Of a stretch of DNA of 64,000 bases, positions 1 to 64,000 are shown one piece after another. The stretch covers positions 5,406,062-5,470,061 of the forward strand of contig OX638379.1 in NCBI GenBank assembly GCA_951813605.1, written 5' to 3'. Source of the DNA: an uncultured Bryobacterales bacterium (GTDB lineage: Bacteria; Acidobacteriota; Terriglobia; Bryobacterales; UBA6623). Position numbers and translations under genes: made by a program. The notes below the pieces were generated by a model. That model did not search any database. It had not been told where the DNA came from and saw only the letters and a program-made list of their open reading frames with translations. Every line of letters begins with the position of its first letter. Positions within the stretch are counted from its first letter, which is position 1.

Positions 1-127
1 GGCGGACGACCGGCTGGTGCTCGGCGTCCCAGTGAACTTGGCTTACCATGTCGGCCTCTGTGTAGCGACGACATTCGTGCTCGCCGCGGTCGTGCGATGG
101 GGTTGGCCCGACGACGCCGACGAATAG
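1..127 (+). CDS. DUF3311-like small membrane protein, 3' end only
   Basis: Only the last 41 codons lie in the window, read in the frame that starts at base 2 and stops with TAG at 125-127. The visible part has a Gly-Val-Pro-Val-Asn stretch, then one hydrophobic segment and a short charged acidic tail. This matches the layout of DUF3311 proteins, which are about 60-90 residue membrane proteins usually encoded just before a sodium/solute symporter. The symporter starts 9 bases downstream, so the two are probably co-transcribed and the small protein may be a symporter subunit or assembly partner. The role is inferred from context. Confidence 0.6.
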   Translation, partial: ADDRLVLGVPVNLAYHVGLCVATTFVLAAVVRWGWPDDADE

Positions 128-136
128 GCATTTGCA

Positions 137-1588
137 ATGGTCCTCTCAGTCCTCGCTTCCTATCTTGCGCTCGTTCTGGGCATTGGGCTGTTCGGCCACC
201 GCTTGTTCCGAGGCACCGGGGAGGACTTCTTCCTCGCCAGCCGGACGATCGGCCCGTTGGTCTTGCTGCTGACGGTGTTCGGGACGAATATGACCGCATT
301 CACGATCCTCGGGGCTTCGGGCGAGGCCTACCGGCGGGGCGTCGTCGTGTTCGCACTGATGGGATCCAGCACCGCCGTACTGGTCCCGTTCCTGATCTAT
401 TACCTAGGGATTGAGGCTTGGAAGCAGGGCAAGCGCCACGGGCATGTCACCCAGGTGCAGCTCGTGCGGCACCGCTACGGTTCGGACGCTCTGGGCGCCT
501 TGCTCTTCGCGGTCGTCGTGGCGCTCATGCTGCCCTACCTGTTGATCGGCGTGAAAGGCGGGGGGGATGCGCTCAATGCTTTGACAGGCGGTCCCGGAGT
601 TGGGCTACCCGCGTGGACCGGAAGCCTCCTCGTATGTGCCGTGACCTACGTCTACGTCAGCTATGGCGGCATGCGCAGCAGCGCTTGGGTCAACGCGCTT
701 CAAACCACTGTCTTCGTTTTTTTTGGCGTCGCTGCCTACGTTGCTGTGATGTCGGAGCAGGGGGGCCTCGCTGCGGCGATGGACCGCCTTCGGGAGGAGC
801 ACAGGGCCATGGTTGCCTTCGGCTCCGACCGCTTCACGGTGCTGCAGATGGGCTCGTTCGTGATCCTGCCCCTCTGCACCGGGGCATTCCCTCATCTGTA
901 CAGCCATTGGCTGTCCGCCCGCAGTGCCCGCTCCTTCCGCCTGGCGGTCGTGGCCTACCCGGTCCTCATTGCCGCGATCTGGTTCCCGAGCGTCACCCTG
1001 GGAGCTGCGGGCCGACTTCAATTCCCGCCCCCGCTAGACGGGCCGATCCTAGTGAAGATGATCGTCGCGAATACGGGCGAAATCCTCGCAGGCTGCCTCG
1101 CAGCCGGCGTGTTCGCCGCGATCATGTCCTCGCTCGATTCGCAGATCCTTGCCTTGGGAGCGATGTTCACGCATGACATTGTGCGCCACTACGGCTTCCA
1201 AGGCACGTTGCGGGAAGACCGGCAAGTTTGGTTCGGCAGGCTCTTCGTCCTCGCGTTCCTAGCGCTGGCGTTCGCTTGCTCGCTGGTAGCCTCGCAGTCG
1301 ATCTTCGCCTTAGGGACTTGGGCGCTAACCGGCTTCGCCGGGTTGCTGCCGATGTTCGCTGCCACGCTGTTCTGGCCCCGCGCGACGGCCTTCGGGGCGG
1401 CGAGTTCGATCCTGACCGTTGTTGGGCTGTGGGTGTGGTTCTTCTGGGATTCGCTTTCAGTCGAGGGAGCCTACAGCATCGGAGGAACCGGCCTCATGCC
1501 GGTCGCGGTCATCGTGCCAGCGGCTACTTTCTCGCTGGTGGCTTGCTCTTGGCTGACACCGCCGCCACGGGAATACGGAATCCAGTGA
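137..1588 (+). CDS. Sodium:solute symporter family (SSS) transporter
   Basis: This 483-residue inner-membrane protein has about 13 hydrophobic segments. It has the SSS-family layout: an N-terminal helix, a TIGPLVLLLTVFGTNMTAF region forming early helices, a Gly-rich DALNALTGGPG turn, a VTYVYVSYGGMRSSAWVNALQ segment, and a late MSSLDSQILALGAMFTHDI segment that fits the Na+-site helix. Members import sugars, amino acids, carboxylates or similar solutes with Na+. The substrate cannot be read from the sequence. It follows a DUF3311 gene by 9 bases, the usual pairing for one SSS subgroup. The length is normal for the family. Confidence 0.9.
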   Translation: MVLSVLASYLALVLGIGLFGHRLFRGTGEDFFLASRTIGPLVLLLTVFGTNMTAFTILGASGEAYRRGVVVFALMGSSTAVLVPFLIYYLGIEAWKQGKRHGHVTQVQLVRHRYGSDALGALLFAVVVALMLPYLLIGVKGGGDALNALTGGPGVGLPAWTGSLLVCAVTYVYVSYGGMRSSAWVNALQTTVFVFFGVAAYVAVMSEQGGLAAAMDRLREEHRAMVAFGSDRFTVLQMGSFVILPLCTGAFPHLYSHWLSARSARSFRLAVVAYPVLIAAIWFPSVTLGAAGRLQFPPPLDGPILVKMIVANTGEILAGCLAAGVFAAIMSSLDSQILALGAMFTHDIVRHYGFQGTLREDRQVWFGRLFVLAFLALAFACSLVASQSIFALGTWALTGFAGLLPMFAATLFWPRATAFGAASSILTVVGLWVWFFWDSLSVEGAYSIGGTGLMPVAVIVPAATFSLVACSWLTPPPREYGIQ

Positions 1589-1792
1589 TTTGTCAGTTTT
1601 CTCACTTGATCTTGCGAATTGGCCCGCACACGCTTCCCGCGCCAAGGTTTTTCCGTTTCTTAACGCTCCGAAGGGGCATTTCCCGCGACCACGTGCTACA
1701 TTCCGCCCTAGGGTTAGATGGGGATTGTGGCAGTCTCGCTCAAAAGCTGCAAATCTCGCCGGACGTCGGAATTCGAAGAGGGGTTTGAACTC

Positions 1793-4700
1793 ATGCATCG
1801 ACAGCGTTATGGCGTGTTCGCGCTCTTGGTTCTCCTGTTGACCGGCGTGCCGGCGGCGGCGCAGGTCAGTTTCGCCAGCGTCACCGGTGTCGTCGCGGAT
1901 TCGGCGGAGGCCGTGATTCCCGCTGCCAGCGTTGCCATTAAGAATGTGGATACTGGAATCGAAACGGCTGTCGAGACTAACGAGTCCGGCTACTTCACGC
2001 TGCTCAGCCTCGTTCCGGGCACTTATGAGCTAGAGGTCTCTTCCGATGGCTTCCGCCGGTTCGTGGGGGCCGGCCTTGAACTCGAGACGGGCCAAAACCT
2101 GCGAATCGATGTCCAGCTTGAAATCGGCGCTATAACGGAGTCCGTAACCGTTACCTCGGCTGCACCTTCCATTAACTTGGAGCGCGGGGCCGTCAAGGGC
2201 GATGTGATCGTCAACGAGGAGATCCAGGACCTGCCGCTTGAGGGGCGGGATTTCACGAACCTCGCGTTTCTTGTCCCGGGCGTCATGCCGCGCGGGCGCG
2301 GAATGGGCTCCTTCGCCTCGGTCAACGGCGCTCGCTCCGACCAGACCAACTTCTACGTGGACGGCGTCAGCAACCGCAATCCCGTTAACGGCGGGGCACA
2401 GGTTCGTCCGCCGCTTGATGCGGTGGAAGAGTTCCGCGTCGAGACATCCGGCTTCTCCGCCGAATACGGGGGCTTCTCCGGCGGCATCATCGGCGTCACG
2501 ATGCGTGCCGGCACCAACCAGTTCCACGGGTCTATTTTCGAGTACATGCGCAACGAAGCAGTTGACGCCCGAGGATTCTTCGACGAGGAGCGTCTTCGGC
2601 TGCGTCGCAACCAGTTCGGCGGCACCCTCGGTGGCCCTGTCGTGCGCAACAAGAGCTTTTTCTTGGTGAGCTTTGAAGGCCGCATCCAATCGATCGCTCG
2701 CACGAGGCTCGGAAACGTTCCCACCGCAATGGAGCGGGCTGGGGACTTCTCGCAGTCGCTGGACATCGCGACGGGCTCGGCTTCCGGTGCGTTGCGGAAC
2801 GTCTTCCTGAATGACCCGGATCGTCAGGGCGCCTGCAACCAGCGTGTCAAGCGAGGCTGCTTCCCGAACATGTTGATCCCCGCCTCGCGCATGGACCCGG
2901 CCGCGCTCGGCCTGATCGACTTCTATCCGCTGCCGAACCGGGACAACATCCGGCTCAATAGCATTTCGACCGCGACCGACGATGACGACTGGTACCAAAT
3001 GGTCCTTAAGTTCGACCAGAATTTCTCCCCGAAGGACAATTTTTCTGCCAGCTACCAGAAGCGCTTCAACAATCTTGAGAACCCCTTCGCGGGCAGCGCC
3101 CTGGCAATTTGGGGAGACGAGACGCGCGACCGCCGCGACCTCATCTCGCTGCGGCACACCCACACGTTCTCGTCCACGCTGGTGCTGGAGCTGTCGGGCG
3201 GATTCAGCCGCCGCGACAACTACGCCAATTCGATCGCGGCGGATTTCGACCCCGACACGCTAGGGCTGCCGCTCCCGGACGACCTCGACCCGAGCCTGCG
3301 CGGCTTGCCGCGCGTCACGGTCCAGAACTATTTCCCCCTGGGACAGGGACCGAACACGCCCCGCGAGCACCAGGTGTGGGACGTACAGACTTCCGGGCGG
3401 GTCTCGTGGATCAAGAGCACCCACACGATCAAGGCCGGGCTGGATTTCTCGCGGGCCTACTACGACCAACCACAGGTCAGCAATGTGCGCGGGTCTTTCC
3501 GGTTCGGCAGGCGGTTCACCAGGCACTCGGTCGGTGACCTGCTGCTGGGACGCCTGCAGAGCGTCAATCGACGAGTCCAGACGACGTTCAGCGAATTGCG
3601 TTCCGCCGGCTTCGGCATGTTCCTCAATGACGACTGGAAGGTTACGCGCAACCTGACCCTGAACTTGGGCGTTCGCTACGAGGTCGAGTTGCCTCCTTTC
3701 GACAACAACGACCGGCTGTCTACATACGTTCCAGGTCTCAACAAAGTCGTTCTTGCCGGGGACAAGTCGGTGCCGAACCTAGCCGAGATCCTTGCCGAGC
3801 AGGGCCTTGCCGATCGAACTAGGCTGGCTAGCGAGGTCGGCATGGGCCGCGGCCTCATCGATGCGGATTTCAACAACGTCGCGCCGCGGCTTGGATTTGC
3901 GTGGCGCCCGTTCGGGAACAATCGCAACGTGTTCCGTGGCGGCTACGGCATCTTCTATCAAGGCTACCTATTGGGTCCCGTGCGATGGATGCTTGCCGGT
4001 GTCTTCCCGTTCACGTTCAACCAGACCTTCAGTTCCAGCGGCCGAGGGAACGTGCCGTCGCCAACGCTCCAAAACCCGTTTCCCCAGGGCCGGGAAAGGA
4101 CCGGCGGGGCCGGGATTCAGAATGTCAACGGATTCGATCCCGATCCCCCTACGGCGTACCTGCAGTCGTGGAACCTCACGATCGAGCGCGACCTCGGCGG
4201 CGGCCAGGCCCTCGAGATCGGCTACGTTGGCTCGAAGGGCAGCCATCTCCAACGCAGCTACGACCTCAACCAGCCCATTCGGAAGCTCGACCTCGCGGTC
4301 GAGGCCGCCAACGGCACTCTGACGTTTCCGCGGCCGATTGACGGATTCAATCGCCTGACATACACTTCCTTCGGCTCCAACTCCGCATACCACGCACTGC
4401 AGGCGTCGCTGAGGCGCCGGAGCCGAAGCGGAGTCTTCTACCGCATCAACTACACGTTCAGCAAGGTGATCGACGACGCTTCGTCCATCTTCGGCGGTGC
4501 ACTTGACACGACCAACCTGCGCCTTGAGCGCAGCCGCTCGAACTTTGACCAGCGCCATGCCCTCACCTTCGCGGGCCGCTACCAGCTGCCGTTCGGCAGG
4601 GGCCGGCAGTTCTTCCGCAATCTCAGCGGCCCAGCGGAAGCCGTGTTCGGTGGATGGCAGCTGGCGTCGACGCTCACTGCCTATTCCGGCCAGCCGTTCA

Positions 4701-5161
4701 CTGTAACCGCGGCGAACGTCGACGTGAACGCAGGCGAGTCGCAACGCCCCAACCGCCTCGCCCGGGGCTATCTGCAGCCGGATGCATTCCCCGGCCTGAA
4801 AGGCGTGGACTTCCCGTGGTTCGACCTGTCCGCTTTCGAGCGGGTTCCCTGCATCGGCGCACAGAATCGCAACGGAATCGAATGCATTGAGAGCGCGCAC
4901 GGCTTCCAGCCGTTCCAAGTCGGCAACTCGGGGCGCAACATACTGGACGGTCCGGGCAGGTTCAATCTCAATGTCAGCCTGCAGAAGAACTTCCGGCTCG
5001 AGGGGCGCCGGAGGCTGCAAGTGCGCATGGACGCCTTCAACGCTCCGAACACGACCCAATTGGGCCGTCCGCGCTCCCAGTTCGATTCCATCTGGGGGGG
5101 CCTCATCATCAATGCCCGGCCACCCCGAATCCTGCAAGCGTCGCTGTCGTATAGTTTCTAG
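1793..5161 (+). CDS. TonB-dependent receptor, Oar-like, with carboxypeptidase-regulatory-like N-terminal domain
   Basis: This is a 1122-residue outer-membrane protein. The ATG at 1793 is chosen because it begins a clear signal peptide (hydrophobic core LLVLLLTGVPAAAQ) and has GAGGGG upstream. Residues about 25-115 form a carboxypeptidase-regulatory-like beta-sandwich (SVTGVVADSAEAVIPAASV, YFTLLSLVPGTYELEV). A plug domain follows (LPLEGRDFTNLAFLVPGV, NGARSDQTNFYVDGVSN, VEEFRVETSGFSAEYGG), then a long beta-barrel ending in an aromatic residue (LSYSF). Such receptors are expanded in Acidobacteria and are thought to import oligosaccharides or other large ligands. The ligand is unknown. The secreted TIGR03437 protein 53 bases downstream may be its surface partner (inference). 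Confidence 0.92.
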   Translation: MHRQRYGVFALLVLLLTGVPAAAQVSFASVTGVVADSAEAVIPAASVAIKNVDTGIETAVETNESGYFTLLSLVPGTYELEVSSDGFRRFVGAGLELETGQNLRIDVQLEIGAITESVTVTSAAPSINLERGAVKGDVIVNEEIQDLPLEGRDFTNLAFLVPGVMPRGRGMGSFASVNGARSDQTNFYVDGVSNRNPVNGGAQVRPPLDAVEEFRVETSGFSAEYGGFSGGIIGVTMRAGTNQFHGSIFEYMRNEAVDARGFFDEERLRLRRNQFGGTLGGPVVRNKSFFLVSFEGRIQSIARTRLGNVPTAMERAGDFSQSLDIATGSASGALRNVFLNDPDRQGACNQRVKRGCFPNMLIPASRMDPAALGLIDFYPLPNRDNIRLNSISTATDDDDWYQMVLKFDQNFSPKDNFSASYQKRFNNLENPFAGSALAIWGDETRDRRDLISLRHTHTFSSTLVLELSGGFSRRDNYANSIAADFDPDTLGLPLPDDLDPSLRGLPRVTVQNYFPLGQGPNTPREHQVWDVQTSGRVSWIKSTHTIKAGLDFSRAYYDQPQVSNVRGSFRFGRRFTRHSVGDLLLGRLQSVNRRVQTTFSELRSAGFGMFLNDDWKVTRNLTLNLGVRYEVELPPFDNNDRLSTYVPGLNKVVLAGDKSVPNLAEILAEQGLADRTRLASEVGMGRGLIDADFNNVAPRLGFAWRPFGNNRNVFRGGYGIFYQGYLLGPVRWMLAGVFPFTFNQTFSSSGRGNVPSPTLQNPFPQGRERTGGAGIQNVNGFDPDPPTAYLQSWNLTIERDLGGGQALEIGYVGSKGSHLQRSYDLNQPIRKLDLAVEAANGTLTFPRPIDGFNRLTYTSFGSNSAYHALQASLRRRSRSGVFYRINYTFSKVIDDASSIFGGALDTTNLRLERSRSNFDQRHALTFAGRYQLPFGRGRQFFRNLSGPAEAVFGGWQLASTLTAYSGQPFTVTAANVDVNAGESQRPNRLARGYLQPDAFPGLKGVDFPWFDLSAFERVPCIGAQNRNGIECIESAHGFQPFQVGNSGRNILDGPGRFNLNVSLQKNFRLEGRRRLQVRMDAFNAPNTTQLGRPRSQFDSIWGGLIINARPPRILQASLSYSF

Positions 5162-5214
5162 GGCTTGGCAGGCGCGCGATCGGCGGGCCTTAAACCACGC
5201 AGAGGAATTCAGAA

Positions 5215-7866
5215 ATGCACGGCTACAGATTGACTCTTTTTCTCGCCGTAACGCTCGGCGTCGCGACGGCCCAAAAGCCCGAGACGACAGTGCGAGGCGT
5301 GCTGAACGGGGTGACGATGGGGTCCGCCCCCGCCTCGGTCGCCCGGGGCGGAATCCTAGCCGTGGTCGGCTCGGACCTGGCGGCCGCTCACACGAAGCCG
5401 GAGAAGACCCCCCTGCCGGTGTTTCTCGAAGATCCCGCGGTGGAGGTCCTAATCAACGGAGTCGCGGCACCCCTGTTCTTCGTTTCGCCGGGCCAGATCA
5501 ATGCCCAGGTCCCGTGGGACACCGCGCCGGGCCCGGCGCAGGTCATGGTCCGGCGGGGCGGCGAGCAGAGCATCGAGATGCCCGTGATAGTGCAGCCGGC
5601 GAATCCGGACCTGTTCGCGCACGACGGCTCGAATGCCCTCATCGTTCAAACCGTTGCCGACGCTTCAACCCCGTCAGCCGGGCTTGCCAGCGACTCGACG
5701 CCGCTGGCGCTTGGAGGGCCCGACTCGTCGCTCACGCCCGCCGGCGAGGTGCTCGACCCAACGGCCGACGTTTCCGAGGGACAGACGCTCGCGGTCTTTG
5801 CCGCCGGCGTGGGCGAGACGACTCCGGCAGCCTTGACAGGCGATGTCGGCTCAGAGGACGGGGCAACGCCGAACGCTCCCCAACGGGCATATCTCGGGGG
5901 CAATCCGGTTTCGATCGTGTCAAGCGAGCTTTCCACCGATCTGGTGGGGGTTTACGAGCTGAGATTCGTTGTTCCGGAAGGTTCGGGAAGCGGAGAGGTC
6001 TTCCGCTGGTATTCAGGCGACCTAGCAGGCGCCGGCGTGCTTGGAGCGCCGGGCGTGCCGACCGCGCGTTTCATGGCGGTTCCCATTGGCGCCGTTGCTG
6101 TGCACCGGATCGAAATGACCGATCTGAACCCTTATTTCGTCGCCGCAAGCGGAGCGCTCGATGAATCGGACTTCTGCTACAAGGACGTACGGCTGCTCGA
6201 TTTCCGGCGCGACAAATCCGAGACCCTGCCGCATTGCGTGCTCCCCTCCTACCCGCTAGCCGACAACGAAGCGCAGTATCGTCCCTTCGAAGTTTCCAAG
6301 AATAGCCCGGTGCTCGCGGCGCTCGCGGAGCCGTCCGCGGAGCACACTGCCGGAGTGACCGACAGGTTGCTGCTGATCGACGGCGCAGCCGGAAGCGTCA
6401 CGGAGGTTTCGTTGGACGGCGGGGCGGACCGCCTCCAATCGGCGTTCGGGCCGAGCAGGAACCTGAGGCTCTTGCAGGCTGACAGTGCGTCTCAGCAGTC
6501 TGTCGTGAACTTGGAAGGCGTCAAGATAGCCGAAATTTCCGGCAACGTCCCGCTGCCCGATCCCCTGGACTTCGAGGGCTACACGCGCGAGGTGGCGCAA
6601 TCGACGGCGAACTTCGCCGGAGGGTACCGGATGCGGTTTCTCGCGCCCGAGGTGTCCACAGACTTGGGCCAGGCCAGAGCCGTCCTTTTCGACCGCCATG
6701 CAAGCGTCGTGGCTAATGTGCCTTTCCCGGATGGCTGGGCGCCGATCGCTCCGCCTAGGCGAGTCAACAATCAAGGTGTCCAAGTCGGGAATTCCCTTGC
6801 CCCGGTCCAGACCGGCTTCGGCGGCCAAGCCACAGCGTATGTAGTGGCTCGAGCGATCGACGGGACCGGTGACGCCGTCGTGGCGTTCAGCGCCGCGTTG
6901 CCCGAAGATCTCCAAGCCTCCCCGCCCGAATCGGTCACTTTGACCGCGACGGTCACACCGTTTCCTCGGGCAAGCTTCGCGGCCAACTGCACGAACCAAG
7001 TCCGCTGGCAGCCAATTCCCCTGACGCGGACCCTTGCTATCGCCGGTTCTGCGGAGAAATTCAATGAATTCGCGGACCCGCTCGCGAACCAGATTTGCGC
7101 CGCCGACCGCCTCATTCTTTTCCACACCGAATCCTCCAGCATCAAGACCTTCTCTTGCCCGAACAAGCTCGACGTATTGCTGAAAGGCTCCGTGCGGAGC
7201 TATCTCTACTTCGGCGACGGCGACCGTGAGGTAGCGCTCGCGGTTCCGCAAGAGATTCACGTCTTCGACGGCACGTCGGAGACATTCAGCCAGATCGCCC
7301 TTCCCGAGGGCATTGGAGTGTCGATCAACTTCACCACGCAGCGGCTGCCCGACCGGGCGCGCTTGGTTGCCCTTGCCACAGGCGGGCCGCTCCGCGCGAA
7401 CCCGAGAACGGGAGCCTCTCGTCCTCAGATTCCGGGCAATCAGGGCCTGCTAGTCGTCGATCTGCCGAGCGCCACGGCGATGCACCTAGCGTTGCCGGAG
7501 GAATTCCAGAGGGTCGTTCCAGGTACAGCCCAACTGGTTCGTCAAGGCCGTCGCGTTTACGGCGTCATCCCATTGATCGAGCGCGCATTCGCTCATGCCA
7601 GAAGGCGGAACGCCGGTCCGGGGCAGCCCGGCGGATCGTCCATGATCACTTGGGACGTGGCGTCTGGCGCGGCCGCTAAAATCCCAATGCCCGAGGGAGG
7701 CTTCGCGGTTGTTCAAGCCCAGGTGGCAGGCGGCGGTGGCGGCCAAGGAGGCGGCGGAGCGCAGACACCGTACATCTGGGATTACAAGCCTGGGGCCGCG
7801 TCCTTCGCGTTCGGCGTCTACAACCAATCGGGCGAAATGATCTCGGTTGGAGTCGTCGGGCCGTAA
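5215..7866 (+). CDS. Secreted protein with Solibacter-type TIGR03437 domain
   Basis: This 883-residue protein begins with a signal peptide ending near VATAQ and has AGAGGAATTC as ribosome binding site. Residues about 30-265 match the TIGR03437 domain, whose hallmark here is VLINGVAAPLFFVSPGQINAQVP followed by a Pro/Asp-rich beta region and FAAGVGETTPA. That domain is abundant in Solibacter-type acidobacteria and has no known function. The remainder (about 290-883) has no family I recognise. It is beta-rich and contains a Gly-rich linker (GGGGGQGGGG) near residue 845. It follows the TonB receptor with 53 bases between and is probably in the same operon. Its 3' end is duplicated just downstream. 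Confidence 0.75.
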   Translation: MHGYRLTLFLAVTLGVATAQKPETTVRGVLNGVTMGSAPASVARGGILAVVGSDLAAAHTKPEKTPLPVFLEDPAVEVLINGVAAPLFFVSPGQINAQVPWDTAPGPAQVMVRRGGEQSIEMPVIVQPANPDLFAHDGSNALIVQTVADASTPSAGLASDSTPLALGGPDSSLTPAGEVLDPTADVSEGQTLAVFAAGVGETTPAALTGDVGSEDGATPNAPQRAYLGGNPVSIVSSELSTDLVGVYELRFVVPEGSGSGEVFRWYSGDLAGAGVLGAPGVPTARFMAVPIGAVAVHRIEMTDLNPYFVAASGALDESDFCYKDVRLLDFRRDKSETLPHCVLPSYPLADNEAQYRPFEVSKNSPVLAALAEPSAEHTAGVTDRLLLIDGAAGSVTEVSLDGGADRLQSAFGPSRNLRLLQADSASQQSVVNLEGVKIAEISGNVPLPDPLDFEGYTREVAQSTANFAGGYRMRFLAPEVSTDLGQARAVLFDRHASVVANVPFPDGWAPIAPPRRVNNQGVQVGNSLAPVQTGFGGQATAYVVARAIDGTGDAVVAFSAALPEDLQASPPESVTLTATVTPFPRASFAANCTNQVRWQPIPLTRTLAIAGSAEKFNEFADPLANQICAADRLILFHTESSSIKTFSCPNKLDVLLKGSVRSYLYFGDGDREVALAVPQEIHVFDGTSETFSQIALPEGIGVSINFTTQRLPDRARLVALATGGPLRANPRTGASRPQIPGNQGLLVVDLPSATAMHLALPEEFQRVVPGTAQLVRQGRRVYGVIPLIERAFAHARRRNAGPGQPGGSSMITWDVASGAAAKIPMPEGGFAVVQAQVAGGGGGQGGGGAQTPYIWDYKPGAASFAFGVYNQSGEMISVGVVGP

Positions 7867-7875
7867 CCGTCGCGG

Positions 7876-8190
7876 AGCGTGATTTGCGGAGTCTTACCGC
7901 TTAGCCGCGCATTCGGCCCGGCTATCGACCCGCACTCCGGTCCCGGAAACCCCGGCACCTCGGCCATCTTGGCTTGGGACATCGCGACGGGCGCAGTGAT
8001 GGAACTGCCTTTGCCCGAGGGCGCATTCCCGGCTGCCCAAGCGATTCCGGGCGCGGGAGGGAGCGACGTAGCCTAACAGCGTCCCCTCACATGGGACTAT
8101 CCGAGAAGGCCGCTTCATTCTCGTTCGGCGCTTGCAACCGAGAGCGCGAATTGATCACCGTCGGAGCGGTAAGCACTTCGGCTGCACGAT
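7876..8190 (+). pseudogene. Decayed tandem copy of the 3' end of the preceding gene
   Basis: The translation from about 7882 realigns with the last ~100 residues of the gene ending at 7866. GVLPLSRAFG matches GVIPLIERAF, AILAWDIATGAVMELPLPEG matches MITWDVASGAAAKIPMPEG, and after a stop at 8074-8076 a shifted frame gives AASFSFGACNRERELITVGAV against AASFAFGVYNQSGEMISVGVV. The short WDY element is in a third frame. There is no start codon with a ribosome site and no signal peptide, so this looks like a partial tandem duplication that has lost its frame. The offset between copies is about 330 bases. Confidence 0.7.
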
Positions 8191-8276
8191 GGGCGGGCCG
8201 ACGCGATTACCCGGCGGTCGGCGCCCTGGCCGGCCATTGAAACTCTAGACCCTGGACAAGCGCGGTGCGCGACTCG

Positions 8277-8507
8277 CTAGCTCATGCCGCACATACCGCC
8301 CATGCAAGCCGGTGCGCCGCAGCGTTCCTCAGCTGGAGTGGCACAGGCTTCGGGAGTTCCGTTCCCGGCCTGCGCCGAGAAAGTCGAGTAAACCTTCTCG
8401 ATCGAAGGACTGCCGCAGTCGCAGTTGGTCGGCTCGGGGTTCGACCCCATGACTAGGACCTCGAAGCGGGATTCACAGTCCCCGCACTGGTATTCGTAAA
8501 TCGGCAT
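8277..8507 (-). CDS. FmdB-family zinc ribbon protein
   Basis: This 76-residue protein starts with the family signature MPIYEYQCGDC. A second Cys pair lies in TNCDCGSPSIEKVYSTF, so four cysteines form the putative zinc ribbon. An Ala/Cys/Met-rich tail (CGAPACMGGMCGMS) follows. The ATG at 8505-8507 is preferred over one three codons upstream because nearly all members begin MPIYEY. The stop of the upstream acyl-AMP ligase lies 11 bases away on the same strand, so the two are likely co-transcribed. Family members are called putative regulatory proteins and their function is unknown. Confidence 0.88.
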   Translation of the reverse strand: MPIYEYQCGDCESRFEVLVMGSNPEPTNCDCGSPSIEKVYSTFSAQAGNGTPEACATPAEERCGAPACMGGMCGMS

Positions 8508-8517
8508 GAACCCCATT

Positions 8518-11283
8518 TTACCCGCGCGACTTCGCGGCCGCTTGCTCGAAGAATGCGCGCACCTCCTGACGGCTTGCGGCGAGGGTCGTGTCCGGCGTGG
8601 CGCTAGCCGCGAAAGGGCCCTCGAGTGCCCTCGTTGATTCGCCGCGCCAGCCGCGCAGGAGAATCGGGACGACCGGGATTCCCGAACGAGCCGCGGCCGC
8701 AAAATTCTCGGCGCGAAACCGCGTCCGCGCGGGAGGCTCCCCAATCGGGCTGTCCGAGAAGCTCACCACCGCCAACCCCGAATCAATGGCAGCCTCCATG
8801 CGGTCAAGAAGCGTACCGTCGCCCCGCTCGGAACCGTTGCCGCTTGGTGCCGCCACTAGTGGCTCGAGAAGGAACGCCTGCGCGGAATCGAGGTCGCGAA
8901 ACGCTACGCGGTCTGCGAAGACGAATGGGCTGTGGTATCCGGCTGCCAGCACCAACGGGTCGAGCCGATCTGCCCGGTTGACAAGAACGACCCTGGCACC
9001 CGCTCCGCTGAACTTGACAGGCGAACGAGCGCCGGCAAGCCATACCACGAGCCGAGCGCCCGGGGAAATCACGCGGCGCGCCAACGCCGCTGTCGGCGTT
9101 AGCCGGGCGACCAATCCGAAGACCGCCGCCACCGAGCTTCTGATGGCGGCCGCTGTCACGCGGCGGGACCGTCCACAAACGTCGACGGCGAGGCGCTTGG
9201 ACGAATGGAGCATGCCGGTCATCCAGACCTTTGCCAATTGAACCGGAACGGATGTCCGCGCGCGAACAGTAGCCTCGCCGTCCTCGTAAAGCTTGCGGGT
9301 CGCCAGCCGCTGGATTTTCCCGCTAGAGGTCTTCGGAACAAACCCGGGATGCGCGAGCGCCACGTCGTCCGGAGGAATGCCCAGCTTGGTCGCGACCGTC
9401 TCGGTCACCTGCGCTCGGATTCGCTTGCGTGTCGCAGGGTCGGTGACGCGGGTCTCGGCGACCACAACAAGCAATTCCGTTCCGAGGGTGGAGTCGATGC
9501 AGCCGAAGGCGGCCACGCAGCCCTTCCGCACTCCATCCACTTCCCAGGCCGCCATCTCGACATCCTGCGGGATAATGTTGCGCCCGCCCTTGATAATGCA
9601 ATCCTTCAGTCTTCCGGTGACGTACAGCTCGCCGTCCGCAACGTAACCTAGGTCTCCCGAGTCCATCCAGCCGTCCGAGTCCAGCGCTGCAGCCGTCGCT
9701 TCCGGGTTTTGGAAATACCCGTTCGTCCTTGACGGCCCGCGGAAATGAATCCTACCGCGGGTGCGATCAGGCAGGAGCTCGCCATCTTCGCCGACGATCC
9801 GAATCTCATGGTCTGGTAGCGGCTTCCCGTTCCCGACAAACTCGAGGAAATCGCTTGAGCCCTCGGCCGTGTCGCCGGTCGCTATCGCGCGTCCGTGGGA
9901 TTCAAACGCGACGCGCTCGATTCTGTCCACGACGGGCCCGCGCCATGCGAGAGGGTAAGTCAGGGCCACCGAGGACTCCGCGAGTCCGTAAAAGGGCATG
10001 AAGCTCCGCGAGTCGAAGCCCCATTGCCTGAAACGTTCTGCGAACCGCTTCAGGGTGGCAGGCAGGACTGGCTCGCCTGCGTTGATCGCGACACGCCACG
10101 GAGAAAGGTCGACGCCCTCGAGGGCTTCGTCACGGATCTTTCTCAAGCACAGTTCGAACGCGAAGTTCGGAGCAGGGCACAGTGTTCCGCCCGAATCGCT
10201 CAGAGCCCAAAGCCAGCGCTCGGGTCGAACCAAGAAGTCAAGGGGGGAGAGTACCGTGATTGGGAAGCCGTAGTAGAGGCTGAACAGCCAGGATCCGATC
10301 AGCCCCATGTCATGGTAGAGCGGAAGCCAGGTAACGACGGTGTCGGACGGCCTGGCCTCCACGGCGAAGCCAATTCCCCGGATGTTGGACAGCACGTTCG
10401 AGTGCGTCAAGGTGACGCCTTTCGGGTCGCCCGTGCTGCCAGACGTGTACTGGATGAAGAACGTGTAGGAGGGATTTCTGTCGGGTGTGGGCAGGTGCTG
10501 GCCCCTGCTCGCGAGCTCTCCGGCGCTGACAACCTCTCGCAACGCGGGCAGCCGGCCATCCAGCACGTTCGCGACCGCTCGGATCCGATCGAAAGATATC
10601 AGGAATCGCACTCCCGCGTTTCGCAAGATTAGAGCTTGGCGCTCGATATACGCCTCGATCTGGTTAGGACGGGTAGGCGGGTAGACAGGCACCGCGATGC
10701 CGCCGGCAAGCATGACTCCCAGAAAGCTGCTAAAGAAGTCCGCGCAAGTCGGCAGCATGATAGCTACGGTCTCTCCCGGATGCAATCCGCAAGCTACGAG
10801 CCCGGCCGCGATCCGAGACGCCCCTTCATACAGCTGCCCATGGCTGATGTCGCGCCCGCTGTCCTGATCCAGCAGGTGGATTTGGACCCTGGCTGGGTCC
10901 CGCTCGACTTGTGCGCGCAGGACCTCCCCGAACGACGCCGCTTCGGTCGGTGGCCTGTAGGCTTCCCTAGACGGCTGCCTGATCGGCCAGCGCGCGTTGC
11001 CGGTCGGTCCGCAATTCGCCTTCAGGGCGATGCGAACCCAGTCTCCAGGCGTTTCCGCGGTCTGCGCCGCTGCTTCAGGCATCTGCACGTCCAGAACGCG
11101 CTCGAGCCGCACTAGCAGCTCGACGCGTTCGAGGCTGCCCAGCCCCAGATCCCTGTCAAGCGACGATCCAAGCGTTGCCCGGTCCGCCGCCTGCGACGAT
11201 CCCAGCTCGCGAAGCAGGGTTCGGACCGTGTTTAGAACCGCCGCTCTGACCTCCTTGCGACTTTGCAATTCGCCTGCAGTCAT
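8518..11283 (-). CDS. Three-domain fatty acyl-AMP ligase: ACP-like domain, FAAL, degenerate PlsC-type acyltransferase
   Basis: The protein has 921 residues. Residues about 10-90 resemble an acyl carrier protein, with the phosphopantetheine site in DLGLGSLERVELL. Residues about 115-690 are an adenylating enzyme of the fatty acyl-AMP ligase type: YTSGSTGDPKGVTLTHSN binds ATP, then WLPLYHDMGLIG, NAGEPV, PFYGLAESSVA, SGDLGYVADGELYVTGRLKD and the C-terminal Lys region KTSSGKIQR. Residues about 745-921 look like a 1-acylglycerol-phosphate acyltransferase fold (VPILLRG strand). However, the expected HX4D box reads NRADRLDP, with Arg for His. FAALs activate fatty acids as adenylates and load them on carrier proteins; here the carrier is fused. 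The product is unknown. Confidence 0.85.
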   Translation of the reverse strand: MTAGELQSRKEVRAAVLNTVRTLLRELGSSQAADRATLGSSLDRDLGLGSLERVELLVRLERVLDVQMPEAAAQTAETPGDWVRIALKANCGPTGNARWPIRQPSREAYRPPTEAASFGEVLRAQVERDPARVQIHLLDQDSGRDISHGQLYEGASRIAAGLVACGLHPGETVAIMLPTCADFFSSFLGVMLAGGIAVPVYPPTRPNQIEAYIERQALILRNAGVRFLISFDRIRAVANVLDGRLPALREVVSAGELASRGQHLPTPDRNPSYTFFIQYTSGSTGDPKGVTLTHSNVLSNIRGIGFAVEARPSDTVVTWLPLYHDMGLIGSWLFSLYYGFPITVLSPLDFLVRPERWLWALSDSGGTLCPAPNFAFELCLRKIRDEALEGVDLSPWRVAINAGEPVLPATLKRFAERFRQWGFDSRSFMPFYGLAESSVALTYPLAWRGPVVDRIERVAFESHGRAIATGDTAEGSSDFLEFVGNGKPLPDHEIRIVGEDGELLPDRTRGRIHFRGPSRTNGYFQNPEATAAALDSDGWMDSGDLGYVADGELYVTGRLKDCIIKGGRNIIPQDVEMAAWEVDGVRKGCVAAFGCIDSTLGTELLVVVAETRVTDPATRKRIRAQVTETVATKLGIPPDDVALAHPGFVPKTSSGKIQRLATRKLYEDGEATVRARTSVPVQLAKVWMTGMLHSSKRLAVDVCGRSRRVTAAAIRSSVAAVFGLVARLTPTAALARRVISPGARLVVWLAGARSPVKFSGAGARVVLVNRADRLDPLVLAAGYHSPFVFADRVAFRDLDSAQAFLLEPLVAAPSGNGSERGDGTLLDRMEAAIDSGLAVVSFSDSPIGEPPARTRFRAENFAAAARSGIPVVPILLRGWRGESTRALEGPFAASATPDTTLAASRQEVRAFFEQAAAKSRG

Positions 11284-11379
11284 CGGAAACCACTAGCGTA
11301 TCGTGCCGACATCGTGACTTGTTCTCGTTGCGCGGCCACCAGTGCGAAGATGAGCGGAGGCAGGTAGCGGCCGGGCAGC

Positions 11380-12165
11380 ATGACACCGTACTTGGCACGT
11401 ATCCGAATCTTCCCGATCAAGTCGCTCGATCCGCTCGAACTCGACCGGGTGGAGGTCTCCTCGGGCGGGCATCTTGCCGGTGACAGGGATTACGCGCTCT
11501 TCGATTCGGGCGGCCGGGTGCTGAACGCCAAGCGGCTGGGCATTGCAATCCTCTCCATTCGGGCGGCTTACTCAGACGGAAGGCGGGTGGTCAAGCTGCG
11601 GGCAGGTTCGGAATGTGCGGAATTCGACATAGAGGAGAGTCGATCGGAGATTGAGGTGTGGTTCGCGAGCGCTCTCGGTCGAGCCGTTTCGCTGCAAGGG
11701 AACAAACATGCCGGATTTCCCGATGACGACGAGGCTTCGGGGCCAACCTTGTTGGGCTCCGCATCAATTGACACCGTGGCCGGATGGTTTAGGATGCCGG
11801 CAGAGGAGGTGCGCCGCCGGTTCCGCGCCAATCTGGAAATCACGGGTCTCGACTCCTTCGAGGAGGACCTTTTGTTCGGTCCGCCGGGAATGCCCCGCCG
11901 GTTCCGAATCGGCGACGTGGAGTTCCTCGGAACGAATCCCTGCGCCCGATGCGCGGTCCCGACGCTGGATTCTTTCGATGGCACCGCTACCGGACCCCTG
12001 AGCGCAAAGCGTTTCGCGGTGCTGCGGGAGCGGCATCGACTGCGCAATTCCGAAATCGGTCGTTATCGCGGCTACTACAGGCTCGCCGTCAATACGCGTC
12101 TGCCTCACGGCCAGGCGGGAAAGACCCTGCGCGTCGGTGACCCACTTGTTGCCGGTGCGCCCTAA
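11380..12165 (+). CDS. MOSC domain protein with N-terminal beta-barrel domain
   Basis: The protein has 261 residues. The N-terminal part (LARIRIFPIKSLDPLELD, GDRDYALFDSGGRVLNAKR) is the MOSC N-terminal beta-barrel domain. The MOSC domain follows, with its conserved cysteine in GTNPCARCAVPTLDSFDG. MOSC proteins handle sulfur or molybdenum-cofactor ligands, as in molybdenum cofactor sulfurases and YcbX/YiiM-type reductive N-hydroxylases. Which of these applies is not clear. It diverges from the acyl-AMP ligase, and moaC/moeA elsewhere in the window show that the cell makes molybdenum cofactor. Confidence 0.85.
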   Translation: MTPYLARIRIFPIKSLDPLELDRVEVSSGGHLAGDRDYALFDSGGRVLNAKRLGIAILSIRAAYSDGRRVVKLRAGSECAEFDIEESRSEIEVWFASALGRAVSLQGNKHAGFPDDDEASGPTLLGSASIDTVAGWFRMPAEEVRRRFRANLEITGLDSFEEDLLFGPPGMPRRFRIGDVEFLGTNPCARCAVPTLDSFDGTATGPLSAKRFAVLRERHRLRNSEIGRYRGYYRLAVNTRLPHGQAGKTLRVGDPLVAGAP

Positions 12166-12219
12166 GAACAGGGTGGCGCGATCGTCGTCCGTACTCACGA
12201 TAGACTGAGCTTCTTCACC

Positions 12220-12999
12220 GTGAGGATTCTCTTCATAGGAGACATTGTCGGTCGTTCCGGCCGCCGGGCCGTCTTCTTGGCTTTGGAACGGATCGCCGCC
12301 AAGGACGATGTGGATCTCGTGATTGCCAATTGCGAGAATTGCGCCGCCGGCTTCGGAGTGACCCGGAAGATCGCCGAGCAGCTGCTTGCGGCGGGCATAC
12401 ACGTCCTGACGTCCGGCAACCACATTTGGGACAAGAAGGAGATTCTTCCATACCTGGACCATCAGCCCAGGCTATTGCGGCCGGACAACTATCCCGACGC
12501 CCCGGGCTCAGGACTCTTTGTCGGGCACACGCATTCCGCCGTCCCGTATGCCGTGCTGAACCTTCAGGGGCGAGTCTACATGCCGTCAATTGACTGCCCG
12601 TTCCGTCACGCTGACCTGGTCCTGGCCCGACTTGATCCCGACATCCGCGTGCGTTTCGTGGATTTCCATGCCGAGGTCACCAGCGAGAAGACAGCTTTCG
12701 GCTTGTACTTGGACGGACGTGCCAGCGCAGTTGTCGGGACTCACACACACGTGGCCACGGCCGACGAGCGCGTCCTTCCATCCGGGACAGCCTTTATCAG
12801 CGATGTCGGCATGACAGGTCCGCTGAACTCGGTAATCGGCATGCAACAGGAGGCATCTCTGAAGCGGTTTCTTACCGCGTTGCCAGTGAGATTCAAGCCT
12901 GCTTCCGGCCCGGTGCGCCTCAATGCGGTCGTCGTAGACGTTGATGAGAGAACCGGACGGGCAGTGTCGATTCGACGGCGCGTCGAGGAATTCGGATGA
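12220..12999 (+). CDS. YmdB-type metallophosphoesterase (TIGR00282 family)
   Basis: The protein has 259 residues and a GTG start that gives the family-typical beginning MRILFIGDIVGRSGRR. The metal ligands are visible as GDIVG (Asp), ANCENCAAGFGVT (Asn/Glu), SGNHIWDKKEI (Asn-His), VDFHAEVTSEK (His) and VGTHTHVATADER (His-x-His). Bacillus YmdB is a 2',3'-cyclic-nucleotide phosphodiesterase that affects biofilm and RNA-processing decisions, and family members use two iron ions. The gene lies 54 bases after the MOSC gene on the same strand. The length is normal. Confidence 0.92.
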   Translation: MRILFIGDIVGRSGRRAVFLALERIAAKDDVDLVIANCENCAAGFGVTRKIAEQLLAAGIHVLTSGNHIWDKKEILPYLDHQPRLLRPDNYPDAPGSGLFVGHTHSAVPYAVLNLQGRVYMPSIDCPFRHADLVLARLDPDIRVRFVDFHAEVTSEKTAFGLYLDGRASAVVGTHTHVATADERVLPSGTAFISDVGMTGPLNSVIGMQQEASLKRFLTALPVRFKPASGPVRLNAVVVDVDERTGRAVSIRRRVEEFG

Positions 13000-13041
13000 T
13001 CGGCCGTCGCATACAATGACAGTGCCTGTTCGCGGCGACCT

Positions 13042-14010
13042 GTGAACGCACGAAAGACACTACTCCGCAAGGCGGGCAAGGCCATTGCGGACTTCGACAT
13101 GATCCGCGAAGGCGACCGCATAGCGGTCGGGGTGTCGGGAGGCAAGGACTCCCTTGCCTTAGCACATGCCCTCAGCCTGCTCTCGCGGCGGTCTCCCGTC
13201 AAGTTCTCGCTGCAAGCGTTTACGATTGAGCAGGGAAAGTTCGTCCGGCCGGTGGAGCCCGTTGGTGAAGCGCTCGAGGAGCGGGGGATCCCGTGGACCT
13301 ATTACCGCGACGAGCCCTCGTTCCAGCTGTTGACCGAGCAGCCCAGTCATGGGTGCGACACGTGCAGCCGTTTTCGACGACGGGCGGTTTACGATGTGGC
13401 TTCTAAGCTCGGTTGCAACGTAGTCGCCCTCGGCCATACGGCGGACGACCTATGCGAGGCGCTGTTGCGCAATGCGCTCTTCACGGGCAGGCTCAGCGCG
13501 CTGCCCCCAGTGACATGGTCGCGTTCCGGGGATTTTCGGCTGATCAGGCCTTTGGTCTACGTGTTCGAGGAAGTGACTCGGGCATATGCCGAGGCGGCAG
13601 GCATGCCTGTCACGCCGTGTGTCTGCTCGTTCAAGTCGGGGACGGTTCGGGAGAAACTGCGTGGATTCCTAGCCGATTTGCGGCGGGATAACCCGCATGT
13701 CCTCGAGAACCTTCTCGCGTCCATGGGGCGTATTGATTCGGCACGCCTTCTCGATACTCGATTCCTTCCCTCGAGACCTGCCTCGGAAGATGCGCGGCAG
13801 GATATAATAAATGTAGTGTTGAAGCGTCCGGCCTCCTCGCCAGGTGCCCGCCAGGTGCCCTTGGCGACACACGGATCCAAGAGTTGTAGACTGCTTGGCG
13901 AGAAGAGCGGTGAACGCGCGAATCCTCGTTGTCGGGTTCACGCTTTCCCTGTCCGACTAGGCTGCCGCTTCCAGGCCGATTCTGCTAGAGGTCTTACCCG
14001 GGAACGATGA
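13042..14010 (+). CDS. ttcA: TtcA-like tRNA 2-thiocytidine synthetase (PP-loop ATPase) with odd C-terminal tail
   Basis: The protein has 322 residues and a GTG start. The PP-loop is GVSGGKDSLALAHAL. A cysteine pair sits in GCDTCSRFRRR, followed by ALGHTADDLCEALLRNALF and RPLVYVFEEVTRAYAEAAG, all typical of the TtcA/TtuA group that thiolates cytidine 32 of tRNA using a [4Fe-4S] cluster. The late cluster cysteine region reads PCVCSFKSG, where TtcA usually has PCNLCGSQ, so the spacing is CxC. Homology ends near residue 255. The last ~65 residues (to 14010) are basic, low in conservation-type features and may be read-through of former intergenic DNA. The stop overlaps the next start as ATGA. Confidence 0.82.
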   Translation: MNARKTLLRKAGKAIADFDMIREGDRIAVGVSGGKDSLALAHALSLLSRRSPVKFSLQAFTIEQGKFVRPVEPVGEALEERGIPWTYYRDEPSFQLLTEQPSHGCDTCSRFRRRAVYDVASKLGCNVVALGHTADDLCEALLRNALFTGRLSALPPVTWSRSGDFRLIRPLVYVFEEVTRAYAEAAGMPVTPCVCSFKSGTVREKLRGFLADLRRDNPHVLENLLASMGRIDSARLLDTRFLPSRPASEDARQDIINVVLKRPASSPGARQVPLATHGSKSCRLLGEKSGERANPRCRVHAFPVRLGCRFQADSARGLTRER

Positions 14011-15161
14011 GCTTAGGTCCGGCGAACGCAGCCGAAACGCCTTCCGGCCGGAGCACGCTTGTCGCGAGCGTCTTAGTCTTCCTGCTGTTGCTGGCGTTTC
14101 TAGCAGGCATCCGCGGCCTCGGGGACGGATTCAAGCTGCTCGGCCGCGACCTTCTCGACGCTTTCTTCAGCGCGACGGCAAATCCGTTCGTGGCGCTGAT
14201 GGTCGGCATCCTCGCAACCACGCTCGTCCAAAGTTCCTCCGTCACGACTTCGATGGTAGTCGGCTTGGTTGCCGCCCCCGAGAACCCCCTTCCGCTGGCG
14301 AACGCGGTACCGATGATCATGGGGGCCAACATCGGAACCACAGCGACCAACACCATCGTCGCGATTGCACACATGGGCCGGCCAGCCGAATTTCGTCGTG
14401 CGTTCTCGGTCGCGACGTGCCATGACTTTTTCAATTTTTTGAGCGTGCTGGTGCTGCTGCCACTCGAAATCACGACGGGAATCCTAGCCAAGACAGCCTC
14501 CGCCCTTGCCAGTCACCTCCAAGTGATGGGGGGAACCACGTATGACAGTCCTGTTTCGACTCTTCTGAAAGCCGCCGTCATCCCGTTGCAAACCCTTGGC
14601 GAGGCCCTCTTCGATTCGCCGCACGCCCGAGGGACACTGCTCGTGGTTGCCAGCGGCGCACTTATTTTCGGGTCGCTGATGCTGATTGTCCGCGTCCTGC
14701 ACTCTAGGCTTCTTTCCAAAGCGGAGCAGTTGGTTGAAGTCGCGCTCGGTCGCTCGGCGATCGTCGCGATGGCGCTTGGATGCCTGATTACGGCGATGGT
14801 CCAGTCAAGTTCAATCACCACTTCCTTGCTCGTGCCGCTGGCGGGGGTGGGGCTGCTGACCTTGGACAAGGCGTTCCCCGTTACCATCGGGGCCAATCTG
14901 GGAACCACCATGACGGCGCTAATGGCATCTCTAGCCGTGTCGGGCCCGAACGCTCAGGCGGGGGTTGAGATCGCCCTGACGCACCTAAGCTTCAATCTTG
15001 CCGGGACGCTGCTTATCTACCCGTGGGCTCCGGTGCGCAATTTCGTTCTCGGCACGGTGACCCGATTCGCCAGCCTAGCCACACGCTCGAAGCTGCTCGC
15101 AATTTCGTATTTGCTCGTACTGTTCTACGGAATTCCGGCTCTGGCCGCGTTCCTTCATTAG
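14007..15161 (+). CDS. Na+/phosphate cotransporter family protein (NptA/PNaS type)
   Basis: This 384-residue membrane protein contains two copies of the family's inverted-repeat core. The first has TTLVQSSSVTTSMVVGLV followed by MGANIGTTATN, and the second has TAMVQSSSITTSLLVPLAG followed by IGANLGTTMTAL. The QSSS motifs bind Na+ and phosphate in this family. About nine hydrophobic segments are present and no C-terminal PhoU-like regulatory domain, so it is the short form. It starts inside the stop of the TtcA-like gene (ATGA), which suggests translational coupling. It converges on the sulfatase gene with 14 bases between stops. Confidence 0.9.
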   Translation: MSLGPANAAETPSGRSTLVASVLVFLLLLAFLAGIRGLGDGFKLLGRDLLDAFFSATANPFVALMVGILATTLVQSSSVTTSMVVGLVAAPENPLPLANAVPMIMGANIGTTATNTIVAIAHMGRPAEFRRAFSVATCHDFFNFLSVLVLLPLEITTGILAKTASALASHLQVMGGTTYDSPVSTLLKAAVIPLQTLGEALFDSPHARGTLLVVASGALIFGSLMLIVRVLHSRLLSKAEQLVEVALGRSAIVAMALGCLITAMVQSSSITTSLLVPLAGVGLLTLDKAFPVTIGANLGTTMTALMASLAVSGPNAQAGVEIALTHLSFNLAGTLLIYPWAPVRNFVLGTVTRFASLATRSKLLAISYLLVLFYGIPALAAFLH

Positions 15162-15175
15162 CCCCTTCCGACCGT

Positions 15176-16774
15176 CTAGCGCCGGGGCGCACTTCGACCC
15201 GCCGCCACGAGCCTGTCAAGATCTGCCTTCAACCGCATCGCCGTCTCCGACTCGTCAAAGTAGAGATTCCTGGTTTCTCCGGGATCGCTTGCGAGATCAT
15301 ACAACTGTCCGGGCGCTTCCGGGACACCGTTGTCAATGGCAAGTCCGGCAAGGAGCGGGCGGCTGTAATCGTTGCCACCGGAACCGGCGTGGTCCAGGTA
15401 CTTCCATTGGCCATGCCGGATCGCCAGTTCAAGGCGGTTGGTCTGATGCAACGTGAATTCGCGGACGGGCGAAACGTCGCGAGCACCGAGCAGTACAGGG
15501 GCGAAATCGAAGCTGTCTTCCGCTGCATCGTTTGGCAGCGAGTACCCTGTCACAGAGGCGAGTGTCGCCATGATGTCGGTCAGGTTGAATGTCTGGTCGG
15601 TGGTAGAGCCGGCCTTGATCTTTCCCGGCCAGCGAGCAATCGTGGGAACGCGATGGCCCCCTTCCCACTGGTCACGCTTCAAGCCGCGCCACGGGCGAGC
15701 CCCATCGTGCCCATGATCCCTGCGCATGTGGTAGGCCGAGGCAATCTCGGGACCGTTGTCGCTCGTGAAAATCACCAACGTGCTCTCTGCGAGTTCCAAT
15801 CGCTCGAGAGCCGCCAGCAGCTCTCCGACGACGGCATCCATCTCGAGAAGGAAGTCCCCGTGGGGCCCGGCTCCGCTCTTGCCTCGGAATTCCGGCGCCG
15901 CGAATGACGGTAGATGCACCGCTTGCATGGAGTGAAAGAGGAAAAACGGCCGTTCGGGCGCGCGTGCCGTGTGTTCTTCTAGGAATCGCACGCTCCGTTC
16001 CAAAAACACCAAGTCGACCTGTTCGAGATCGTAGTCGGGGGCGATCAAGCCCCGTCGATTGTCGTTGGCGTACGGATGCTTTGGCAGAGGGTCTCGGTCC
16101 AGCAATGTCTGCGGAGGGACTGGGACGCGATCCCCTTCGACCCACGCATAAATCCAATCGGTCGTGGGGCATGCGACCGATCCGAAGAACTGATCGAAGC
16201 CCCTGTCGAGCGGTCCGTCCGGGACGCGGCGAGCGAAGTCGACGCGTCTTACCCGCTCGACTCCCGCGGCTGCCCTCCCCTCCCTCGTAGCCGCAGGCAG
16301 CTCGATCTCGTGCACCGGATCGCCCTCGGCATCGGCGAAGGTCATGCCCAGATGCCATTTGCCGACCATAGCCGTGGCGTAACCCACCTCGCGCAGCATC
16401 TGCGGTAGCGTGAGGCGCCCCTTCTCGATAAGGCACGGACCTTCGACTCCAGTGAAGACCCCGCGCATTCCGTTGCGGAAGGGCATCCTCCCGGTGAGGA
16501 TGCCGTAACGGGTCGGCGTGCAGACCGTCGAGGGACTGTGGGCGTCTGTGAATCGCAATCCCTGTCGCGCAAGAGCGTCTAGATGCTTGGTTTCGACCTT
16601 CGCTTCGTCGTTGTACGCGCTAACGTCGCCATAGCCTAGATCGTCCGCGAGGATCAGCAGTATATTCGGGAAACCCTGTGGGTCAGGCTGGCCGCTGCAA
16701 CCGAGTCCTGCAACCAGAGCCGCGATGGCGGTCGCCGCGCGCCTCAAATCCTTGCCGCCCCTCAGACAAGGCAT
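15176..16774 (-). CDS. Exported sulfatase (formylglycine-dependent)
   Basis: The protein has 532 residues. An N-terminal hydrophobic stretch ending in GLGCSG suggests export and possibly lipidation, although the lipobox is imperfect. Metal-binding Asp residues lie in NILLILADDLGYGDVSAY. The active-site signature is STVCTPTRYGILTGR, with Cys85 to be converted to formylglycine, so an anaerobic or aerobic maturase is required elsewhere in the genome. GKWHLG and TSDNGPE are the remaining conserved blocks. Members cleave sulfate esters of polysaccharides or small molecules. The stop is 2 bases from the start of nothing else on this strand, but the Tat oxidoreductase ends immediately upstream, so they form an operon. 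Confidence 0.92.
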   Translation of the reverse strand: MPCLRGGKDLRRAATAIAALVAGLGCSGQPDPQGFPNILLILADDLGYGDVSAYNDEAKVETKHLDALARQGLRFTDAHSPSTVCTPTRYGILTGRMPFRNGMRGVFTGVEGPCLIEKGRLTLPQMLREVGYATAMVGKWHLGMTFADAEGDPVHEIELPAATREGRAAAGVERVRRVDFARRVPDGPLDRGFDQFFGSVACPTTDWIYAWVEGDRVPVPPQTLLDRDPLPKHPYANDNRRGLIAPDYDLEQVDLVFLERSVRFLEEHTARAPERPFFLFHSMQAVHLPSFAAPEFRGKSGAGPHGDFLLEMDAVVGELLAALERLELAESTLVIFTSDNGPEIASAYHMRRDHGHDGARPWRGLKRDQWEGGHRVPTIARWPGKIKAGSTTDQTFNLTDIMATLASVTGYSLPNDAAEDSFDFAPVLLGARDVSPVREFTLHQTNRLELAIRHGQWKYLDHAGSGGNDYSRPLLAGLAIDNGVPEAPGQLYDLASDPGETRNLYFDESETAMRLKADLDRLVAAGRSAPRR

Positions 16775-16776
16775 CG

Positions 16777-18141
16777 TCAGCCTAGTCGGGGCGCCCTGTC
16801 AGTGACCTCTTCCAAGTCTGGATCGAAATACAGGACCTTGCCTTGGCGAAGCGCCATCACCCCCATAGAAATCGTGACCTGGGCTCGGTAGGCGGTGTCG
16901 GCATCAAGCCGGGGCTTGTCACGGGTGCGGATGCATTCGAGGAAGTTCTTCATGTGGGCATCCCTGCCACGGTCCTCGACCTTGATCTGCACGTTCTCCG
17001 TGCCGTACTTCCCAACGAAGGCGTCGCGGTAGATCGGTTCCGACTCCACGGTGATGTAGTCGGTCCTGCCCTCGAATCGCCCGTGCTCGACCATCACGAT
17101 GGTGCCCTCGTGCCCGCGAATCAAGCCAGGGATATGGCGCGAGTTGGCCATCGTCGCGCTTAGCACCAGGGAATGGCCCTTCGCGAAATCGGCGAGCAGG
17201 TTCATGGTGTCGGGCACTTCGCGGTCACCGGGTGCATTGAACACATACTTTCCCCCGGTTGCCGTGACGCGGTAGGGGAACTGCGGCTCGCCCCAGCAGA
17301 TATTCAGAGGAGCCACCACGTGATAGAACAGGTCGGTCGCGATCCCGCCGGAGTAGTCCCAGTACTTGCGGAACCGGAAGAAGCGATGCGGATCCCACTC
17401 GCGATTCTGAGCCGGTCCCAGCCACATGTTCCAATCCACATAGTTGACGCCCTGGCCGTGAGGGCCGGCGTCGGGCTCGATCACCCAGCCTCGACCCCGC
17501 TCGGGCGTCCAGTTCCATTCACCGCGCAAGGAATTGCGGTGGTAGGACCCTTGGCTTGAGATCAGCTTGCCAATCATGCCGCCTTGAATCGCCTCGCGGG
17601 CCTTCCACCACTGGTCGGCCGAGGTCGTCTGGGAACCGACCTGCAGGACAGCTCCGGTCTCCCTCACTTTGCGCGCGACCGCCTTGGCCTCCTCAATCGT
17701 ATGGGTCATCGGCTTCTCGAGGTAGACATCCTTGCCCGCGTCGATGGCCGCGAGAGCCATGGTGCCGTGCCAGTGGTCGGGAGTTGCGATCACCACCGCG
17801 TCGACGTCTGGACGGGCGAGGACCTCTCGATAGTCGAGCGTGGAGAATTCCGCTTTGCTGTTCTCCTGGGCCAGCCTCCGCCTCTTCTCGTAGACATCGC
17901 AGACCGCCGCGATCTTGAAATTCTGGCCGTCCTCGATCATCCGCAGCATGAGCCGCTGCAGGCTGCTGCCGCGCCCGCCGACCCCGATCTGGGCGACGTT
18001 GATGCGATCGTTGGCCCCGACGACGCGTCGGTTCGATGCCGCGTCTTGGGCCTTCGCAGGGATGGCCGCTGCCACCGCACCGGCTGTGGCGGTAGCGCCT
18101 TGAATAAACTTGCGACGGTTGATTGATTTCGCGTCCGACAT
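16777..18141 (-). CDS. Tat-exported Gfo/Idh/MocA family oxidoreductase
   Basis: The protein has about 454 residues. The start at 18141 (MSDAKS) is preferred to an ATG 15 bases upstream because TAGGAACC precedes it and a TACAAT element at 18159-18164 would place the transcript start between the two. The Tat signal is [19 protein letters not shown]. The NAD(P)-binding part contains [14 protein letters not shown] and [21 protein letters not shown], and the catalytic region begins [11 protein letters not shown] (EKP motif). Such exported, cofactor-preloaded oxidoreductases act on sugars or polyols. It ends 3 bases before the sulfatase start, so the pair probably works on the same sulfated or modified glycan (inference). 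Confidence 0.9.
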
Positions 18142-18158
18142 GGTTCCTACTGGCATGG

Positions 18159-18164
18159 ATTGTA
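18159..18164 (-). promoter_or_regulatory. Candidate -10 element (TACAAT) for the oxidoreductase-sulfatase operon
   Basis: On the minus strand TACAAT lies 17 bases before the preferred ATG at 18141. This predicts a leader of about 11 bases that still contains the AGGAACC ribosome site. No good -35 hexamer is visible at 16-18 bases upstream, so this is a tentative call. Confidence 0.35.
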
Positions 18165-18362
18165 TCAGAGCATCTGGAGTTCATTGTCGGTCCGAAAATC
18201 CCCGGTGCCGAGGCTGGATCCGCCCTAGCGTTCGTTCGCTCCGGGTGTGCCGCCGCGGCTGCGGGGGGGTGCATTCGGCTACAAACGAAGTTCCAAACGG
18301 CTTCCGAACTGCCGCTTAGGCGAGCGACGCCCGCATGACCACGGCGAGGAGCGAGCCTCGGT

Positions 18363-18378
18363 GGAGCCGTTCGGCTCC
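18363..18378. other. Perfect 6-bp hairpin GGAGCC-GTTC-GGCTCC
   Basis: This hairpin lies in the 307-base gap between the oxidoreductase start (18141) and the Fic stop (18449). It is 71 bases past the Fic stop and has no T-run after it on either strand, so it is at best a weak terminator for the Fic transcript. The rest of the gap shows no coding signal. Confidence 0.35.
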
Positions 18379-18406
18379 TGGTCGCTATTAGCTCGAGCCC
18401 GATGGG

Positions 18407-18421
18407 CAAAGCAATGCTTTG
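18407..18421. promoter_or_regulatory. 15-bp perfect palindrome CAAAGCA-A-TGCTTTG, operator-like
   Basis: Two 7-base arms flank one central base, the size of a typical dimeric repressor site. It lies 28 bases past the Fic stop codon and about 266 bases upstream of the oxidoreductase start. No regulator gene is adjacent, so its use is unknown. Confidence 0.3.
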
Positions 18422-18448
18422 ATTCCCGAGTTATATCTGGTGCTGCCA

Positions 18449-19456
18449 TTACTCTTCTACGATGTCCAAGAGAGCGGGAAACATGAGAACAGCCGACCGG
18501 TTGCCGCTTGCGACCAGAATTTCGGTCAGGATCTCGTGCCGTCGCAACGCAGCAAGGATCCGATGGGCGGACTGCTTGTGAATGCCTGCACCTTCCGAAA
18601 ATCTGGCACTAGCGAAAACCGGCCGCTTGAAAATCCAATCCAAGGCCCTCACGGCGTATCGAGACCTCGTTGCGTCCGCAACACGGTGCTTCAAATCCTC
18701 GTAGGGTTCAAGAATGCCTTGTGCTTTGACGAGGTTGTCACGGGCCTGGGCTCGCACGGCTTCCAAGAAGAAGAGGCACCAGCCTGTCCAGTCATCGTCT
18801 CGGGACACGGCTAGCAGCCGTTCGTAATAGGCATCTCGGTTGGCCTCAAAAAAGGCGCTGATGTAGCACACCGGCCGCTTGATGAGGCCGCGCTGCCAGA
18901 GGAACAGGGGGACCAGCATGCGGCCCAGCCGTCCGTTTCCGGCTAGGAACGGGTGTACCGATTCAAACTCGGCGTGGAGGTTGGCGGTCTGCACGAGCAG
19001 ATCAAGCGTGTCTTGGTGGATATAGCGTTCCCAGTTGCTCATGGCATCGTCGAGCCTCTCCGAGCCGATAGGCACGTACCGGGCCTCCTCGACGGTGCAT
19101 CCGCGAGGGCCGATCCAGTTTTGGCTGCGCCGATATTCTCCTGGCGCCCTGTGCCTTCCTCGCGCTCCCGAGAGCAGAACCTTGTGCGCTTCAAGGACTA
19201 CCCGTCCAGAAAGCGGCAGATGCTCCAGCATTTCCTCCGCCCTGCGTATAGCGGCGCGGTAATTGAGAATCTCCTGTATATCGTCGTATCGTTCCGGCAA
19301 GGTTCGCCGGTGCCCTGCCTCGAACCGCAACACATCGCCTATGGTCGCTTGAGTGCCCTCGATACGTGAAGAGAGCACTGCTTCACGGGTTGTCAGCGGC
19401 GCCAGCAGAACGCCCGGATCGGGTACAGCAGCGAGCATACCGTCGTATCGAGCCAC
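18449..19456 (-). CDS. Fic domain protein (class II), N-terminus interrupted by an amber codon
   Basis: Read from the GTG at 19454-19456 this gives 335 residues. The inhibitory helix motif SSRIEGT (29-35) precedes the Fic domain. The active-site loop HPFLAGNGRLGR (168-179) has every catalytic residue, and a winged-helix-like C-terminus contains QSAHRILAALRRHEIL. Fic enzymes transfer AMP or related groups to proteins, and class II members self-inhibit through that N-terminal motif. The same frame continues upstream with a typical Fic_N sequence (FPPEEHLNWKRLIPLLGPAA) to an ATG at 19550-19552, which has GGAGGT upstream. A TAG at 19535-19537, five codons after that ATG, cuts it. The protein is either shortened or no longer made. 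Confidence 0.8.
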   Translation of the reverse strand: MARYDGMLAAVPDPGVLLAPLTTREAVLSSRIEGTQATIGDVLRFEAGHRRTLPERYDDIQEILNYRAAIRRAEEMLEHLPLSGRVVLEAHKVLLSGARGRHRAPGEYRRSQNWIGPRGCTVEEARYVPIGSERLDDAMSNWERYIHQDTLDLLVQTANLHAEFESVHPFLAGNGRLGRMLVPLFLWQRGLIKRPVCYISAFFEANRDAYYERLLAVSRDDDWTGWCLFFLEAVRAQARDNLVKAQGILEPYEDLKHRVADATRSRYAVRALDWIFKRPVFASARFSEGAGIHKQSAHRILAALRRHEILTEILVASGNRSAVLMFPALLDIVEE

Positions 19457-19552
19457 CTCGCTCGCCGCGGGGCCAAGCAGTGGAATCAGCCTTTTCCAAT
19501 TGAGATGCTCTTCGGGCGGGAACCGCCCTTCGTGCTAGCGAACCGCTGCCAT
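19457..19552 (-). pseudogene. Original 5' end of the Fic gene, broken by TAG at 19535-19537
   Basis: Reading from ATG 19552 gives five codons, MAAVR, then TAG, then 26 more in-frame codons of clear Fic_N character that join the intact reading frame at 19456. GGAGGT sits 10 bases before this ATG, so this was very probably the native start. No other frame-disrupting change is visible in the Fic gene. Confidence 0.65.
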
Positions 19553-19904
19553 TCTCCATCTACCTCCGTTTTGAACGCCAGTGTCTTTTGATCGGCATTA
19601 TGCATAGGGTCCTGCTCGTGCACTTCTAAGTGGCGCACCGGCAGTTGGATGGCACGTCGCGTTCTCGTCTCTCCGCGCTGGTCCCGGAGCGTACCTGGAC
19701 TTCGAAGCTAGAGGACGTAGCGGAGCCTTGTGGCAGAAAGGGGCTCTCGAACATCTGTGGATGCCTATATACATTATGGGATGGTTCGCTCCCGTTCAGC
19801 CGCGTCGGCCAGCTCGGCAATGCTGGAGCGAGCGGCTTCCAGTGGCCGCTGCCGAAGACACGCGAGGAGAACCAACGCGGCATCGACCAGACAGCCATCC
19901 CGCA
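19553..19904. other. Non-coding or decayed stretch between Fic and the IS110 remnant
   Basis: I see no supported gene here. Short open frames exist on both strands but none has a family signature. The base composition is less GC-biased in places, as in the rest of the 19.5-21.9 kb remnant zone. Confidence 0.4.
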
Positions 19905-20142
19905 AGAGCGTACTCAAGGACGTCGCCACGATCGGCCTCGATTTCGCCAAGACATCCGTCCACTTCGCGGGCTTGGACGCGAGCGGGCGGGTGCTCACGC
20001 GCCGCCAGCACTCGGAAGGGAAGCTCCTGGAAGTCACCGCGAAGACGAGTCTCTGCCGCATCGGCATGGAGGCCTGCTGGCCGAATGGGAGGAGCTGCAG
20101 GAGTCGATCGCTGCCATCGACCGCGAGCTGGTGGCGGCCTGA
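19905..20142 (+). pseudogene. IS110-family transposase remnant with internal deletion
   Basis: From about 19905 the frame reads SVLKDVATIGLDFAKTSVHF followed by LDASGRVLTRRQHSEGKLLE and CRIGMEAC, which is the start of the DEDD-type IS110 transposase including its first Asp. At about 20075 homology jumps, in another frame, to LLAEWEELQESIAAIDREL, the helical segment that precedes the C-terminal Transposase_20 domain, and stops at 20142. The middle of the catalytic domain and the whole C-terminal domain are missing, so it cannot be active. IS110 elements lack classical inverted repeats and none were found. Confidence 0.75.
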
Positions 20143-20405
20143 GACCGCGCCGGCGCCCAAACACGGAAAGGGTGTTAGATTTCGTCTGCCAAGCCCAATC
20201 GATGGAATAAAAGGTCGCACCCGCGTTTCGCAAACCTGTCAGCCCCAATGGCCCTCAGAGGTCGTGTGCGTTATGGGGACCGAGGCGCGCGGAGTCCATC
20301 GCGGCCCGGAACCGGCACCGTTGCACTCAGAGGTCGGATGTATTGGCACTGACCACCGTTCATCGCGCCGGCTCCGGTAGACAACTCGGGAGCGATCCAT
20401 ATATC

Positions 20406-20463
20406 TGTCTCACGGGCGAGAGACGGGGTGCATTGTGTCTCATATTCGCGGATTCGTGAGACA
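20406..20463. repeat. TGTCTCA repeat set: two direct copies and one inverted copy
   Basis: TGTCTCA occurs at 20406-20412 and 20436-20442, and its complement TGAGACA at 20457-20463. The second and third copies form a 7-bp inverted repeat around 14 bases. Repeated short motifs near one end are typical of IS21-type terminal regions, but no IstA/IstB sequence is present, so the assignment is inference. Confidence 0.4.
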
Positions 20464-20614
20464 TGGCGGGATGTGTGGATATGCGAGGAGCGTTCGCGGA
20501 TTTGTGGCTTGAGATTGAAGGCGGCGCTCGACTCACTGGGTCTTGGACGTGGAGACCATTGTGTTTGAGGAGGTGAGGGACGCGCATCAAAGGCAAGCCA
20601 ACCCAGCAATTGCG

Positions 20615-20633
20615 CTACTCCCCCTTGGAGTAG
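20615..20633. other. Hairpin CTACTCC-CCCTT-GGAGTAG
   Basis: This is a perfect 7-bp stem with a 5-base loop inside the mobile-element debris. No T-run follows, so it is not a convincing terminator. Confidence 0.3.
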
Positions 20634-20859
20634 TCGATCAAGTCTAGCTCGCGTCGATTTGACGTTTCGGTCGTGCCGCGCAAGGTGGGGTGCAGGCAGG
20701 GAGCATATAAGGGGCACGTCGAGGTCGACGCAAGCCGACAGTCATCATCATGTCCACCGCGCACTGCAGCGTCGAGCGAACGCATAGACGACTCCCTGAG
20801 CTGTGTCTGCCCGTCGAATACACGGTGTGGGCTCATCCTAGGGCGGCATGGCCATCTAG

Positions 20860-21231
20860 GTCGACTTTGAACTCGCCCTGGCGTTCCTCGCTTGTAACCT
20901 GTACCGCCTCCTCGCTCTCGACCTGCCCCCGGGCTACCGCCACTGCAGCGCCCCCACGATCTTCGAGTCCATGCTCGCCGCCGGTGCCGACATCCGCCTC
21001 CAGCCTGACCTCTGTATCGTCTCGCTGAACAAGAAGCGCAGCCTGCCAGCGCTGCTCGAAGCCTTGGCCAAAATCCCGCTCCAGTCCATCACCTGGCTCG
21101 GCGACCGCCGCCTCGCTTTCAACGCGGCCACGCGCATCCAAACGGCTTTCGCAGCCAACCACAGATTAGGCCAAGTCACCGACCGTGAGAATCTTACGTG
21201 TGCCGCAACTGCCGCGGCATTGCCCATCTAA
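20860..21231 (+). pseudogene. Transposase C-terminal remnant, 5' truncated
   Basis: The frame opens just after a TAG at 20857-20859 and runs 123 codons. It reads FELALAFLACNLYRLLALDL, then TIFESMLAAGADIRLQPD, SLNKKRSLPALLEAL and ITWLGDRRLAFNAATRIQ. The block of a late helix (NLYR-LAL), an ageing beta-hairpin with basic KKR-LPALLEAL and a terminal WLG-RL-F motif is the C-terminal layout of DDE-type transposases. There is no start codon or catalytic triad, and the exact IS family is not certain. Its 3' end runs into the helicase pseudogene on the other strand near 21230. Confidence 0.55.
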
Positions 21232-21926
21232 GAATAGATTGTGAGCACAGAGCGACAGAAGGCATGAGCTAGAGTACGCTACCACCAGCGACAGCCTCCG
21301 CAGTCCTGAGCGCGGCGAAGGTTTTCTCGTGCCGCAGGCCATGATCAACTTGCCACGGTCATGCACTTCGAAGCCGCAAATGACATCGTTTAGGGCAGAC
21401 TCTTGATGCCGTCGTAGCGTGAACGGCTCTTCCCGATAGGCCAAGTCTTCCGGCTTGCCGCGGGTCAGGTCAGGCCACGAATGAGGTAGATCTTCCAAAC
21501 GGACGACCCCACACGCGAGGCGTATTCGGACGATGGTCTTTCGAGCATTCGGCCCCCAGCTGTCACCGGTGTCGACGACGATGCAAGCTGAGAACGCATC
21601 TTTCTGCGAAGCCCAGATGAACGAATCGAGGCGAGGCTTCGAAATTTGCGTGCCCAGGGCGTAGCACTTGCACCGGACCGCGCAGTTGCCGCCTTCGCGC
21701 TCCTTGCCGGCCAAGTCGATCCCCGCGCCGTCGGCATCGAATTCCGGCTCTATGTTTGCCCGCTCCGACAAGAGCCAGACATTCGACCACCGGTCCTACT
21801 AAGACGGGTCCCCGGTGAAATGGGTTTTGATCAGCCGCTCGAAGATGCGTCCCTTCTCTGCTTCGCTAATTGCGATGGCACGGAGTCGAGATTCCGCAGC
21901 TGTGAGAGAGCGATCGGCGCCATCCG
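21229..21926 (-). pseudogene. Broken N-terminus of a restriction-type helicase (COG4889, type ISP-like)
   Basis: On the minus strand the frame reads AEKGRIFERLIKTHFTGDPS, two stops TAG TAG (21796-21801), DRWSNVWLLSERANIEPEFD, then GIDLAGKEREGGNCAVRCKC, SKPRLDSFIWASQKDAFSAC and QESALNDVICGF. This is the N-terminal Mrr-like nuclease region (D-x-n-C-K core) followed by the start of a helicase of predicted-helicase COG4889 type, found in type ISP restriction enzymes. Near 21328 a frameshift breaks the Walker A region (IMACGT then, in another frame, KTFAALRTAEAVAGG), and homology is lost near 21230 at the transposase remnant. Everything downstream of motif I is gone. Confidence 0.75.
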
Positions 21927-21950
21927 GGCATGCGAGGCCGTGCGATCCAG

Positions 21951-23018
21951 CTAAGCGGGTGAAGCAGCCGGCAACTCGAATCCGCTGATGGCAGACTGCA
22001 CGGCGGCGACCACAGCGACCGCCAACGCGTCTGCGGCTAGGGCACCCACAACCCCTAGTAGTCTCGGATTCGCCGCCTGCCCTCCCGTGCCCAGAGCGAA
22101 GACCGTGTCTCCGTCGAAAGGCATGTGTGCCGGGCGAATCGACCTAGCTAGGCCGTCGTGGGCCATTTGGGCGACTTTTGTGGCCTGGGCCTTGGACCAT
22201 TTCAAGTTTGCCGCGACCACGCCGAGTGTCGTGTTACCGAGGGTCTTTGAATCCGCGCGCCACCTGCCGGATCGAAGCATTGCCATGCTGTCGGCGAACC
22301 CGTCACCATCCTTGGCCCGCGCGCCGGCCAGGATTCTTCCCGTCGAGGGATCGATGACATCTCCCAGTGCGTTGACTGCTGCTAGCGCGCCGACTACCAG
22401 CCCGTCACCGAGCGAAATAGCTGCCGAGCCCAGACCGCCCCGCATCGCCCTCTCCAAGCCGAACATTTTCCCCACGGTCGCCCCGGCTCCCGCCCCCACG
22501 CTTCCCATCGCCACCGGGTCCCGCGAAGCGGACTTGGCCGCTTGGAAGCCCGCCTCCGCTCCGGGCCGCACGGCCGGATCGCCGACGCCGAGGTCGAAGA
22601 GTATGGAGGCCGGAACGATTGGAACGACGCCCCCTCTGACGGGAAAGCCCACGCCTTGGCTCTCGAGGTACCGCATCACGCCGTCGGCCGTTGCCAATCC
22701 GTACGCACTGCCCCCCGACAAGACGACCGCATGGATGGATTCCACGCTCATGTCGGGCCGCAGCAGGTCGGTCTCCCTTGTTCCCGGACCTCCTCCTCGA
22801 ACATCGACGCCGGCCACGGCGCCTCCGTCCGCAAGGACGACCGTGCATCCGGTCGACCCGCTTTCGTGGGTCCAATGTCCGACCCGGATTCCTGGCACGG
22901 CTGTCAAAGTGGCGTTCATTGCGGTTTCCGCGAACGACGCTAGGGTAGATGACGCAAGGGTCCCCGCCAACTGCAGGACTTGACGTCTCCGAACCCCTTT
23001 GCTCCCGATGCGTCGCAT
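21951..23018 (-). CDS. P1/DmpA family (S58) aminopeptidase with Tat-like signal
   Basis: The protein has 355 residues and starts with VRRRQVLQLAGTLASSTL, a Tat-type signal. The mature part begins AVPGIRVGHWTHESGSTGCT and contains VVLSGGSAYGLATADGVMRY and AKDGDGFADSMAML. The autoprocessing and nucleophile site is LGNTTLGVVAANL, where Thr takes the role of Ser/Thr in DmpA-type Ntn hydrolases. Family members cleave N-terminal D- or L-amino acids or beta-peptides after self-cleavage into two chains. It diverges from the LarA-like gene across 43 bases and follows the helicase remnant on the same strand. Confidence 0.9.
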   Translation of the reverse strand: MRRIGSKGVRRRQVLQLAGTLASSTLASFAETAMNATLTAVPGIRVGHWTHESGSTGCTVVLADGGAVAGVDVRGGGPGTRETDLLRPDMSVESIHAVVLSGGSAYGLATADGVMRYLESQGVGFPVRGGVVPIVPASILFDLGVGDPAVRPGAEAGFQAAKSASRDPVAMGSVGAGAGATVGKMFGLERAMRGGLGSAAISLGDGLVVGALAAVNALGDVIDPSTGRILAGARAKDGDGFADSMAMLRSGRWRADSKTLGNTTLGVVAANLKWSKAQATKVAQMAHDGLARSIRPAHMPFDGDTVFALGTGGQAANPRLLGVVGALAADALAVAVVAAVQSAISGFELPAASPA

Positions 23019-23026
23019 TCGCCAAC

Positions 23027-23032
23027 ATTATC
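23027..23032 (-). promoter_or_regulatory. Candidate -10 element (GATAAT) for the S58 peptidase
   Basis: On the minus strand GATAAT is separated from the ATG at 23018 by 8 bases. This would put the transcript start at or within 2 bases of the start codon, with no room for a ribosome binding site. Confidence 0.45.
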
Positions 23033-23047
23033 GCCTGGTGCCATCGG

Positions 23048-23053
23048 TATAAT
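23048..23053 (+). promoter_or_regulatory. Consensus -10 element (TATAAT) for the LarA-like gene
   Basis: A perfect TATAAT followed by a T-run is separated from the GTG at 23062 by 8 bases. The predicted transcript start is about 23060, so the mRNA would be essentially leaderless. No clear -35 sequence is seen. Confidence 0.5.
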
Positions 23054-23061
23054 TTTTTTCA

Positions 23062-24336
23062 GTGGACCTTCCACGACTGATCGAGATTCGCCGGAAATTC
23101 CCGGACCGCTCGCTGCCCGACGTCTATCGAGCCGTTCGCGAGGAGATGGCCACGGCGCCTTGGGTGTCGGCGGTGCCCGCCGGCAGCCGCATTGCGGTCG
23201 GGGTCGGGAGCCGGGGAATCGCCAACATTGGAACCATTGTCCGGGGCGTTATCGACTCGTGGCTTGATCGGGGTGTCAAGCCGTTCATTATTCCCGTCAT
23301 GGGTAGTCACGGTGGAGGCACGGCCCGAGGCCAGCGCGAAGTGCTCGCTCACTACGGCATCACCGAGGAGTCGATGGGGGCCCCCGTGGTCAGTTCGCTG
23401 GATGTCGTGGAGATCGGCGAGACCCCGCAAGGCATTGCCGTGTCGATGGACAAGGAAGCCTGGGAAGCCGACGGAATCATGCTTTGCAGCCGTGTGAAGT
23501 GGCATACCGGCTTTAACGGGAAGATCGAGAGCGGCGTCCACAAGATGATGGCGATAGGTCTCGGGAAATGGGAAGGAGCCAAGCGGTATCACATGTGGGC
23601 GGTGCGCCTCGGCTTGGAACACGTCATTCGCGAGGTCGGCAGAATCATGCTGGCAACAGGACGCATGCTGGGCGGCTTGGCGATTCTTGAAGATGCGAAC
23701 CACAGCACCGCAGAGGTCCACGCAATCGGAGCGGCGAACATGGTCCCACGGGAGGAGGAACTGCTGTCACGGGTGAAGCAATGGAAGGCCGATATCCCGT
23801 TCGAGGCGTTCGACTTGCTGATTGTCGACGAAATCGGCAAGAACATTTCCGGTTCGGGCATGGACACAAAAGTGATCAACCGGTCGGCATTGGGCCGGAA
23901 TTGTTGGCCTGGACTTGCACGCATTGAGCGGATTTATGCCCGCAGCCTGACACCTCATGGCGGCGGTAACGCCGTCGGAATCGGTCTTTGCGACATTGTC
24001 CATGACCGGCTGTTCGACGCTGTGGACTTCGCCAAGACTTGGATCAACTCGTTCACAGCCTCCAGCACTGTGGGCTGCATGTGTCCCCCGCACTTTTCCA
24101 CCGACCGCGAGTGCATCGAGCGAATCCTGGCGACTTGTGGCCGAGCTGACTTATCCGCCTGCAGTGTCGTTTGGATCCGCAACACCATGGAACTCGGTCA
24201 AATGCGGGTTAGCGAGAATCTCTACGAGCGGCTGCGCGGGAATCCCGGTGTCGAGGCACGCGGGACGGCCGCGCCCATCGGCTTCGACCGGGCCGGCCAG
24301 ATCGTCGGCAGTATTCAGATCGCGGCGGCTGCCTGA
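23062..24336 (+). CDS. LarA/DUF2088-like protein (lactate racemase superfamily)
   Basis: The protein has 424 residues and a GTG start. Its N-terminal half has GVGSRGIANIGTIVRGVID and PVMGSHGGGTARGQREVLA, then CSRVKWHTGFNGKIESGVHK and MMAIGLGKWEGAK. These blocks occur in the DUF2088/LarA-like group, whose founding member is the nickel-pincer-dependent lactate racemase. The classical LarA histidine motifs are not all recognisable, so the reaction and cofactor are uncertain. It has no signal peptide and is cytosolic. It stands alone, diverging from the S58 peptidase, with 149 bases before the polyprenyl synthase gene. Confidence 0.75.
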   Translation: MDLPRLIEIRRKFPDRSLPDVYRAVREEMATAPWVSAVPAGSRIAVGVGSRGIANIGTIVRGVIDSWLDRGVKPFIIPVMGSHGGGTARGQREVLAHYGITEESMGAPVVSSLDVVEIGETPQGIAVSMDKEAWEADGIMLCSRVKWHTGFNGKIESGVHKMMAIGLGKWEGAKRYHMWAVRLGLEHVIREVGRIMLATGRMLGGLAILEDANHSTAEVHAIGAANMVPREEELLSRVKQWKADIPFEAFDLLIVDEIGKNISGSGMDTKVINRSALGRNCWPGLARIERIYARSLTPHGGGNAVGIGLCDIVHDRLFDAVDFAKTWINSFTASSTVGCMCPPHFSTDRECIERILATCGRADLSACSVVWIRNTMELGQMRVSENLYERLRGNPGVEARGTAAPIGFDRAGQIVGSIQIAAAA

Positions 24337-24485
24337 CGATTTGCACTCGCTCCTATGTCGCGTTCCAGCACCTCGCTCTCGACGCCTCGCAAGAGCGTGG
24401 TCCGGGAATGCGCCCGGCACGGTAGGCGTGGACCGTATCAGCGCCCGGGACTCGATAGACTGAAGGCACTGTCTCGGCTCCTTCC

Positions 24486-25487
24486 ATGGCAACGGTAAGA
24501 CCTGCGCCGCTTTCCAAAGCGCAATTGTTCTCGCTGGTTGTACCCGACCTGCGGCGGATTGACAAGGTGATCGCCGTCGACACCGTCTGCTGCAAGGATG
24601 TGGTCACGCAGATCAGTCGGCACCTGAACGCAAGCGGGGGGAAGCGCCTGCGCCCCGCCTTGCTGCTGCTATCCGCGCGGGCTTGCGGGGAACTGGGCGA
24701 CGCTCCCATTCGGATGGCAGCGGTTATGGAAATCATCCACACCGCCACCCTCGTGCATGACGACGTGATCGACAGCGCCGAAGTGCGTCGCGGGACCCCG
24801 TCCACTAATTCCGTTTGGGGCAACCAAGTGAGCGTGCTGGCAGGTGACTGGCTCTACATGCAGGCGTTCAACCTAGCCTTGCGCGAGCGGCAATTCGGCA
24901 TGCTCGACATCCTGACCGACCTTACCAAGATGATGGTCGAAGGGGAACTGATGCAAGCCGACCTGCTCGGGCGCCTCGATATCACCGAGCGGCAGAACCA
25001 CGACCTGATCCACCGCAAGACCGCTTGCTTGCTTTCGGCCTGCACCCGCCTCGGTGCGCTGATCGCCCGCCAGGACGAGCCGACCGAGGAGCGACTTCGT
25101 TCTTACGGCTGGAACCTCGGCATGGCTTTTCAACTCATCGACGACGTGCTCGATTTTGAGGCCAGCGAGGCGGTGCTAGGCAAGCCGGTCGGCAACGACC
25201 TGAAGGAAGGGAAGGTCACGCTGCCGATGATTCTCGCGCTGCAGTCATGCACCCGGGCGGAGAGGTCGCAGGTCGAGGCGGTCGTCGTGGAGGGCGGCTA
25301 CGGATCGGTGTCGTTCTCGACCATTCTCGAGATTCTGGACCGCTACGGTAGCATCGCCAAGGTCCGCCTTCGCGCCTTGCGGTTTTGCGAGGACGCGCTG
25401 GAAGGTTTAGAAACGCTGCCAGACACGCGCTATAAGCGCGCTCTGGTGGACGCGGCGACCCACTGGGCCGTCGACCGGGCTAGTTGA
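24486..25487 (+). CDS. Polyprenyl diphosphate synthase (trans-isoprenyl type)
   Basis: The protein has 333 residues. The first Asp-rich motif is TATLVHDDVIDSAEVRRG and the second is MAFQLIDDVLDFEASE. The substrate-binding block GGKRLRPALLLLSARACGE is also intact. These enzymes add isopentenyl diphosphate units to an allylic primer to make long chains. The small residues before the first motif suggest a long-chain product, such as the menaquinone side chain, which would fit the mqnD gene in this window (inference). The length is typical for octaprenyl/heptaprenyl synthases. Confidence 0.92.
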   Translation: MATVRPAPLSKAQLFSLVVPDLRRIDKVIAVDTVCCKDVVTQISRHLNASGGKRLRPALLLLSARACGELGDAPIRMAAVMEIIHTATLVHDDVIDSAEVRRGTPSTNSVWGNQVSVLAGDWLYMQAFNLALRERQFGMLDILTDLTKMMVEGELMQADLLGRLDITERQNHDLIHRKTACLLSACTRLGALIARQDEPTEERLRSYGWNLGMAFQLIDDVLDFEASEAVLGKPVGNDLKEGKVTLPMILALQSCTRAERSQVEAVVVEGGYGSVSFSTILEILDRYGSIAKVRLRALRFCEDALEGLETLPDTRYKRALVDAATHWAVDRAS

Positions 25488-25496
25488 GCGAACGGC

Positions 25497-26930
25497 TCAG
25501 CCCCACAGTTCGTCAACCGGGGCGTAGGCGTCGTCCTTGGCCAGCGGCACGTAGTAGAATCCGCGATCCAGCGGGTCATCGTAACGAATGGTTGTCCAGT
25601 CGATGCCCATTGCCGAATACATCGTCGCCTCGATGTCCTCGGGACGGATGTCGCGGTCGCGATACCAGCCTGGCTCCGTCGTGAACGCGCCGGGACCTCT
25701 GCCGCCTCGGTCATTCGTCTCTCCGATTACCGTGCCGCCCTTAACGCCTCCGCCGGCTAGGACGAAGAACATTTGGAGGTAATGATCGCGACCGTTGCGC
25801 GAGGAGGAGAGCTGACCGGGTGTCCTTCCGAATTCCCCGCACGCCACGATCAGGGTCTCGGAGAGCTTGCCCGAAGCATCTAGGTCCTCGATCAGCGCGG
25901 CGAACGCGGGGTCGAACTGGGCCGTCTGTCTGTAGATGCTCCTGACGTTCTGGGCCTGGTTGCCGGCAAGATTGTAGATGTCGCCGTGATGGTCCCACCC
26001 GCCCGAGTCGATCTGAATGAACCGAGTGCCTTGGTCTTGCTCGATGATCTTGCGCGCCGTCAGGACCGCATTTCCGAAGCCGGAGCTGCCGTACCGGTCG
26101 CTTTCCTCTGGCGTGAAGGTGAATCCAGCTTCGACTGCCGGATTGAACATCAGGCGGCGTGCGTTTTGGTAGAGCTCGCCCATGCCGGCAGCCTGCGAGC
26201 CAAATGGCGAGGCCTTGCCGCGCAATTCGTTGTCCATTTCCTGCAGCAGGTCCCAGCGTTGTTGAAACACCTCCCGGCCCGGGCGGTGGTTCGCGCTGGC
26301 GAGGCCGTTGGCCGAGGCGTATGTCTGGAATGGCCCGTACTCGACCGGGAAATAGCCCGCTCCCGAAATGTTGCTCGCCTGCAGCGAAATGAAGGTCGGG
26401 AAGGCTTGGTCCGGCCGCCGCTGCGGATCCTTCTCGATTGCCACGACGCTTCCGATGTGCGGGGCTATCCGCCCCGTTGCCGAGGTCGGGTTGCGCCCGA
26501 TCTGCATCCACGTCTGCGCGAGGGGGTGCGCTCGGGCCCACGCGAGACCCGAGCGGATGATCGCGATCTTGTCGATCACACGGGCTGTATTGCCCAGCAA
26601 TTTGGTGGGCAGCGTGATCCCTCCGAAGGATTCCGGCGCGAAATCCTTGGGCGTGACTCCCGGAATCTCCTTGAAGTCGAACGTGTCGACGTGACTCGGG
26701 GCGCCGCGCATGAATATGAAAATGACGCTCTTCGCCGTGTTCTTGGTCTCGACGGCGCCCGCGGATTCGGTCGCCCCCTGGGCTAGGCGATCCGCCAGGA
26801 CGAACCCTCCCACGCCGGTTAGCGCGTCACGGAAAAAACAGCGTCGAGTGAGGTGCGGCCTCTCGAAAAAGCTGCGATGCTCCGGCTGCCACTTCCGTAC
26901 AAGCTTGTTGAATCGTTCCCGCTCGCTCAT
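25497..26930 (-). CDS. DUF1501 family protein with Tat-like signal
   Basis: The protein has 477 residues. A twin-arginine segment LTRRCFFRDALTGVGGFVLA near residue 27 suggests Tat export. The sulfatase/alkaline-phosphatase-like fold of DUF1501 is seen in FIFMRGAPSHVDTFDFK, RSGLAWARAHPLAQTW, DQGTRFIQIDSGGWDHHGD and VACGEFGRTPGQLSSSRNGR. DUF1501 genes nearly always pair with a DUF1549/DUF1553 gene in Planctomycetes and Acidobacteria, as here, where that gene ends 21 bases upstream. The function is unknown, and a role in polysaccharide breakdown or redox chemistry is only inferred from habitat. Confidence 0.9.
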   Translation of the reverse strand: MSERERFNKLVRKWQPEHRSFFERPHLTRRCFFRDALTGVGGFVLADRLAQGATESAGAVETKNTAKSVIFIFMRGAPSHVDTFDFKEIPGVTPKDFAPESFGGITLPTKLLGNTARVIDKIAIIRSGLAWARAHPLAQTWMQIGRNPTSATGRIAPHIGSVVAIEKDPQRRPDQAFPTFISLQASNISGAGYFPVEYGPFQTYASANGLASANHRPGREVFQQRWDLLQEMDNELRGKASPFGSQAAGMGELYQNARRLMFNPAVEAGFTFTPEESDRYGSSGFGNAVLTARKIIEQDQGTRFIQIDSGGWDHHGDIYNLAGNQAQNVRSIYRQTAQFDPAFAALIEDLDASGKLSETLIVACGEFGRTPGQLSSSRNGRDHYLQMFFVLAGGGVKGGTVIGETNDRGGRGPGAFTTEPGWYRDRDIRPEDIEATMYSAMGIDWTTIRYDDPLDRGFYYVPLAKDDAYAPVDELWG

Positions 26931-26951
26931 GGCTGTCTTCGCTATCTCCCG

Positions 26952-29072
26952 TCAGTAATTGAAATAGAAGTCCGTCTTGTTGAATAGCGCCCACATGAGA
27001 TTGGCGGCTCTCCTCGTGCGTGCGCCGTCCTGCAAGTAGTCCACGGCGAATTTGGTTTCCTCGTCTGTGGGCCGCCTGCTCAGCACGCTCAGGTAGAGGT
27101 TGGCAACCAAGGCGTCGTCCGCCATTTCCAGGGATTCCGCCAGGGTTCCCGTCGGCGCGTTGACCGCGAACCTGCTCAGCACGAAGGGGTTGTTCATCAG
27201 GTTCAATGCCTGCAGCGGGCTGCCCTCGCCGCTTCGAGCTGTTTCCTCGCGGTCTCCTGGCGTGAAAGACTGCAGCAGCCTTCGCACGTTCGCCGACTGC
27301 CCGCGACCTAGCGGGACCCCGGTGACGTCGGGGAACTGCATCGCGTATTGAATTCCGCGCAGGCTGGGCGTGCGATTCGAGGCGTTGTAGGCCATGTGCC
27401 GCTTGGATGCCACGATGAGAGCGTCATGCACCTGCTCGGCTGTCAGGCGCTTCACTTGGTGGCGCACGAAGTATTTGTCGTAGAGCGGGTTGAAGACGCC
27501 GTCGTACCGCGACGACAGCTGGTACGCCTGCGATGTGGCGATCTGCCGCATCAGCCACTTGAGATCGAACCCGCTCTCCCGGAATCCGTCAGCCAGCCAC
27601 TCGAGAAGGTGCGGGTGCGAAGGCTGGATGTCCCAGCCAGTCGCCGGCGGCGCTCCGGGGTCCAGCCGGGCCAGGTCGAACTGGTCCGGCGGCTCCACAA
27701 TCCCCCTCGAGAAGAACTTCCGCCATATGTAGTTCACCGCGGCTCGGGCGAATTGCGGGTCCGCCGTCAGGTGCAGTCCCAGCTGCTGCCGGAGCCTCAT
27801 GCCCGAATGCACGTTCGCATTCCCTGCGAACGGATACGACGGTGTTACATAGCGCTCGTCATGCAAGCGGTCTGGACGGTTTCCGCCCGCGGTTTGGGCT
27901 AGGTATTCGCCCGCCGTGTCGCCTCCGCCGGTAACGCGCTTGACCCCTTTTGGGAGGTCATGGATGAAGTAGTAGTTGGCATTGACCCGTCGTCCATTCT
28001 GCGGGTTGTTCGGCAGTTGGCGTGCGGGATACCGCCAGGCTTGGTAGCGCGGTACGTCCGAGAAGAAGGCTGCCAGCTTCCATCCGTCCAGGCGCTTGGC
28101 CTTGGTGCCCCACACGCTGAGCGCGTCAAGATGACCCGCCCCGTCATGGCACAGGACGCAGTCCATCAGCGAGATGCCCAGGAAGTCCCGCGCGGTGATG
28201 AAGGCCAGCGTGTCGTAGGTGTCTTGGATCGGGCCGCCGATCGTCCGCCCCCCGACGACATACCCAACGGCGGAAGCCCGGACCGGATTATCGACGAAGT
28301 TCTGATACGTGCGCTGGTAATGCTGGAAGTCCGTGTAGCGACTAGGGTAGGTGCGCCCGTCGCTCGTTCCCTGCGCCGCCAGCATCTCCCGCGCCATCTG
28401 GTCGTATGGCTTGTTCTGCTGCAGCGACTCCAGCAGGAAAAGGTGCAGGGAGTCGCGCCCCCACTGATAGCGGTTGACCTGCGCGGTGCGAATCGTGTTC
28501 CGGAAGAGGTCGCCGAAGTGCATCGTCCAGCGGTCCGCCCATTCCGGCGTTCTTAGGAGCTTGTCAACCAGGCGCTCCCGCTTGTCGGCGGAAGTGTCGG
28601 CGAGGAACTCGAGCACCTCGTCCTTGGTGGGAATGCGGCCTGTCAGGTCGAGACGGACGCGGCGGAGGAATTCCGTATCAGTCGTCAGGTATGTGAGCGG
28701 CACGCCGACCGCGTCCGCTGTCTTCTGAATGCAGTCGTCGATGCCGTCGCAAGCCCCTGAATTGGTCGAGGTACCGGTTGCTGCCCGCACTGGGATTCCC
28801 CCGCGCCGGGGCTGCGGGATCATCGCCAGTACGCGGCGAGTGTCCCAAGCTCGCATTTTCATCGCACTGTAGTCGTCGGCCGCTGTCTGGACAGGATCAA
28901 CACCCTCGCGCGGGCCGAAAAAGGTGCAACCGCCATGATCCGGAAACGAGCCGTCCGCCGCCTCCCAGCCGAGGTCGTCGGCGGCCGTGGCAGCGCCCCC
29001 CACCAGCAAGGCGGCCAGCAGGAGCTTCACAGCGAGTCCTGGATCGAAATTCGCTATTGGTTGCCGCTTCAA
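26952..29072 (-). CDS. DUF1549/DUF1553 (PSCyt2-PSD1) exported protein
   Basis: The protein has about 706 residues. I place the start at TTG 29070-29072 because GAGGGGG lies 8 bases upstream and the product then begins with a signal peptide (VKLLLAALLVGGAATA). A longer in-frame opening to 29288 lacks these features. DUF1549 covers about 110-330 (DCIQKTADAVGVPLTYLTTD, RVRLDLTGRIPTKDEVLEFL), with a CVLCH sequence that fits c-type haem attachment or the CxxCH typical of this family. DUF1553 covers about 430-690 (AAVNYIWRKFFSRGIVEPPD). It is the upstream partner of the DUF1501 gene. Confidence 0.88.
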   Translation of the reverse strand: MKRQPIANFDPGLAVKLLLAALLVGGAATAADDLGWEAADGSFPDHGGCTFFGPREGVDPVQTAADDYSAMKMRAWDTRRVLAMIPQPRRGGIPVRAATGTSTNSGACDGIDDCIQKTADAVGVPLTYLTTDTEFLRRVRLDLTGRIPTKDEVLEFLADTSADKRERLVDKLLRTPEWADRWTMHFGDLFRNTIRTAQVNRYQWGRDSLHLFLLESLQQNKPYDQMAREMLAAQGTSDGRTYPSRYTDFQHYQRTYQNFVDNPVRASAVGYVVGGRTIGGPIQDTYDTLAFITARDFLGISLMDCVLCHDGAGHLDALSVWGTKAKRLDGWKLAAFFSDVPRYQAWRYPARQLPNNPQNGRRVNANYYFIHDLPKGVKRVTGGGDTAGEYLAQTAGGNRPDRLHDERYVTPSYPFAGNANVHSGMRLRQQLGLHLTADPQFARAAVNYIWRKFFSRGIVEPPDQFDLARLDPGAPPATGWDIQPSHPHLLEWLADGFRESGFDLKWLMRQIATSQAYQLSSRYDGVFNPLYDKYFVRHQVKRLTAEQVHDALIVASKRHMAYNASNRTPSLRGIQYAMQFPDVTGVPLGRGQSANVRRLLQSFTPGDREETARSGEGSPLQALNLMNNPFVLSRFAVNAPTGTLAESLEMADDALVANLYLSVLSRRPTDEETKFAVDYLQDGARTRRAANLMWALFNKTDFYFNY

Positions 29073-29090
29073 CGGAACATCCCCCTCGCG

Positions 29091-29096
29091 ATTATA
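29091..29096 (-). promoter_or_regulatory. Consensus -10 element (TATAAT) for the DUF1553-DUF1501 operon
   Basis: TATAAT on the minus strand lies 18 bases before the proposed TTG start, just upstream of CGCGAGGGGG. This supports the TTG start over the longer upstream opening. No strong -35 is visible. Confidence 0.5.
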
Positions 29097-29400
29097 GTGC
29101 GTCCGACGGTCTTGGGTCCTGCGATCCGGGATTCCCAGATCCATCCCTTCCGCGAGACGGGGCTGCGGCGACGGTGATACAGCCCTCCCGACAAGCTTGT
29201 CATCGCTCTTACCTCGATTAGGACGCAGTTCGGCGCCAGGAAGTTTCGTGCGGGTTGGGCCGCGCGGGCAGATGTTGTCGGAAATCAAGTCAATGCGGAC
29301 GTAGGATCTCCTTGGAAATGATCGCTTGGGTGCCTTGCCGGTGCACTCCCGCCCGCCCCGCCAGCGCGCGGGGCGCTATAGTAAGTCTGGAGAGACGGAG

Positions 29401-30015
29401 ATGATTGCGAGGCAGGCCCACGAGCTAGCGAAACGACTTTCGACGGGCTCGGCGGCGCGTGCGGCAGCGGCCGCTTTCGCGGTTCTGACGGCGGTCGCTC
29501 CGGTCGTGCGTTCCCAGGTGCAGGTGCCCCTCGTCGATCCGCGAAGCGTCGCACCGTACGTGCCCACTCCTTGGCATGTAGTCGAGCGAATGCTCGTCGA
29601 GGCCGACGTCACCGAAGACGATATCGTGTTCGATCTGGGCTCTGGCGACGGCCGCATCCTGATGCGAGCCGCCAAGGATCGCGGCGCACGCGGGGTGGGT
29701 TACGAGATCAACCCCGACTTGGTCGAGGAGGCGCGATCCGCCGTAGCTGCAGCGGGAGTCTCGCATCAGGTGGAAATCCGCCAGGGGGACATATTTGAGG
29801 CCGACTTGTCGCGGGCCACTGTCGTGACGCTCTTCCTCATGACTTCGGCTCACCGCCGCCTGCGGCCGAAGCTTCTAGAGGAGTTGCGCCCCGGGACCCG
29901 CATCGCATGCTACAAGTGGGAGATTCCCGGGTGGAATCCTTCGAAGACCGTTACAGTGCCGGTTAGCGGTTCCGAGCAGCCTATCTTTTTGTACAGGGTG
30001 GGCTTGCACAACTGA
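29401..30015 (+). CDS. Exported SAM-dependent methyltransferase-like protein
   Basis: The protein has 204 residues. The ATG at 29401 follows GGAGAGACGGAG, and TATAGT lies at 29377-29382. An N-terminal hydrophobic segment (AAAAAFAVLTAVAPVVRSQ) looks like a signal peptide. The rest is a class I methyltransferase fold: PYVPTPWHVVERMLVEADV, motif I VFDLGSGDGRILMRAAKD, acidic loop GYEINPDLVEEARS and post-motif QGDIFEADLSRATVVTLFLM. Related short proteins with signal peptides occur widely and their substrate is unknown. SAM supply outside the cytoplasm is not known, so the segment may instead be a membrane anchor. Confidence 0.82.
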   Translation: MIARQAHELAKRLSTGSAARAAAAAFAVLTAVAPVVRSQVQVPLVDPRSVAPYVPTPWHVVERMLVEADVTEDDIVFDLGSGDGRILMRAAKDRGARGVGYEINPDLVEEARSAVAAAGVSHQVEIRQGDIFEADLSRATVVTLFLMTSAHRRLRPKLLEELRPGTRIACYKWEIPGWNPSKTVTVPVSGSEQPIFLYRVGLHN

Positions 30016-30092
30016 GCCGGTCACGACGGGTTTCCGCGCGCCGCGCGGCGGAGCGGCGACTTGCCCGTATCGCGCATTCGTTCCGCGAGTGC

Positions 30093-30098
30093 TATAGA
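30093..30098 (+). promoter_or_regulatory. Candidate -10 element (TATAGA) before topA
   Basis: TATAGA is only 5 bases before the ATG at 30104. If it is used, the topA mRNA would start at or inside the start codon. No ribosome binding site is present. Confidence 0.35.
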
Positions 30099-30103
30099 AA
30101 AGA

Positions 30104-32737
30104 ATGAGCACTATGGCGGCGCCATCCCCTTCGAGAGTCCTCGTCATCGTCGAGTCGCCCACCAAGGCGCGCACGATCACCAAGTTCCTGCCCAAGGGGT
30201 ACACGGTCAAGGCCTCTGTCGGCCATGTCCGCGACCTCCCCAACAGCGCCAAGGACATCCCTGCCAAGTACAAGAAGCTTCCTTGGTCCCGACTGGGGGT
30301 CAACATCGAAGGCGGCTTCGAGCCTCTTTACATCGTTCCCAAGGACAAGAAAGACCTTGTCAAGGAAATGAGGGCGGCGGTGGCGAAGTCCGATCGGATC
30401 TACTTCGCGACCGACGAAGATCGGGAAGGGGAGTCAATCAGCTGGCACCTGCTCGAGTTGCTCGGGCCACGCGTGCCGTTCGAGAGGCTCGTTTTTCACG
30501 AGATCACCAGGGATGCGATCCGCAAGTCTCTCGAAATGCCGCGCGGCATCAACCACGACCTCGTCCGAGCGCAAGAGACCCGTCGCATCGTCGACAGGCT
30601 CTTCGGATACGAAGTCAGCCCGCTGCTTTGGAAGAAAATGGTCCCGCGACTGAGCGCGGGACGGGTGCAAAGCGTCGCGGTGCGGCTGCTCGCGGAACGC
30701 GAGCGCGCCCGCATACGCTTCACCGAAGCCACCTACTGGGGAATGAAGGCTCGGTTCTCGAAGGGTGGCTCGGAATTCGAGGCGGACTTGGTCCGGTTCG
30801 CAGGCAAGAGGGTAGCGACTCGAAAGGATTTCGACCCCGACACCGGAAGCCTCAAGGTTTCCCGCGGCAAGGCAAGGGACGTGCCCGCCCTGCTCGGCGC
30901 GGACGCTGCCAGGCGGCTTGAGGGTGCGGTGCGGTGCGGGCGGGCGATTGTCGCCTCAGTCGAGGAGAAGCCGTTTTCGGCGTCCCCGCAAGCCCCCTAC
31001 GTCACAAGCACGCTCCAGCAGGCGGCCAACAGGAGGCTGCGCTTCCAGGCGCGCCACACCATGCGCCTGGCCCAGCAGCTTTACGAGAGCGGCTTCATCA
31101 CATACATGCGCACTGATTCCACCGTGCTGTCCCAAGAGGCCAAATCGGCTGCTCGGGTCATGATTGTGGAGAAGTTTGGCCAGGAATATCTCCCGGAGTC
31201 GGTCCGCTACTACCGCAACAAGGTGAAGAATACCCAGGAGGCGCACGAAGCGATCCGACCGGCCGGGGGGCAGTTCCGCGCGATCGAGGAGGTCCGCCAC
31301 AGGCTGGGCTCCGAAGCAGCCAAACTGTACGGAATGATTTGGCGGCGCACTCTCGCTAGCCAAATGCGGGACGCCCGGGGCACCAATTCAACCGTCGTGG
31401 TGGAGTCGGGCGACGCCCGGTTCCGCGCGACCGGTCGAACGATCGAGTTCGCGGGTTACCTGAAAGCGTATACCGCCCAAGCCGCGACCGGCGACTCGCG
31501 GGTCGAAGCCGCCAGGGAGCGCCTCTTGCCGAGGATGGCAGCCGGCGACCATTTGGAGGTGCGATCCGCCGAGGCCTCGGAACGCCGCACGCAGCCGCCG
31601 CAGCGGTTCACAGAAGGCACCCTGATCCGAGAGCTGGAGCGGCTCGGCATAGGGCGCCCCAGCACTTGGGCCACGATCGTCGATCTGGTGCAGGCAAGGG
31701 CTTACGCGTTTCGGCGGGGCGGGACATTGATACCGACATTCACGGCGATGGCGGTAGTGGGCCTGCTCGAGGAGCACTTCACCCACCTGACTGATTACGC
31801 GTTCACGGCGAAGCTCGAGGACCAGCTAGACGCGATCGCGCGGGGCGAGCTGCAGCGCTTGGACTATCTGAGGGGCTTCTACTACGGCAACGGCCACAAG
31901 GGCCTGCAGCCGCTGATCGAGGCCGGCGTGAAGGAGATCGATCCGCGCAAGGTTTGCAGCCTCCCGATCGGGAAAGCCAAGGACGGCGCAGAGATAGAGG
32001 TGCGTATCGGCCGCTACGGTCCGTTCCTCTCCGACGGAACCTCGCGATGCAGCGTTCCCGACGAGTTGGCCCCCGACGAGCTGGACGTGGAGAAGGCGAG
32101 CGAGATGCTGCAGATTGCCAGCAAGGGCCCGGCGCCTCTAGGGCACGATTCCGAATCTGGCAAGCCGGTCTATCTAAAGCAAGGCCGCTATGGCCCGTTC
32201 GTTCAGCTGGGCAACTCGGGAGACGAGGCAACGGTCAAGCGGGCTTCCTTGCTGCGCGGCATGGAGCCCGACGCGGTCAACCTCGAAACCGCGCTCAAGC
32301 TGCTGTCGCTGCCGCGTCCCTTGGGCCGGGATCCCAGGAGCGGTGAGGACGTAGTCGCTGCCAACGGCCGCTTCGGGCCTTTTGTCAAGTGCGGGCAGGA
32401 GATCCGATCCATCCCGGACGGCACGAGCCCGCTGGAGATCACGCTCGTGCGGGCTCTCGCGCTGCTCGCGCAGGAAAAGTCGAAGCGGCGGCCCTCGGCG
32501 CGGGCCGCGCCACTCAAGGCGGTCGGCAACCATCCTGTTACGGGCAAGGAGCTGACGGTTCTCTCGGGCCGCTACGGGCCGTACGTGACAGATGGCGAGA
32601 TCAATGCCTCCCTGCCGCGCGGTTCCCGCCCGGAAGAGCTCACCGTGGAGCTGGCTGTGAACCTGCTGCGGGCCCGTGCTGCCCGTATCGCGGCGGGAGG
32701 GGGCCGCAAGCGCAGGACACGGAAGAGAAAGTCCTGA
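30104..32737 (+). CDS. topA: DNA topoisomerase I
   Basis: The protein has 877 residues. The Toprim domain starts VLVIVESPTKARTITKFLP and contains FATDEDREGESISWHLLELL. The active-site tyrosine is Tyr334 in GFITYMRTDSTVLS, and RLSAGRVQSVAVRLL is the conserved central block. It relaxes negative supercoils. Instead of C-terminal zinc fingers it carries four copies of a GRYGPFV-type repeat, near residues 635, 694, 755 and 822, as seen in topoisomerases I of several phyla, followed by a basic tail (GGGRKRRTRKRKS). It is followed by tsaB after 22 bases, probably in the same transcript. Confidence 0.97.
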   Translation: MSTMAAPSPSRVLVIVESPTKARTITKFLPKGYTVKASVGHVRDLPNSAKDIPAKYKKLPWSRLGVNIEGGFEPLYIVPKDKKDLVKEMRAAVAKSDRIYFATDEDREGESISWHLLELLGPRVPFERLVFHEITRDAIRKSLEMPRGINHDLVRAQETRRIVDRLFGYEVSPLLWKKMVPRLSAGRVQSVAVRLLAERERARIRFTEATYWGMKARFSKGGSEFEADLVRFAGKRVATRKDFDPDTGSLKVSRGKARDVPALLGADAARRLEGAVRCGRAIVASVEEKPFSASPQAPYVTSTLQQAANRRLRFQARHTMRLAQQLYESGFITYMRTDSTVLSQEAKSAARVMIVEKFGQEYLPESVRYYRNKVKNTQEAHEAIRPAGGQFRAIEEVRHRLGSEAAKLYGMIWRRTLASQMRDARGTNSTVVVESGDARFRATGRTIEFAGYLKAYTAQAATGDSRVEAARERLLPRMAAGDHLEVRSAEASERRTQPPQRFTEGTLIRELERLGIGRPSTWATIVDLVQARAYAFRRGGTLIPTFTAMAVVGLLEEHFTHLTDYAFTAKLEDQLDAIARGELQRLDYLRGFYYGNGHKGLQPLIEAGVKEIDPRKVCSLPIGKAKDGAEIEVRIGRYGPFLSDGTSRCSVPDELAPDELDVEKASEMLQIASKGPAPLGHDSESGKPVYLKQGRYGPFVQLGNSGDEATVKRASLLRGMEPDAVNLETALKLLSLPRPLGRDPRSGEDVVAANGRFGPFVKCGQEIRSIPDGTSPLEITLVRALALLAQEKSKRRPSARAAPLKAVGNHPVTGKELTVLSGRYGPYVTDGEINASLPRGSRPEELTVELAVNLLRARAARIAAGGGRKRRTRKRKS

Positions 32738-32759
32738 CGCCTGACGGCGCGGCCGCCCG

Positions 32760-33446
32760 ATGAATGTCCTGGCGATCGACACGGCGCGCAGCGAGGGCGG
32801 CGTGGCTCTGATGCGTGATGGGGCCCTCTCCGGAGTCGCGTCCCTAGGGTCCGCTCCGGGGTACGGGGAGGTGCTCTTCGGAGCGATCGAGCGGCTACTG
32901 GCCGATCACGGCGTCGCATTGGACGACATGGACGGGTTCGCGGCGTCGAACGGACCGGGCTCGTTCACCGGCATCCGAGTGGGGCTGGTCGCGGCGAAGG
33001 CACTGGCAGAGGCCCAACGGAAGCCTTTGGTGGGCGTGTCGAGCCTGCGAGCCCTAGCCCGCTCCGCTCCGGCGGATTCGCCGTTGCGGGCGTCGCTGCT
33101 CGATGCGCGACGGGGGGAGGTCTTCGCAGGATTCTATGACCCCGCGGGGCGGCCGCTGCTTCCCGAGACTGTCGGCAGGTGGGAGGATCTCGCACCGCGA
33201 ATCCACGATCTAGGCCTGCTCCTCGTCGCGAACGAGCCCTCGCTCTTCGAGGCTGGCGGGCCTGTCGCGGAGGGCTCGGGCCTGCCTCGTCACATGGGTC
33301 CGGCGGTGCTGGCGGGGCAAGTCGCGCTGCTTGCAGCTCGTGAGATCGAGGCCGGGCGAGGCAGCCTGCCCGAAACGGTGGAGGCCAACTACATCCGCCG
33401 GCCCGGCGCCGTGCCGCCGGGCGTCTCTCAAGCAGCCAGGCGCTGA
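32760..33446 (+). CDS. tsaB: tRNA threonylcarbamoyladenosine biosynthesis protein TsaB
   Basis: The protein has 228 residues. Its ASKHA-fold beginning is MNVLAIDTARSEGGVALMRD, with the TsaB-typical FAASNGPGSFTGIRVGLVAAK block. TsaB is the scaffold partner of TsaD and TsaE in forming t6A37 on ANN-decoding tRNAs. It lies 22 bases after topA. Its 3' end overlaps the convergent metX stop by 19 bases. Confidence 0.94.
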   Translation: MNVLAIDTARSEGGVALMRDGALSGVASLGSAPGYGEVLFGAIERLLADHGVALDDMDGFAASNGPGSFTGIRVGLVAAKALAEAQRKPLVGVSSLRALARSAPADSPLRASLLDARRGEVFAGFYDPAGRPLLPETVGRWEDLAPRIHDLGLLLVANEPSLFEAGGPVAEGSGLPRHMGPAVLAGQVALLAAREIEAGRGSLPETVEANYIRRPGAVPPGVSQAARR

Positions 33447-34525
33447 TAGGTGTTCTCGAGAAAGCCCTTGACCAGGGGCGTCTGCTCGCCTGCTTCCAGA
33501 AGGAAGGCGTCGTGGCCGTAGTTCGACACGAGCTCGATGTAGGCGACATCCCGATTGCGCGACCGGAGCGCGCGCACAATCTCCTGCGACTGGTAGCTTG
33601 GATAAAGCCAGTCCGACGTGAAGCTGAGCACTAGGAAGCGCGTCTCGCCCGGCCGGAAGGAGTCTTCCAGCGAGTCGCGCGCCACAGTCACGTCGAACGT
33701 GTCCATCGCGCGCGTGATCACTATGTACGAATTTGCGTCGAACCGGCTGACGAATTGCACGCCGCGGTAGCGAAGGTAGCTTTCCACCTCGAACAGGTCG
33801 CTGTCGCCCGGTGACTTGCGCCGGCGCCGCCCGAACTTGAGGTGCATCGACTCGTCGCTCATGTACGTGATGTGGCCTACCATCCGGGCCACCGCCAAGC
33901 CGCGCTCTGGGTACTTGCCGTGGTAGTAGTCGCCCCCGTTGAAGTCGGGATCAGCCAGGATCGCCTGGCGGCCCACCTCGTTGAATGCGATTTGCTGGGC
34001 GGAGTGACGATGCGTGGAGGCGATCGGGATCACGGACGCGACGCTCTGCGGGTAGGAAGCTGCCCACTGGAGGGCCTGCATGCCGCCCATGGAGCCGCCG
34101 GTGACGCAAAGCAGCCGCCCGATACCCATCGAATCGGTGAGCATCTTTTGCAGGCGGACCATGTCCGCAATTGAGATCGGAGGGAAGCGTGAACCGTAAG
34201 GCCGCCCCGTGGCTGGGTCGATCGAACTCGGCCCGGTCGTGCCGCTGCACCCTCCCAGCACGTTGGACGAGATGACGAAGTACAGGCTCGTGTCGAACGC
34301 CTTGCGCGGACCGATCATGCTGTCCCACCAGCCCGGCTTGCCGGTCTCGTCGCTGATCCCTGCGGCGTGTGCGTTGCCGGAAAAGGCGTGGAGGACCAAG
34401 ATGGCGTTCGACCTCTCCGCATTCAGCTCGCCATAGGTCTGGCAGGCGACGTCGACAGGACCCAGTGTCTGGCCGCAATCGAGTTCCAAGGAGTCGAATT
34501 GCACGATAGATGTCGTGACGCTCAT
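33428..34525 (-). CDS. metX: Homoserine O-acetyltransferase (MetX family)
   Basis: The protein has 365 residues from the ATG at 34525, which has GGGAGAGAGCGGG directly upstream and a TATAGT at 34539-34544. The catalytic Ser is in CVTGGSMGGMQALQWA (Ser145), the Asp is in LSFTSDWLYPSYQS and the His is in NYGHDAFLLEAGEQ. The enzyme acylates homoserine in methionine biosynthesis. Whether acetyl- or succinyl-CoA is used cannot be decided safely by eye, though the family default is acetyl. The alpha/beta-hydrolase core is complete and the length is normal. Confidence 0.93.
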   Translation of the reverse strand: MSVTTSIVQFDSLELDCGQTLGPVDVACQTYGELNAERSNAILVLHAFSGNAHAAGISDETGKPGWWDSMIGPRKAFDTSLYFVISSNVLGGCSGTTGPSSIDPATGRPYGSRFPPISIADMVRLQKMLTDSMGIGRLLCVTGGSMGGMQALQWAASYPQSVASVIPIASTHRHSAQQIAFNEVGRQAILADPDFNGGDYYHGKYPERGLAVARMVGHITYMSDESMHLKFGRRRRKSPGDSDLFEVESYLRYRGVQFVSRFDANSYIVITRAMDTFDVTVARDSLEDSFRPGETRFLVLSFTSDWLYPSYQSQEIVRALRSRNRDVAYIELVSNYGHDAFLLEAGEQTPLVKGFLENTYQRLAA

Positions 34526-34742
34526 CCCGCTCTCTCCCACTATAGGCTGCGCTCCCCGGCCATTCGAGTTCGGCAGCATCAGAGTATGATGGAGTTTCGG
34601 CTCGCAGGGCAGCCGCCGGGGGCCTTGGCCGGGCCAAATCGATCTCGCAGCGCTCGACACGTGCAGTGAATTCACATGTGCCTAGGCTGACCCGAGGGGT
34701 CGGCGCTGCGAGCCACACCTGAAAGGTTTCTACGCAACGGAC

Positions 34743-36605
34743 ATGCCATTAGCACTCGAACAAGACAAGCTCGCGGGCCTGCGAGACAAGGCCACGAAGA
34801 TGCGGATCAGTTCCGTTCGGTCCACCAGCAAGGCGGCCAGCGGCCACCCAACCACCTGCGCTTCGGCTGCCGAAATCATGGCAGCGCTCTTTTTCGACGC
34901 CATGCGATACAACCCGCGGGATCCCGCTAGCGAGGCGAACGACGTATTCATCCTGTCGAAGGGCCACGCCGCACCGGTGCTTTACGCTGCTTGGGCGGAA
35001 GCGGGCTACTTGGATGAGAGCGAACTTCTCAACCTGCGGAACATTGACTCCGACTTGGAGGGCCATCCCCCGACCACGCTGCCGTTTGTCGATGTGGCCA
35101 CGGGCTCGCTTGGCCAGGGCCTGAGTGTCGGCGTGGGCATGGCGCACGCATGCCGCCTCGATGGGAACGACCGTCGCGTCTGGGTGCTGCTCGGCGACGG
35201 CGAAGCCGCCGAGGGCGCTGTCTGGGAAGCGGCGTCCATGGCGGCCAACGACGGCCTCGGCAACCTGATCGCCACTGTCGACGTCAATCGCCTCGGCCAA
35301 AGCGCTCCGACCATGCTCCAGCACGACATGGAAGCCTACAAGATCCGATGGGAAGCGTTCGGGTGGGAAACGCTGATCGTGGACGGTCATGACATCCAAG
35401 AGCTGGTCGACGCCTACGAGCAGGCGCGTAATTCCCTCTTCACCCCGACCGTGATTCTCGCGAAAACCTTCAAAGGGCGCGGCATTCCCTGCGCCGAGGA
35501 CAAGGACGGGTGGCATGGCAAGCCGATTCCTGCCGGCGAGTTGGAGGAGCAGACAATCCAGGCGCTCGAGGCGGAATTGACTGGCACCGCCTTTGAGTGG
35601 AAGCCGAATCTGCCGCCGGCAATCGATTCAAGGCCGGCGTCGGCGGGTGTCGCTCCCGAGCCGCCTTACCGTGTCGGCGGGCCGTTCGTGGCGACGCGCA
35701 ACGCCTACGGGGCGGCTCTCGCGGCGCTTGCGGAAGTCGATTCCCGCATCGTTGGCGTCGATGGAGACGTCGGCAATTCGACCTTTACCACCGACATCGT
35801 CAAGACAGATCCGAGTCGCCTGTTGCAGTGCTACATCGCCGAGCAGAACTTGGTCGGTGTCGCGATGGGTCTGGCCTGCCGCAGGAAGATCCCATTCGCA
35901 TCGAGCTTCGCTTGCTTCCTAGCGCGGGGCTACGACTTCATGCGGCTGGCAGCGATCAGTTCCACAAATGTGAAGCTAGTCGGCACGCACGCCGGGATTT
36001 CGATCGGGGAGGACGGCCCCTCGCAGATGGGTCTGGAAGACTTGGCTATGACCTGCGCCGAGCCGAACTACACCGTCTATTACCCGACCGACGCGACAAG
36101 CGCATGGCGCGCCATTGAATTGGCAGCTGGCATTGAAGGGCCGGTCTATGTTCGGACGAGCCGTCCGAAGACACCGATCCTATACGGCCCGGACGAGGTG
36201 TTCGAGACTGGCAAGGCGAAAGTGCTGCGGAGGAGCGCGGAGGACCGTGTCGCGATTGTGGCGGCGGGAGTGACTCTGTACGAGGCGCTGGAGGCAGCCG
36301 ACCAGCTTGCTTCCGAGGGAATTCGGGCGCGCGTGATCGACTTGTTCAGCGTGCAGCCGATCGACCGCGACACGCTGCTGGCCGCGGCTGCGGAATGCGG
36401 GGGCAACATCATCGCGGTGGAGGACCACTACGTCCATGGCGGCATTGGGAGCGCGGTGCTGTCGGCATTGGCCGAAGAAGAAGCTAGGGTGCGACAGCTC
36501 GCTGTCCGAGGCATCGCACGCAGCGGCAAGGCGGCCGAGCTGCTCGACCGCTTTGGCATTTCCGCGCGCCACATTGCGGACGCCGCAAGGAGCATGGCAG
36601 CCTAG
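34743..36605 (+). CDS. tkt: Transketolase
   Basis: The protein has 620 residues. Conserved parts are AASGHPTTCASAAEIMAALF, VFILSKGHAAPVLYAAWAE and the thiamine-diphosphate motif GDGEAAEGAVWEAASMAAND. The pyrimidine-binding domain contains YIAEQNLVGVAMGLACR and GISIGEDGPSQMGLEDLAM, and a C-terminal domain follows. It moves two-carbon units in the pentose phosphate or Calvin-type cycle. The length matches the shorter, mammalian-like group of transketolases rather than the 660-residue enterobacterial type. It ends 12 bases from the convergent addA stop. Confidence 0.96.
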   Translation: MPLALEQDKLAGLRDKATKMRISSVRSTSKAASGHPTTCASAAEIMAALFFDAMRYNPRDPASEANDVFILSKGHAAPVLYAAWAEAGYLDESELLNLRNIDSDLEGHPPTTLPFVDVATGSLGQGLSVGVGMAHACRLDGNDRRVWVLLGDGEAAEGAVWEAASMAANDGLGNLIATVDVNRLGQSAPTMLQHDMEAYKIRWEAFGWETLIVDGHDIQELVDAYEQARNSLFTPTVILAKTFKGRGIPCAEDKDGWHGKPIPAGELEEQTIQALEAELTGTAFEWKPNLPPAIDSRPASAGVAPEPPYRVGGPFVATRNAYGAALAALAEVDSRIVGVDGDVGNSTFTTDIVKTDPSRLLQCYIAEQNLVGVAMGLACRRKIPFASSFACFLARGYDFMRLAAISSTNVKLVGTHAGISIGEDGPSQMGLEDLAMTCAEPNYTVYYPTDATSAWRAIELAAGIEGPVYVRTSRPKTPILYGPDEVFETGKAKVLRRSAEDRVAIVAAGVTLYEALEAADQLASEGIRARVIDLFSVQPIDRDTLLAAAAECGGNIIAVEDHYVHGGIGSAVLSALAEEEARVRQLAVRGIARSGKAAELLDRFGISARHIADAARSMAA

Positions 36606-36617
36606 ACGCGCTTGAGC

Positions 36618-39600
36618 TTACTGGAATTGCGCGGGGCATTCGGCCCTGTAATGCGGGCAGCGCAGGCAGTGCTTTCCGGTTTTCAGGGGGTATTCCTGCC
36701 GCTCTTGCGCCTCGAAGAAACTCCCTACAAGGTTTCGGGCGCTCGCGAGTGAGTCCGCGCCGATGTCAATATCGATCGGCTTGGCGTGTCGCAAGTAAAA
36801 CAGGACCGCCCGGTCCGCGGGCCTTCCTGACTTGGCCAAGCCGGCCGCGTAGAGTTGGATCTGGGGCGCGTATCGCTGCGCCGCGCGCTGCACGCCGTGC
36901 CGCGGGACTCGATCGGTCTTGTAGTCGAGCAGGATCCGTTCGCCGCCTTCTTCGAAGAGCAGGTCGATCGTGCCTCGCAGGAGATGGTCGCCAACGGTGA
37001 AAACAAAAGCCATCTCCCTCTCCATCCGCGATGCCGACGCTGCCCGCTTGCCAAGTTCGTGCTGAAGGAAACTCGCTGCCATGCGGCGCACAGAAGGCCG
37101 GGCATCGTTCAGCTGGCCAGCAAGATGCCGGTGAACCTCTTCGCCGAAGTGGGAGGGGTCGGTGCCGTCTCGCGCGCTCGATCCGCCTGCCGCCGCCAGG
37201 CCGACCAAGCTTGGTGCGGGTCCCGCTTGCTCCAGTTTCAGGTAGCGCGACAGAAAATACCTGCGAGGGCACTGCGCGAATGTTGCCACGGCGGTGACTG
37301 CCGCGACATAGTCGGCTTGCGCGGAAGGGGGCAGCGGCAGCAGGATTTCCGGTTCGGGTGACTCAGGCGCGGCGCTCGGCGCTTCGCCGCCGGGCGGGTC
37401 GACCCACGTCTTGTGGTAGAGAAAGCGCACGTCTCCCGCCAGACGGTACGCGGGCTCCCCGTTGGGGTCCTCTTTCGGGTTGAGTCCCAGGCGCTGGAAA
37501 ACCAGCTTGCACCAATGTCTTTTCTGGGCAGTTCCGGCGAACGAGGCGCTAAGGACGAGGTGTTCCTCGGCGCGGGTCATCGCCACGTATAGCAGGCGGT
37601 CCGCTTCCTCGCGCTCCCGACGCTTGCCTTCGGCGGCCGCGGCCCGGTAGGCGCTGTCGGCGCAAGGACCGCCATCGAACGGCTCGCGCCAGCGCGCGCC
37701 GATGCCGTGATCCTCCGAGAATAGTAGTCCCCGGGGAGAGCCGCTTGGATTGCTCTGCAAAGAAGCCAGCGCGACGACGGGGAATTCCAAGCCCTTGGCT
37801 CCGTGCATGGTCAGGACTTTGACGGCTTGGAGGTCTTGAGCGCCATGCGGGGCTTCCGTCGCCGTGGAACCTGTCACGGACGCCCTGTCGAGCGCCTCGG
37901 ACACCGCGTCCATACCGGCCGCGCCTTGTTCCTCTCGCCGCCCGATCCAATCGAGGAGGCGGTCGAGGTTAGCGAGGGCGCGCGGGCCGTCGTCGCTTCT
38001 CGACAGGAATGACCGGTACCCGCAAGAGGATACCGCCCGCGCAAGCAGGAACCGGACCGGCAGCGTCGCACGGTCTGCGCGGCACTCGGAGAGAATCTTT
38101 GCGAAGCGCTGCAGGCGCTGTTCGGCGTCCTTGCCGAGGCCGGAGCGACCGGGACAGGGGCTCGTGAGAGCTTCGGCGATGTTTGCATGGTCGCGCCTCA
38201 GCCGAAGAAGGTCGGCGTCGTCGATTCCGCACAGCGGCGATTTCAGGACTGCGGCCAGGCTGATCTCGTCTCTCGGGTTGCGCACGACGCGCAGGAACGC
38301 GGCCAGTTCGATGCATTCGGGCGCTTCGAACAGCCTCTGGCCCGAGCTAATTTCGCACGGCACGCCGGCTTGGCGAAGCACTGCGGCCAGTTTGGACACA
38401 CGGTCTCGGGTCCGGGCCAAGACCGCCACATCGCCCCACTGCAGCGCCCGGGCCCCTACGGCGCCCCCGCGACGGTCAGCGAGATGCAGGCCCGCCTTGA
38501 GCTCGTGAAGGCGTCGAGCCAGCCAGCGCGCTTCGCGATCGAACGCGTTCGCATCCCCATGCGTGACGATCCGGACTTCGACGCGGGGCTCGCGGCTTTC
38601 CGGGAAGATGCTGGCGCTTTGCAGCCGGTGCGTCTCCACCCCGCTCGGGGGGCCGCCCGGTAGCACGCGATGCACGGCACCGAGGACTTCCGAGCGGCTT
38701 CGGAAGTTTTCCATGAGACGAATGACTTCGCCTTTGTTCTTCTCGACTCGTGCCCGGTACTCTCGAAAAACATTCTGATCGGCGTGCCGGAAGCCGTAGA
38801 TCGATTGGTTGATGTCGCCCACGACGAATCGCACCGGGCGGTTCGGCCCGTGCGCGTCCAGCAGGCGTTCGACAAGCCGAATCTGCAATGGGTTCGTGTC
38901 CTGGAACTCGTCAATGAGAATGTGCTCGAAATGCAGCTTGGGGGCGTGGCCGGATCCCAAGAGGTCGGCTGCCTTGGCGAGGACGTCGTCGAAGTCCATG
39001 CGTCCGGCAGCGAGCTTTGCCGCCTGCATCTCCGCGAGGATCCGGCGCACGGTCTCAAGCAGCCATTGGCGGGGGGAGCGGTTCGCTTCGGAGGCCGCGG
39101 CGGCCATGCACGAGGGCAGCAATCTGTCCTTGATCTCGCTGACCAGGGCTTTGACCTTCCCTCGCTTGTGGATCCGGGCCGTAGCCACGCTGGCTTCGGC
39201 AAGAAGTGCCGGCACAGCGTCGGGATCGTCCCGGGGCGCGTCCTCCAGACGACCGGCCAAATCGGCAAGCGGATCGAGCTTCTTGGCATTCGCGAGCGCA
39301 CGCAACGCGCTCGCGAGCTCCATCCGCGGCATTTCCGGCTCGCGTAGGAACGGCTCGCTGCCGTAGCTTCGAATGCTGGACACCAAGCCCGATAGATCCT
39401 CTAGGAGCGTGAGCGAATCCGCGCGGGGAAAGCGCGATGCGGAGCCTCCGTACGAATCCAGGAAAGCCCGCAGCGGATCCCCGCCCAGGACAAACGCCTC
39501 GTCAAGCACGTGCTCGATCGCCGTCCGCAACAGCTCGCGGGCCTCGTTCTCGTCGAGGATCTCGAATCCGGGATCGACTCCCGCTTCCAGCGCGTTCTCC

Positions 39601-39896
39601 TTCAGCAGGCGGTTGCAAAATGCATCGATCGTCGAGACGCTTGCGGCTTCTAGCCTTCTCCTCGTCTCAGGGGAAGGGCTGCCTTCGGAGACAAGACGCG
39701 ATCGCATCTCGTGGGCGGCCTTCTCGGTGAAGGTTATGGCGAGGACATGCTCGGGCGGCACATCGCGGTCGAGGATCAGCCACTTGATTCGCTCCACCAG
39801 GACGCGGGTCTTTCCGGCACCGGGCCCAGCGACCACGCAAATGTCGCCGCGCTGCCAGCTGCGGACTGCCCGTTCCTGGTCTTGTGTCAGCCTCAC
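36618..39896 (-). CDS. addA: Helicase-nuclease subunit A (AddA-type, UvrD helicase plus PD-(D/E)XK nuclease)
   Basis: The protein has 1092 residues. The GTG at 39894-39896 is chosen because it overlaps the addB stop as GTGA and puts the Q motif (RLTQDQERAV) at the N-terminus. Helicase motifs are CVVAGPGAGKTRVLVERIKW (Walker A), LIDEFQDTNPLQIRLVERL (Walker B), VGDINQSIYGFRHAD and TMHGAKGLEFPVVALAS. The C-terminal nuclease has ILLDYKTDRVPRHG as the D-x-K core. It also has an iron-sulfur-type cysteine set: FAQCPRRYFL early and HCLRCPHYRAEC at the end. With AddB it resects double-strand breaks for recombination. No RecBCD genes are seen here. Confidence 0.93.
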   Translation of the reverse strand: MRLTQDQERAVRSWQRGDICVVAGPGAGKTRVLVERIKWLILDRDVPPEHVLAITFTEKAAHEMRSRLVSEGSPSPETRRRLEAASVSTIDAFCNRLLKENALEAGVDPGFEILDENEARELLRTAIEHVLDEAFVLGGDPLRAFLDSYGGSASRFPRADSLTLLEDLSGLVSSIRSYGSEPFLREPEMPRMELASALRALANAKKLDPLADLAGRLEDAPRDDPDAVPALLAEASVATARIHKRGKVKALVSEIKDRLLPSCMAAAASEANRSPRQWLLETVRRILAEMQAAKLAAGRMDFDDVLAKAADLLGSGHAPKLHFEHILIDEFQDTNPLQIRLVERLLDAHGPNRPVRFVVGDINQSIYGFRHADQNVFREYRARVEKNKGEVIRLMENFRSRSEVLGAVHRVLPGGPPSGVETHRLQSASIFPESREPRVEVRIVTHGDANAFDREARWLARRLHELKAGLHLADRRGGAVGARALQWGDVAVLARTRDRVSKLAAVLRQAGVPCEISSGQRLFEAPECIELAAFLRVVRNPRDEISLAAVLKSPLCGIDDADLLRLRRDHANIAEALTSPCPGRSGLGKDAEQRLQRFAKILSECRADRATLPVRFLLARAVSSCGYRSFLSRSDDGPRALANLDRLLDWIGRREEQGAAGMDAVSEALDRASVTGSTATEAPHGAQDLQAVKVLTMHGAKGLEFPVVALASLQSNPSGSPRGLLFSEDHGIGARWREPFDGGPCADSAYRAAAAEGKRREREEADRLLYVAMTRAEEHLVLSASFAGTAQKRHWCKLVFQRLGLNPKEDPNGEPAYRLAGDVRFLYHKTWVDPPGGEAPSAAPESPEPEILLPLPPSAQADYVAAVTAVATFAQCPRRYFLSRYLKLEQAGPAPSLVGLAAAGGSSARDGTDPSHFGEEVHRHLAGQLNDARPSVRRMAASFLQHELGKRAASASRMEREMAFVFTVGDHLLRGTIDLLFEEGGERILLDYKTDRVPRHGVQRAAQRYAPQIQLYAAGLAKSGRPADRAVLFYLRHAKPIDIDIGADSLASARNLVGSFFEAQERQEYPLKTGKHCLRCPHYRAECPAQFQ

Positions 39897-42601
39897 GAGG
39901 CCGAGTCCTCGCGAGGCTTGTCCGGGACGGCGGATGTCGGCCAGTTCACGCGGCACACGCTCCCGAACTCGCAGAGCCTTCCGCAGTAGCCCGGGTCCCG
40001 CGGGCGGACAGCGATCGAGCCGTCTAGTATCTCGCCGACTGCCTCGGCCGTCTCGGTTCGCGCGATGTTCAGCAGGCGGCTCATTTCGTCCTCGGTCAGG
40101 GTCTCCCGACCGCCTGCGTCACCGACGGAGACACCTGCGCAGCTTGTTTCCCCGCGCAGACCGCACAGTGCCATTCCGGAAGGTTCGCAATGCAACTGCT
40201 GCTCCAGTGCCGCTAGGTAGATCAGCAGCTGGAGCTGCTCCCCCTTGAGGTGTTGCTGCAGCAATTCCCTGACTCGCCCGGGCCGTGCGTACTTGTAGTC
40301 GGTCACATAGCACCGCTGGACATCGTCAATGTCATAGCGGTCGATGCGGCATCGCACTATCGGACGGGACGCCAGCTCCTCGATGCGGTATTCCCTGTCA
40401 TTCTCGAAATACGCACGGCCCCTTTCAGAGACCCCCATTGACGCTCCTTGCTCGTGTGCAAAGCGCACGAGGTCGGCTCGAAGCGCCCGCCTAAGCTGCT
40501 CTGTCCGGAAGCTCTGGGGCAGGTGGAGGTCCTTCAGGGCGGCGCCGAACGACTCGTCGAGGATCGCACCGATGGAACGCTTCTCGCGGTTCCAGCGCAA
40601 CAACGCGGTATGCACGATGCTGCCGAGCGCTGCACCGTCCAGCCGATGTTCCGGCAGTTGCGGCCTGCCCCGCAGCCCGAGCGTGTTGCCGCCGAAGTAC
40701 AGGTACGGGCACTGGCGAAAGTTGGCAATTCCCGAGGCGCTGAAGCCCTCGTTGCACTCCTTGACGACGGTGAGCAGTTCCGGCGGCAGGGCTGGGCTCG
40801 CGACAGGCGCCTCGGCCGTCTCTCGGTCCCCGAGCGTCGCCCACGGGGCTTGGCGCGCGTCAGGGGCCGAGTCCAGCAGGTGCGATCTCATGACCGGTTT
40901 GCCCGTGCCGTCATGGGCGGGGTAGCTGAGCACCAACTGCTCAGTCGCGCGGGTGGCCGACACGCGGAAGAGATAGCGCTCTTCGCGGACCCGGTCGGCG
41001 GTCGTTCGCAATTCGATCCCCCGGCGTTTCATCTGGCGGCGGTCCTCGTCGTCGAAGAGGGCGTCCTCGGAGAAGCGACGGGGGAACCATCCCTCCGCCA
41101 GCCCGCAGACGAAGGCGACCGGCAGCGACCACTGCCGGGATTCCAGGACGGGCAGGACATGCACGACGCCGTCTGGCTGGCCAGGCTCGTTCAACGACGT
41201 GTATCGAAGCACATCTTCCAGAGCGTCCGCGAAATCTCCAAGGGATAGCTGCCGCCGGACTTGGAACTCGGGTAGCTTGGCTGTGTCCTCAATCGCCTTG
41301 CGGAGCGCCCTTTGTGCCTGAATCGCTGCGCGCCACTCGGACGTTCGGCGGAACGATGTGCCGACGGCAGGCAACCGGAGTGCTTGCACCCGCGGCAGCA
41401 GGCCCAGGCACTCCATTGCCCACCGCTTCGCCCCGCAGCGCTTCCGATGCAGGTCCTGGGCCGGTCTCAGGCCCTCCAGAAAGTGCTTCGGGCCCCCGTA
41501 TCGCGCCGCCGCTCGCCGGAGAAAATCGAGGCCCGAATTCGGCAACCGCTTGCGAACCTCGAAGTCGTAGGCGTCCACTTCCGGCTCGGCGCCCGCGGGG
41601 GTGAGGGGCGATCCGATCGCTTCGATTGCCTGAGCGGCTGGGAACTGGCGATCGATCACTCGCAGCCAGCGAACGAAATGCCGAGCCACGCCATGGTCCG
41701 CCAGTCTCCGCGCGTCCCATGACCGGTGCGGTATGCGCAGGGTCTCGAACACCTCGCGAATGAGATGACCGTACTGCTCGGGCGAGCGCAGGATAATGCC
41801 GTGATCGCGCAAGGGCCGCTTGCTCGCGAGGATCCGCCGGGCGATCTCCAGGATTTCCGCCCGCGGCGACGCTGCCTGCATCGTCTTGACGACAAGGCCG
41901 GCAGGCTCTCGCGGCGGCAGCGATTCGACCGCGCTCGCTCGCAGCGGGTAGCGCGGCAGACCGGCCGGCATTGCGACCAGGATTTCTTCCGCCTGCTCGG
42001 CGAGCGCTTCCAGCAATTCCTCCTGCTGCTTGGTGAAGCGGTCGAAACCGTCGACGTAGACTTTCCTGACCCTGCCCAGGCCCTCTTGACGGATCCGGGC
42101 CGCCGCTAGTGCGATTCGCTGGTTGTGATGCACGAATCCCGCTCTCCTCAAGGATTCCTCGTATGCCAGGAACACCTCTAGGAAACCGCGCTGCTGTCGA
42201 GTTCGAATTGCGGCCTCGAGCTGGAAGCTGTCCGCGCCCGCAGCCCAGAATTCGCTCATTGCGGCAGCGATGCGATTCCGCAATCCGGGAGACCCAGATC
42301 GCATTCCCAGCTCGTTGCTCGCCGAGCGTTCGATAGCATCCCGAAGCAGTCTGTCCGCGACGGCGCCGTCGGCTTGCGTGACGTCAGGGGTGGTGTCGCG
42401 CACCAGTTCCGACATCGTCGATATGAGCCGCGAGGGCACCATCAGGCCCCTGCGAGCGAGGACGCTAAGCAGATGGTGCTTCATGCTCGCGGTTGGCACG
42501 AGCAACTGGACCTGGTCGCTGCGGTCGGCTCGCAACGCCCTCTCCAGGCCGCTCAGTACGAGGGTGGTCTTGCCGCTGCGGGGAGGGCCGATAAGTAGCA
42601 C
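39893..42601 (-). CDS. addB: Helicase-nuclease subunit B (AddB-type)
   Basis: The protein has about 902 residues. A Walker A motif (LLIGPPRSGKTTLVLSGLE) opens the protein. The middle is a degenerate UvrD-like helicase (VAFVCGLAEGWFPRRFS is a late helicase block), and the C-terminus is a PD-(D/E)XK nuclease with CYVTDYKYARPGR. Cysteines FRQCPYLYFGG and CGRLCEFGSVCRVN complete a 4-cysteine iron-sulfur set. The start is uncertain: GTG 42601 has no ribosome site and leaves only five residues before Walker A, while the open frame continues upstream without a standard start codon to a TAG near 42752. Confidence 0.87.
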   Translation of the reverse strand: MLLIGPPRSGKTTLVLSGLERALRADRSDQVQLLVPTASMKHHLLSVLARRGLMVPSRLISTMSELVRDTTPDVTQADGAVADRLLRDAIERSASNELGMRSGSPGLRNRIAAAMSEFWAAGADSFQLEAAIRTRQQRGFLEVFLAYEESLRRAGFVHHNQRIALAAARIRQEGLGRVRKVYVDGFDRFTKQQEELLEALAEQAEEILVAMPAGLPRYPLRASAVESLPPREPAGLVVKTMQAASPRAEILEIARRILASKRPLRDHGIILRSPEQYGHLIREVFETLRIPHRSWDARRLADHGVARHFVRWLRVIDRQFPAAQAIEAIGSPLTPAGAEPEVDAYDFEVRKRLPNSGLDFLRRAAARYGGPKHFLEGLRPAQDLHRKRCGAKRWAMECLGLLPRVQALRLPAVGTSFRRTSEWRAAIQAQRALRKAIEDTAKLPEFQVRRQLSLGDFADALEDVLRYTSLNEPGQPDGVVHVLPVLESRQWSLPVAFVCGLAEGWFPRRFSEDALFDDEDRRQMKRRGIELRTTADRVREERYLFRVSATRATEQLVLSYPAHDGTGKPVMRSHLLDSAPDARQAPWATLGDRETAEAPVASPALPPELLTVVKECNEGFSASGIANFRQCPYLYFGGNTLGLRGRPQLPEHRLDGAALGSIVHTALLRWNREKRSIGAILDESFGAALKDLHLPQSFRTEQLRRALRADLVRFAHEQGASMGVSERGRAYFENDREYRIEELASRPIVRCRIDRYDIDDVQRCYVTDYKYARPGRVRELLQQHLKGEQLQLLIYLAALEQQLHCEPSGMALCGLRGETSCAGVSVGDAGGRETLTEDEMSRLLNIARTETAEAVGEILDGSIAVRPRDPGYCGRLCEFGSVCRVNWPTSAVPDKPREDSAS

Positions 42602-42820
42602 GGGAGCTTCGTCTGTTGCAGAGGGGCGGCGGCCGGAACGGGAATCGGTCGCAGCGTCATGCAGTTGGACCGCCCAAGGCTGGCCTGTCCAGAACGCTTC
42701 GAGCCGGCGCCCGCCGCCGCCCGCCGAGGTCAGCTGGCGATTGGCGCGATTCTAGCAGCTTGCTCTCGTTGTGGAACAATCAAAGAGAAGACGCGACGTA
42801 CCCTTGTCGCTGTCCTGGCC

Positions 42821-43501
42821 ATGCCCGCCGATTTGGCTGTCCGAGCGCTTCGCAAGGAATACCGCTACCCTGCGGGGTCACTAGTGGTGCTGGATCGCCT
42901 ACATCTTGCGATGTCGCGTGGCGAGGCTCTAGCCGTGATGGGACCGTCAGGCTCGGGCAAGAGCACGCTGCTATACATTCTGGGCTCCCTGGAGGAGCCT
43001 ACCGGGGGGAGCGTCGAGATCTGCGGACAGAACCCGTTCTCTCTGGACCGAGCTGCCTTGGCACGGTTTCGCAACCGGACCGTCGGGTTCGTGTTCCAGG
43101 ACCATCACCTGCTTCCGCAATGTACGAGCTTGGAAAACGTTCTGGTACCGACACTGGCTGGCGGAGACGCCTCGACGGAAGCCGCTACTCGGGCGAGAGA
43201 CCTGCTTCGTAGGGTCGGGCTGGCGGAACGCATGGACCGGCTGCCCTCCGAGCTGTCCGGTGGCGAGCGACAGCGAGTCGCCATTGCGCGCGCGCTCATC
43301 AACAGCCCGCCGGTCGTCCTTGCTGACGAACCGACGGGCAACCTGGACCGGCGGAGTGCCGGGCGGGTCGGTTCTCTGCTCTTGGAGTTGCAGCGCGAGC
43401 AGAACATCCTGCTGATCGCCGTAACGCACAGCTTGGACTTTGCGGGGCGCTTTCCCGAGCGCGCCGAATTAGTGGACGGCCGCTTGGAGCGGCAAGCCTA
43501 G
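42821..43501 (+). CDS. ABC transporter ATP-binding protein, LolD/MacB-type
   Basis: The protein has 226 residues. It contains Walker [21 protein letters not shown]-loop [20 protein letters not shown], signature [17 protein letters not shown], Walker [18 protein letters not shown] and switch His VTHSLDFA. The family fits lipoprotein release (LolD) or MacB-type export. No permease gene is adjacent: glgC starts 43 bases downstream and addB is divergent upstream. The transmembrane partner must therefore be elsewhere. It probably shares a transcript with glgC. Confidence 0.88.
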
Positions 43502-43543
43502 GTCGGCTGCAGGACAACCGGTCGCGCGCGGAGGTGCAATCCC

Positions 43544-44797
43544 ATGGAGAACGCTAGGGTTCTAGGTCTCATCCTTGCTGGTGGCAAGGGGACGCGGCTG
43601 TTCCCGCTGACCAAGGAGCGCAGCAAGCCCGCTGTCCCGTTCGCAGGCAAGTACCGTATCGTCGACTTCGTCCTGAGCAACTTCATCAACTCGGGCATCT
43701 ACTCGATTTACGTACTGACCCAGTTCAAGAGCCAGTCGCTCTTGCAGCATATGCGCAACGCGTGGCAATTCTCGGAACTGCTGACCAGCCAGTTCATCCT
43801 GCCCGTGCCCGCCCAGATGCGCAAGGGCGAGCAGTGGTACCAAGGCACTTCGGACGCAATCTACCAGAACGTTCACCTAATCGAGCTTTCCCAGCCGGAA
43901 ATCGTGGCTGTCTTCGGCGCGGACCACATCTACTACATGGACCTGCGCCAGATGATCGAGTACCACCGGGACAAGCATGCGAAGGGCACGGTGGCGGCTT
44001 TGCCGATACCGGTCGAGCAGGCGGCCCGCTTCGGCACGATGGAAGTCGACTCGGACTGGCGCATCTTGCGCTTCTACGAGAAGGTCAGCAATCCGCCCGA
44101 GATACCGGGCCGGCCCGGCTGGTGCCTCGCTTCGATGGGCAACTATATTTTCGACCCCAATGTCCTTGTCAGCGAGTTGCGACGCGATGCTGCGAATCCG
44201 CATAGCCAGCACGACTTCGGACGCAACATGCTGCCGGAGATGGTGAACGAGCTGCCGATTTTCGCATACGACTACCTGACGAACGAGGTGCCTGGCGAGA
44301 GCTCCTACAATCACGGCTACTGGCGGGACGTGGGCACGATCGAGGCCTACTACGACGCGAACATGGACCTGCGCACGATCAAGCCTGCGCTGAACCTTCA
44401 CAATCCAGCATGGCCTTTGCGGACAGCGGAGTATCCCGCCGCGCCCTCGCGCTACTGCACGGACGAGAGCGGACGCCACGGGGAGGCCATCGACTCGGTC
44501 GTTTCCGAAGGCTGCATCCTTCACGGCTCGGCCGTGCGCCGCTCAATCCTCGGCCGGAGCGTCTTCATCGACAGGGGGGCGTATGTCGAGGATTCGATCG
44601 TCATGGCCCGGTGCCACATCGGGGCGGGAGCCATGATCCGTCACGCCATCATCGACAAGAACGCCCGCATTCCCGCCGGCGCGCTCATCGGGCACGAGAA
44701 GAGCATAGACCGCAAGAATTACCACGTGTCGGAGACGGGCATCGTCGTGGTGGAGGGGTCGCGAACCGCCATCCCGATCAATCCCGTTGCCATCTGA
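43544..44797 (+). CDS. glgC: Glucose-1-phosphate adenylyltransferase
   Basis: The protein has 417 residues, with GGAGG 10 bases before the ATG. The nucleotide-binding start is [20 protein letters not shown], followed by [20 protein letters not shown]. Catalytic and sugar-binding parts include [20 protein letters not shown] and [21 protein letters not shown] left-handed beta-helix with hexapeptide character ([20 protein letters not shown]) makes the C-terminus. It makes ADP-glucose for glycogen. It probably shares a transcript with the ABC ATPase gene. Confidence 0.96.
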
Positions 44798-44811
44798 GGG
44801 GCGTGCCCTCA
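44795..44811. terminator. Short hairpin between convergent genes, weak terminator candidate
   Basis: TGAGGG and CCCTCA form a 6-bp stem around GCGTG, starting at the glgC stop codon and overlapping the stop of the receiver-like gene. No T-run follows, so termination strength is doubtful. Confidence 0.3.
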
Positions 44812-45180
44812 AATCTCACTGAGGAGTGCCGGCAGGCCGGACGCCAAGGCTCCTTTGGTGAGCACCTGGTCGCATCCCGCCTGCCGCGCCTGGTCAAGCA
44901 TTGCGCCATGGACATGGCTCCCGAAAGCGACTAGCCGAGGGCGACTCGCCCGGTCCCGCGCAAGGATTTCAGGGATCGCTCCGAGAGGATCGAGTGCCTG
45001 GGCATCCAAGTCCACAATGATCAGATCGGGTTCCGATGCCGCACCGTCTAGCAGCGCCTTCCGGGAGGAAGCGAACTGAACTTGGATGCCTAGCCGGCCG
45101 GCCGCGCCCGCCACCTTCGAGCCGAAGAACAGATCCGGAATGGCAGCCAAAACGCGCTTGGGGGTTGGGGTTTCGACCAA
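44809..45180 (-). CDS. Receiver-like single-domain protein
   Basis: The protein has 123 residues. LIIVDLDAQALDPLGAIPEIL looks like the beta3-loop of a response-regulator receiver with its phospho-acceptor Asp, LVAFGSHVHGAMLDQARQAG resembles beta4-alpha4 with Ser for Thr, and VLTKGALASGLPALL carries the Lys. The first acidic pair is not clear, so phosphorylation is uncertain. There is no output domain. It diverges from mqnD and has no kinase next to it. Confidence 0.6.
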   Translation of the reverse strand: MVETPTPKRVLAAIPDLFFGSKVAGAAGRLGIQVQFASSRKALLDGAASEPDLIIVDLDAQALDPLGAIPEILARDRASRPRLVAFGSHVHGAMLDQARQAGCDQVLTKGALASGLPALLSEI

Positions 45181-45224
45181 GGATAGTCTCCGGGAGGTCT
45201 GTTACTCTGAGTTTAGCAACCGCC

Positions 45225-46061
45225 ATGGCGGAAAGACGCGAATTCTCAATTGCCCATAGTCCGGACGCAGATGACGCGTTCATGTTTTATGCGCTCGCAA
45301 AGGGGAAGATCGAGTCGGAGCTGCTGGAGTTCAAGCACGTCCTCAAGGACATCCAGTCCCTGAACCAAGATGCGCACTCCGGTCGGTACGACATGACAGC
45401 GATCTCCTATCACGCATATCCCTATGTCTCCGACAAGTACATGCTGACGGCAGCGGGAAGCAGCGTGGGTGACGGGTACGGGCCGATCGTGGTTTCCTTG
45501 GCGGATCTAGGCGCTGGCGGTCTTGCCGGCAAGAGGGTCGCGATTCCGGGCATGCTGACCACGGCGTATCTGGCGTTGAAGCTCTACGAGCCGGACGTCG
45601 ATCCGGTCGTGCATGATTTCGACACGATTCTCGACGTCGTGCAGCAAGGCGAGGCGGACGCTGGGGTCGTCATCCACGAAGGTCAGCTGACATTCGCGGC
45701 GTCCGGACTGCGCAGCGTGGTCGACCTAGGCGAGTGGTGGAAGCGGACGCAAGGACTGCCCCTGCCGCTCGGCTGCAACTGCATTCTGCGAAGCCTCCCG
45801 AGAGAAGTCCAGCGGGAGGCCCGTCGCAAGCTGTCCGAAACGATCCAGTACTCTCTGGATCATAGGGAAGAAGCGTTGGAATATGCCTTGCAATTCTCGC
45901 GGGGCTTGGAAACCGGCTTGGCGGATCGCTTCGTCGGAATGTACGTGAACGACCACACGACGGACATGGCGCCGGAGGTGCTGGAGGCGGGCCAGCGGTT
46001 GCTGGACATGGGATTCTCCGCGGGATTGATCCCGCGAAGTGTCCGCTTGGAGTACGTTTAA
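45225..46061 (+). CDS. mqnD: 1,4-dihydroxy-6-naphthoate synthase (MqnD-like)
   Basis: The protein has 278 residues. It begins FSIAHSPDADDAFMFYALAK, the substrate-binding start of the MqnA/MqnD family. It continues with ISYHAYPYVSDKYMLTAAGS, GPIVVSLADLGAGGLAGKRV and GVVIHEGQLTFAASGLRSVV. The fold is periplasmic-binding-protein-like. MqnD cleaves cyclic dehypoxanthine futalosine in the futalosine route to menaquinone. The ATG at 45225 fits the family start, but its ribosome site is weak and GGGAGGT sits about 30 bases upstream. The HEAT-repeat gene follows after 46 bases. Confidence 0.88.
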   Translation: MAERREFSIAHSPDADDAFMFYALAKGKIESELLEFKHVLKDIQSLNQDAHSGRYDMTAISYHAYPYVSDKYMLTAAGSSVGDGYGPIVVSLADLGAGGLAGKRVAIPGMLTTAYLALKLYEPDVDPVVHDFDTILDVVQQGEADAGVVIHEGQLTFAASGLRSVVDLGEWWKRTQGLPLPLGCNCILRSLPREVQREARRKLSETIQYSLDHREEALEYALQFSRGLETGLADRFVGMYVNDHTTDMAPEVLEAGQRLLDMGFSAGLIPRSVRLEYV

Positions 46062-46107
46062 CTCAACGGCGGAGGCGGCCCGTTCAGTGCCGCCCGACGA
46101 GGACACG

Positions 46108-47403
46108 ATGAGCACTAGGCAACGAATCGCCAGTGTGGTGCTCGTGGCGATTGCAGCGAGCGCCCAGGAGCCTTGGGAGGCGGGATTATCAGATCCCAAA
46201 GCGCGCGTGCGCGCCAGGGCGGTTCGCAGTCTAGGCGAATCGGAAGAAGGATTCCGCCACCTGACCCGCCTCGCCCCGCTGCTGGATGACGGGTCCGAGG
46301 AAGTCCGCGCGACGGTCGTCGCGACCTTGATCAAGGTTCGCACGGTTGATGCGCAGCAACTGCTGATCCGAGCGACCTCCGACCTTTCCCCGCGCGTGCA
46401 GTCGCTAGCCGTAGACGGCTTGGTGGATTTCTACTTGCCGAATTATGTGAAGCTCGGCGTGCTCTCGTCAATCTCGGCCTTCGGTGCGTCGCTGAAAGGG
46501 CGCTTCTCCAAGCCGAGTCCGCTGACTGTTTCCGAATACATCAAGGTCAACCCAGAGACGCTCGGGGCGATCGGCGCCGTCCTTCGTGCGGGCCGGAGCG
46601 ATGAGGCCCGCGCGAACGCCGCCCGCGCGGTCGGGGTGCTTCTGGGGCGCGAGGCCTTGGACGATCTCTTGGCAGGAGTCAGGTCTCGCAATTCGATGAT
46701 CATACTTGAGAGCGTTCTCGCGATCAAGAAGCTGCAAGTAATTTCGGCCGGGCCGGAAATCGTGTTCCTGCTAGACGATCCGGATCCCGAAATCCGGAAG
46801 GCTGTGATCCAGGCTGTCGGACAGCTTCGGACCCGCGAGGCGGTGCCGGGATTGGTGGAGGTCGTCAATGGCGTCCACAAAGTTCGAGTTCGCGTGCAAG
46901 CGCTCATTGCACTTGCCAAGATTCCCGACAACGGGCAGCGCGAACTTTTCCTGCGCTATCTCGTCGACCAGGACAAGGGAATGCGAGCGGCGGCGGCAGA
47001 GGGTGTCGGCCGCGTTGGCGACCCTGGAGACGCGCGCCTGATCGAACATCATTTCCAGATGGAAAAGGCGGGCAGCACCAGGCTTTCGCTGGCGTTCGCC
47101 GCCGCTTGTCTTGGCAACTTCGTCCGGCTCAACGACTTGGTGGAAGGGCTCAATTCGAAAGTGCACCGCCTCGAGGCCCGCCCGTTCCTAGTGGAGCTTT
47201 CCCGTCAAGAGGAGGTGTTGAAGCGGCTTTATGTCCCGCTCTCGACAGGGACCGTGGCGCAAAGGCGGCACTTGGCATTCGTGCTGTCGCAAAGCGGCAA
47301 CGAGGCGAGCTTGCCTCACCTGGAGAATCTCACCAACGACACCAATGGCGCGGTCGCCAGCGCCGCGATCGAAGCTCTCAGGGTGCTCAGATCGCGGCTG
47401 TAG
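46108..47403 (+). CDS. Exported HEAT-repeat protein
   Basis: The protein has 431 residues from the ATG at 46108, which has GAGGA upstream and starts a signal peptide (VVLVAIAASAQ). The rest is alpha-alpha repeats of HEAT/PBS-lyase type, for example ARVRARAVRSLGESEEG, LLDDGSEEVRATVVATLIKV, DPDPEIRKAVIQAVGQLRTR and DKGMRAAAAEGVGRVGDPGD. It probably serves as a periplasmic scaffold. The partner is unknown. It follows mqnD by 46 bases and converges on the MBL hydrolase. Confidence 0.82.
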   Translation: MSTRQRIASVVLVAIAASAQEPWEAGLSDPKARVRARAVRSLGESEEGFRHLTRLAPLLDDGSEEVRATVVATLIKVRTVDAQQLLIRATSDLSPRVQSLAVDGLVDFYLPNYVKLGVLSSISAFGASLKGRFSKPSPLTVSEYIKVNPETLGAIGAVLRAGRSDEARANAARAVGVLLGREALDDLLAGVRSRNSMIILESVLAIKKLQVISAGPEIVFLLDDPDPEIRKAVIQAVGQLRTREAVPGLVEVVNGVHKVRVRVQALIALAKIPDNGQRELFLRYLVDQDKGMRAAAAEGVGRVGDPGDARLIEHHFQMEKAGSTRLSLAFAAACLGNFVRLNDLVEGLNSKVHRLEARPFLVELSRQEEVLKRLYVPLSTGTVAQRRHLAFVLSQSGNEASLPHLENLTNDTNGAVASAAIEALRVLRSRL

Positions 47404-47404
47404 G

Positions 47405-48802
47405 CTACTGACCTGCTTGGGCTTGCTGGCGGTAGCGGTTCGATGACGAGAGCGTGTAATTTCTGACGGGGCCGTTGAACGTCCTCTCGCCTACCACTGC
47501 AAGCGCGTCCGCCATTAGCAGCTTCGCTTCCCGGTCGCCGGGAGACAGGCGGATGACGTGCCGGAGCAACTGCGCGGCTCCGAGCGGGTCGTCGCCGGCG
47601 ATCGCCTGTCGCGCTTTCTGTTTCAGCACGTCGACGCCCCCGGCGAGATCCGCAATCCGTTCGGACTGCTTGCGGGGAGCCTCGCGATGGAGTGACAGCG
47701 GATCGCTGTCGAACCAGCCGAGATCCTGGGCGTAGAGATCGCGCACCGTGCCCTCGACTGTCCCGTAGTAGTCGCCAAGATAGTCGAGCTTGGCAAAGCG
47801 CTCAGGCAACCTCGCATGTTCGACTAACTCGTCGGGCGTCATGAACTGCCGCATTCCGTCCAGAGTCCGGTCGAGCACCCACTGCATTGCGTCGCGGTAG
47901 TTGCTAAGCACCTCCTTGGCGTCGCTGAGGATCGGTGCAGTATGGCCGCCGACCACGTGCAGTGGGTCTTGCCTGACCATTTTGTCGATGCTGGCGATCC
48001 AATCCCGGAGCGACCGCCTGGCAGTTCCCCGAAGAGGGTAAACGTTGGGCCAGGACTGATAGAAGTTGTCCCCGGCGAAAACGACCCGGCGGTCGGGATA
48101 CCAGACGTAGAGCTGGTCGGCGGTTTCGCCCGGGGCAGCCACCAGCTCCAATTCGACGCCTGCGACGGTGAGCGCCTTGCGACCCTCCGAGAACAGGTGC
48201 GTAGGCTGGACTCGGGCAGGCTGCCGGGCTGGCGGCTGCGTCTCTCGGCGCTGTGTTCCGTCTCGCATCATGTTCCCGGCGGGTCGCCGCTCCGGAGGGA
48301 TCGCGATCCCGATTCCAAGGCGCTGCTCGGGCAGCAGGTCGAATCCTTGCGAGTTGGAAGGGCGAAGGCCCGCCGTGAGCCCCTTGCGACGGACGGATGC
48401 CGCTTCAGAACCGTAGTTGTCGCGCGCCCACACTTCGATGCCCTTGCCGGGCTCGAAGAACGCTGGAGCGCCGTTGGTATGGTCGCCGTGCCCGTGCGTG
48501 TAGATAATCGCCCGGACGGGTAGAGGGCTCATCTTCTCGAAGGCGGCGCGAACTTTGCTGGCCGCGGACGGCATCTGGCCGGGGTCGACGATGATCACCC
48601 CGTCGCTGCCCACGATCATCGAGTTGGCGGAAACCTGGTACCCGATGGCGGTATAGACGTTCTCGGCGACCTGTATGACCCCCGGCTCGAACATCTTGTT
48701 GCGTTCCCGCAAACGCTTCGTCGCTTCGCTTGGCTGCCCCGCTAGCGGAACAACGATAGCGAGCGGGAGGCCCAAGGCTTTGCAAAGGTTCGGTACGTTC
48801 AT
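47405..48802 (-). CDS. Exported metallo-beta-lactamase-fold hydrolase, alkylsulfatase-like
   Basis: The protein has 465 residues. The ATG at 48802 follows GGGAG, and the product opens with a signal peptide (LGLPLAIVVPLAGQ). The metal site is YTHGHGDHTNGAPAFFE, with further ligands in DQLYVWYPDRRVVFAGDNFY and VGGHTAPILS. From about residue 320 it matches the alkyl sulfatase dimerisation region (KLDYLGDYYGTVEGTVRDLY, GWFDSDPLSLHREAP). The C-terminal SCP2-like sulfatase domain is shortened or missing. Relatives hydrolyse alkyl sulfates. The substrate here is inferred. Confidence 0.85.
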   Translation of the reverse strand: MNVPNLCKALGLPLAIVVPLAGQPSEATKRLRERNKMFEPGVIQVAENVYTAIGYQVSANSMIVGSDGVIIVDPGQMPSAASKVRAAFEKMSPLPVRAIIYTHGHGDHTNGAPAFFEPGKGIEVWARDNYGSEAASVRRKGLTAGLRPSNSQGFDLLPEQRLGIGIAIPPERRPAGNMMRDGTQRRETQPPARQPARVQPTHLFSEGRKALTVAGVELELVAAPGETADQLYVWYPDRRVVFAGDNFYQSWPNVYPLRGTARRSLRDWIASIDKMVRQDPLHVVGGHTAPILSDAKEVLSNYRDAMQWVLDRTLDGMRQFMTPDELVEHARLPERFAKLDYLGDYYGTVEGTVRDLYAQDLGWFDSDPLSLHREAPRKQSERIADLAGGVDVLKQKARQAIAGDDPLGAAQLLRHVIRLSPGDREAKLLMADALAVVGERTFNGPVRNYTLSSSNRYRQQAQAGQ

Positions 48803-48906
48803 CCAGATACTCCCAAGAAGAGATGGCGTTCGCACCGCCCAATTGGTTGCGGGGCGCGCCAGCTCCCTCGCAAAGGTGCAGGCGCTTGTCGCCTAAGCGG
48901 TCAGTC

Positions 48907-49113
48907 CTAGCGCCTTATCTGCTTCTGCTGGCCGATGCGGACCTTCTTCACCGACGCCTTTTGGCCCTCCCAAGATTTCCAGTCGAATCGCTTGGTGGCG
49001 TCGGCGAGATAGGCCTTCACATCCGAGCCTTTCGGAAGCACCGCAACGATCGTCGCGCGGTCGCCCGTCTGCGGATGGTAGATCGAGTATTTCCTAGTGT
49101 TCGGTACGCCCAT
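48907..49113 (-). CDS. Small basic protein of unknown function
   Basis: The protein has 68 residues and contains TRKYSIYHPQTGDRATIVAV and KGSDVKAYLADATKRFDWKS. It is rich in Lys/Arg with no signal peptide. I recognise no family. The codon pattern is normal and the stop is tight, so it is probably real. It lies between the MBL hydrolase and the VWFA protein, flanked by copies of a 13-base CCCAATTGGTTGC repeat. Confidence 0.5.
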   Translation of the reverse strand: MGVPNTRKYSIYHPQTGDRATIVAVLPKGSDVKAYLADATKRFDWKSWEGQKASVKKVRIGQQKQIRR

Positions 49114-49268
49114 GGCTGCGCTAGCCTCATCATACCAACTCCCCTGCGCCCCAATTGGTTGCCGCCCGGACGCGCGGGCCTTGGCAATGCCTTGCGAGCG
49201 CAGCGGCTCCCGATACAGCAGGATTCTCCGCCGGGGTGCCCCTCTTCGAGTACCGATTGCCGCCGGCC

Positions 49269-50456
49269 CTAGCTGCCGTCCGACTCGCCGGCGGGCTCGG
49301 CGGGCTCGCCGTCCGGCACGGCGGTCGGTCCGTGGAAGTAACCCACGCGATGGCGCACCCTTAGCTTCTGGTACAGCACCCTTACTTCGATGCGATGGTA
49401 GATCCCGCGCTCGTTCAAGTTGTTGGGCCGGTAGTTGAGCCGATACTGGCTGCGGATGTCCTCGCCGATCTTGATAATTGACTCCTGGACGCCGCTCGTT
49501 GTGCGCGGGCTGAAGTCTCGACCGCCGGTACCCCTTGCCAGCACTTCTAGCGGGTTGTCGAAGACCAGGTTCTTCACGCCTCGCACCAAGTCGATGATGA
49601 TGGGAATCATGTTCGGAGTCACGCTGTAGCCGCTTTGCTGCTGTGCGGTCGGCGTGTTAGGGGTGCCAGGCATGGTCGGCCGCACCACCACGCCCGCCGG
49701 GATGTTCGGAGGCCTTACGTCCGGCTTGCGGCGCAGGCGCGCAGACAGCGTTGACAGCCGGACCGCGTAGACCGCCATGTTATTGAGCTGCGCGGTGCGC
49801 AGGCTTTCGCCAAGGCCGATACGGCTGCCATTGTTCTGCGATTCCGAAATCAGGACGATGATCTTGCGGTGGTTCTCGGGGCGCTTCAACAGCATCCGTA
49901 TCGCGCTGTAGGTGACATCCGCCATGGCTACTGCCGAGGTCCCGATACGCATAGCCTTCAGTCCCTTGTCGATCTTTTTCGTGTCGTTAGTGAAATCCAC
50001 CAACAGCTTGACGCGGCTGTCGAAAGTCATCAGGGCCGCCTCGCCGTACTCGCCCAGGACCAATTCCGTGAAGAGGTAGGCCGTCTTGCGAATGTCGCCG
50101 AGAACGCCCTCGACTCGGTCGCTTGTCTGCACGCAAATGACCATCGAGATCGGCAGGAAGCTCACGTCGAAGCCGACGATCTCCTGCTCGACGTCGTTAT
50201 CGAAGATCGTGAAATCCTCCTTGATCATGTCGTGGATGTACGCGCCGTTCGGGGCACGAACCGTAACCGGGACCGTGACCTCCTCGATTTCCTCGAGGAA
50301 GATCGCAGGCTGGTCCGACTCGAAAAGCGTTTCCGGGTCGAACAAGTCAGCGTCTTCCTGTCCCAGCGCTGCAATGGCCGACACGACTGCAAACGCGGCA
50401 AGACGTGCTGGCCTCAGTTTCATTCGATTGAGAGATCCCCGCATTGCTACTGCCAT
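49269..50456 (-). CDS. Exported VWFA-related protein, acidobacterial type (TIGR03436)
   Basis: The protein is about 395 residues. A later ATG at 50423 gives the cleaner signal peptide (LAAFAVVSAIAALGQ) and may be the true start. After VTVPVTVRAPNGAYIHDMIK comes DFTIFDNDVEQEIVGFDVSF, then the VWA-like domain (SMVICVQTSDRVEG, LMTFDSRVKLLVDFTNDTKK, RKIIVLISESQNNGSRIGLG). The usual DxSxS metal site is not present. It ends with RSQYRLNYRPNNLNERGIYH. TIGR03436 proteins are expanded in Acidobacteria and have no assigned function. Confidence 0.85.
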   Translation of the reverse strand: MAVAMRGSLNRMKLRPARLAAFAVVSAIAALGQEDADLFDPETLFESDQPAIFLEEIEEVTVPVTVRAPNGAYIHDMIKEDFTIFDNDVEQEIVGFDVSFLPISMVICVQTSDRVEGVLGDIRKTAYLFTELVLGEYGEAALMTFDSRVKLLVDFTNDTKKIDKGLKAMRIGTSAVAMADVTYSAIRMLLKRPENHRKIIVLISESQNNGSRIGLGESLRTAQLNNMAVYAVRLSTLSARLRRKPDVRPPNIPAGVVVRPTMPGTPNTPTAQQQSGYSVTPNMIPIIIDLVRGVKNLVFDNPLEVLARGTGGRDFSPRTTSGVQESIIKIGEDIRSQYRLNYRPNNLNERGIYHRIEVRVLYQKLRVRHRVGYFHGPTAVPDGEPAEPAGESDGS

Positions 50457-50501
50457 TCCGATTCTCGCCTATCGGCGACCGGGGCGGGTCCTGCTCCCCG
50501 C

Positions 50502-50966
50502 TCAATTCCGGATGTACTTGCCGCTTTTCCCACCTGTCTTTTCTAGAAGCACGATCTCCCGGATCTCAATGCCCTTGTCGAGCGCCTTGCACATGTCGTA
50601 CACGGTGAGTGCCGCAACCGCGGCCGCCGACATCGCTTCCATTTCGACGCCCGTAACGGCGAAAGTCGAGGCGGTTGCGGTGATCGAAACCCCTTCAGGG
50701 CCTATCTCCGCCTTCACATCCGCGTGGGTGAGAGGCAACGGGTGACACAGCGGAATCAGGTCGGATGTTCTCTTGGCCGCCTGGATCCCGGCGATGCGCG
50801 CCACCTCCAAAGGATTGCCCTTGGGGTTGTCTGGCAGCGCGGCCAGTATTTCCGGCCGCATCTTGACAAACGCGCTTGCTGTCGCGGATCGTCGCGTGGC
50901 CGACTTGGATCCGACGTCCACCATCGAAGCCGAGCCGGATTCGTCGAAATGGGTTAGGCCGCTCAT
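50502..50966 (-). CDS. moaC: Cyclic pyranopterin monophosphate synthase accessory protein MoaC
   Basis: The protein has 154 residues. The start at 50966 overlaps the moeA stop as ATGA, so the two are translationally coupled. The conserved parts are [40 protein letters not shown] and [20 protein letters not shown], and the last includes the active-site Lys region KALDKG. MoaC forms cyclic pyranopterin monophosphate in molybdenum cofactor synthesis. Confidence 0.95.
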
Positions 50967-52171
50967 AGGCGCATCACGTCGATCAGGTCGCCCGCGCTCC
51001 ACTTCGCGCGTCCTTCGGTGGCGACCATCAGGCAGTCCGCTTGAGCGAACGCGGTCACGTCGCCCGACCCCTCTCCCTTGTGCAGGCGGACGAGGGCGTT
51101 GGAATACTCCCCGTGAAGGCGAGCGCCGAGAAAGCGGGTCAGGACCGGCTTGTGCCGGTAGGCGGACGCCAGTGTCGCTTTCTGGAACCGCAGGTTCGAG
51201 CTTCTTGCCCCGCCCAGAAGGTCCACGGCGATGGACGCGAAGACTTCGAACGTGACCATTGTCGAAAGAGGGTTGCCGGGCAAGCCGAACACGGGGGTGT
51301 CGCCGACGCGGCAGAAGACCAGTGGCTTGCCGGGCTGGATGCGCACTCTGGTGAAGAATATTTCGGCCCCGAGCCCGCCAAGCACTCCCTCCACCAAGTC
51401 ATGCTTGCCCATCGAGACGCCTCCTGATAACAGCAGGAGGTCGCTTCGCAGGCCGTCCTCGACCAGGCGGCGCGTTTCGTCAAGCTGATCCTTTGCGACT
51501 GGCAGGATCCGAGGGACGCCGCCCCTCCGTCTGACTTGGGCTGCCAGGGAGTGGGCGTTGGAATTGCGGATCTGGTAGCTCTCCGGCTGCGCGTCTACCG
51601 GCAGGACTTCGTCCCCTGTGGAAAGAATAGCCACCTCCGGACGTCGGAACACAGGAACGTCCGCGCATCCGACGGTCCCGAGCAGGGCGATAGCAGGGTA
51701 GCCGATCCTCGTGCCTGACACCAGGACTCGGTCTCCCTGCTGCACTTCCGTGCCTGCCGGAATCAGGTTACGGCCCGGGGCGATCGACCTGTGCAGCGTC
51801 ACCGACTCGCCGGTTCGCTCGGAGTACTCTACCATCACGACGGCGTCCGAGTTCTCCGGTCCGGGGGCGCCCGTCATGATTTCGACGGTCTGCCCCGCTT
51901 GGAGGCTAAAGCGCGATGGCTCGCCGGCTCGGGTCTCGCCAAGTACTTCAAGCGTTGCAGGAACATTCGCAACGTCCGAGGAAATGACTGCGAAACCATC
52001 CCGTGCCGAACGGTTGAAGGGCGGGTAGTTCCGATCCGCATGGATGTCTTGAGCCAAGACGCGCCCGAGGGAAGAATCCAGCGGCACATGCTCGACGGCG
52101 GGACGGCGGGCGGTCTCGCGAACCCGTTCGAAGACGGTGGCTCGGGCTTCTTCAAAGCGCAGCAGAGACAT
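50963..52171 (-). CDS. moeA: Molybdopterin molybdenumtransferase MoeA
   Basis: The protein has 402 residues, with the start at 52171 fitting the family N-terminus ([16 protein letters not shown]). It contains [40 protein letters not shown], the MoCF domain part [20 protein letters not shown] and [20 protein letters not shown]. MoeA inserts molybdate into adenylated molybdopterin. It precedes moaC with a 4-base overlap. A 427-base gap lies upstream. Confidence 0.94.
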
Positions 52172-52303
52172 GGTCGCGGGGAGGCTCTCCGAATCGAGGC
52201 GGAAACCTATGAGAGTTTCGCACAAGTGCGGATAAGGGTTTCCCGCTTCTTGCACGCCTCTGTCAATCGGATCAAGATGACCCCCTCCGGTGTATTCGGC
52301 GCA

Positions 52304-52513
52304 TTAGAGATCCAATTCGACTGCGATCAGGGGCTTGTCCGCCGATTCTTCCTCCAGGAGCACGGCGTCCGTCAATCCAAGCCGATGGAACTCCAAGTCG
52401 CGACTGGCAGTACCGCTCTCTGCTTAGGTTTCTGCCGAACGGTGCTTCACGGAGAGGATTTGACCATCTCTGTCTCGGATGCGGACCAGCTTGAACGAGC
52501 GCCGATGCGGCAT
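52304..52513 (-). pseudogene. Broken small reading frame upstream of moeA
   Basis: On the minus strand a frame reads MPHRRSFKLVRIRDRDGQIL and KHRSAET, then TAA (52424-52426), then DLEFHRLGLTDAVLLEEESA and KPLIAVELDL to TAA at 52304-52306. The part LGLTDAVLL resembles the C-terminal region of PIN-like proteins, but the rest does not. The single in-frame stop suggests a decayed gene. It fills part of the 427-base gap between moeA and the DUF3500 gene, and the rest of that gap shows nothing. Confidence 0.3.
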
Positions 52514-52598
52514 TAGCGATCGAGTCGCTCCGCCGAGCCTTCCGGCGCTCCGCGCGTCGGTGCTCGGCCCCTCGGCTCTCAGTTCGTTCAAGTCCGGT

Positions 52599-53732
52599 TC
52601 AATCGGCGGCTTCGTACAGGGAACGGTGTCCGTTCCCTCGGAAGTGGGCCGCGAGCACGTCGTATCCGAAGTCACCCTCGAACTCGCGCCACACTGCGTG
52701 GCTGTGGTTGCTCTGATTCTGGGTGTTTGCGAACTCGATCAGGAACGTTGGTGACTGGATCCGGTAGTAGTTGCCAGCCAAATGTCGGTTTTCCGTCGTC
52801 TTGCTTCCGATCTCGATCGGCTTGGCCGCCGGGCGATCGATGTCTCCGGCCCAGCCGAAGAACAGCTTGTCCCGAGGGGCGTCCCGCGCGGCTTTCATGC
52901 GACGGGCTGCGATCTCGGGCGGCATTGTGTTGGCGTACTCCGCGACAAGGCCAAGGAGGCCTTCGTACTGGGGCTCGTTCATGGCCGAGGCCGGCAGGCC
53001 CTGCGGCTCTCCTGCCAGCTCCGCCCGCTTGTCGGCCATCGTCACGATGTCGTAAGGTGCCTGCTTGTTGAAGATGGCCTTCTTCTGCATGGCGGGCTCC
53101 AGCGACTGCAGCAGCGCGCGGGCGAGGTCCTCCTCGCGTTCAAGCGCGCGCATTCCCTTGTGCAGGCCTTGAGGCACCTCGTGCGGGTTCGCGCCGAGGA
53201 AAGTCGGGCTCGCCGCGACGAGCTCGCCGTTGCGAATCACGTAATGCAGCGAGACGTGATGCCCCTCAACCCGCCATCCCCAGTCGCCCGTCATGGACGG
53301 GGTGCCGAACACAGTGAAGTGGAATCGCTCGGTGTCGCGATAGCCGGTGGTGTCGTCCTCGATCGCCCTCACGATGTCTTCGAGAGCCATGACATTCATG
53401 GTCTTGACGAAGCCAGCGCGGCCTAGACCGGTACTGAGAAGCCCGTAGGCTAGGTGGCGCTGCTTGGGGTCCATGTCCTTGAAGGTGATTCCGTTGCGCA
53501 CGTAGCCGTACTCGCTGGCGAAACCGGTCTCGGGGAAGTAGTGCCAGTTCGTGCGTTCGGGCGCGTCCATCGGGAAGACAGTGCCCATGCGCTGCATTCG
53601 ATTGAGGGACTCGAGAAGGCGGTTGGCGGCATCGGCCATCAGAGCCTCTGTCTTGGCCGCCTGATAGGCGGCGGCCGCTGCGAGAAAGAACAGCGCCAGT
53701 AGCAGCGCGCGGGAAATCGGAACTCGAGTCAA
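52599..53732 (-). CDS. DUF3500 family exported protein
   Basis: The protein has 377 residues and opens with a signal peptide (LLLALFFLAAAAAYQAA). DUF3500 features are FHFTVFGTPSMTGDWGWRVE, GHHVSLHYVIRNGELVAASP, the NYYRIQSPTFLIEFANTQNQ block and HSHAVWREFEGDFGYDVLAA. Its function is not known. It is found in soil and aquatic bacteria. It diverges from the esterase gene with 87 bases between the two starts. Confidence 0.88.
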   Translation of the reverse strand: MTRVPISRALLLALFFLAAAAAYQAAKTEALMADAANRLLESLNRMQRMGTVFPMDAPERTNWHYFPETGFASEYGYVRNGITFKDMDPKQRHLAYGLLSTGLGRAGFVKTMNVMALEDIVRAIEDDTTGYRDTERFHFTVFGTPSMTGDWGWRVEGHHVSLHYVIRNGELVAASPTFLGANPHEVPQGLHKGMRALEREEDLARALLQSLEPAMQKKAIFNKQAPYDIVTMADKRAELAGEPQGLPASAMNEPQYEGLLGLVAEYANTMPPEIAARRMKAARDAPRDKLFFGWAGDIDRPAAKPIEIGSKTTENRHLAGNYYRIQSPTFLIEFANTQNQSNHSHAVWREFEGDFGYDVLAAHFRGNGHRSLYEAAD

Positions 53733-53808
53733 GGGACACCTCCTAGGGAACAGCCTGTTCCCGTCAGATTATAGCCGTGAGCCAAGCCTGTCAGCGCTTG
53801 AGTCTCGG

Positions 53809-53814
53809 TATAGT
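53809..53814 (+). promoter_or_regulatory. Candidate -10 element (TATAGT) for the esterase gene
   Basis: TATAGT ends 5 bases before GTG 53820 and 11 bases before ATG 53826. The transcript would start at about 53821, within a few bases of the start codon. Confidence 0.4.
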
Positions 53815-53825
53815 GGCGTGTGGTC

Positions 53826-55799
53826 ATGGTGCGACGCTGCATTTCCGGGAGGCCCCGGCGTAGGTTCGCAGGAAAGCGGGTAAGAAGTTTGCTTTACGCG
53901 GCCATCGCTGCGTTTCTCCTTTCGGTTCAAGCCCCCGCCCAGACGCGTGCCTCGCAACTACAGCCGATCCTTGACGCGCCATTGATCTCGCAGGAAGTGG
54001 TCGGATTCCAGTTGAGCCGTTATCTGATGGAGAGGGTGCCGGCATCGCCTTCCCCGGCGAGCGAGCCAGAATGGACCCGCGCTGCGAAGACCATCCGCGA
54101 ACGCGTCCTGAATACGGTTCTGCGCGGCTGGCCGAGCGAGTGGACGGACTTTCCCCTGAATGCGGAGGAGCGGGGATTCGCGGGAGAAGGCGGCGAGGGA
54201 TATAGGATCCGCAAGCTGCGGCTCGAGGTCGTTCCGGGCTTCTACATTGCGGCTCTGCTGTACGAACCAGAGGGGGTTCAACATCACGCGCCCGCGATTC
54301 TCAATGTCAACGGCCACATCTACGGCCAAGGCAAGGAAATCGAGTACAAGCAGAAGCGCTGCATCAACCAGGCTAAGCAGGGCATCTACGCCCTCAATCT
54401 GGATTGGCTCTACTTTGGCGAGCTGACACATCCGGAGAACCAGCATTGGTTCGGGGCGCATCTCGATCTTGTAGGGGCCAACGGAATTGGTCTGTTCTAC
54501 TTGGCAATGAAGAAAGGCCTCGATTACTTGTACGAGCATCCACGGATTGATCGCGATCGGATAGGGATGACCGGACTTTCGGGAGGCGGGTGGCAGACGG
54601 TCTTGCTGAGTGCCCTCGATGAACGTGTCCGAGTTGCCGTGCCCGTGGCGGGCCACTCGTCTCTCGTGTCGCGTATCGAGGACTTCGGGCCCGGTGATAT
54701 CGGGGATTGGGAGCAGAAGGGGACGGATGTGCTGTCTGAATTCGAGTACCCGCACTTGACGGCATTGATCGCACCCAGGCCGCTCCTGCAAATCCACAAT
54801 GCAGAGGACATATTCCGGTCGCATCGGGTCAAGCACGGAAACTTTGATGCCCTGGCCCCGATATGGGATCTGTACGGCGCGGCGGGGCATTTCGAGTTCC
54901 ACGAGAATTTCGATCCGGCTGACCACAACTATCAGCTCGACAACAGGCTGAAGGCGTACCAGTTCTTCGCGAAGCGCTTCGGCATGCCTAGCGTGCAGCG
55001 CGAGTTCGCGGTCGGGGCGGAGTTGCAAAGTGCCGCCGATCTGGAGGTCGGCCTGCCCGCGGACAATCTGACGATTCTTCGAATCGCCAAGAAGCTCGCC
55101 GACCGAATCGAGCGTGAGAAGATCCCTACGGAGCAAGAGGCGCTCCGGTCTTGGGCCGGCGCACAGCGCCGCGTCCTTAGGGAGACCTTGCGTTACGAGC
55201 CTCTCGAGCTGGATCGCGCTTGGTTCCTGGCCGGCACGAGGATGAAGGGACTCGACACGCGCTCGTTCCGGTTCGATTTCGGAAACGGGCTCAGCGCGAC
55301 GGGCGTCCTGCTCCAGGCGATAGACGCAAGCGTCGGCGTCCGGCCGACCTCAATAATCCTCCACGACAAAGGCAAGTCGGCTGTCGCCGAGGCCGTCTCG
55401 GAAAGAGTGAACCGAGGCGAACGAGTGCTCGCCGCGGACTTGATCTTCACCGGTGACGCCACCCTGCCCGGACGAGCCCCGGAGCGCAACATCCAAGTGC
55501 TTGCGGCCTTAGGGGAGCGTCCTTTGGGCATTGAGGTGGCGCAGCTGCTTGCACTGGCGCACTGGGTCGGGGAGGGCGCGAGGCTGGAAACGTACGGGCT
55601 GCGGAGCCAAGTCGCGGCGCTGGCGGCCGCGGCACTGTCGCCCGCCTCTTTCTCCGATGTCGTCAGCCATGACGGGATAGACGCGCTGGCCGATCTCCTG
55701 GATGCTCCCGTTCGGCACCCGGATGCCCCGGACCTCTTCTGCTTCGGGTTGCTGCGGCACTTCGACATCGACCGCTTGGCCGCCATCGCTGCCAACTAA
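53826..55799 (+). CDS. Exported alpha/beta-hydrolase, acetyl xylan esterase-like, two-part
   Basis: The protein has about 657 residues from the ATG at 53826, with GTG 53820 also possible. A basic N-terminus and SLLYAAIAAFLLSVQAPAQ form a signal peptide. The first hydrolase domain contains APAILNVNGHIYGQGKEIEY and the nucleophile motif MTGLSGGGWQTVLLSALDER, with a likely His in HFEFHENFDPADHN. A second region from about 450 has a hydrolase-like layout but no clear catalytic triad. Related enzymes deacetylate xylan or similar glycans. It converges on the second oxidoreductase gene. Confidence 0.82.
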   Translation: MVRRCISGRPRRRFAGKRVRSLLYAAIAAFLLSVQAPAQTRASQLQPILDAPLISQEVVGFQLSRYLMERVPASPSPASEPEWTRAAKTIRERVLNTVLRGWPSEWTDFPLNAEERGFAGEGGEGYRIRKLRLEVVPGFYIAALLYEPEGVQHHAPAILNVNGHIYGQGKEIEYKQKRCINQAKQGIYALNLDWLYFGELTHPENQHWFGAHLDLVGANGIGLFYLAMKKGLDYLYEHPRIDRDRIGMTGLSGGGWQTVLLSALDERVRVAVPVAGHSSLVSRIEDFGPGDIGDWEQKGTDVLSEFEYPHLTALIAPRPLLQIHNAEDIFRSHRVKHGNFDALAPIWDLYGAAGHFEFHENFDPADHNYQLDNRLKAYQFFAKRFGMPSVQREFAVGAELQSAADLEVGLPADNLTILRIAKKLADRIEREKIPTEQEALRSWAGAQRRVLRETLRYEPLELDRAWFLAGTRMKGLDTRSFRFDFGNGLSATGVLLQAIDASVGVRPTSIILHDKGKSAVAEAVSERVNRGERVLAADLIFTGDATLPGRAPERNIQVLAALGERPLGIEVAQLLALAHWVGEGARLETYGLRSQVAALAAAALSPASFSDVVSHDGIDALADLLDAPVRHPDAPDLFCFGLLRHFDIDRLAAIAAN

Positions 55800-55859
55800 G
55801 CGAGGCCGGCACGGGCCCAGGCTCGGAGTGTCGGCCCATGCTGCGCTCGGTCTCGGGGA

Positions 55860-55873
55860 AACACGTACGTGTT
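55860..55873. other. 14-bp perfect palindrome AACACGTACGTGTT
   Basis: This is fully self-complementary and lies in the 199-base space between two convergent genes, so it is not a normal operator position. No T-run follows. Confidence 0.3.
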
Positions 55874-55914
55874 CGTTCAGCCGACTCGCTCCTCCGGTGA
55901 CGACCGACCTCTCT

Positions 55915-55964
55915 AGCCGACGGGTCCGCGCCCGCGAGAACTCGCGAACAGCCGACGAGTCCGC
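55915..55964. repeat. Short direct repeat AGCCGACGRGTCCGC, two copies
   Basis: The copies at 55915-55929 and 55950-55964 differ at one base. A third partial copy (AGCCGAC) is at 55879-55885. They lie in the convergent intergenic space. The function is unknown. Confidence 0.35.
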
Positions 55965-55998
55965 CGCGCAGGGACCCGGCCCTAGGGTCGATTGCCGA

Positions 55999-57126
55999 CT
56001 AGGAACTCATCATCTCGTCCCAGGTCACTTCCGTTCTGCGGTCGATCGCCAACTGACCGAGCAGCGCCGTGAGAGTGCTCTCTGCACCCCGAACTCCGGT
56101 GTTCGCCGGCTTGCCGTCGAGGATCCGTCCGAAGAACTCCTCCAGCGCGTCGATCGTGATGTCGTGCGGCGACCTCTCCTCGACTATGTCGTTCCGGGCG
56201 CGGAAGTGCTTCCAGTAGCCGCGCGCCGTCTCGACCACACCGTCTTGGCAGAAGTAACGCTCATAGACTTCCCGATAAAACGATGGCGAGAGGTAGGACC
56301 CAACCATGTTCCCTTGGACATTGCCTGGATAGTCATAGGTGACGTTCAGGTGATCCAGGAGATCGCCGACCTTCATCACCGAGCGCCCGCCCGTGCCGAT
56401 GGCCTTGACGGGGTGGGCCCCCACGAACCAGTTCATCGCGTCGATGTTGTGGCAAAACGTCTCGGTGATGATCTCGCCGTAGGTCGAGCGCCAGCGCTTC
56501 CACTGAGCGAGCTTCTCGCTCTCGTTCCGGGGAGACGGCAACACCGGCTCGTTCCCCGTCATGCCGCTCTTGAGGAAATGGGAGTGGACAAGGTTGATCT
56601 TGCCGATCTCGCCCGAGTCGATCAGCTTTTTCGCGGCTTGGTAGACATCTCCGTGGCGCTGCTGGTAGCCGAATGTGATGTTGAGCTCCCTCGGAGCCGC
56701 GTCGGCAAGCCGCATGACTTTCTTGGCTCCGGCGATGTCGGCTGCCGCGGGCTTCTCAATGTATATGTGCTTGCCAGCCTTGATCGCGGCCTCGAAGTGA
56801 TCCGGATGCATGTACACAGGCGTGGCGATGATGACGGCATCGACATCGCTCGCCAGGACCTCGTTCATATCCTTGTGAATCTTGACGCCGTCCAGCGAGA
56901 CCTTCTGCTTCCCACGCTCGATCGAGGCATCCGAGACCTCTGCGACGGAGACAAGCTGGGCCTGTGGCAGGTTCGCCAGATGGCGGCCGTGACTGCTGCC
57001 GCGTCCGCCGAACCCGATGATTCCAACAGTGACTGCGGAGTTCGCATTCGTGGCCGCCACGGCGGAGAACGGAACGACGGCGGCCGAGCGCATCAACCCG
57101 CGCCTTGTGAATGATCCTGCTTTCAT
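55999..57126 (-). CDS. Gfo/Idh/MocA family oxidoreductase with Tat-like signal
   Basis: The protein has 375 residues. It begins with TRRGLMRSAAVVPFSAVAAT (Tat-like), then the dinucleotide fold TVGIIGFGGRGSSHGRHLA, VIIATPVYMHPDHFEAAIKA and the EKP motif GKHIYIEKPAAADIAG. NYVDW-type and other sugar-specific residues are not clear. A GGAGGG ribosome site and a TATACT element lie upstream of the ATG. It converges on the esterase gene. As in the first oxidoreductase at 16.8-18.1 kb, the cofactor is probably loaded before export. Confidence 0.89.
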   Translation of the reverse strand: MKAGSFTRRGLMRSAAVVPFSAVAATNANSAVTVGIIGFGGRGSSHGRHLANLPQAQLVSVAEVSDASIERGKQKVSLDGVKIHKDMNEVLASDVDAVIIATPVYMHPDHFEAAIKAGKHIYIEKPAAADIAGAKKVMRLADAAPRELNITFGYQQRHGDVYQAAKKLIDSGEIGKINLVHSHFLKSGMTGNEPVLPSPRNESEKLAQWKRWRSTYGEIITETFCHNIDAMNWFVGAHPVKAIGTGGRSVMKVGDLLDHLNVTYDYPGNVQGNMVGSYLSPSFYREVYERYFCQDGVVETARGYWKHFRARNDIVEERSPHDITIDALEEFFGRILDGKPANTGVRGAESTLTALLGQLAIDRRTEVTWDEMMSS

Positions 57127-57619
57127 TTGCGATTCCCTCCGGACCGAGTATAGCCATCCCGGGATACCCGACAGGCTTGACCCGGCGCAACGGCCGCTCT
57201 GGACATTCGCTCGGCTGTTCCCGATCCTCCTCTGTGAATAGGGGTCGGGCTGCCCGCCGTGACCGCTAATTCACGGCCTCGTCTAGCATGTCCGGCCTGC
57301 CCTGACAGCATAGGAGCGACCCTGCGGGCGGGGCGCTCGCCCGGTCTCGAGAAAAGTCAGTTGCGATCCGCATTGGCCGATTCTCAGCCGTCCGTATCCA
57401 CGGCGTGGCAGCTCCGCGCGGGAACTCGCGCCGCTTCGATCCGCAGGTCCAAGTGCATGCCCGCTTTCTTGCTAGCCAGAGGATCTGGGTGGCGATGCGA
57501 CCAGGCTTTGCGAAGTAGAGCCACGATCCCGAAAAGCCGCCTTCGAAGATCAATCTACCGGCGGACTGGGCATTTGATATTCTGGATTCTTTAGGAAGCG
57601 AGCGCCGTGCGCCGGGGGG
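57127..57619. other. 493-base intergenic region between divergent genes
   Basis: I see no gene or RNA in it. It holds a minus-strand TATACT with GGAGGG for the oxidoreductase near 57127-57155 and an extended -10 (TGATATTCT, 57575-57583) for citrate synthase. Confidence 0.5.
57575..57583 (+). promoter_or_regulatory. Extended -10 element TGATATTCT for gltA
   Basis: A TGN motif joins TATTCT, 36 bases before the ATG at 57620. This predicts a leader of about 30 bases. No -35 is required for this promoter class and none is seen. Confidence 0.45.
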
Positions 57620-58945
57620 ATGGGTTTGGACGAGGGAAAGCTGAAGATCATCGACTCCCGGACAGGACAAGAGTACACGCTTCCAATTAGGGATTCCTCG
57701 GTTCGAGCCATCGACCTCCGCCAGATCCGCGAGGATCCGGGTGAGTTCGGAATGCTCAGCTATGACCCTGGCTATACCAACACCGCTTCGTGCAAGAGTC
57801 GGATCGCTTTCATCGACGGCGAAAAGGGCATACTGCGGTATCGTGGCTATCCCATCGAGCGGCTTGCGGAGCAGAGCAGCTACACCGAGGTTGCATACCT
57901 GCTGCTGCACGGTGACCTCCCGACCCAGCACGAGCTCGAGACGTGGGACCAGGAGGTCCTCGAGAATTCCAGCGTCCACGAGAACGTCAAGAAGTTCATG
58001 GACGGCTTTCTCTACGACGCGCACCCTATGGGCGTGCTGGTGAGCACGATCGCCGCCCTGTCGACCTTCTATCCGGACGCCAAGCAAATCGATAGCCGCA
58101 GCAACCGCTATCGCCAGCAGGTGCGGTTGTTCAGCAAGATCCCCACGATTGCCGCCTATGTGTATCGCAAGAGCCAGGGCCTTTCCTTTCCGGATCCTGA
58201 CTGGGATCTCAACTACAGCGAGAACCTGATCCATATTCTATGGAGCGGAACGCGGCGCCAGCCCGGTCGAAAAGAGTCCAAGGTGCTCGCCAAGGCTCTG
58301 GACACGTTGCTTGTTCTGCACGCCGAGCACGAGCAGAACTGCTCGACATCCACTTTGAGGCAGGTGGCTAGCTCCAACGCCGACCCGTACGTGAGCGTGG
58401 CGTCGGCCATCTCGGCGCTCTCCGGACCGCTGCACGGAGGGGCCAACGAGGCAGTTCTGACCATGCTGGACGAGATCGCATCGTCGCGGCGAATTCCCGA
58501 CTTCATGCGGCGCGTGAAGGCCGGGGAGCAGCGTCTCATGGGCTTCGGGCATCGCGTGTACAAGAACTATGACCCAAGGGCGCGCATCGTGCGGGAGATC
58601 GCTTCGAATGTATTCGAAGTCACGGGACGAAACTCCAAGATCGATCTCGCGATGGAACTAGAGCGAATTGCGTTGGATGACGACTACTTCGTCAAGCGAC
58701 GGCTCTATCCGAATGTCGACTTCTATTCCGGCATCATCTACGAAGCGATGGGCTTCCCTCCGGAAATGTTCACCGTGCTTTTCGCAATCGGCCGGTCGGC
58801 CGGGTGGCTGGCCCACTGGGAGGAGTTCATGCGCGATCCCGAAAAGCGCATCGCGCGGCCCCGCCAGCTTTATCTGGGCCCCGACGAGACCGAATTGGTG
58901 CCGCTTGACGAACGGCTCGGCCGGGCACGTGGAGAGTTCGCCTAG
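57620..58945 (+). CDS. gltA: Citrate synthase
   Basis: The protein has 441 residues. Characteristic blocks are GMLSYDPGYTNTASCKSRIA, ILRYRGYPIERLAEQSSYTE, AHPMGVLVSTIAALSTFYPD, ALSGPLHGGANEAVLTMLDE (active-site His), RLMGFGHRVYKNYDPRARIV (second His and Arg) and NVDFYSGIIYEAMGFPPEMF (active Asp). The type II length and N-terminal extension suggest the hexameric, NADH-sensitive form, though this is inference. Its stop overlaps the convergent decarboxylase-like gene stop as CTAG. Confidence 0.96.
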   Translation: MGLDEGKLKIIDSRTGQEYTLPIRDSSVRAIDLRQIREDPGEFGMLSYDPGYTNTASCKSRIAFIDGEKGILRYRGYPIERLAEQSSYTEVAYLLLHGDLPTQHELETWDQEVLENSSVHENVKKFMDGFLYDAHPMGVLVSTIAALSTFYPDAKQIDSRSNRYRQQVRLFSKIPTIAAYVYRKSQGLSFPDPDWDLNYSENLIHILWSGTRRQPGRKESKVLAKALDTLLVLHAEHEQNCSTSTLRQVASSNADPYVSVASAISALSGPLHGGANEAVLTMLDEIASSRRIPDFMRRVKAGEQRLMGFGHRVYKNYDPRARIVREIASNVFEVTGRNSKIDLAMELERIALDDDYFVKRRLYPNVDFYSGIIYEAMGFPPEMFTVLFAIGRSAGWLAHWEEFMRDPEKRIARPRQLYLGPDETELVPLDERLGRARGEFA

Positions 58946-60537
58946 TCGGACTGAGTTTGCGGCCCTTCGCTTGGCGGCGATTCCCACGGAAGGCGCCCGT
59001 CGCACCTGTCCCGGTAGTAGGGTCCGGCATCCTTGACCGCCGCCACGGGCTTGCCGGGAAGGCGCTGCATGCCCGCGCCGTCCATGACCATCGCGGCATA
59101 GGCGTGGACCGGTCCCATTCCATTCCAAGCGTCGCTGCGGTCCGCGACGGAGAATGAAACGTCCAAGCCTGCCCGGTTAACGGGCTTCCTCAAGCCTTGG
59201 TAGAACCAAGGCTGGGTCACGATCTCGCCGGCGCGCGAGCCGCCGCCGGATGCCGGGCGGAGGCGCATCGTGGCGACAGTCATTTCGGCCAGGGTCGTGC
59301 CGGTCGAGAACCCACCGTAACTTCCACGGGCTTGGTATGCAGTCTTCCCGCGTCGCGAGACAGAGGCGGAGAAGCGGTTGCCTCCCAGCAGCGCCTGCAC
59401 GATGCCGCCCTTTGTGGGGTAGCCCAGAACCTCCCGCCCGTACTCGATTCCTCCAAGGGAACGTCGCACGTGCGAGATCGCGTACCACACTCTGTCGCCT
59501 TCCAGCGTGCATTCCGCAAGCAGCCAGGCCTCGTCCAGGCTGGGGTCCGCCAGGCCGCGCAAAGCTAGGACCCGCAGGGCCGGGTTCTGGCTAGGGATGC
59601 ATGGCGGCGGGAGCAGCTCCTCGATCACCGCGGGGTTCGCGAAGCAGTCAACGCAGACAATGACCAAACCGGAGAGGCGGATTTCGCTGCGGCGGCGGTA
59701 CGCTTCGAGAGCTTTGGGCGTTGCGAATGCAGTGTCGGACGGCACTCCGAACGGACCGCCCTGATAGTTTCGGAAGGCGAACGGCTCGAGCGCAACACGG
59801 TCCACATCCCGCTCGAACTGCTCCTTCGGGGCCGCGCGAGTGCCTCCGGACCACGCTGCGACGGGCCGGGACGCGCCTAGCTTCGTGAGCCAGCCGTCCA
59901 CGTCGCCCTCGGTTTCGCATGCCTCGGCCGACAGCGTGGCCACGGCAGCGGAAGACTCGGATCGAACACTCCACAGTTCGACCGGGCCCTCTCCGAGCGG
60001 GCCGTTCGCCCAGTCCGCGGCCAGTGCGAATTTGTAGGCCAGCCAAGGCGGGATCGGCTCACCGCCGGACGTTCCGCTCGCCGCGGGGCCAGGCCGCGCC
60101 AAGAACGTCTGGCGGCCCGCGATCGCCAGTGACCATTGGATTCCGTTCGAAGTGACGTCTCCCCGGAAGGCTGGCAGTCGAAGGGCCTCGCGGAACCGCC
60201 AGTATGCGTGACGGTTGCCGGTCCACACGGCGAGCGGGAGCACGCACGGCTCGCCTTCCAAGGTGACCCGCACGCCCAAGCTGCAGTGCGCTGAGGCGCC
60301 TGACTTAGAGAACTCGATGAAGGCGCGGGCAGGCGCGTCGAGTCGGAGGGCCGGGGGGATCGGAGGCGGTGCCGCGATCTCGTACTCGAGCGTCAGTCCG
60401 CTCGGCGCCTCTTCCGCCGCGACAACGCTGCGGAATGCGGCCGGGGCCGCAGCGCTGACCTTCAGGAACCGCCGCCTGCCAATCACTAGACCATTGTGCA
60501 GCACCGGAAGCGTTTCCCGTCGTGTATTCTGAATCAA
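58942..60537 (-). CDS. Tat-exported acetoacetate decarboxylase-like protein with two domains
   Basis: The protein has 531 residues. GRRRFLKVSAAAPAAFRSV is a Tat signal. Two decarboxylase-fold parts are seen: one near 90-160 (PLAVWTGNRHAYWRFREALR) and a better preserved one near 335-400 (WYAISHVRRSLGGIEYGREV and LGYPTKGGIVQALLGG). In clostridial acetoacetate decarboxylase the Schiff-base lysine is in Pro-Lys-Lys; here the first Lys is Thr375 and only Lys376 remains. It may bind or isomerise a keto compound rather than decarboxylate it. Confidence 0.72.
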   Translation of the reverse strand: MIQNTRRETLPVLHNGLVIGRRRFLKVSAAAPAAFRSVVAAEEAPSGLTLEYEIAAPPPIPPALRLDAPARAFIEFSKSGASAHCSLGVRVTLEGEPCVLPLAVWTGNRHAYWRFREALRLPAFRGDVTSNGIQWSLAIAGRQTFLARPGPAASGTSGGEPIPPWLAYKFALAADWANGPLGEGPVELWSVRSESSAAVATLSAEACETEGDVDGWLTKLGASRPVAAWSGGTRAAPKEQFERDVDRVALEPFAFRNYQGGPFGVPSDTAFATPKALEAYRRRSEIRLSGLVIVCVDCFANPAVIEELLPPPCIPSQNPALRVLALRGLADPSLDEAWLLAECTLEGDRVWYAISHVRRSLGGIEYGREVLGYPTKGGIVQALLGGNRFSASVSRRGKTAYQARGSYGGFSTGTTLAEMTVATMRLRPASGGGSRAGEIVTQPWFYQGLRKPVNRAGLDVSFSVADRSDAWNGMGPVHAYAAMVMDGAGMQRLPGKPVAAVKDAGPYYRDRCDGRLPWESPPSEGPQTQSD

Positions 60538-60601
60538 AGAGTTCTTCGGCGCGCCGCAAGCGCACCTCGGAACACTGGCGAATTCGCGCTGCCATCCCGA
60601 T

Positions 60602-60678
60602 GCCGACGTAGCTCAGCTGGTTAGAGCGCCTGATTGTGGATCAGGAGGTCGATGGTTCAAATCCATCCGTCGGTACCA
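60602..60678 (+). tRNA. tRNA-His (GTG)
   Basis: This is a 77-base cloverleaf with encoded CCA (60676-60678). The D-arm is GCTC/GAGC, the anticodon stem CCTGA/TCAGG with loop TTGTGGA gives anticodon GTG, and the T-arm is GATGG/CCATC with loop TTCAAAT. The acceptor has G1 opposite T72 and discriminator A73, and the base before G1 is T. The usual bacterial G-1:C73 histidine identity pair is therefore absent. It lies alone between the decarboxylase-like and RraA-like genes. Confidence 0.95.
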
Positions 60679-60766
60679 CCGCTCCAATAAGTTGGGATTC
60701 CGAACCCGAAACAGTCGTCGCGAGTCGAGTCCCTTTGGCGGTGCGGTTTCGGCTCGAGCCGCCCGT

Positions 60767-61579
60767 TCAGCGTCCGCGCGACGCCTCGTACTCTTCCCGC
60801 GTTTTTTCGTCCGGCGGGTACACTCCGTAGATCGAGCGCCCCTCGAGCAGAAGCTTGCGCTGGAAGCTCTCAAGGTCTTCTTTGGCGAGCGCTGCGTCCA
60901 AGACCTCGTCGGCGAGCGCGGCCGGGATGACTAGAATGCCGTGACGCTCGCCGATCAGCAAGTCACCTGGCCGGACCGTCACGTTTCCAATCCGCACCGG
61001 GACTTGGTAGTCCACGCTCATCAGGTGCGGGCGCACGGCCGCGGCCTGGCCCCGTCTCTGGTACACCTGCAACGGCATCCCGGCGATTTCGGGAACGTCC
61101 CGCAGCGCACCGTCCACGACAAGTCCTGTTCCGCCCCGCGCTAGAAAGCGGACCGTTGTGATCTCCCCGGAGACGGCGGAGCGCGTGTCGCTTCCGGCGT
61201 CGAATACCAGCACGTCGCCCGGCTGAGCCTCCTCTGCCGAGACGTAGTTCAGTTGCTTCCGCTTGGAATAGATCTCCTCTCGGAGGTCGGGGCGAGTGGG
61301 CAAGTACCGAATCGTCCTGGCGCGGCCCACGAGCCGCCGGCGCGTGTGCAGCGCTTCCAACTCGTTGATGAAGCAATGCTCGTAGCCTTTGGACACTAAC
61401 TGAGACCATACGGCCTCCAGCGGGGCCCGGGCCAGCTTCTGGAACAGGTCGCGGTCGGACTCGCCAAGACGCTCGAGCACGTACGGGCTCAGCTCGCGAG
61501 TCGGAGCCTCCATCTTGAGGCCGGTTTGGCCTAACACCGTGGCGCAGCCAATCAGGGCGAAGGATATCAAGGATCTCAT
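60767..61579 (-). CDS. Exported RraA-like protein
   Basis: The protein has 270 residues. The start MRSLISFALIGCATVLGQ is a signal peptide with a possible short lipobox at Cys12. The RraA fold is seen in PGDVLVFDAGSDTRSAVSGE, FLARGGTGLVVDGALRDVPE, YQVPVRIGNVTVRPGDLLIG and GERHGILVIPAALADEVLDA. Cytosolic family members are HMG/CHA aldolases or RNase E regulators and lack a signal. Export is therefore unusual. An oxaloacetate-decarboxylase or aldolase activity remains possible. Confidence 0.83.
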   Translation of the reverse strand: MRSLISFALIGCATVLGQTGLKMEAPTRELSPYVLERLGESDRDLFQKLARAPLEAVWSQLVSKGYEHCFINELEALHTRRRLVGRARTIRYLPTRPDLREEIYSKRKQLNYVSAEEAQPGDVLVFDAGSDTRSAVSGEITTVRFLARGGTGLVVDGALRDVPEIAGMPLQVYQRRGQAAAVRPHLMSVDYQVPVRIGNVTVRPGDLLIGERHGILVIPAALADEVLDAALAKEDLESFQRKLLLEGRSIYGVYPPDEKTREEYEASRGR

Positions 61580-61673
61580 GCTCGCGATACCGTATCACGA
61601 AACAGACCTGAAGTTCCCTCGATTAGGCCGCGTTCGAGAAAGCAAGCCGACTTCGTGATGCTATCCGGCAATG

Positions 61674-63467
61674 CTACAGATTGGGTACGCCCAGGAGTGT
61701 CATCGCTGCCTTGAAGATTCCGAAGAGTCCTTCGCCTGCTATAAGCCCGGAAGCGACAGCGAAGCTGAGCTTCTTGGCGCTGGATGGGCTGACGCGCTGC
61801 CAGACCACAAGAGCGACCGCGCCAAAGAAGATCACGAGGGAGTAGAACGCTTGGACGATGAACGCGATACCGATGGCGAGGCCGCTCGGAAGGAACGGCG
61901 CAAGAGCCGGGACGCGCCGCAGGATTGGCAGGAAGGCCCCGAACGCCGCACCAGCCGCCACGGCGACCTCCGCGTTCGGCGGCAACGCGCCAAGCCCTTG
62001 CGTCAACAACTCCGCCATCGCCTTCCACGCGAATGCTGCAGGAGCGGGCAACTGCTCGCCGCCCAGCGGATAGGCGCTTGTGACCAGGAGATAGGCCGGA
62101 ATGCAGAACAGCACGCCGGCAGCGATGCCCCACAGTTGCGCGATGAACTGGCGGCGGGGTGAAGCGCCGAGCAAGCGCCCGGTCTTGAGGTCCTGCATCA
62201 TGTCGGCCGACTGGGATGCCCCGGCTCCGGTCACAGCGGCGGCCATTAGATTCGTGCCGATGCTGCCCGGGGCCAGCCCTCCGTAGACAAGTTGCGTGAC
62301 CTTGCCCATCCCGCCGACCGGATTGATGTCCGTTTCGCCTGTGGACCGCACGGCGACTGCGGCTAGCGCGAAGGACAGGACCAGTGCCAACACCGTGAGA
62401 TGCGGCGGGATCTCGAAGAGGAACCAAGCAGCTACGGTTGTCCCCAATGCCGCCGCGGCGAGGCCGTTGCGCCACCAGCTTGTCGGGATGCGATGGCCGT
62501 CGACTTCGCTCGTGCCGACGATCCTTCCTCCCTGGAAGGTGCGCACGAACGTGCGCCAATTGAGAGCCAGCGCCGTCAGCGCCTCGGAAACCATGATCGC
62601 GACGCCGGGCCACAGCAGCCAGCCACGAGGTCCGTCGGTGTAACTCATGATGGCGCCGGGGCTCCAGCCACTGCCTTGCACCCAAGGCCCGAGGGCTGCC
62701 CACGCGAAGACCGCGCCAAGCGCGAGGCTTGCGCTCACTCGTGGTCCGATCAGAATGCCTGCTCCGAAGAGCATCGGGCCGAAGTAGAGCCGGAAGCCCC
62801 ATGCCGCGGCCGCGGTCAGCGCGGAGACCCCGAACAACTCAGCGGGGGGCATCTCAAGTGCCGGAACGAAGTACGTCAGGAGCGTGAAAGCCCCGGCCGC
62901 TGCTCCTGCCCATAGCAAAGCGCGCGCCTTGTCCAACGCTTCCTGCGCCTTGGCGAACATGGCTAGGATCGTTTCCGCTGTGGCGGTGCCGGTCGGGAAT
63001 CTGAGCTTGTCAACCTCGATCATCTGCCTGCGCAGCGGTACGGCGAAAAATACGCCGAGGTAGGCGACCGACAGGCCCCACACGAACAATCCGGCCAAAG
63101 GGATCTCGAATCCCAGCAGGTTCATCGCCGGCACTGCGGCCAGCAGGCCGGCGGCGGAGGCCATGGTGCCGGCAGCGGATCCCGAAGTCTGCGTGATATT
63201 GCATTCGAGCACCGAAAGGGAGCGCCCCAGCGCCATGAATAAACCAAATCCAAGGATGGCGGCTATGAGGGATCCCCCGAACGACCAGCCTATCTTGAGC
63301 CCCATGTAGATGTTCATGCAGGACACGACGCCGCCGAGGAGGCAGCCGGCCACTACGGCCCGAGTCGTCATCTGACGCTCATTCGGACGGGGCGTGTAGA
63401 TCTGCTCCTCCGGGGAGGAGGCGGTCATTTCGGGTTGTTCGCTCACGGGCATCTGGCGCGGAGGCAT
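61674..63467 (-). CDS. OPT family oligopeptide transporter
   Basis: The protein has about 597 residues from MPPRQ at 63467, and other in-frame ATGs at 63452 and 63428 are possible. It has about 14-16 hydrophobic segments. OPT features are VVSCMNIYMGLKIGWSFGGS, NITQTSGSAAGTMASAAGLL, DKLRFPTGTATAETILAMF and GAGASQSADMMQDLKTGRLL. OPT proteins import peptides or metal chelates by proton symport. The frame remains open upstream to 63680, but no family-like sequence is present there. A 251-base gap then separates it from the divergent gene at 63719. Confidence 0.92.
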   Translation of the reverse strand: MPPRQMPVSEQPEMTASSPEEQIYTPRPNERQMTTRAVVAGCLLGGVVSCMNIYMGLKIGWSFGGSLIAAILGFGLFMALGRSLSVLECNITQTSGSAAGTMASAAGLLAAVPAMNLLGFEIPLAGLFVWGLSVAYLGVFFAVPLRRQMIEVDKLRFPTGTATAETILAMFAKAQEALDKARALLWAGAAAGAFTLLTYFVPALEMPPAELFGVSALTAAAAWGFRLYFGPMLFGAGILIGPRVSASLALGAVFAWAALGPWVQGSGWSPGAIMSYTDGPRGWLLWPGVAIMVSEALTALALNWRTFVRTFQGGRIVGTSEVDGHRIPTSWWRNGLAAAALGTTVAAWFLFEIPPHLTVLALVLSFALAAVAVRSTGETDINPVGGMGKVTQLVYGGLAPGSIGTNLMAAAVTGAGASQSADMMQDLKTGRLLGASPRRQFIAQLWGIAAGVLFCIPAYLLVTSAYPLGGEQLPAPAAFAWKAMAELLTQGLGALPPNAEVAVAAGAAFGAFLPILRRVPALAPFLPSGLAIGIAFIVQAFYSLVIFFGAVALVVWQRVSPSSAKKLSFAVASGLIAGEGLFGIFKAAMTLLGVPNL

Positions 63468-63718
63468 CGCTTCGCGCTTGGTTTTGCAAAGCCTACCAGA
63501 CCGTCGCACTCCGTTTCGCGGACCGCTGACTTCCCAGGCCATTCCCTGCGCTAGGTGTCGTCCCATGGGGATTCGGTCCGTTGGGATCTCGTCTGAAGAG
63601 TCGCTCGCCCAGAAAGATTTTCGCTTCCCGGAGATCGCGCCAGGGCAGTGCCTTCTGCTCCCAGCATCACGCAAGAGCAAACCGGACCCTTTGGTAAAAT
63701 TGGGATTTCATACTGGCC

Positions 63719-64000
63719 ATGGAGCACATTTCTACCGAATCGACATCCCTGACGACTGCGGAATTCATTGCCAAGTGCAGCGACATGATGATTCCACTGC
63801 CCGGCTCGCTGGCTTACTTCTCTGTTGTCCCCCTCGACGAGAAGGAAAGCGAAAGGCTCGTCTTCGATCCCACCAGTGCCTTCCCGCCGCGAGTCTCGAA
63901 AATCATTCCGAAGCTGCGCCTCGTGCTCGTGCCGTACTTGGAAGCCGATCCCGGTCAGCGCGAGGCCGGGACTGGCGTCCGCATCGCGTTCCAACCCCCT
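63719..64000 (+). CDS. Unrecognised protein, 5' part only
   Basis: At least 94 codons are visible before the window ends. It begins MEHISTESTSLTTAEFIAKC and continues MMIPLPGSLAYFSVVPLDEK, then PPRVSKIIPKLRLVLVPYLE. A TAAAAT element lies at 63695-63700. I recognise no family, and the protein seems cytosolic. The complete gene lies beyond the window. Confidence 0.6.
   Translation, partial: MEHISTESTSLTTAEFIAKCSDMMIPLPGSLAYFSVVPLDEKESERLVFDPTSAFPPRVSKIIPKLRLVLVPYLEADPGQREAGTGVRIAFQPP

Follow-up and report, generated by a model that had tools for sequence, protein, structure and literature searches.

In standard bacteria, tRNA-His carries a near-universal G at position -1 opposite the discriminator base C73, and a glutamine in motif 2 of histidyl-tRNA synthetase (HisRS) has been reported to contact this G-1:C73 pair (PMC3937112). 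The closest described departure from this rule is found in alphaproteobacteria, in which the motif-2 glutamine is reported to be changed to glycine (PMC3937112). There, in vivo assays on Consotaella identified G1:U72 and A73 as critical for the cognate HisRS (PMC7590224), and a review names A73, U72 and the anticodon as the identity elements of Caulobacter (PMC9976931). A single bacterial origin has been put forward for the loss of G-1 (PMC3937112), and convergence has also been suggested (PMC5370408). Early key papers excepted, published texts confine the G-1-less rule among bacteria to the alphaproteobacteria, and in the same literature we found neither the trait in any further bacterial phylum, Acidobacteriota included, nor any linkage between tRNA-His and hisS, the gene for HisRS.

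The window analyzed here, a stretch of 64,000 nucleotides of a bacterial genome, contains a single tRNA according to ARAGORN: a tRNA-His(GTG) with an encoded CCA on the plus strand (60602-60678). Its letters run ..gat, then GCCGACG TAGCTCAGCTGGTTAGAGCGCCTGATTGTGGATCAGGAGGTCGATGGTTCAAATCCATC CGTCGGT A CCA. The 5' strand of the acceptor stem, GCCGACG (60602-60608), starts with G1 at 60602; the 3' strand, CGTCGGT (60668-60674), ends in U72 (60674), which is wobble-paired with G1, and is followed by the discriminator A73 (60675) and the CCA (60676-60678). The anticodon GTG occupies 60636-60638 (ARAGORN position 35), and a T (60601) stands at position -1. The G-1:C73 pair of the standard bacterial tRNA-His is absent, and the window tRNA has exactly the bases that are critical in alphaproteobacteria, G1.U72 and A73. 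An earlier, sequence-only reading had described the gene in these terms and had taken its host for a probable acidobacterium; ARAGORN and the letters confirm the former, and close relatives deposited as Bryobacterales, Terriglobia or Acidobacteria MAGs agree with the latter. All seven acceptor pairs are kept, and the Rfam tRNA score of 74.4 bits is the fourth best among the 45 tRNAs of the genome, so that this is not a decayed gene.

The same reading had made its argument conditional on this being the only His tRNA of the cell, which it proved to be: all 45 Rfam tRNAs of the closed, single-contig genome (G000; 6,185,587 bp) could be typed, exactly one is a tRNA-His, and a second is not among them. 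A Thg1-like enzyme, which the reading had proposed to look for, was not found either, as PF04446 had no match in this genome or in 12 related or sampled genomes and did match a control archaeon. The sole hisS match above the hisS cut-off lies outside the window (G000:C1:495420-496832; L061:421-1833). It encodes a group II, eukaryote-like HisRS whose nearest solved structures are those of Nostoc (3net), Elizabethkingia (6nhi) and human HARS; the E. coli and Thermus enzymes align with only part of its length. Its motif-2 loop (WRADKPDPGRYRQF, VWRADKPDPGRYRQFTQFD) has the core DKPDPGR instead of ERPQKGR or DRPQKGR. The residues expected to contact G-1 and C73 are thus altered: relative to ERPQKGR, the arginine has become lysine and the glutamine is gone, its position being taken by aspartate and not by glycine. 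The genome displays the sequence hallmarks of the alphaproteobacterial system, namely no G-1, G1.U72 with A73, a sole tRNA-His, no Thg1 and an altered motif-2 loop. The altered HisRS recognition that had been surmised from the tRNA is probably real, judging from the sole tRNA-His, the missing Thg1 and the arginine-to-lysine change in motif 2. The genome also encodes a HisRS/HisZ-like paralogue of 482 aa with the loop YCSPHSGRTREF, which scores below the hisS cut-off (G000:C1:4296188-4297432; L079).

How widely is the altered pair shared among relatives? We examined tRNA-His in 61 related genomes, among them members of the window's family (f1) and of families f2 and f3 of the same order. A U72/A73 tRNA-His is present in 17 of the 18 f1 genomes, the window's own included; the exception, G012 (93% complete), yielded no tRNA-His match. 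Since 16 of the 17 other f1 genomes share the type, it is not a sequencing oddity. Where flanks could be read, f1 genomes have T, C or A at position -1, which is therefore not conserved. In f2 and f3, all genomes with a match have C72-C73 apart from one f3 genome, G022, and every C73 tRNA with a readable flank has G-1; in the sister family f3 this comes with G1:C72 wherever the flank was read. Given U72/A73 throughout the matched f1 genomes, a varying -1 base, and C73 with G-1 in the sister family, the loss of G-1 is a fixed trait of family f1, beside a standard sister family. Neither of the two results that would have spoken against the sequence-only reading, a second tRNA-His or relatives that all carry G-1, was obtained. 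The exceptional G022 has a tRNA-His with T-1, U1:A72 and A73 (L110:1501-1577) directly upstream of HisRS, and its HisRS (L146; loop NDKPEEGR) groups with Verrucomicrobia/Omnitrophota and relatives. A common origin of the f1 and G022 pairs is rejected (delta lnL 152.9, AU p 2e-38), which implies at least two separate acquisitions of altered pairs within the order.

Across the phylum, tRNA and HisRS types covary strictly. A profile of the altered HisRS, run on 396 acidobacterial genomes, separated positives (above 480 bits) from the next score (402 bits) and identified the altered type in 17 genomes spread over about ten families. All 17 have a U72/A73 tRNA-His, found by pattern search or by ARAGORN beside hisS, and this tRNA type was not found in the remaining genomes of the 396 sampled: pattern matches in G253, G326 and G397 have no matching T stem, and one in G408 is a tRNA-Leu. 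The C72-C73 pattern, which misses many families, matched 171 of the 396 genomes; among the 17 with altered HisRS it detected no intact C73 tRNA-His and matched once, in G089. That match does not represent a second, standard tRNA-His, being only a 3' half (contig C19; L331:11619-11671) beside a tyrosine integrase gene (L331:11838-12800); the working tRNA-His of this genome is of the U72/A73 type. This att-site remnant may be what is left of the tRNA that was replaced, or it may have arrived as cargo on an integrative element. Another acidobacterial genome, G289 (family f28, L152), has a very divergent HisRS with the loop YEKQQRGR and gave no tRNA-His by any pattern tried.

Relatives of the altered HisRS extend well beyond the Acidobacteriota. 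Among the matches listed from named genomes, they comprise Phycisphaerae/Planctomycetota (up to 59% identity), Ignavibacteria/Bacteroidetes (44-52%), Zixibacteria, Verrucomicrobiota, Troglogloeales, Hydrogenedentota, Neomarinimicrobiota, Coatesbacteria, Stahlbacteria and others, and U72/A73 tRNA-His genes are present in genomes of these groups. Phylum labels of many of these MAGs are those of record titles; one label is wrong, L183 ('Deltaproteobacteria') being identical to the acidobacterial G444. In a tally that counts some genes twice, 87 of 94 non-C73 tRNA-His genes have G1.U72 and A73, and 36 of 36 C73 genes have G-1 and G1:C72. Distinct sequences number 56 for U72/A73, 30 for C73 and five others. 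On the enzyme side, lysine precedes the motif-2 proline in 53 of 53 HisRS relatives of the U72/A73 type and in one of nine C73 group II enzymes (L298, DKP), the others having R, N, E or S there and standard enzymes R. In the window's family, KP is usually followed by Asp or His, with Glu, Ala and Gln also occurring; glutamine is retained once, in G014, together with an A73 tRNA-His. Glycine at this position is therefore not required.

In an IQ-TREE phylogeny of 73 rows, the U72/A73-type HisRS form one clade of 59 rows (support 96/94), in which G1.U72 is conserved; three rows deviate from the U72/A73 type, L209 and L223 with G73 and the archaeal L227 with C72/A73. The combination of G1.U72 with G73 (L209:6398-6475; L223:2862-2938) was seen in Bipolaricaulota and an acidobacterium. 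The window's family is nested within an acidobacterial/Phycisphaerae clade (100/100), and alphaproteobacteria fall into another subclade together with Planctomycetota, Neomarinimicrobiota and Coatesbacteria; the deeper and inner branches have modest to moderate support. In HisRS sequence, the alphaproteobacterial system forms a branch of its own within this clade. The sequence-only reading had envisaged a second lineage with altered recognition. That scope was drawn too small: one HisRS clade is shared by several lineages of acidobacteria and by over ten lineages at phylum level. The window's family is one of these, not a second invention independent of the alphaproteobacteria. One alphaproteobacterium, G591, has two hisS genes (contigs C24 and C51), both in the lower range of scores, where the alpha-type hisS genes retrieved also fell.

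The arrangement of the two genes bears on how they spread. Among 68 loci of the clade, 60 have at least 900 bp of upstream sequence (eight with too little were left out), and in 32 of these 60 hisS is preceded on the same strand by the tRNA-His gene, at a distance of 28-190 bp in 30 of the 32. This arrangement was found in none of 43 loci outside the clade (0/30 standard f3 loci, 0/13 acidobacterial loci with C73 and group II HisRS). Four alphaproteobacterial loci are linked (L213, L218, L220 and L380) and ten other alpha-type loci fetched are not; L380 belongs to a genome of 1.2 Mb and has an ATG about 5 bp past the end of tRNA-His. In Patescibacterium L202 (2783-2959), two tandem standard C73 tRNA-His genes sit directly upstream of hisS, and its HisRS is placed just outside the A73 clade, as its sister. 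Because L202 is linked despite having C73, linkage may predate the identity switch. The genes are unlinked in the window's own genome (tRNA-His at 5.4-5.5 Mb of the contig, hisS at about 0.50 Mb), in f76 and in several Bacteroidetes and Planctomycetota.

How might such a pair have come to serve in an acidobacterium? Judging from sequence comparisons, we consider it highly probable that the window encodes a functional G-1-less tRNA-His read by a group II HisRS, and that the pair belongs to a multi-phylum HisRS clade in which tRNA-His and hisS are often adjacent. We envision that RNase P cuts at the ordinary +1 site, which would leave a 7-bp acceptor stem with G1.U72 as its first pair and an A73-CCA end, and that the only HisRS of the genome charges this tRNA by reading G1.U72, A73 and the anticodon instead of G-1:C73. 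In the most likely history, the rule changed a single time, inside a tRNA-His-hisS unit. Horizontal transfer would then have brought this unit to the ancestor of the window's family, where it would have displaced the standard pair and where tRNA-His and hisS would later have become separated; co-transfer into that family is an inference. For the more specific proposition that the switch occurred in an already linked unit, and that a self-sufficient orthogonal pair then spread horizontally across many bacterial phyla, displacing the resident pair on each occasion, with alphaproteobacteria as one recipient among many, as opposed to adaptation in place or convergence, we judge the odds to be somewhat better than even.

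The main competitor is the published alphaproteobacterial model, whereby only HisRS was transferred and the tRNA-His already resident then adapted in place, separately in each recipient. The unlinked genes of the window's family, f76 and the several Bacteroidetes and Planctomycetota fit such a course, as does a partly generic tRNA body, and the GGATC anticodon arm is shared even by acidobacteria that combine C73 with group II HisRS. It accounts poorly for tRNA-His directly upstream of hisS in so many loci across phyla, some alphaproteobacteria included, and for the linked C73 sister L202, which makes linkage look older than the switch. Moreover, 52 of the 56 distinct derived tRNAs have GATC at positions 37-40, where most standard ones have GTTC. 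Similarity of the tRNA body, 0.80-0.90 to most derived tRNAs of other phyla (lower for the verrucomicrobial one) and at most 0.83 to the standard tRNAs compared, favors co-transfer only modestly. We regard transfer of HisRS alone as possible but rather unlikely. Direct transfer between alphaproteobacteria and the window's family, in either direction, might be suspected from their common G1.U72/A73 set and KPxPGR-type loop; however, among the matches listed, the HisRS of the window's family is about 40% identical to alphaproteobacterial enzymes versus about 58-59% to those of Phycisphaerae. Forcing the family together with the alphaproteobacterial (RRCH) HisRS lowers the log-likelihood by 142.6 (AU p 3e-48), which rejects the grouping on present sampling and renders such a transfer extremely improbable.

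Other readings concern the tRNA itself. The mature molecule might bear a -1 base, either a G-1 added by an unrecognized enzyme or a U-1 left by RNase P. U-1 could pair with A73, and U is the commonest -1 base (76 of 94 non-C73 genes); yet U is also the -1 base that bacterial RNase P prefers when it cuts at the ordinary +1 site, all four bases occur at -1 and three of them (T, C and A) within the window's family, the 13 genomes searched hold no Thg1 homologue, and the published alphaproteobacterial tRNAs lack any -1 base. We thus deem a -1 base improbable. That the gene is decayed or mis-assembled, with a standard tRNA-His elsewhere, is refuted: nothing was found in its favor, and the high covariance score and intact acceptor pairing contradict it, as do its being the only His tRNA of a single-contig genome and the recurrence of the type in 16 relatives.

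More than ten further groups of bacteria follow the altered rule and have a related HisRS, frequently with the tRNA gene linked to it; they are the relatives that were missing from the dispute over its alphaproteobacterial origin. Their discovery points to a possible route by which a tRNA identity rule may cross species boundaries, with tRNA and synthetase moving together. A corollary is that A73 without G-1 cannot by itself serve as an alphaproteobacterial marker, and the clade provides a large set of natural pairs that may be orthogonal to E. coli.

Compared with known systems, the pair is closest to that of the RRCH alphaproteobacteria (Caulobacter, Rhizobiales, Rhodobacteraceae and most SAR11), with which it shares the absence of an encoded G-1, G1.U72, A73, and a group II-like HisRS of the same wider clade with a KPxxGR motif-2 loop. 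It differs in its acidobacterial host, in the branch to which its HisRS belongs and in the residue after KP, reported as glycine in alphaproteobacteria (PMC3937112) but not so in the window's family. The standard pairs of E. coli, Thermus and f3 have the same anticodon and function, but combine G-1, G1:C72 and C73 with the loop ERPQKGR. Group II HisRS serving C73 tRNAs, such as those of the acidobacterial family f24, belong to the same enzyme class, to which the nearest solved structures 6nhi and 3net also belong, but have the loops DRPARGR or DRPQKGR, and the 13 acidobacterial loci of this kind are unlinked. In Trypanosoma brucei and Acanthamoeba, an atypical HisRS likewise charges a tRNA-His that has no G-1 (PMC6471195, PMC4284800); these enzymes are reported to be dissimilar to bacterial counterparts and therefore represent an independent solution. 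The identity rule itself is already known, and it is the breadth of its distribution and the linkage of its two genes that appear to be new to the record.
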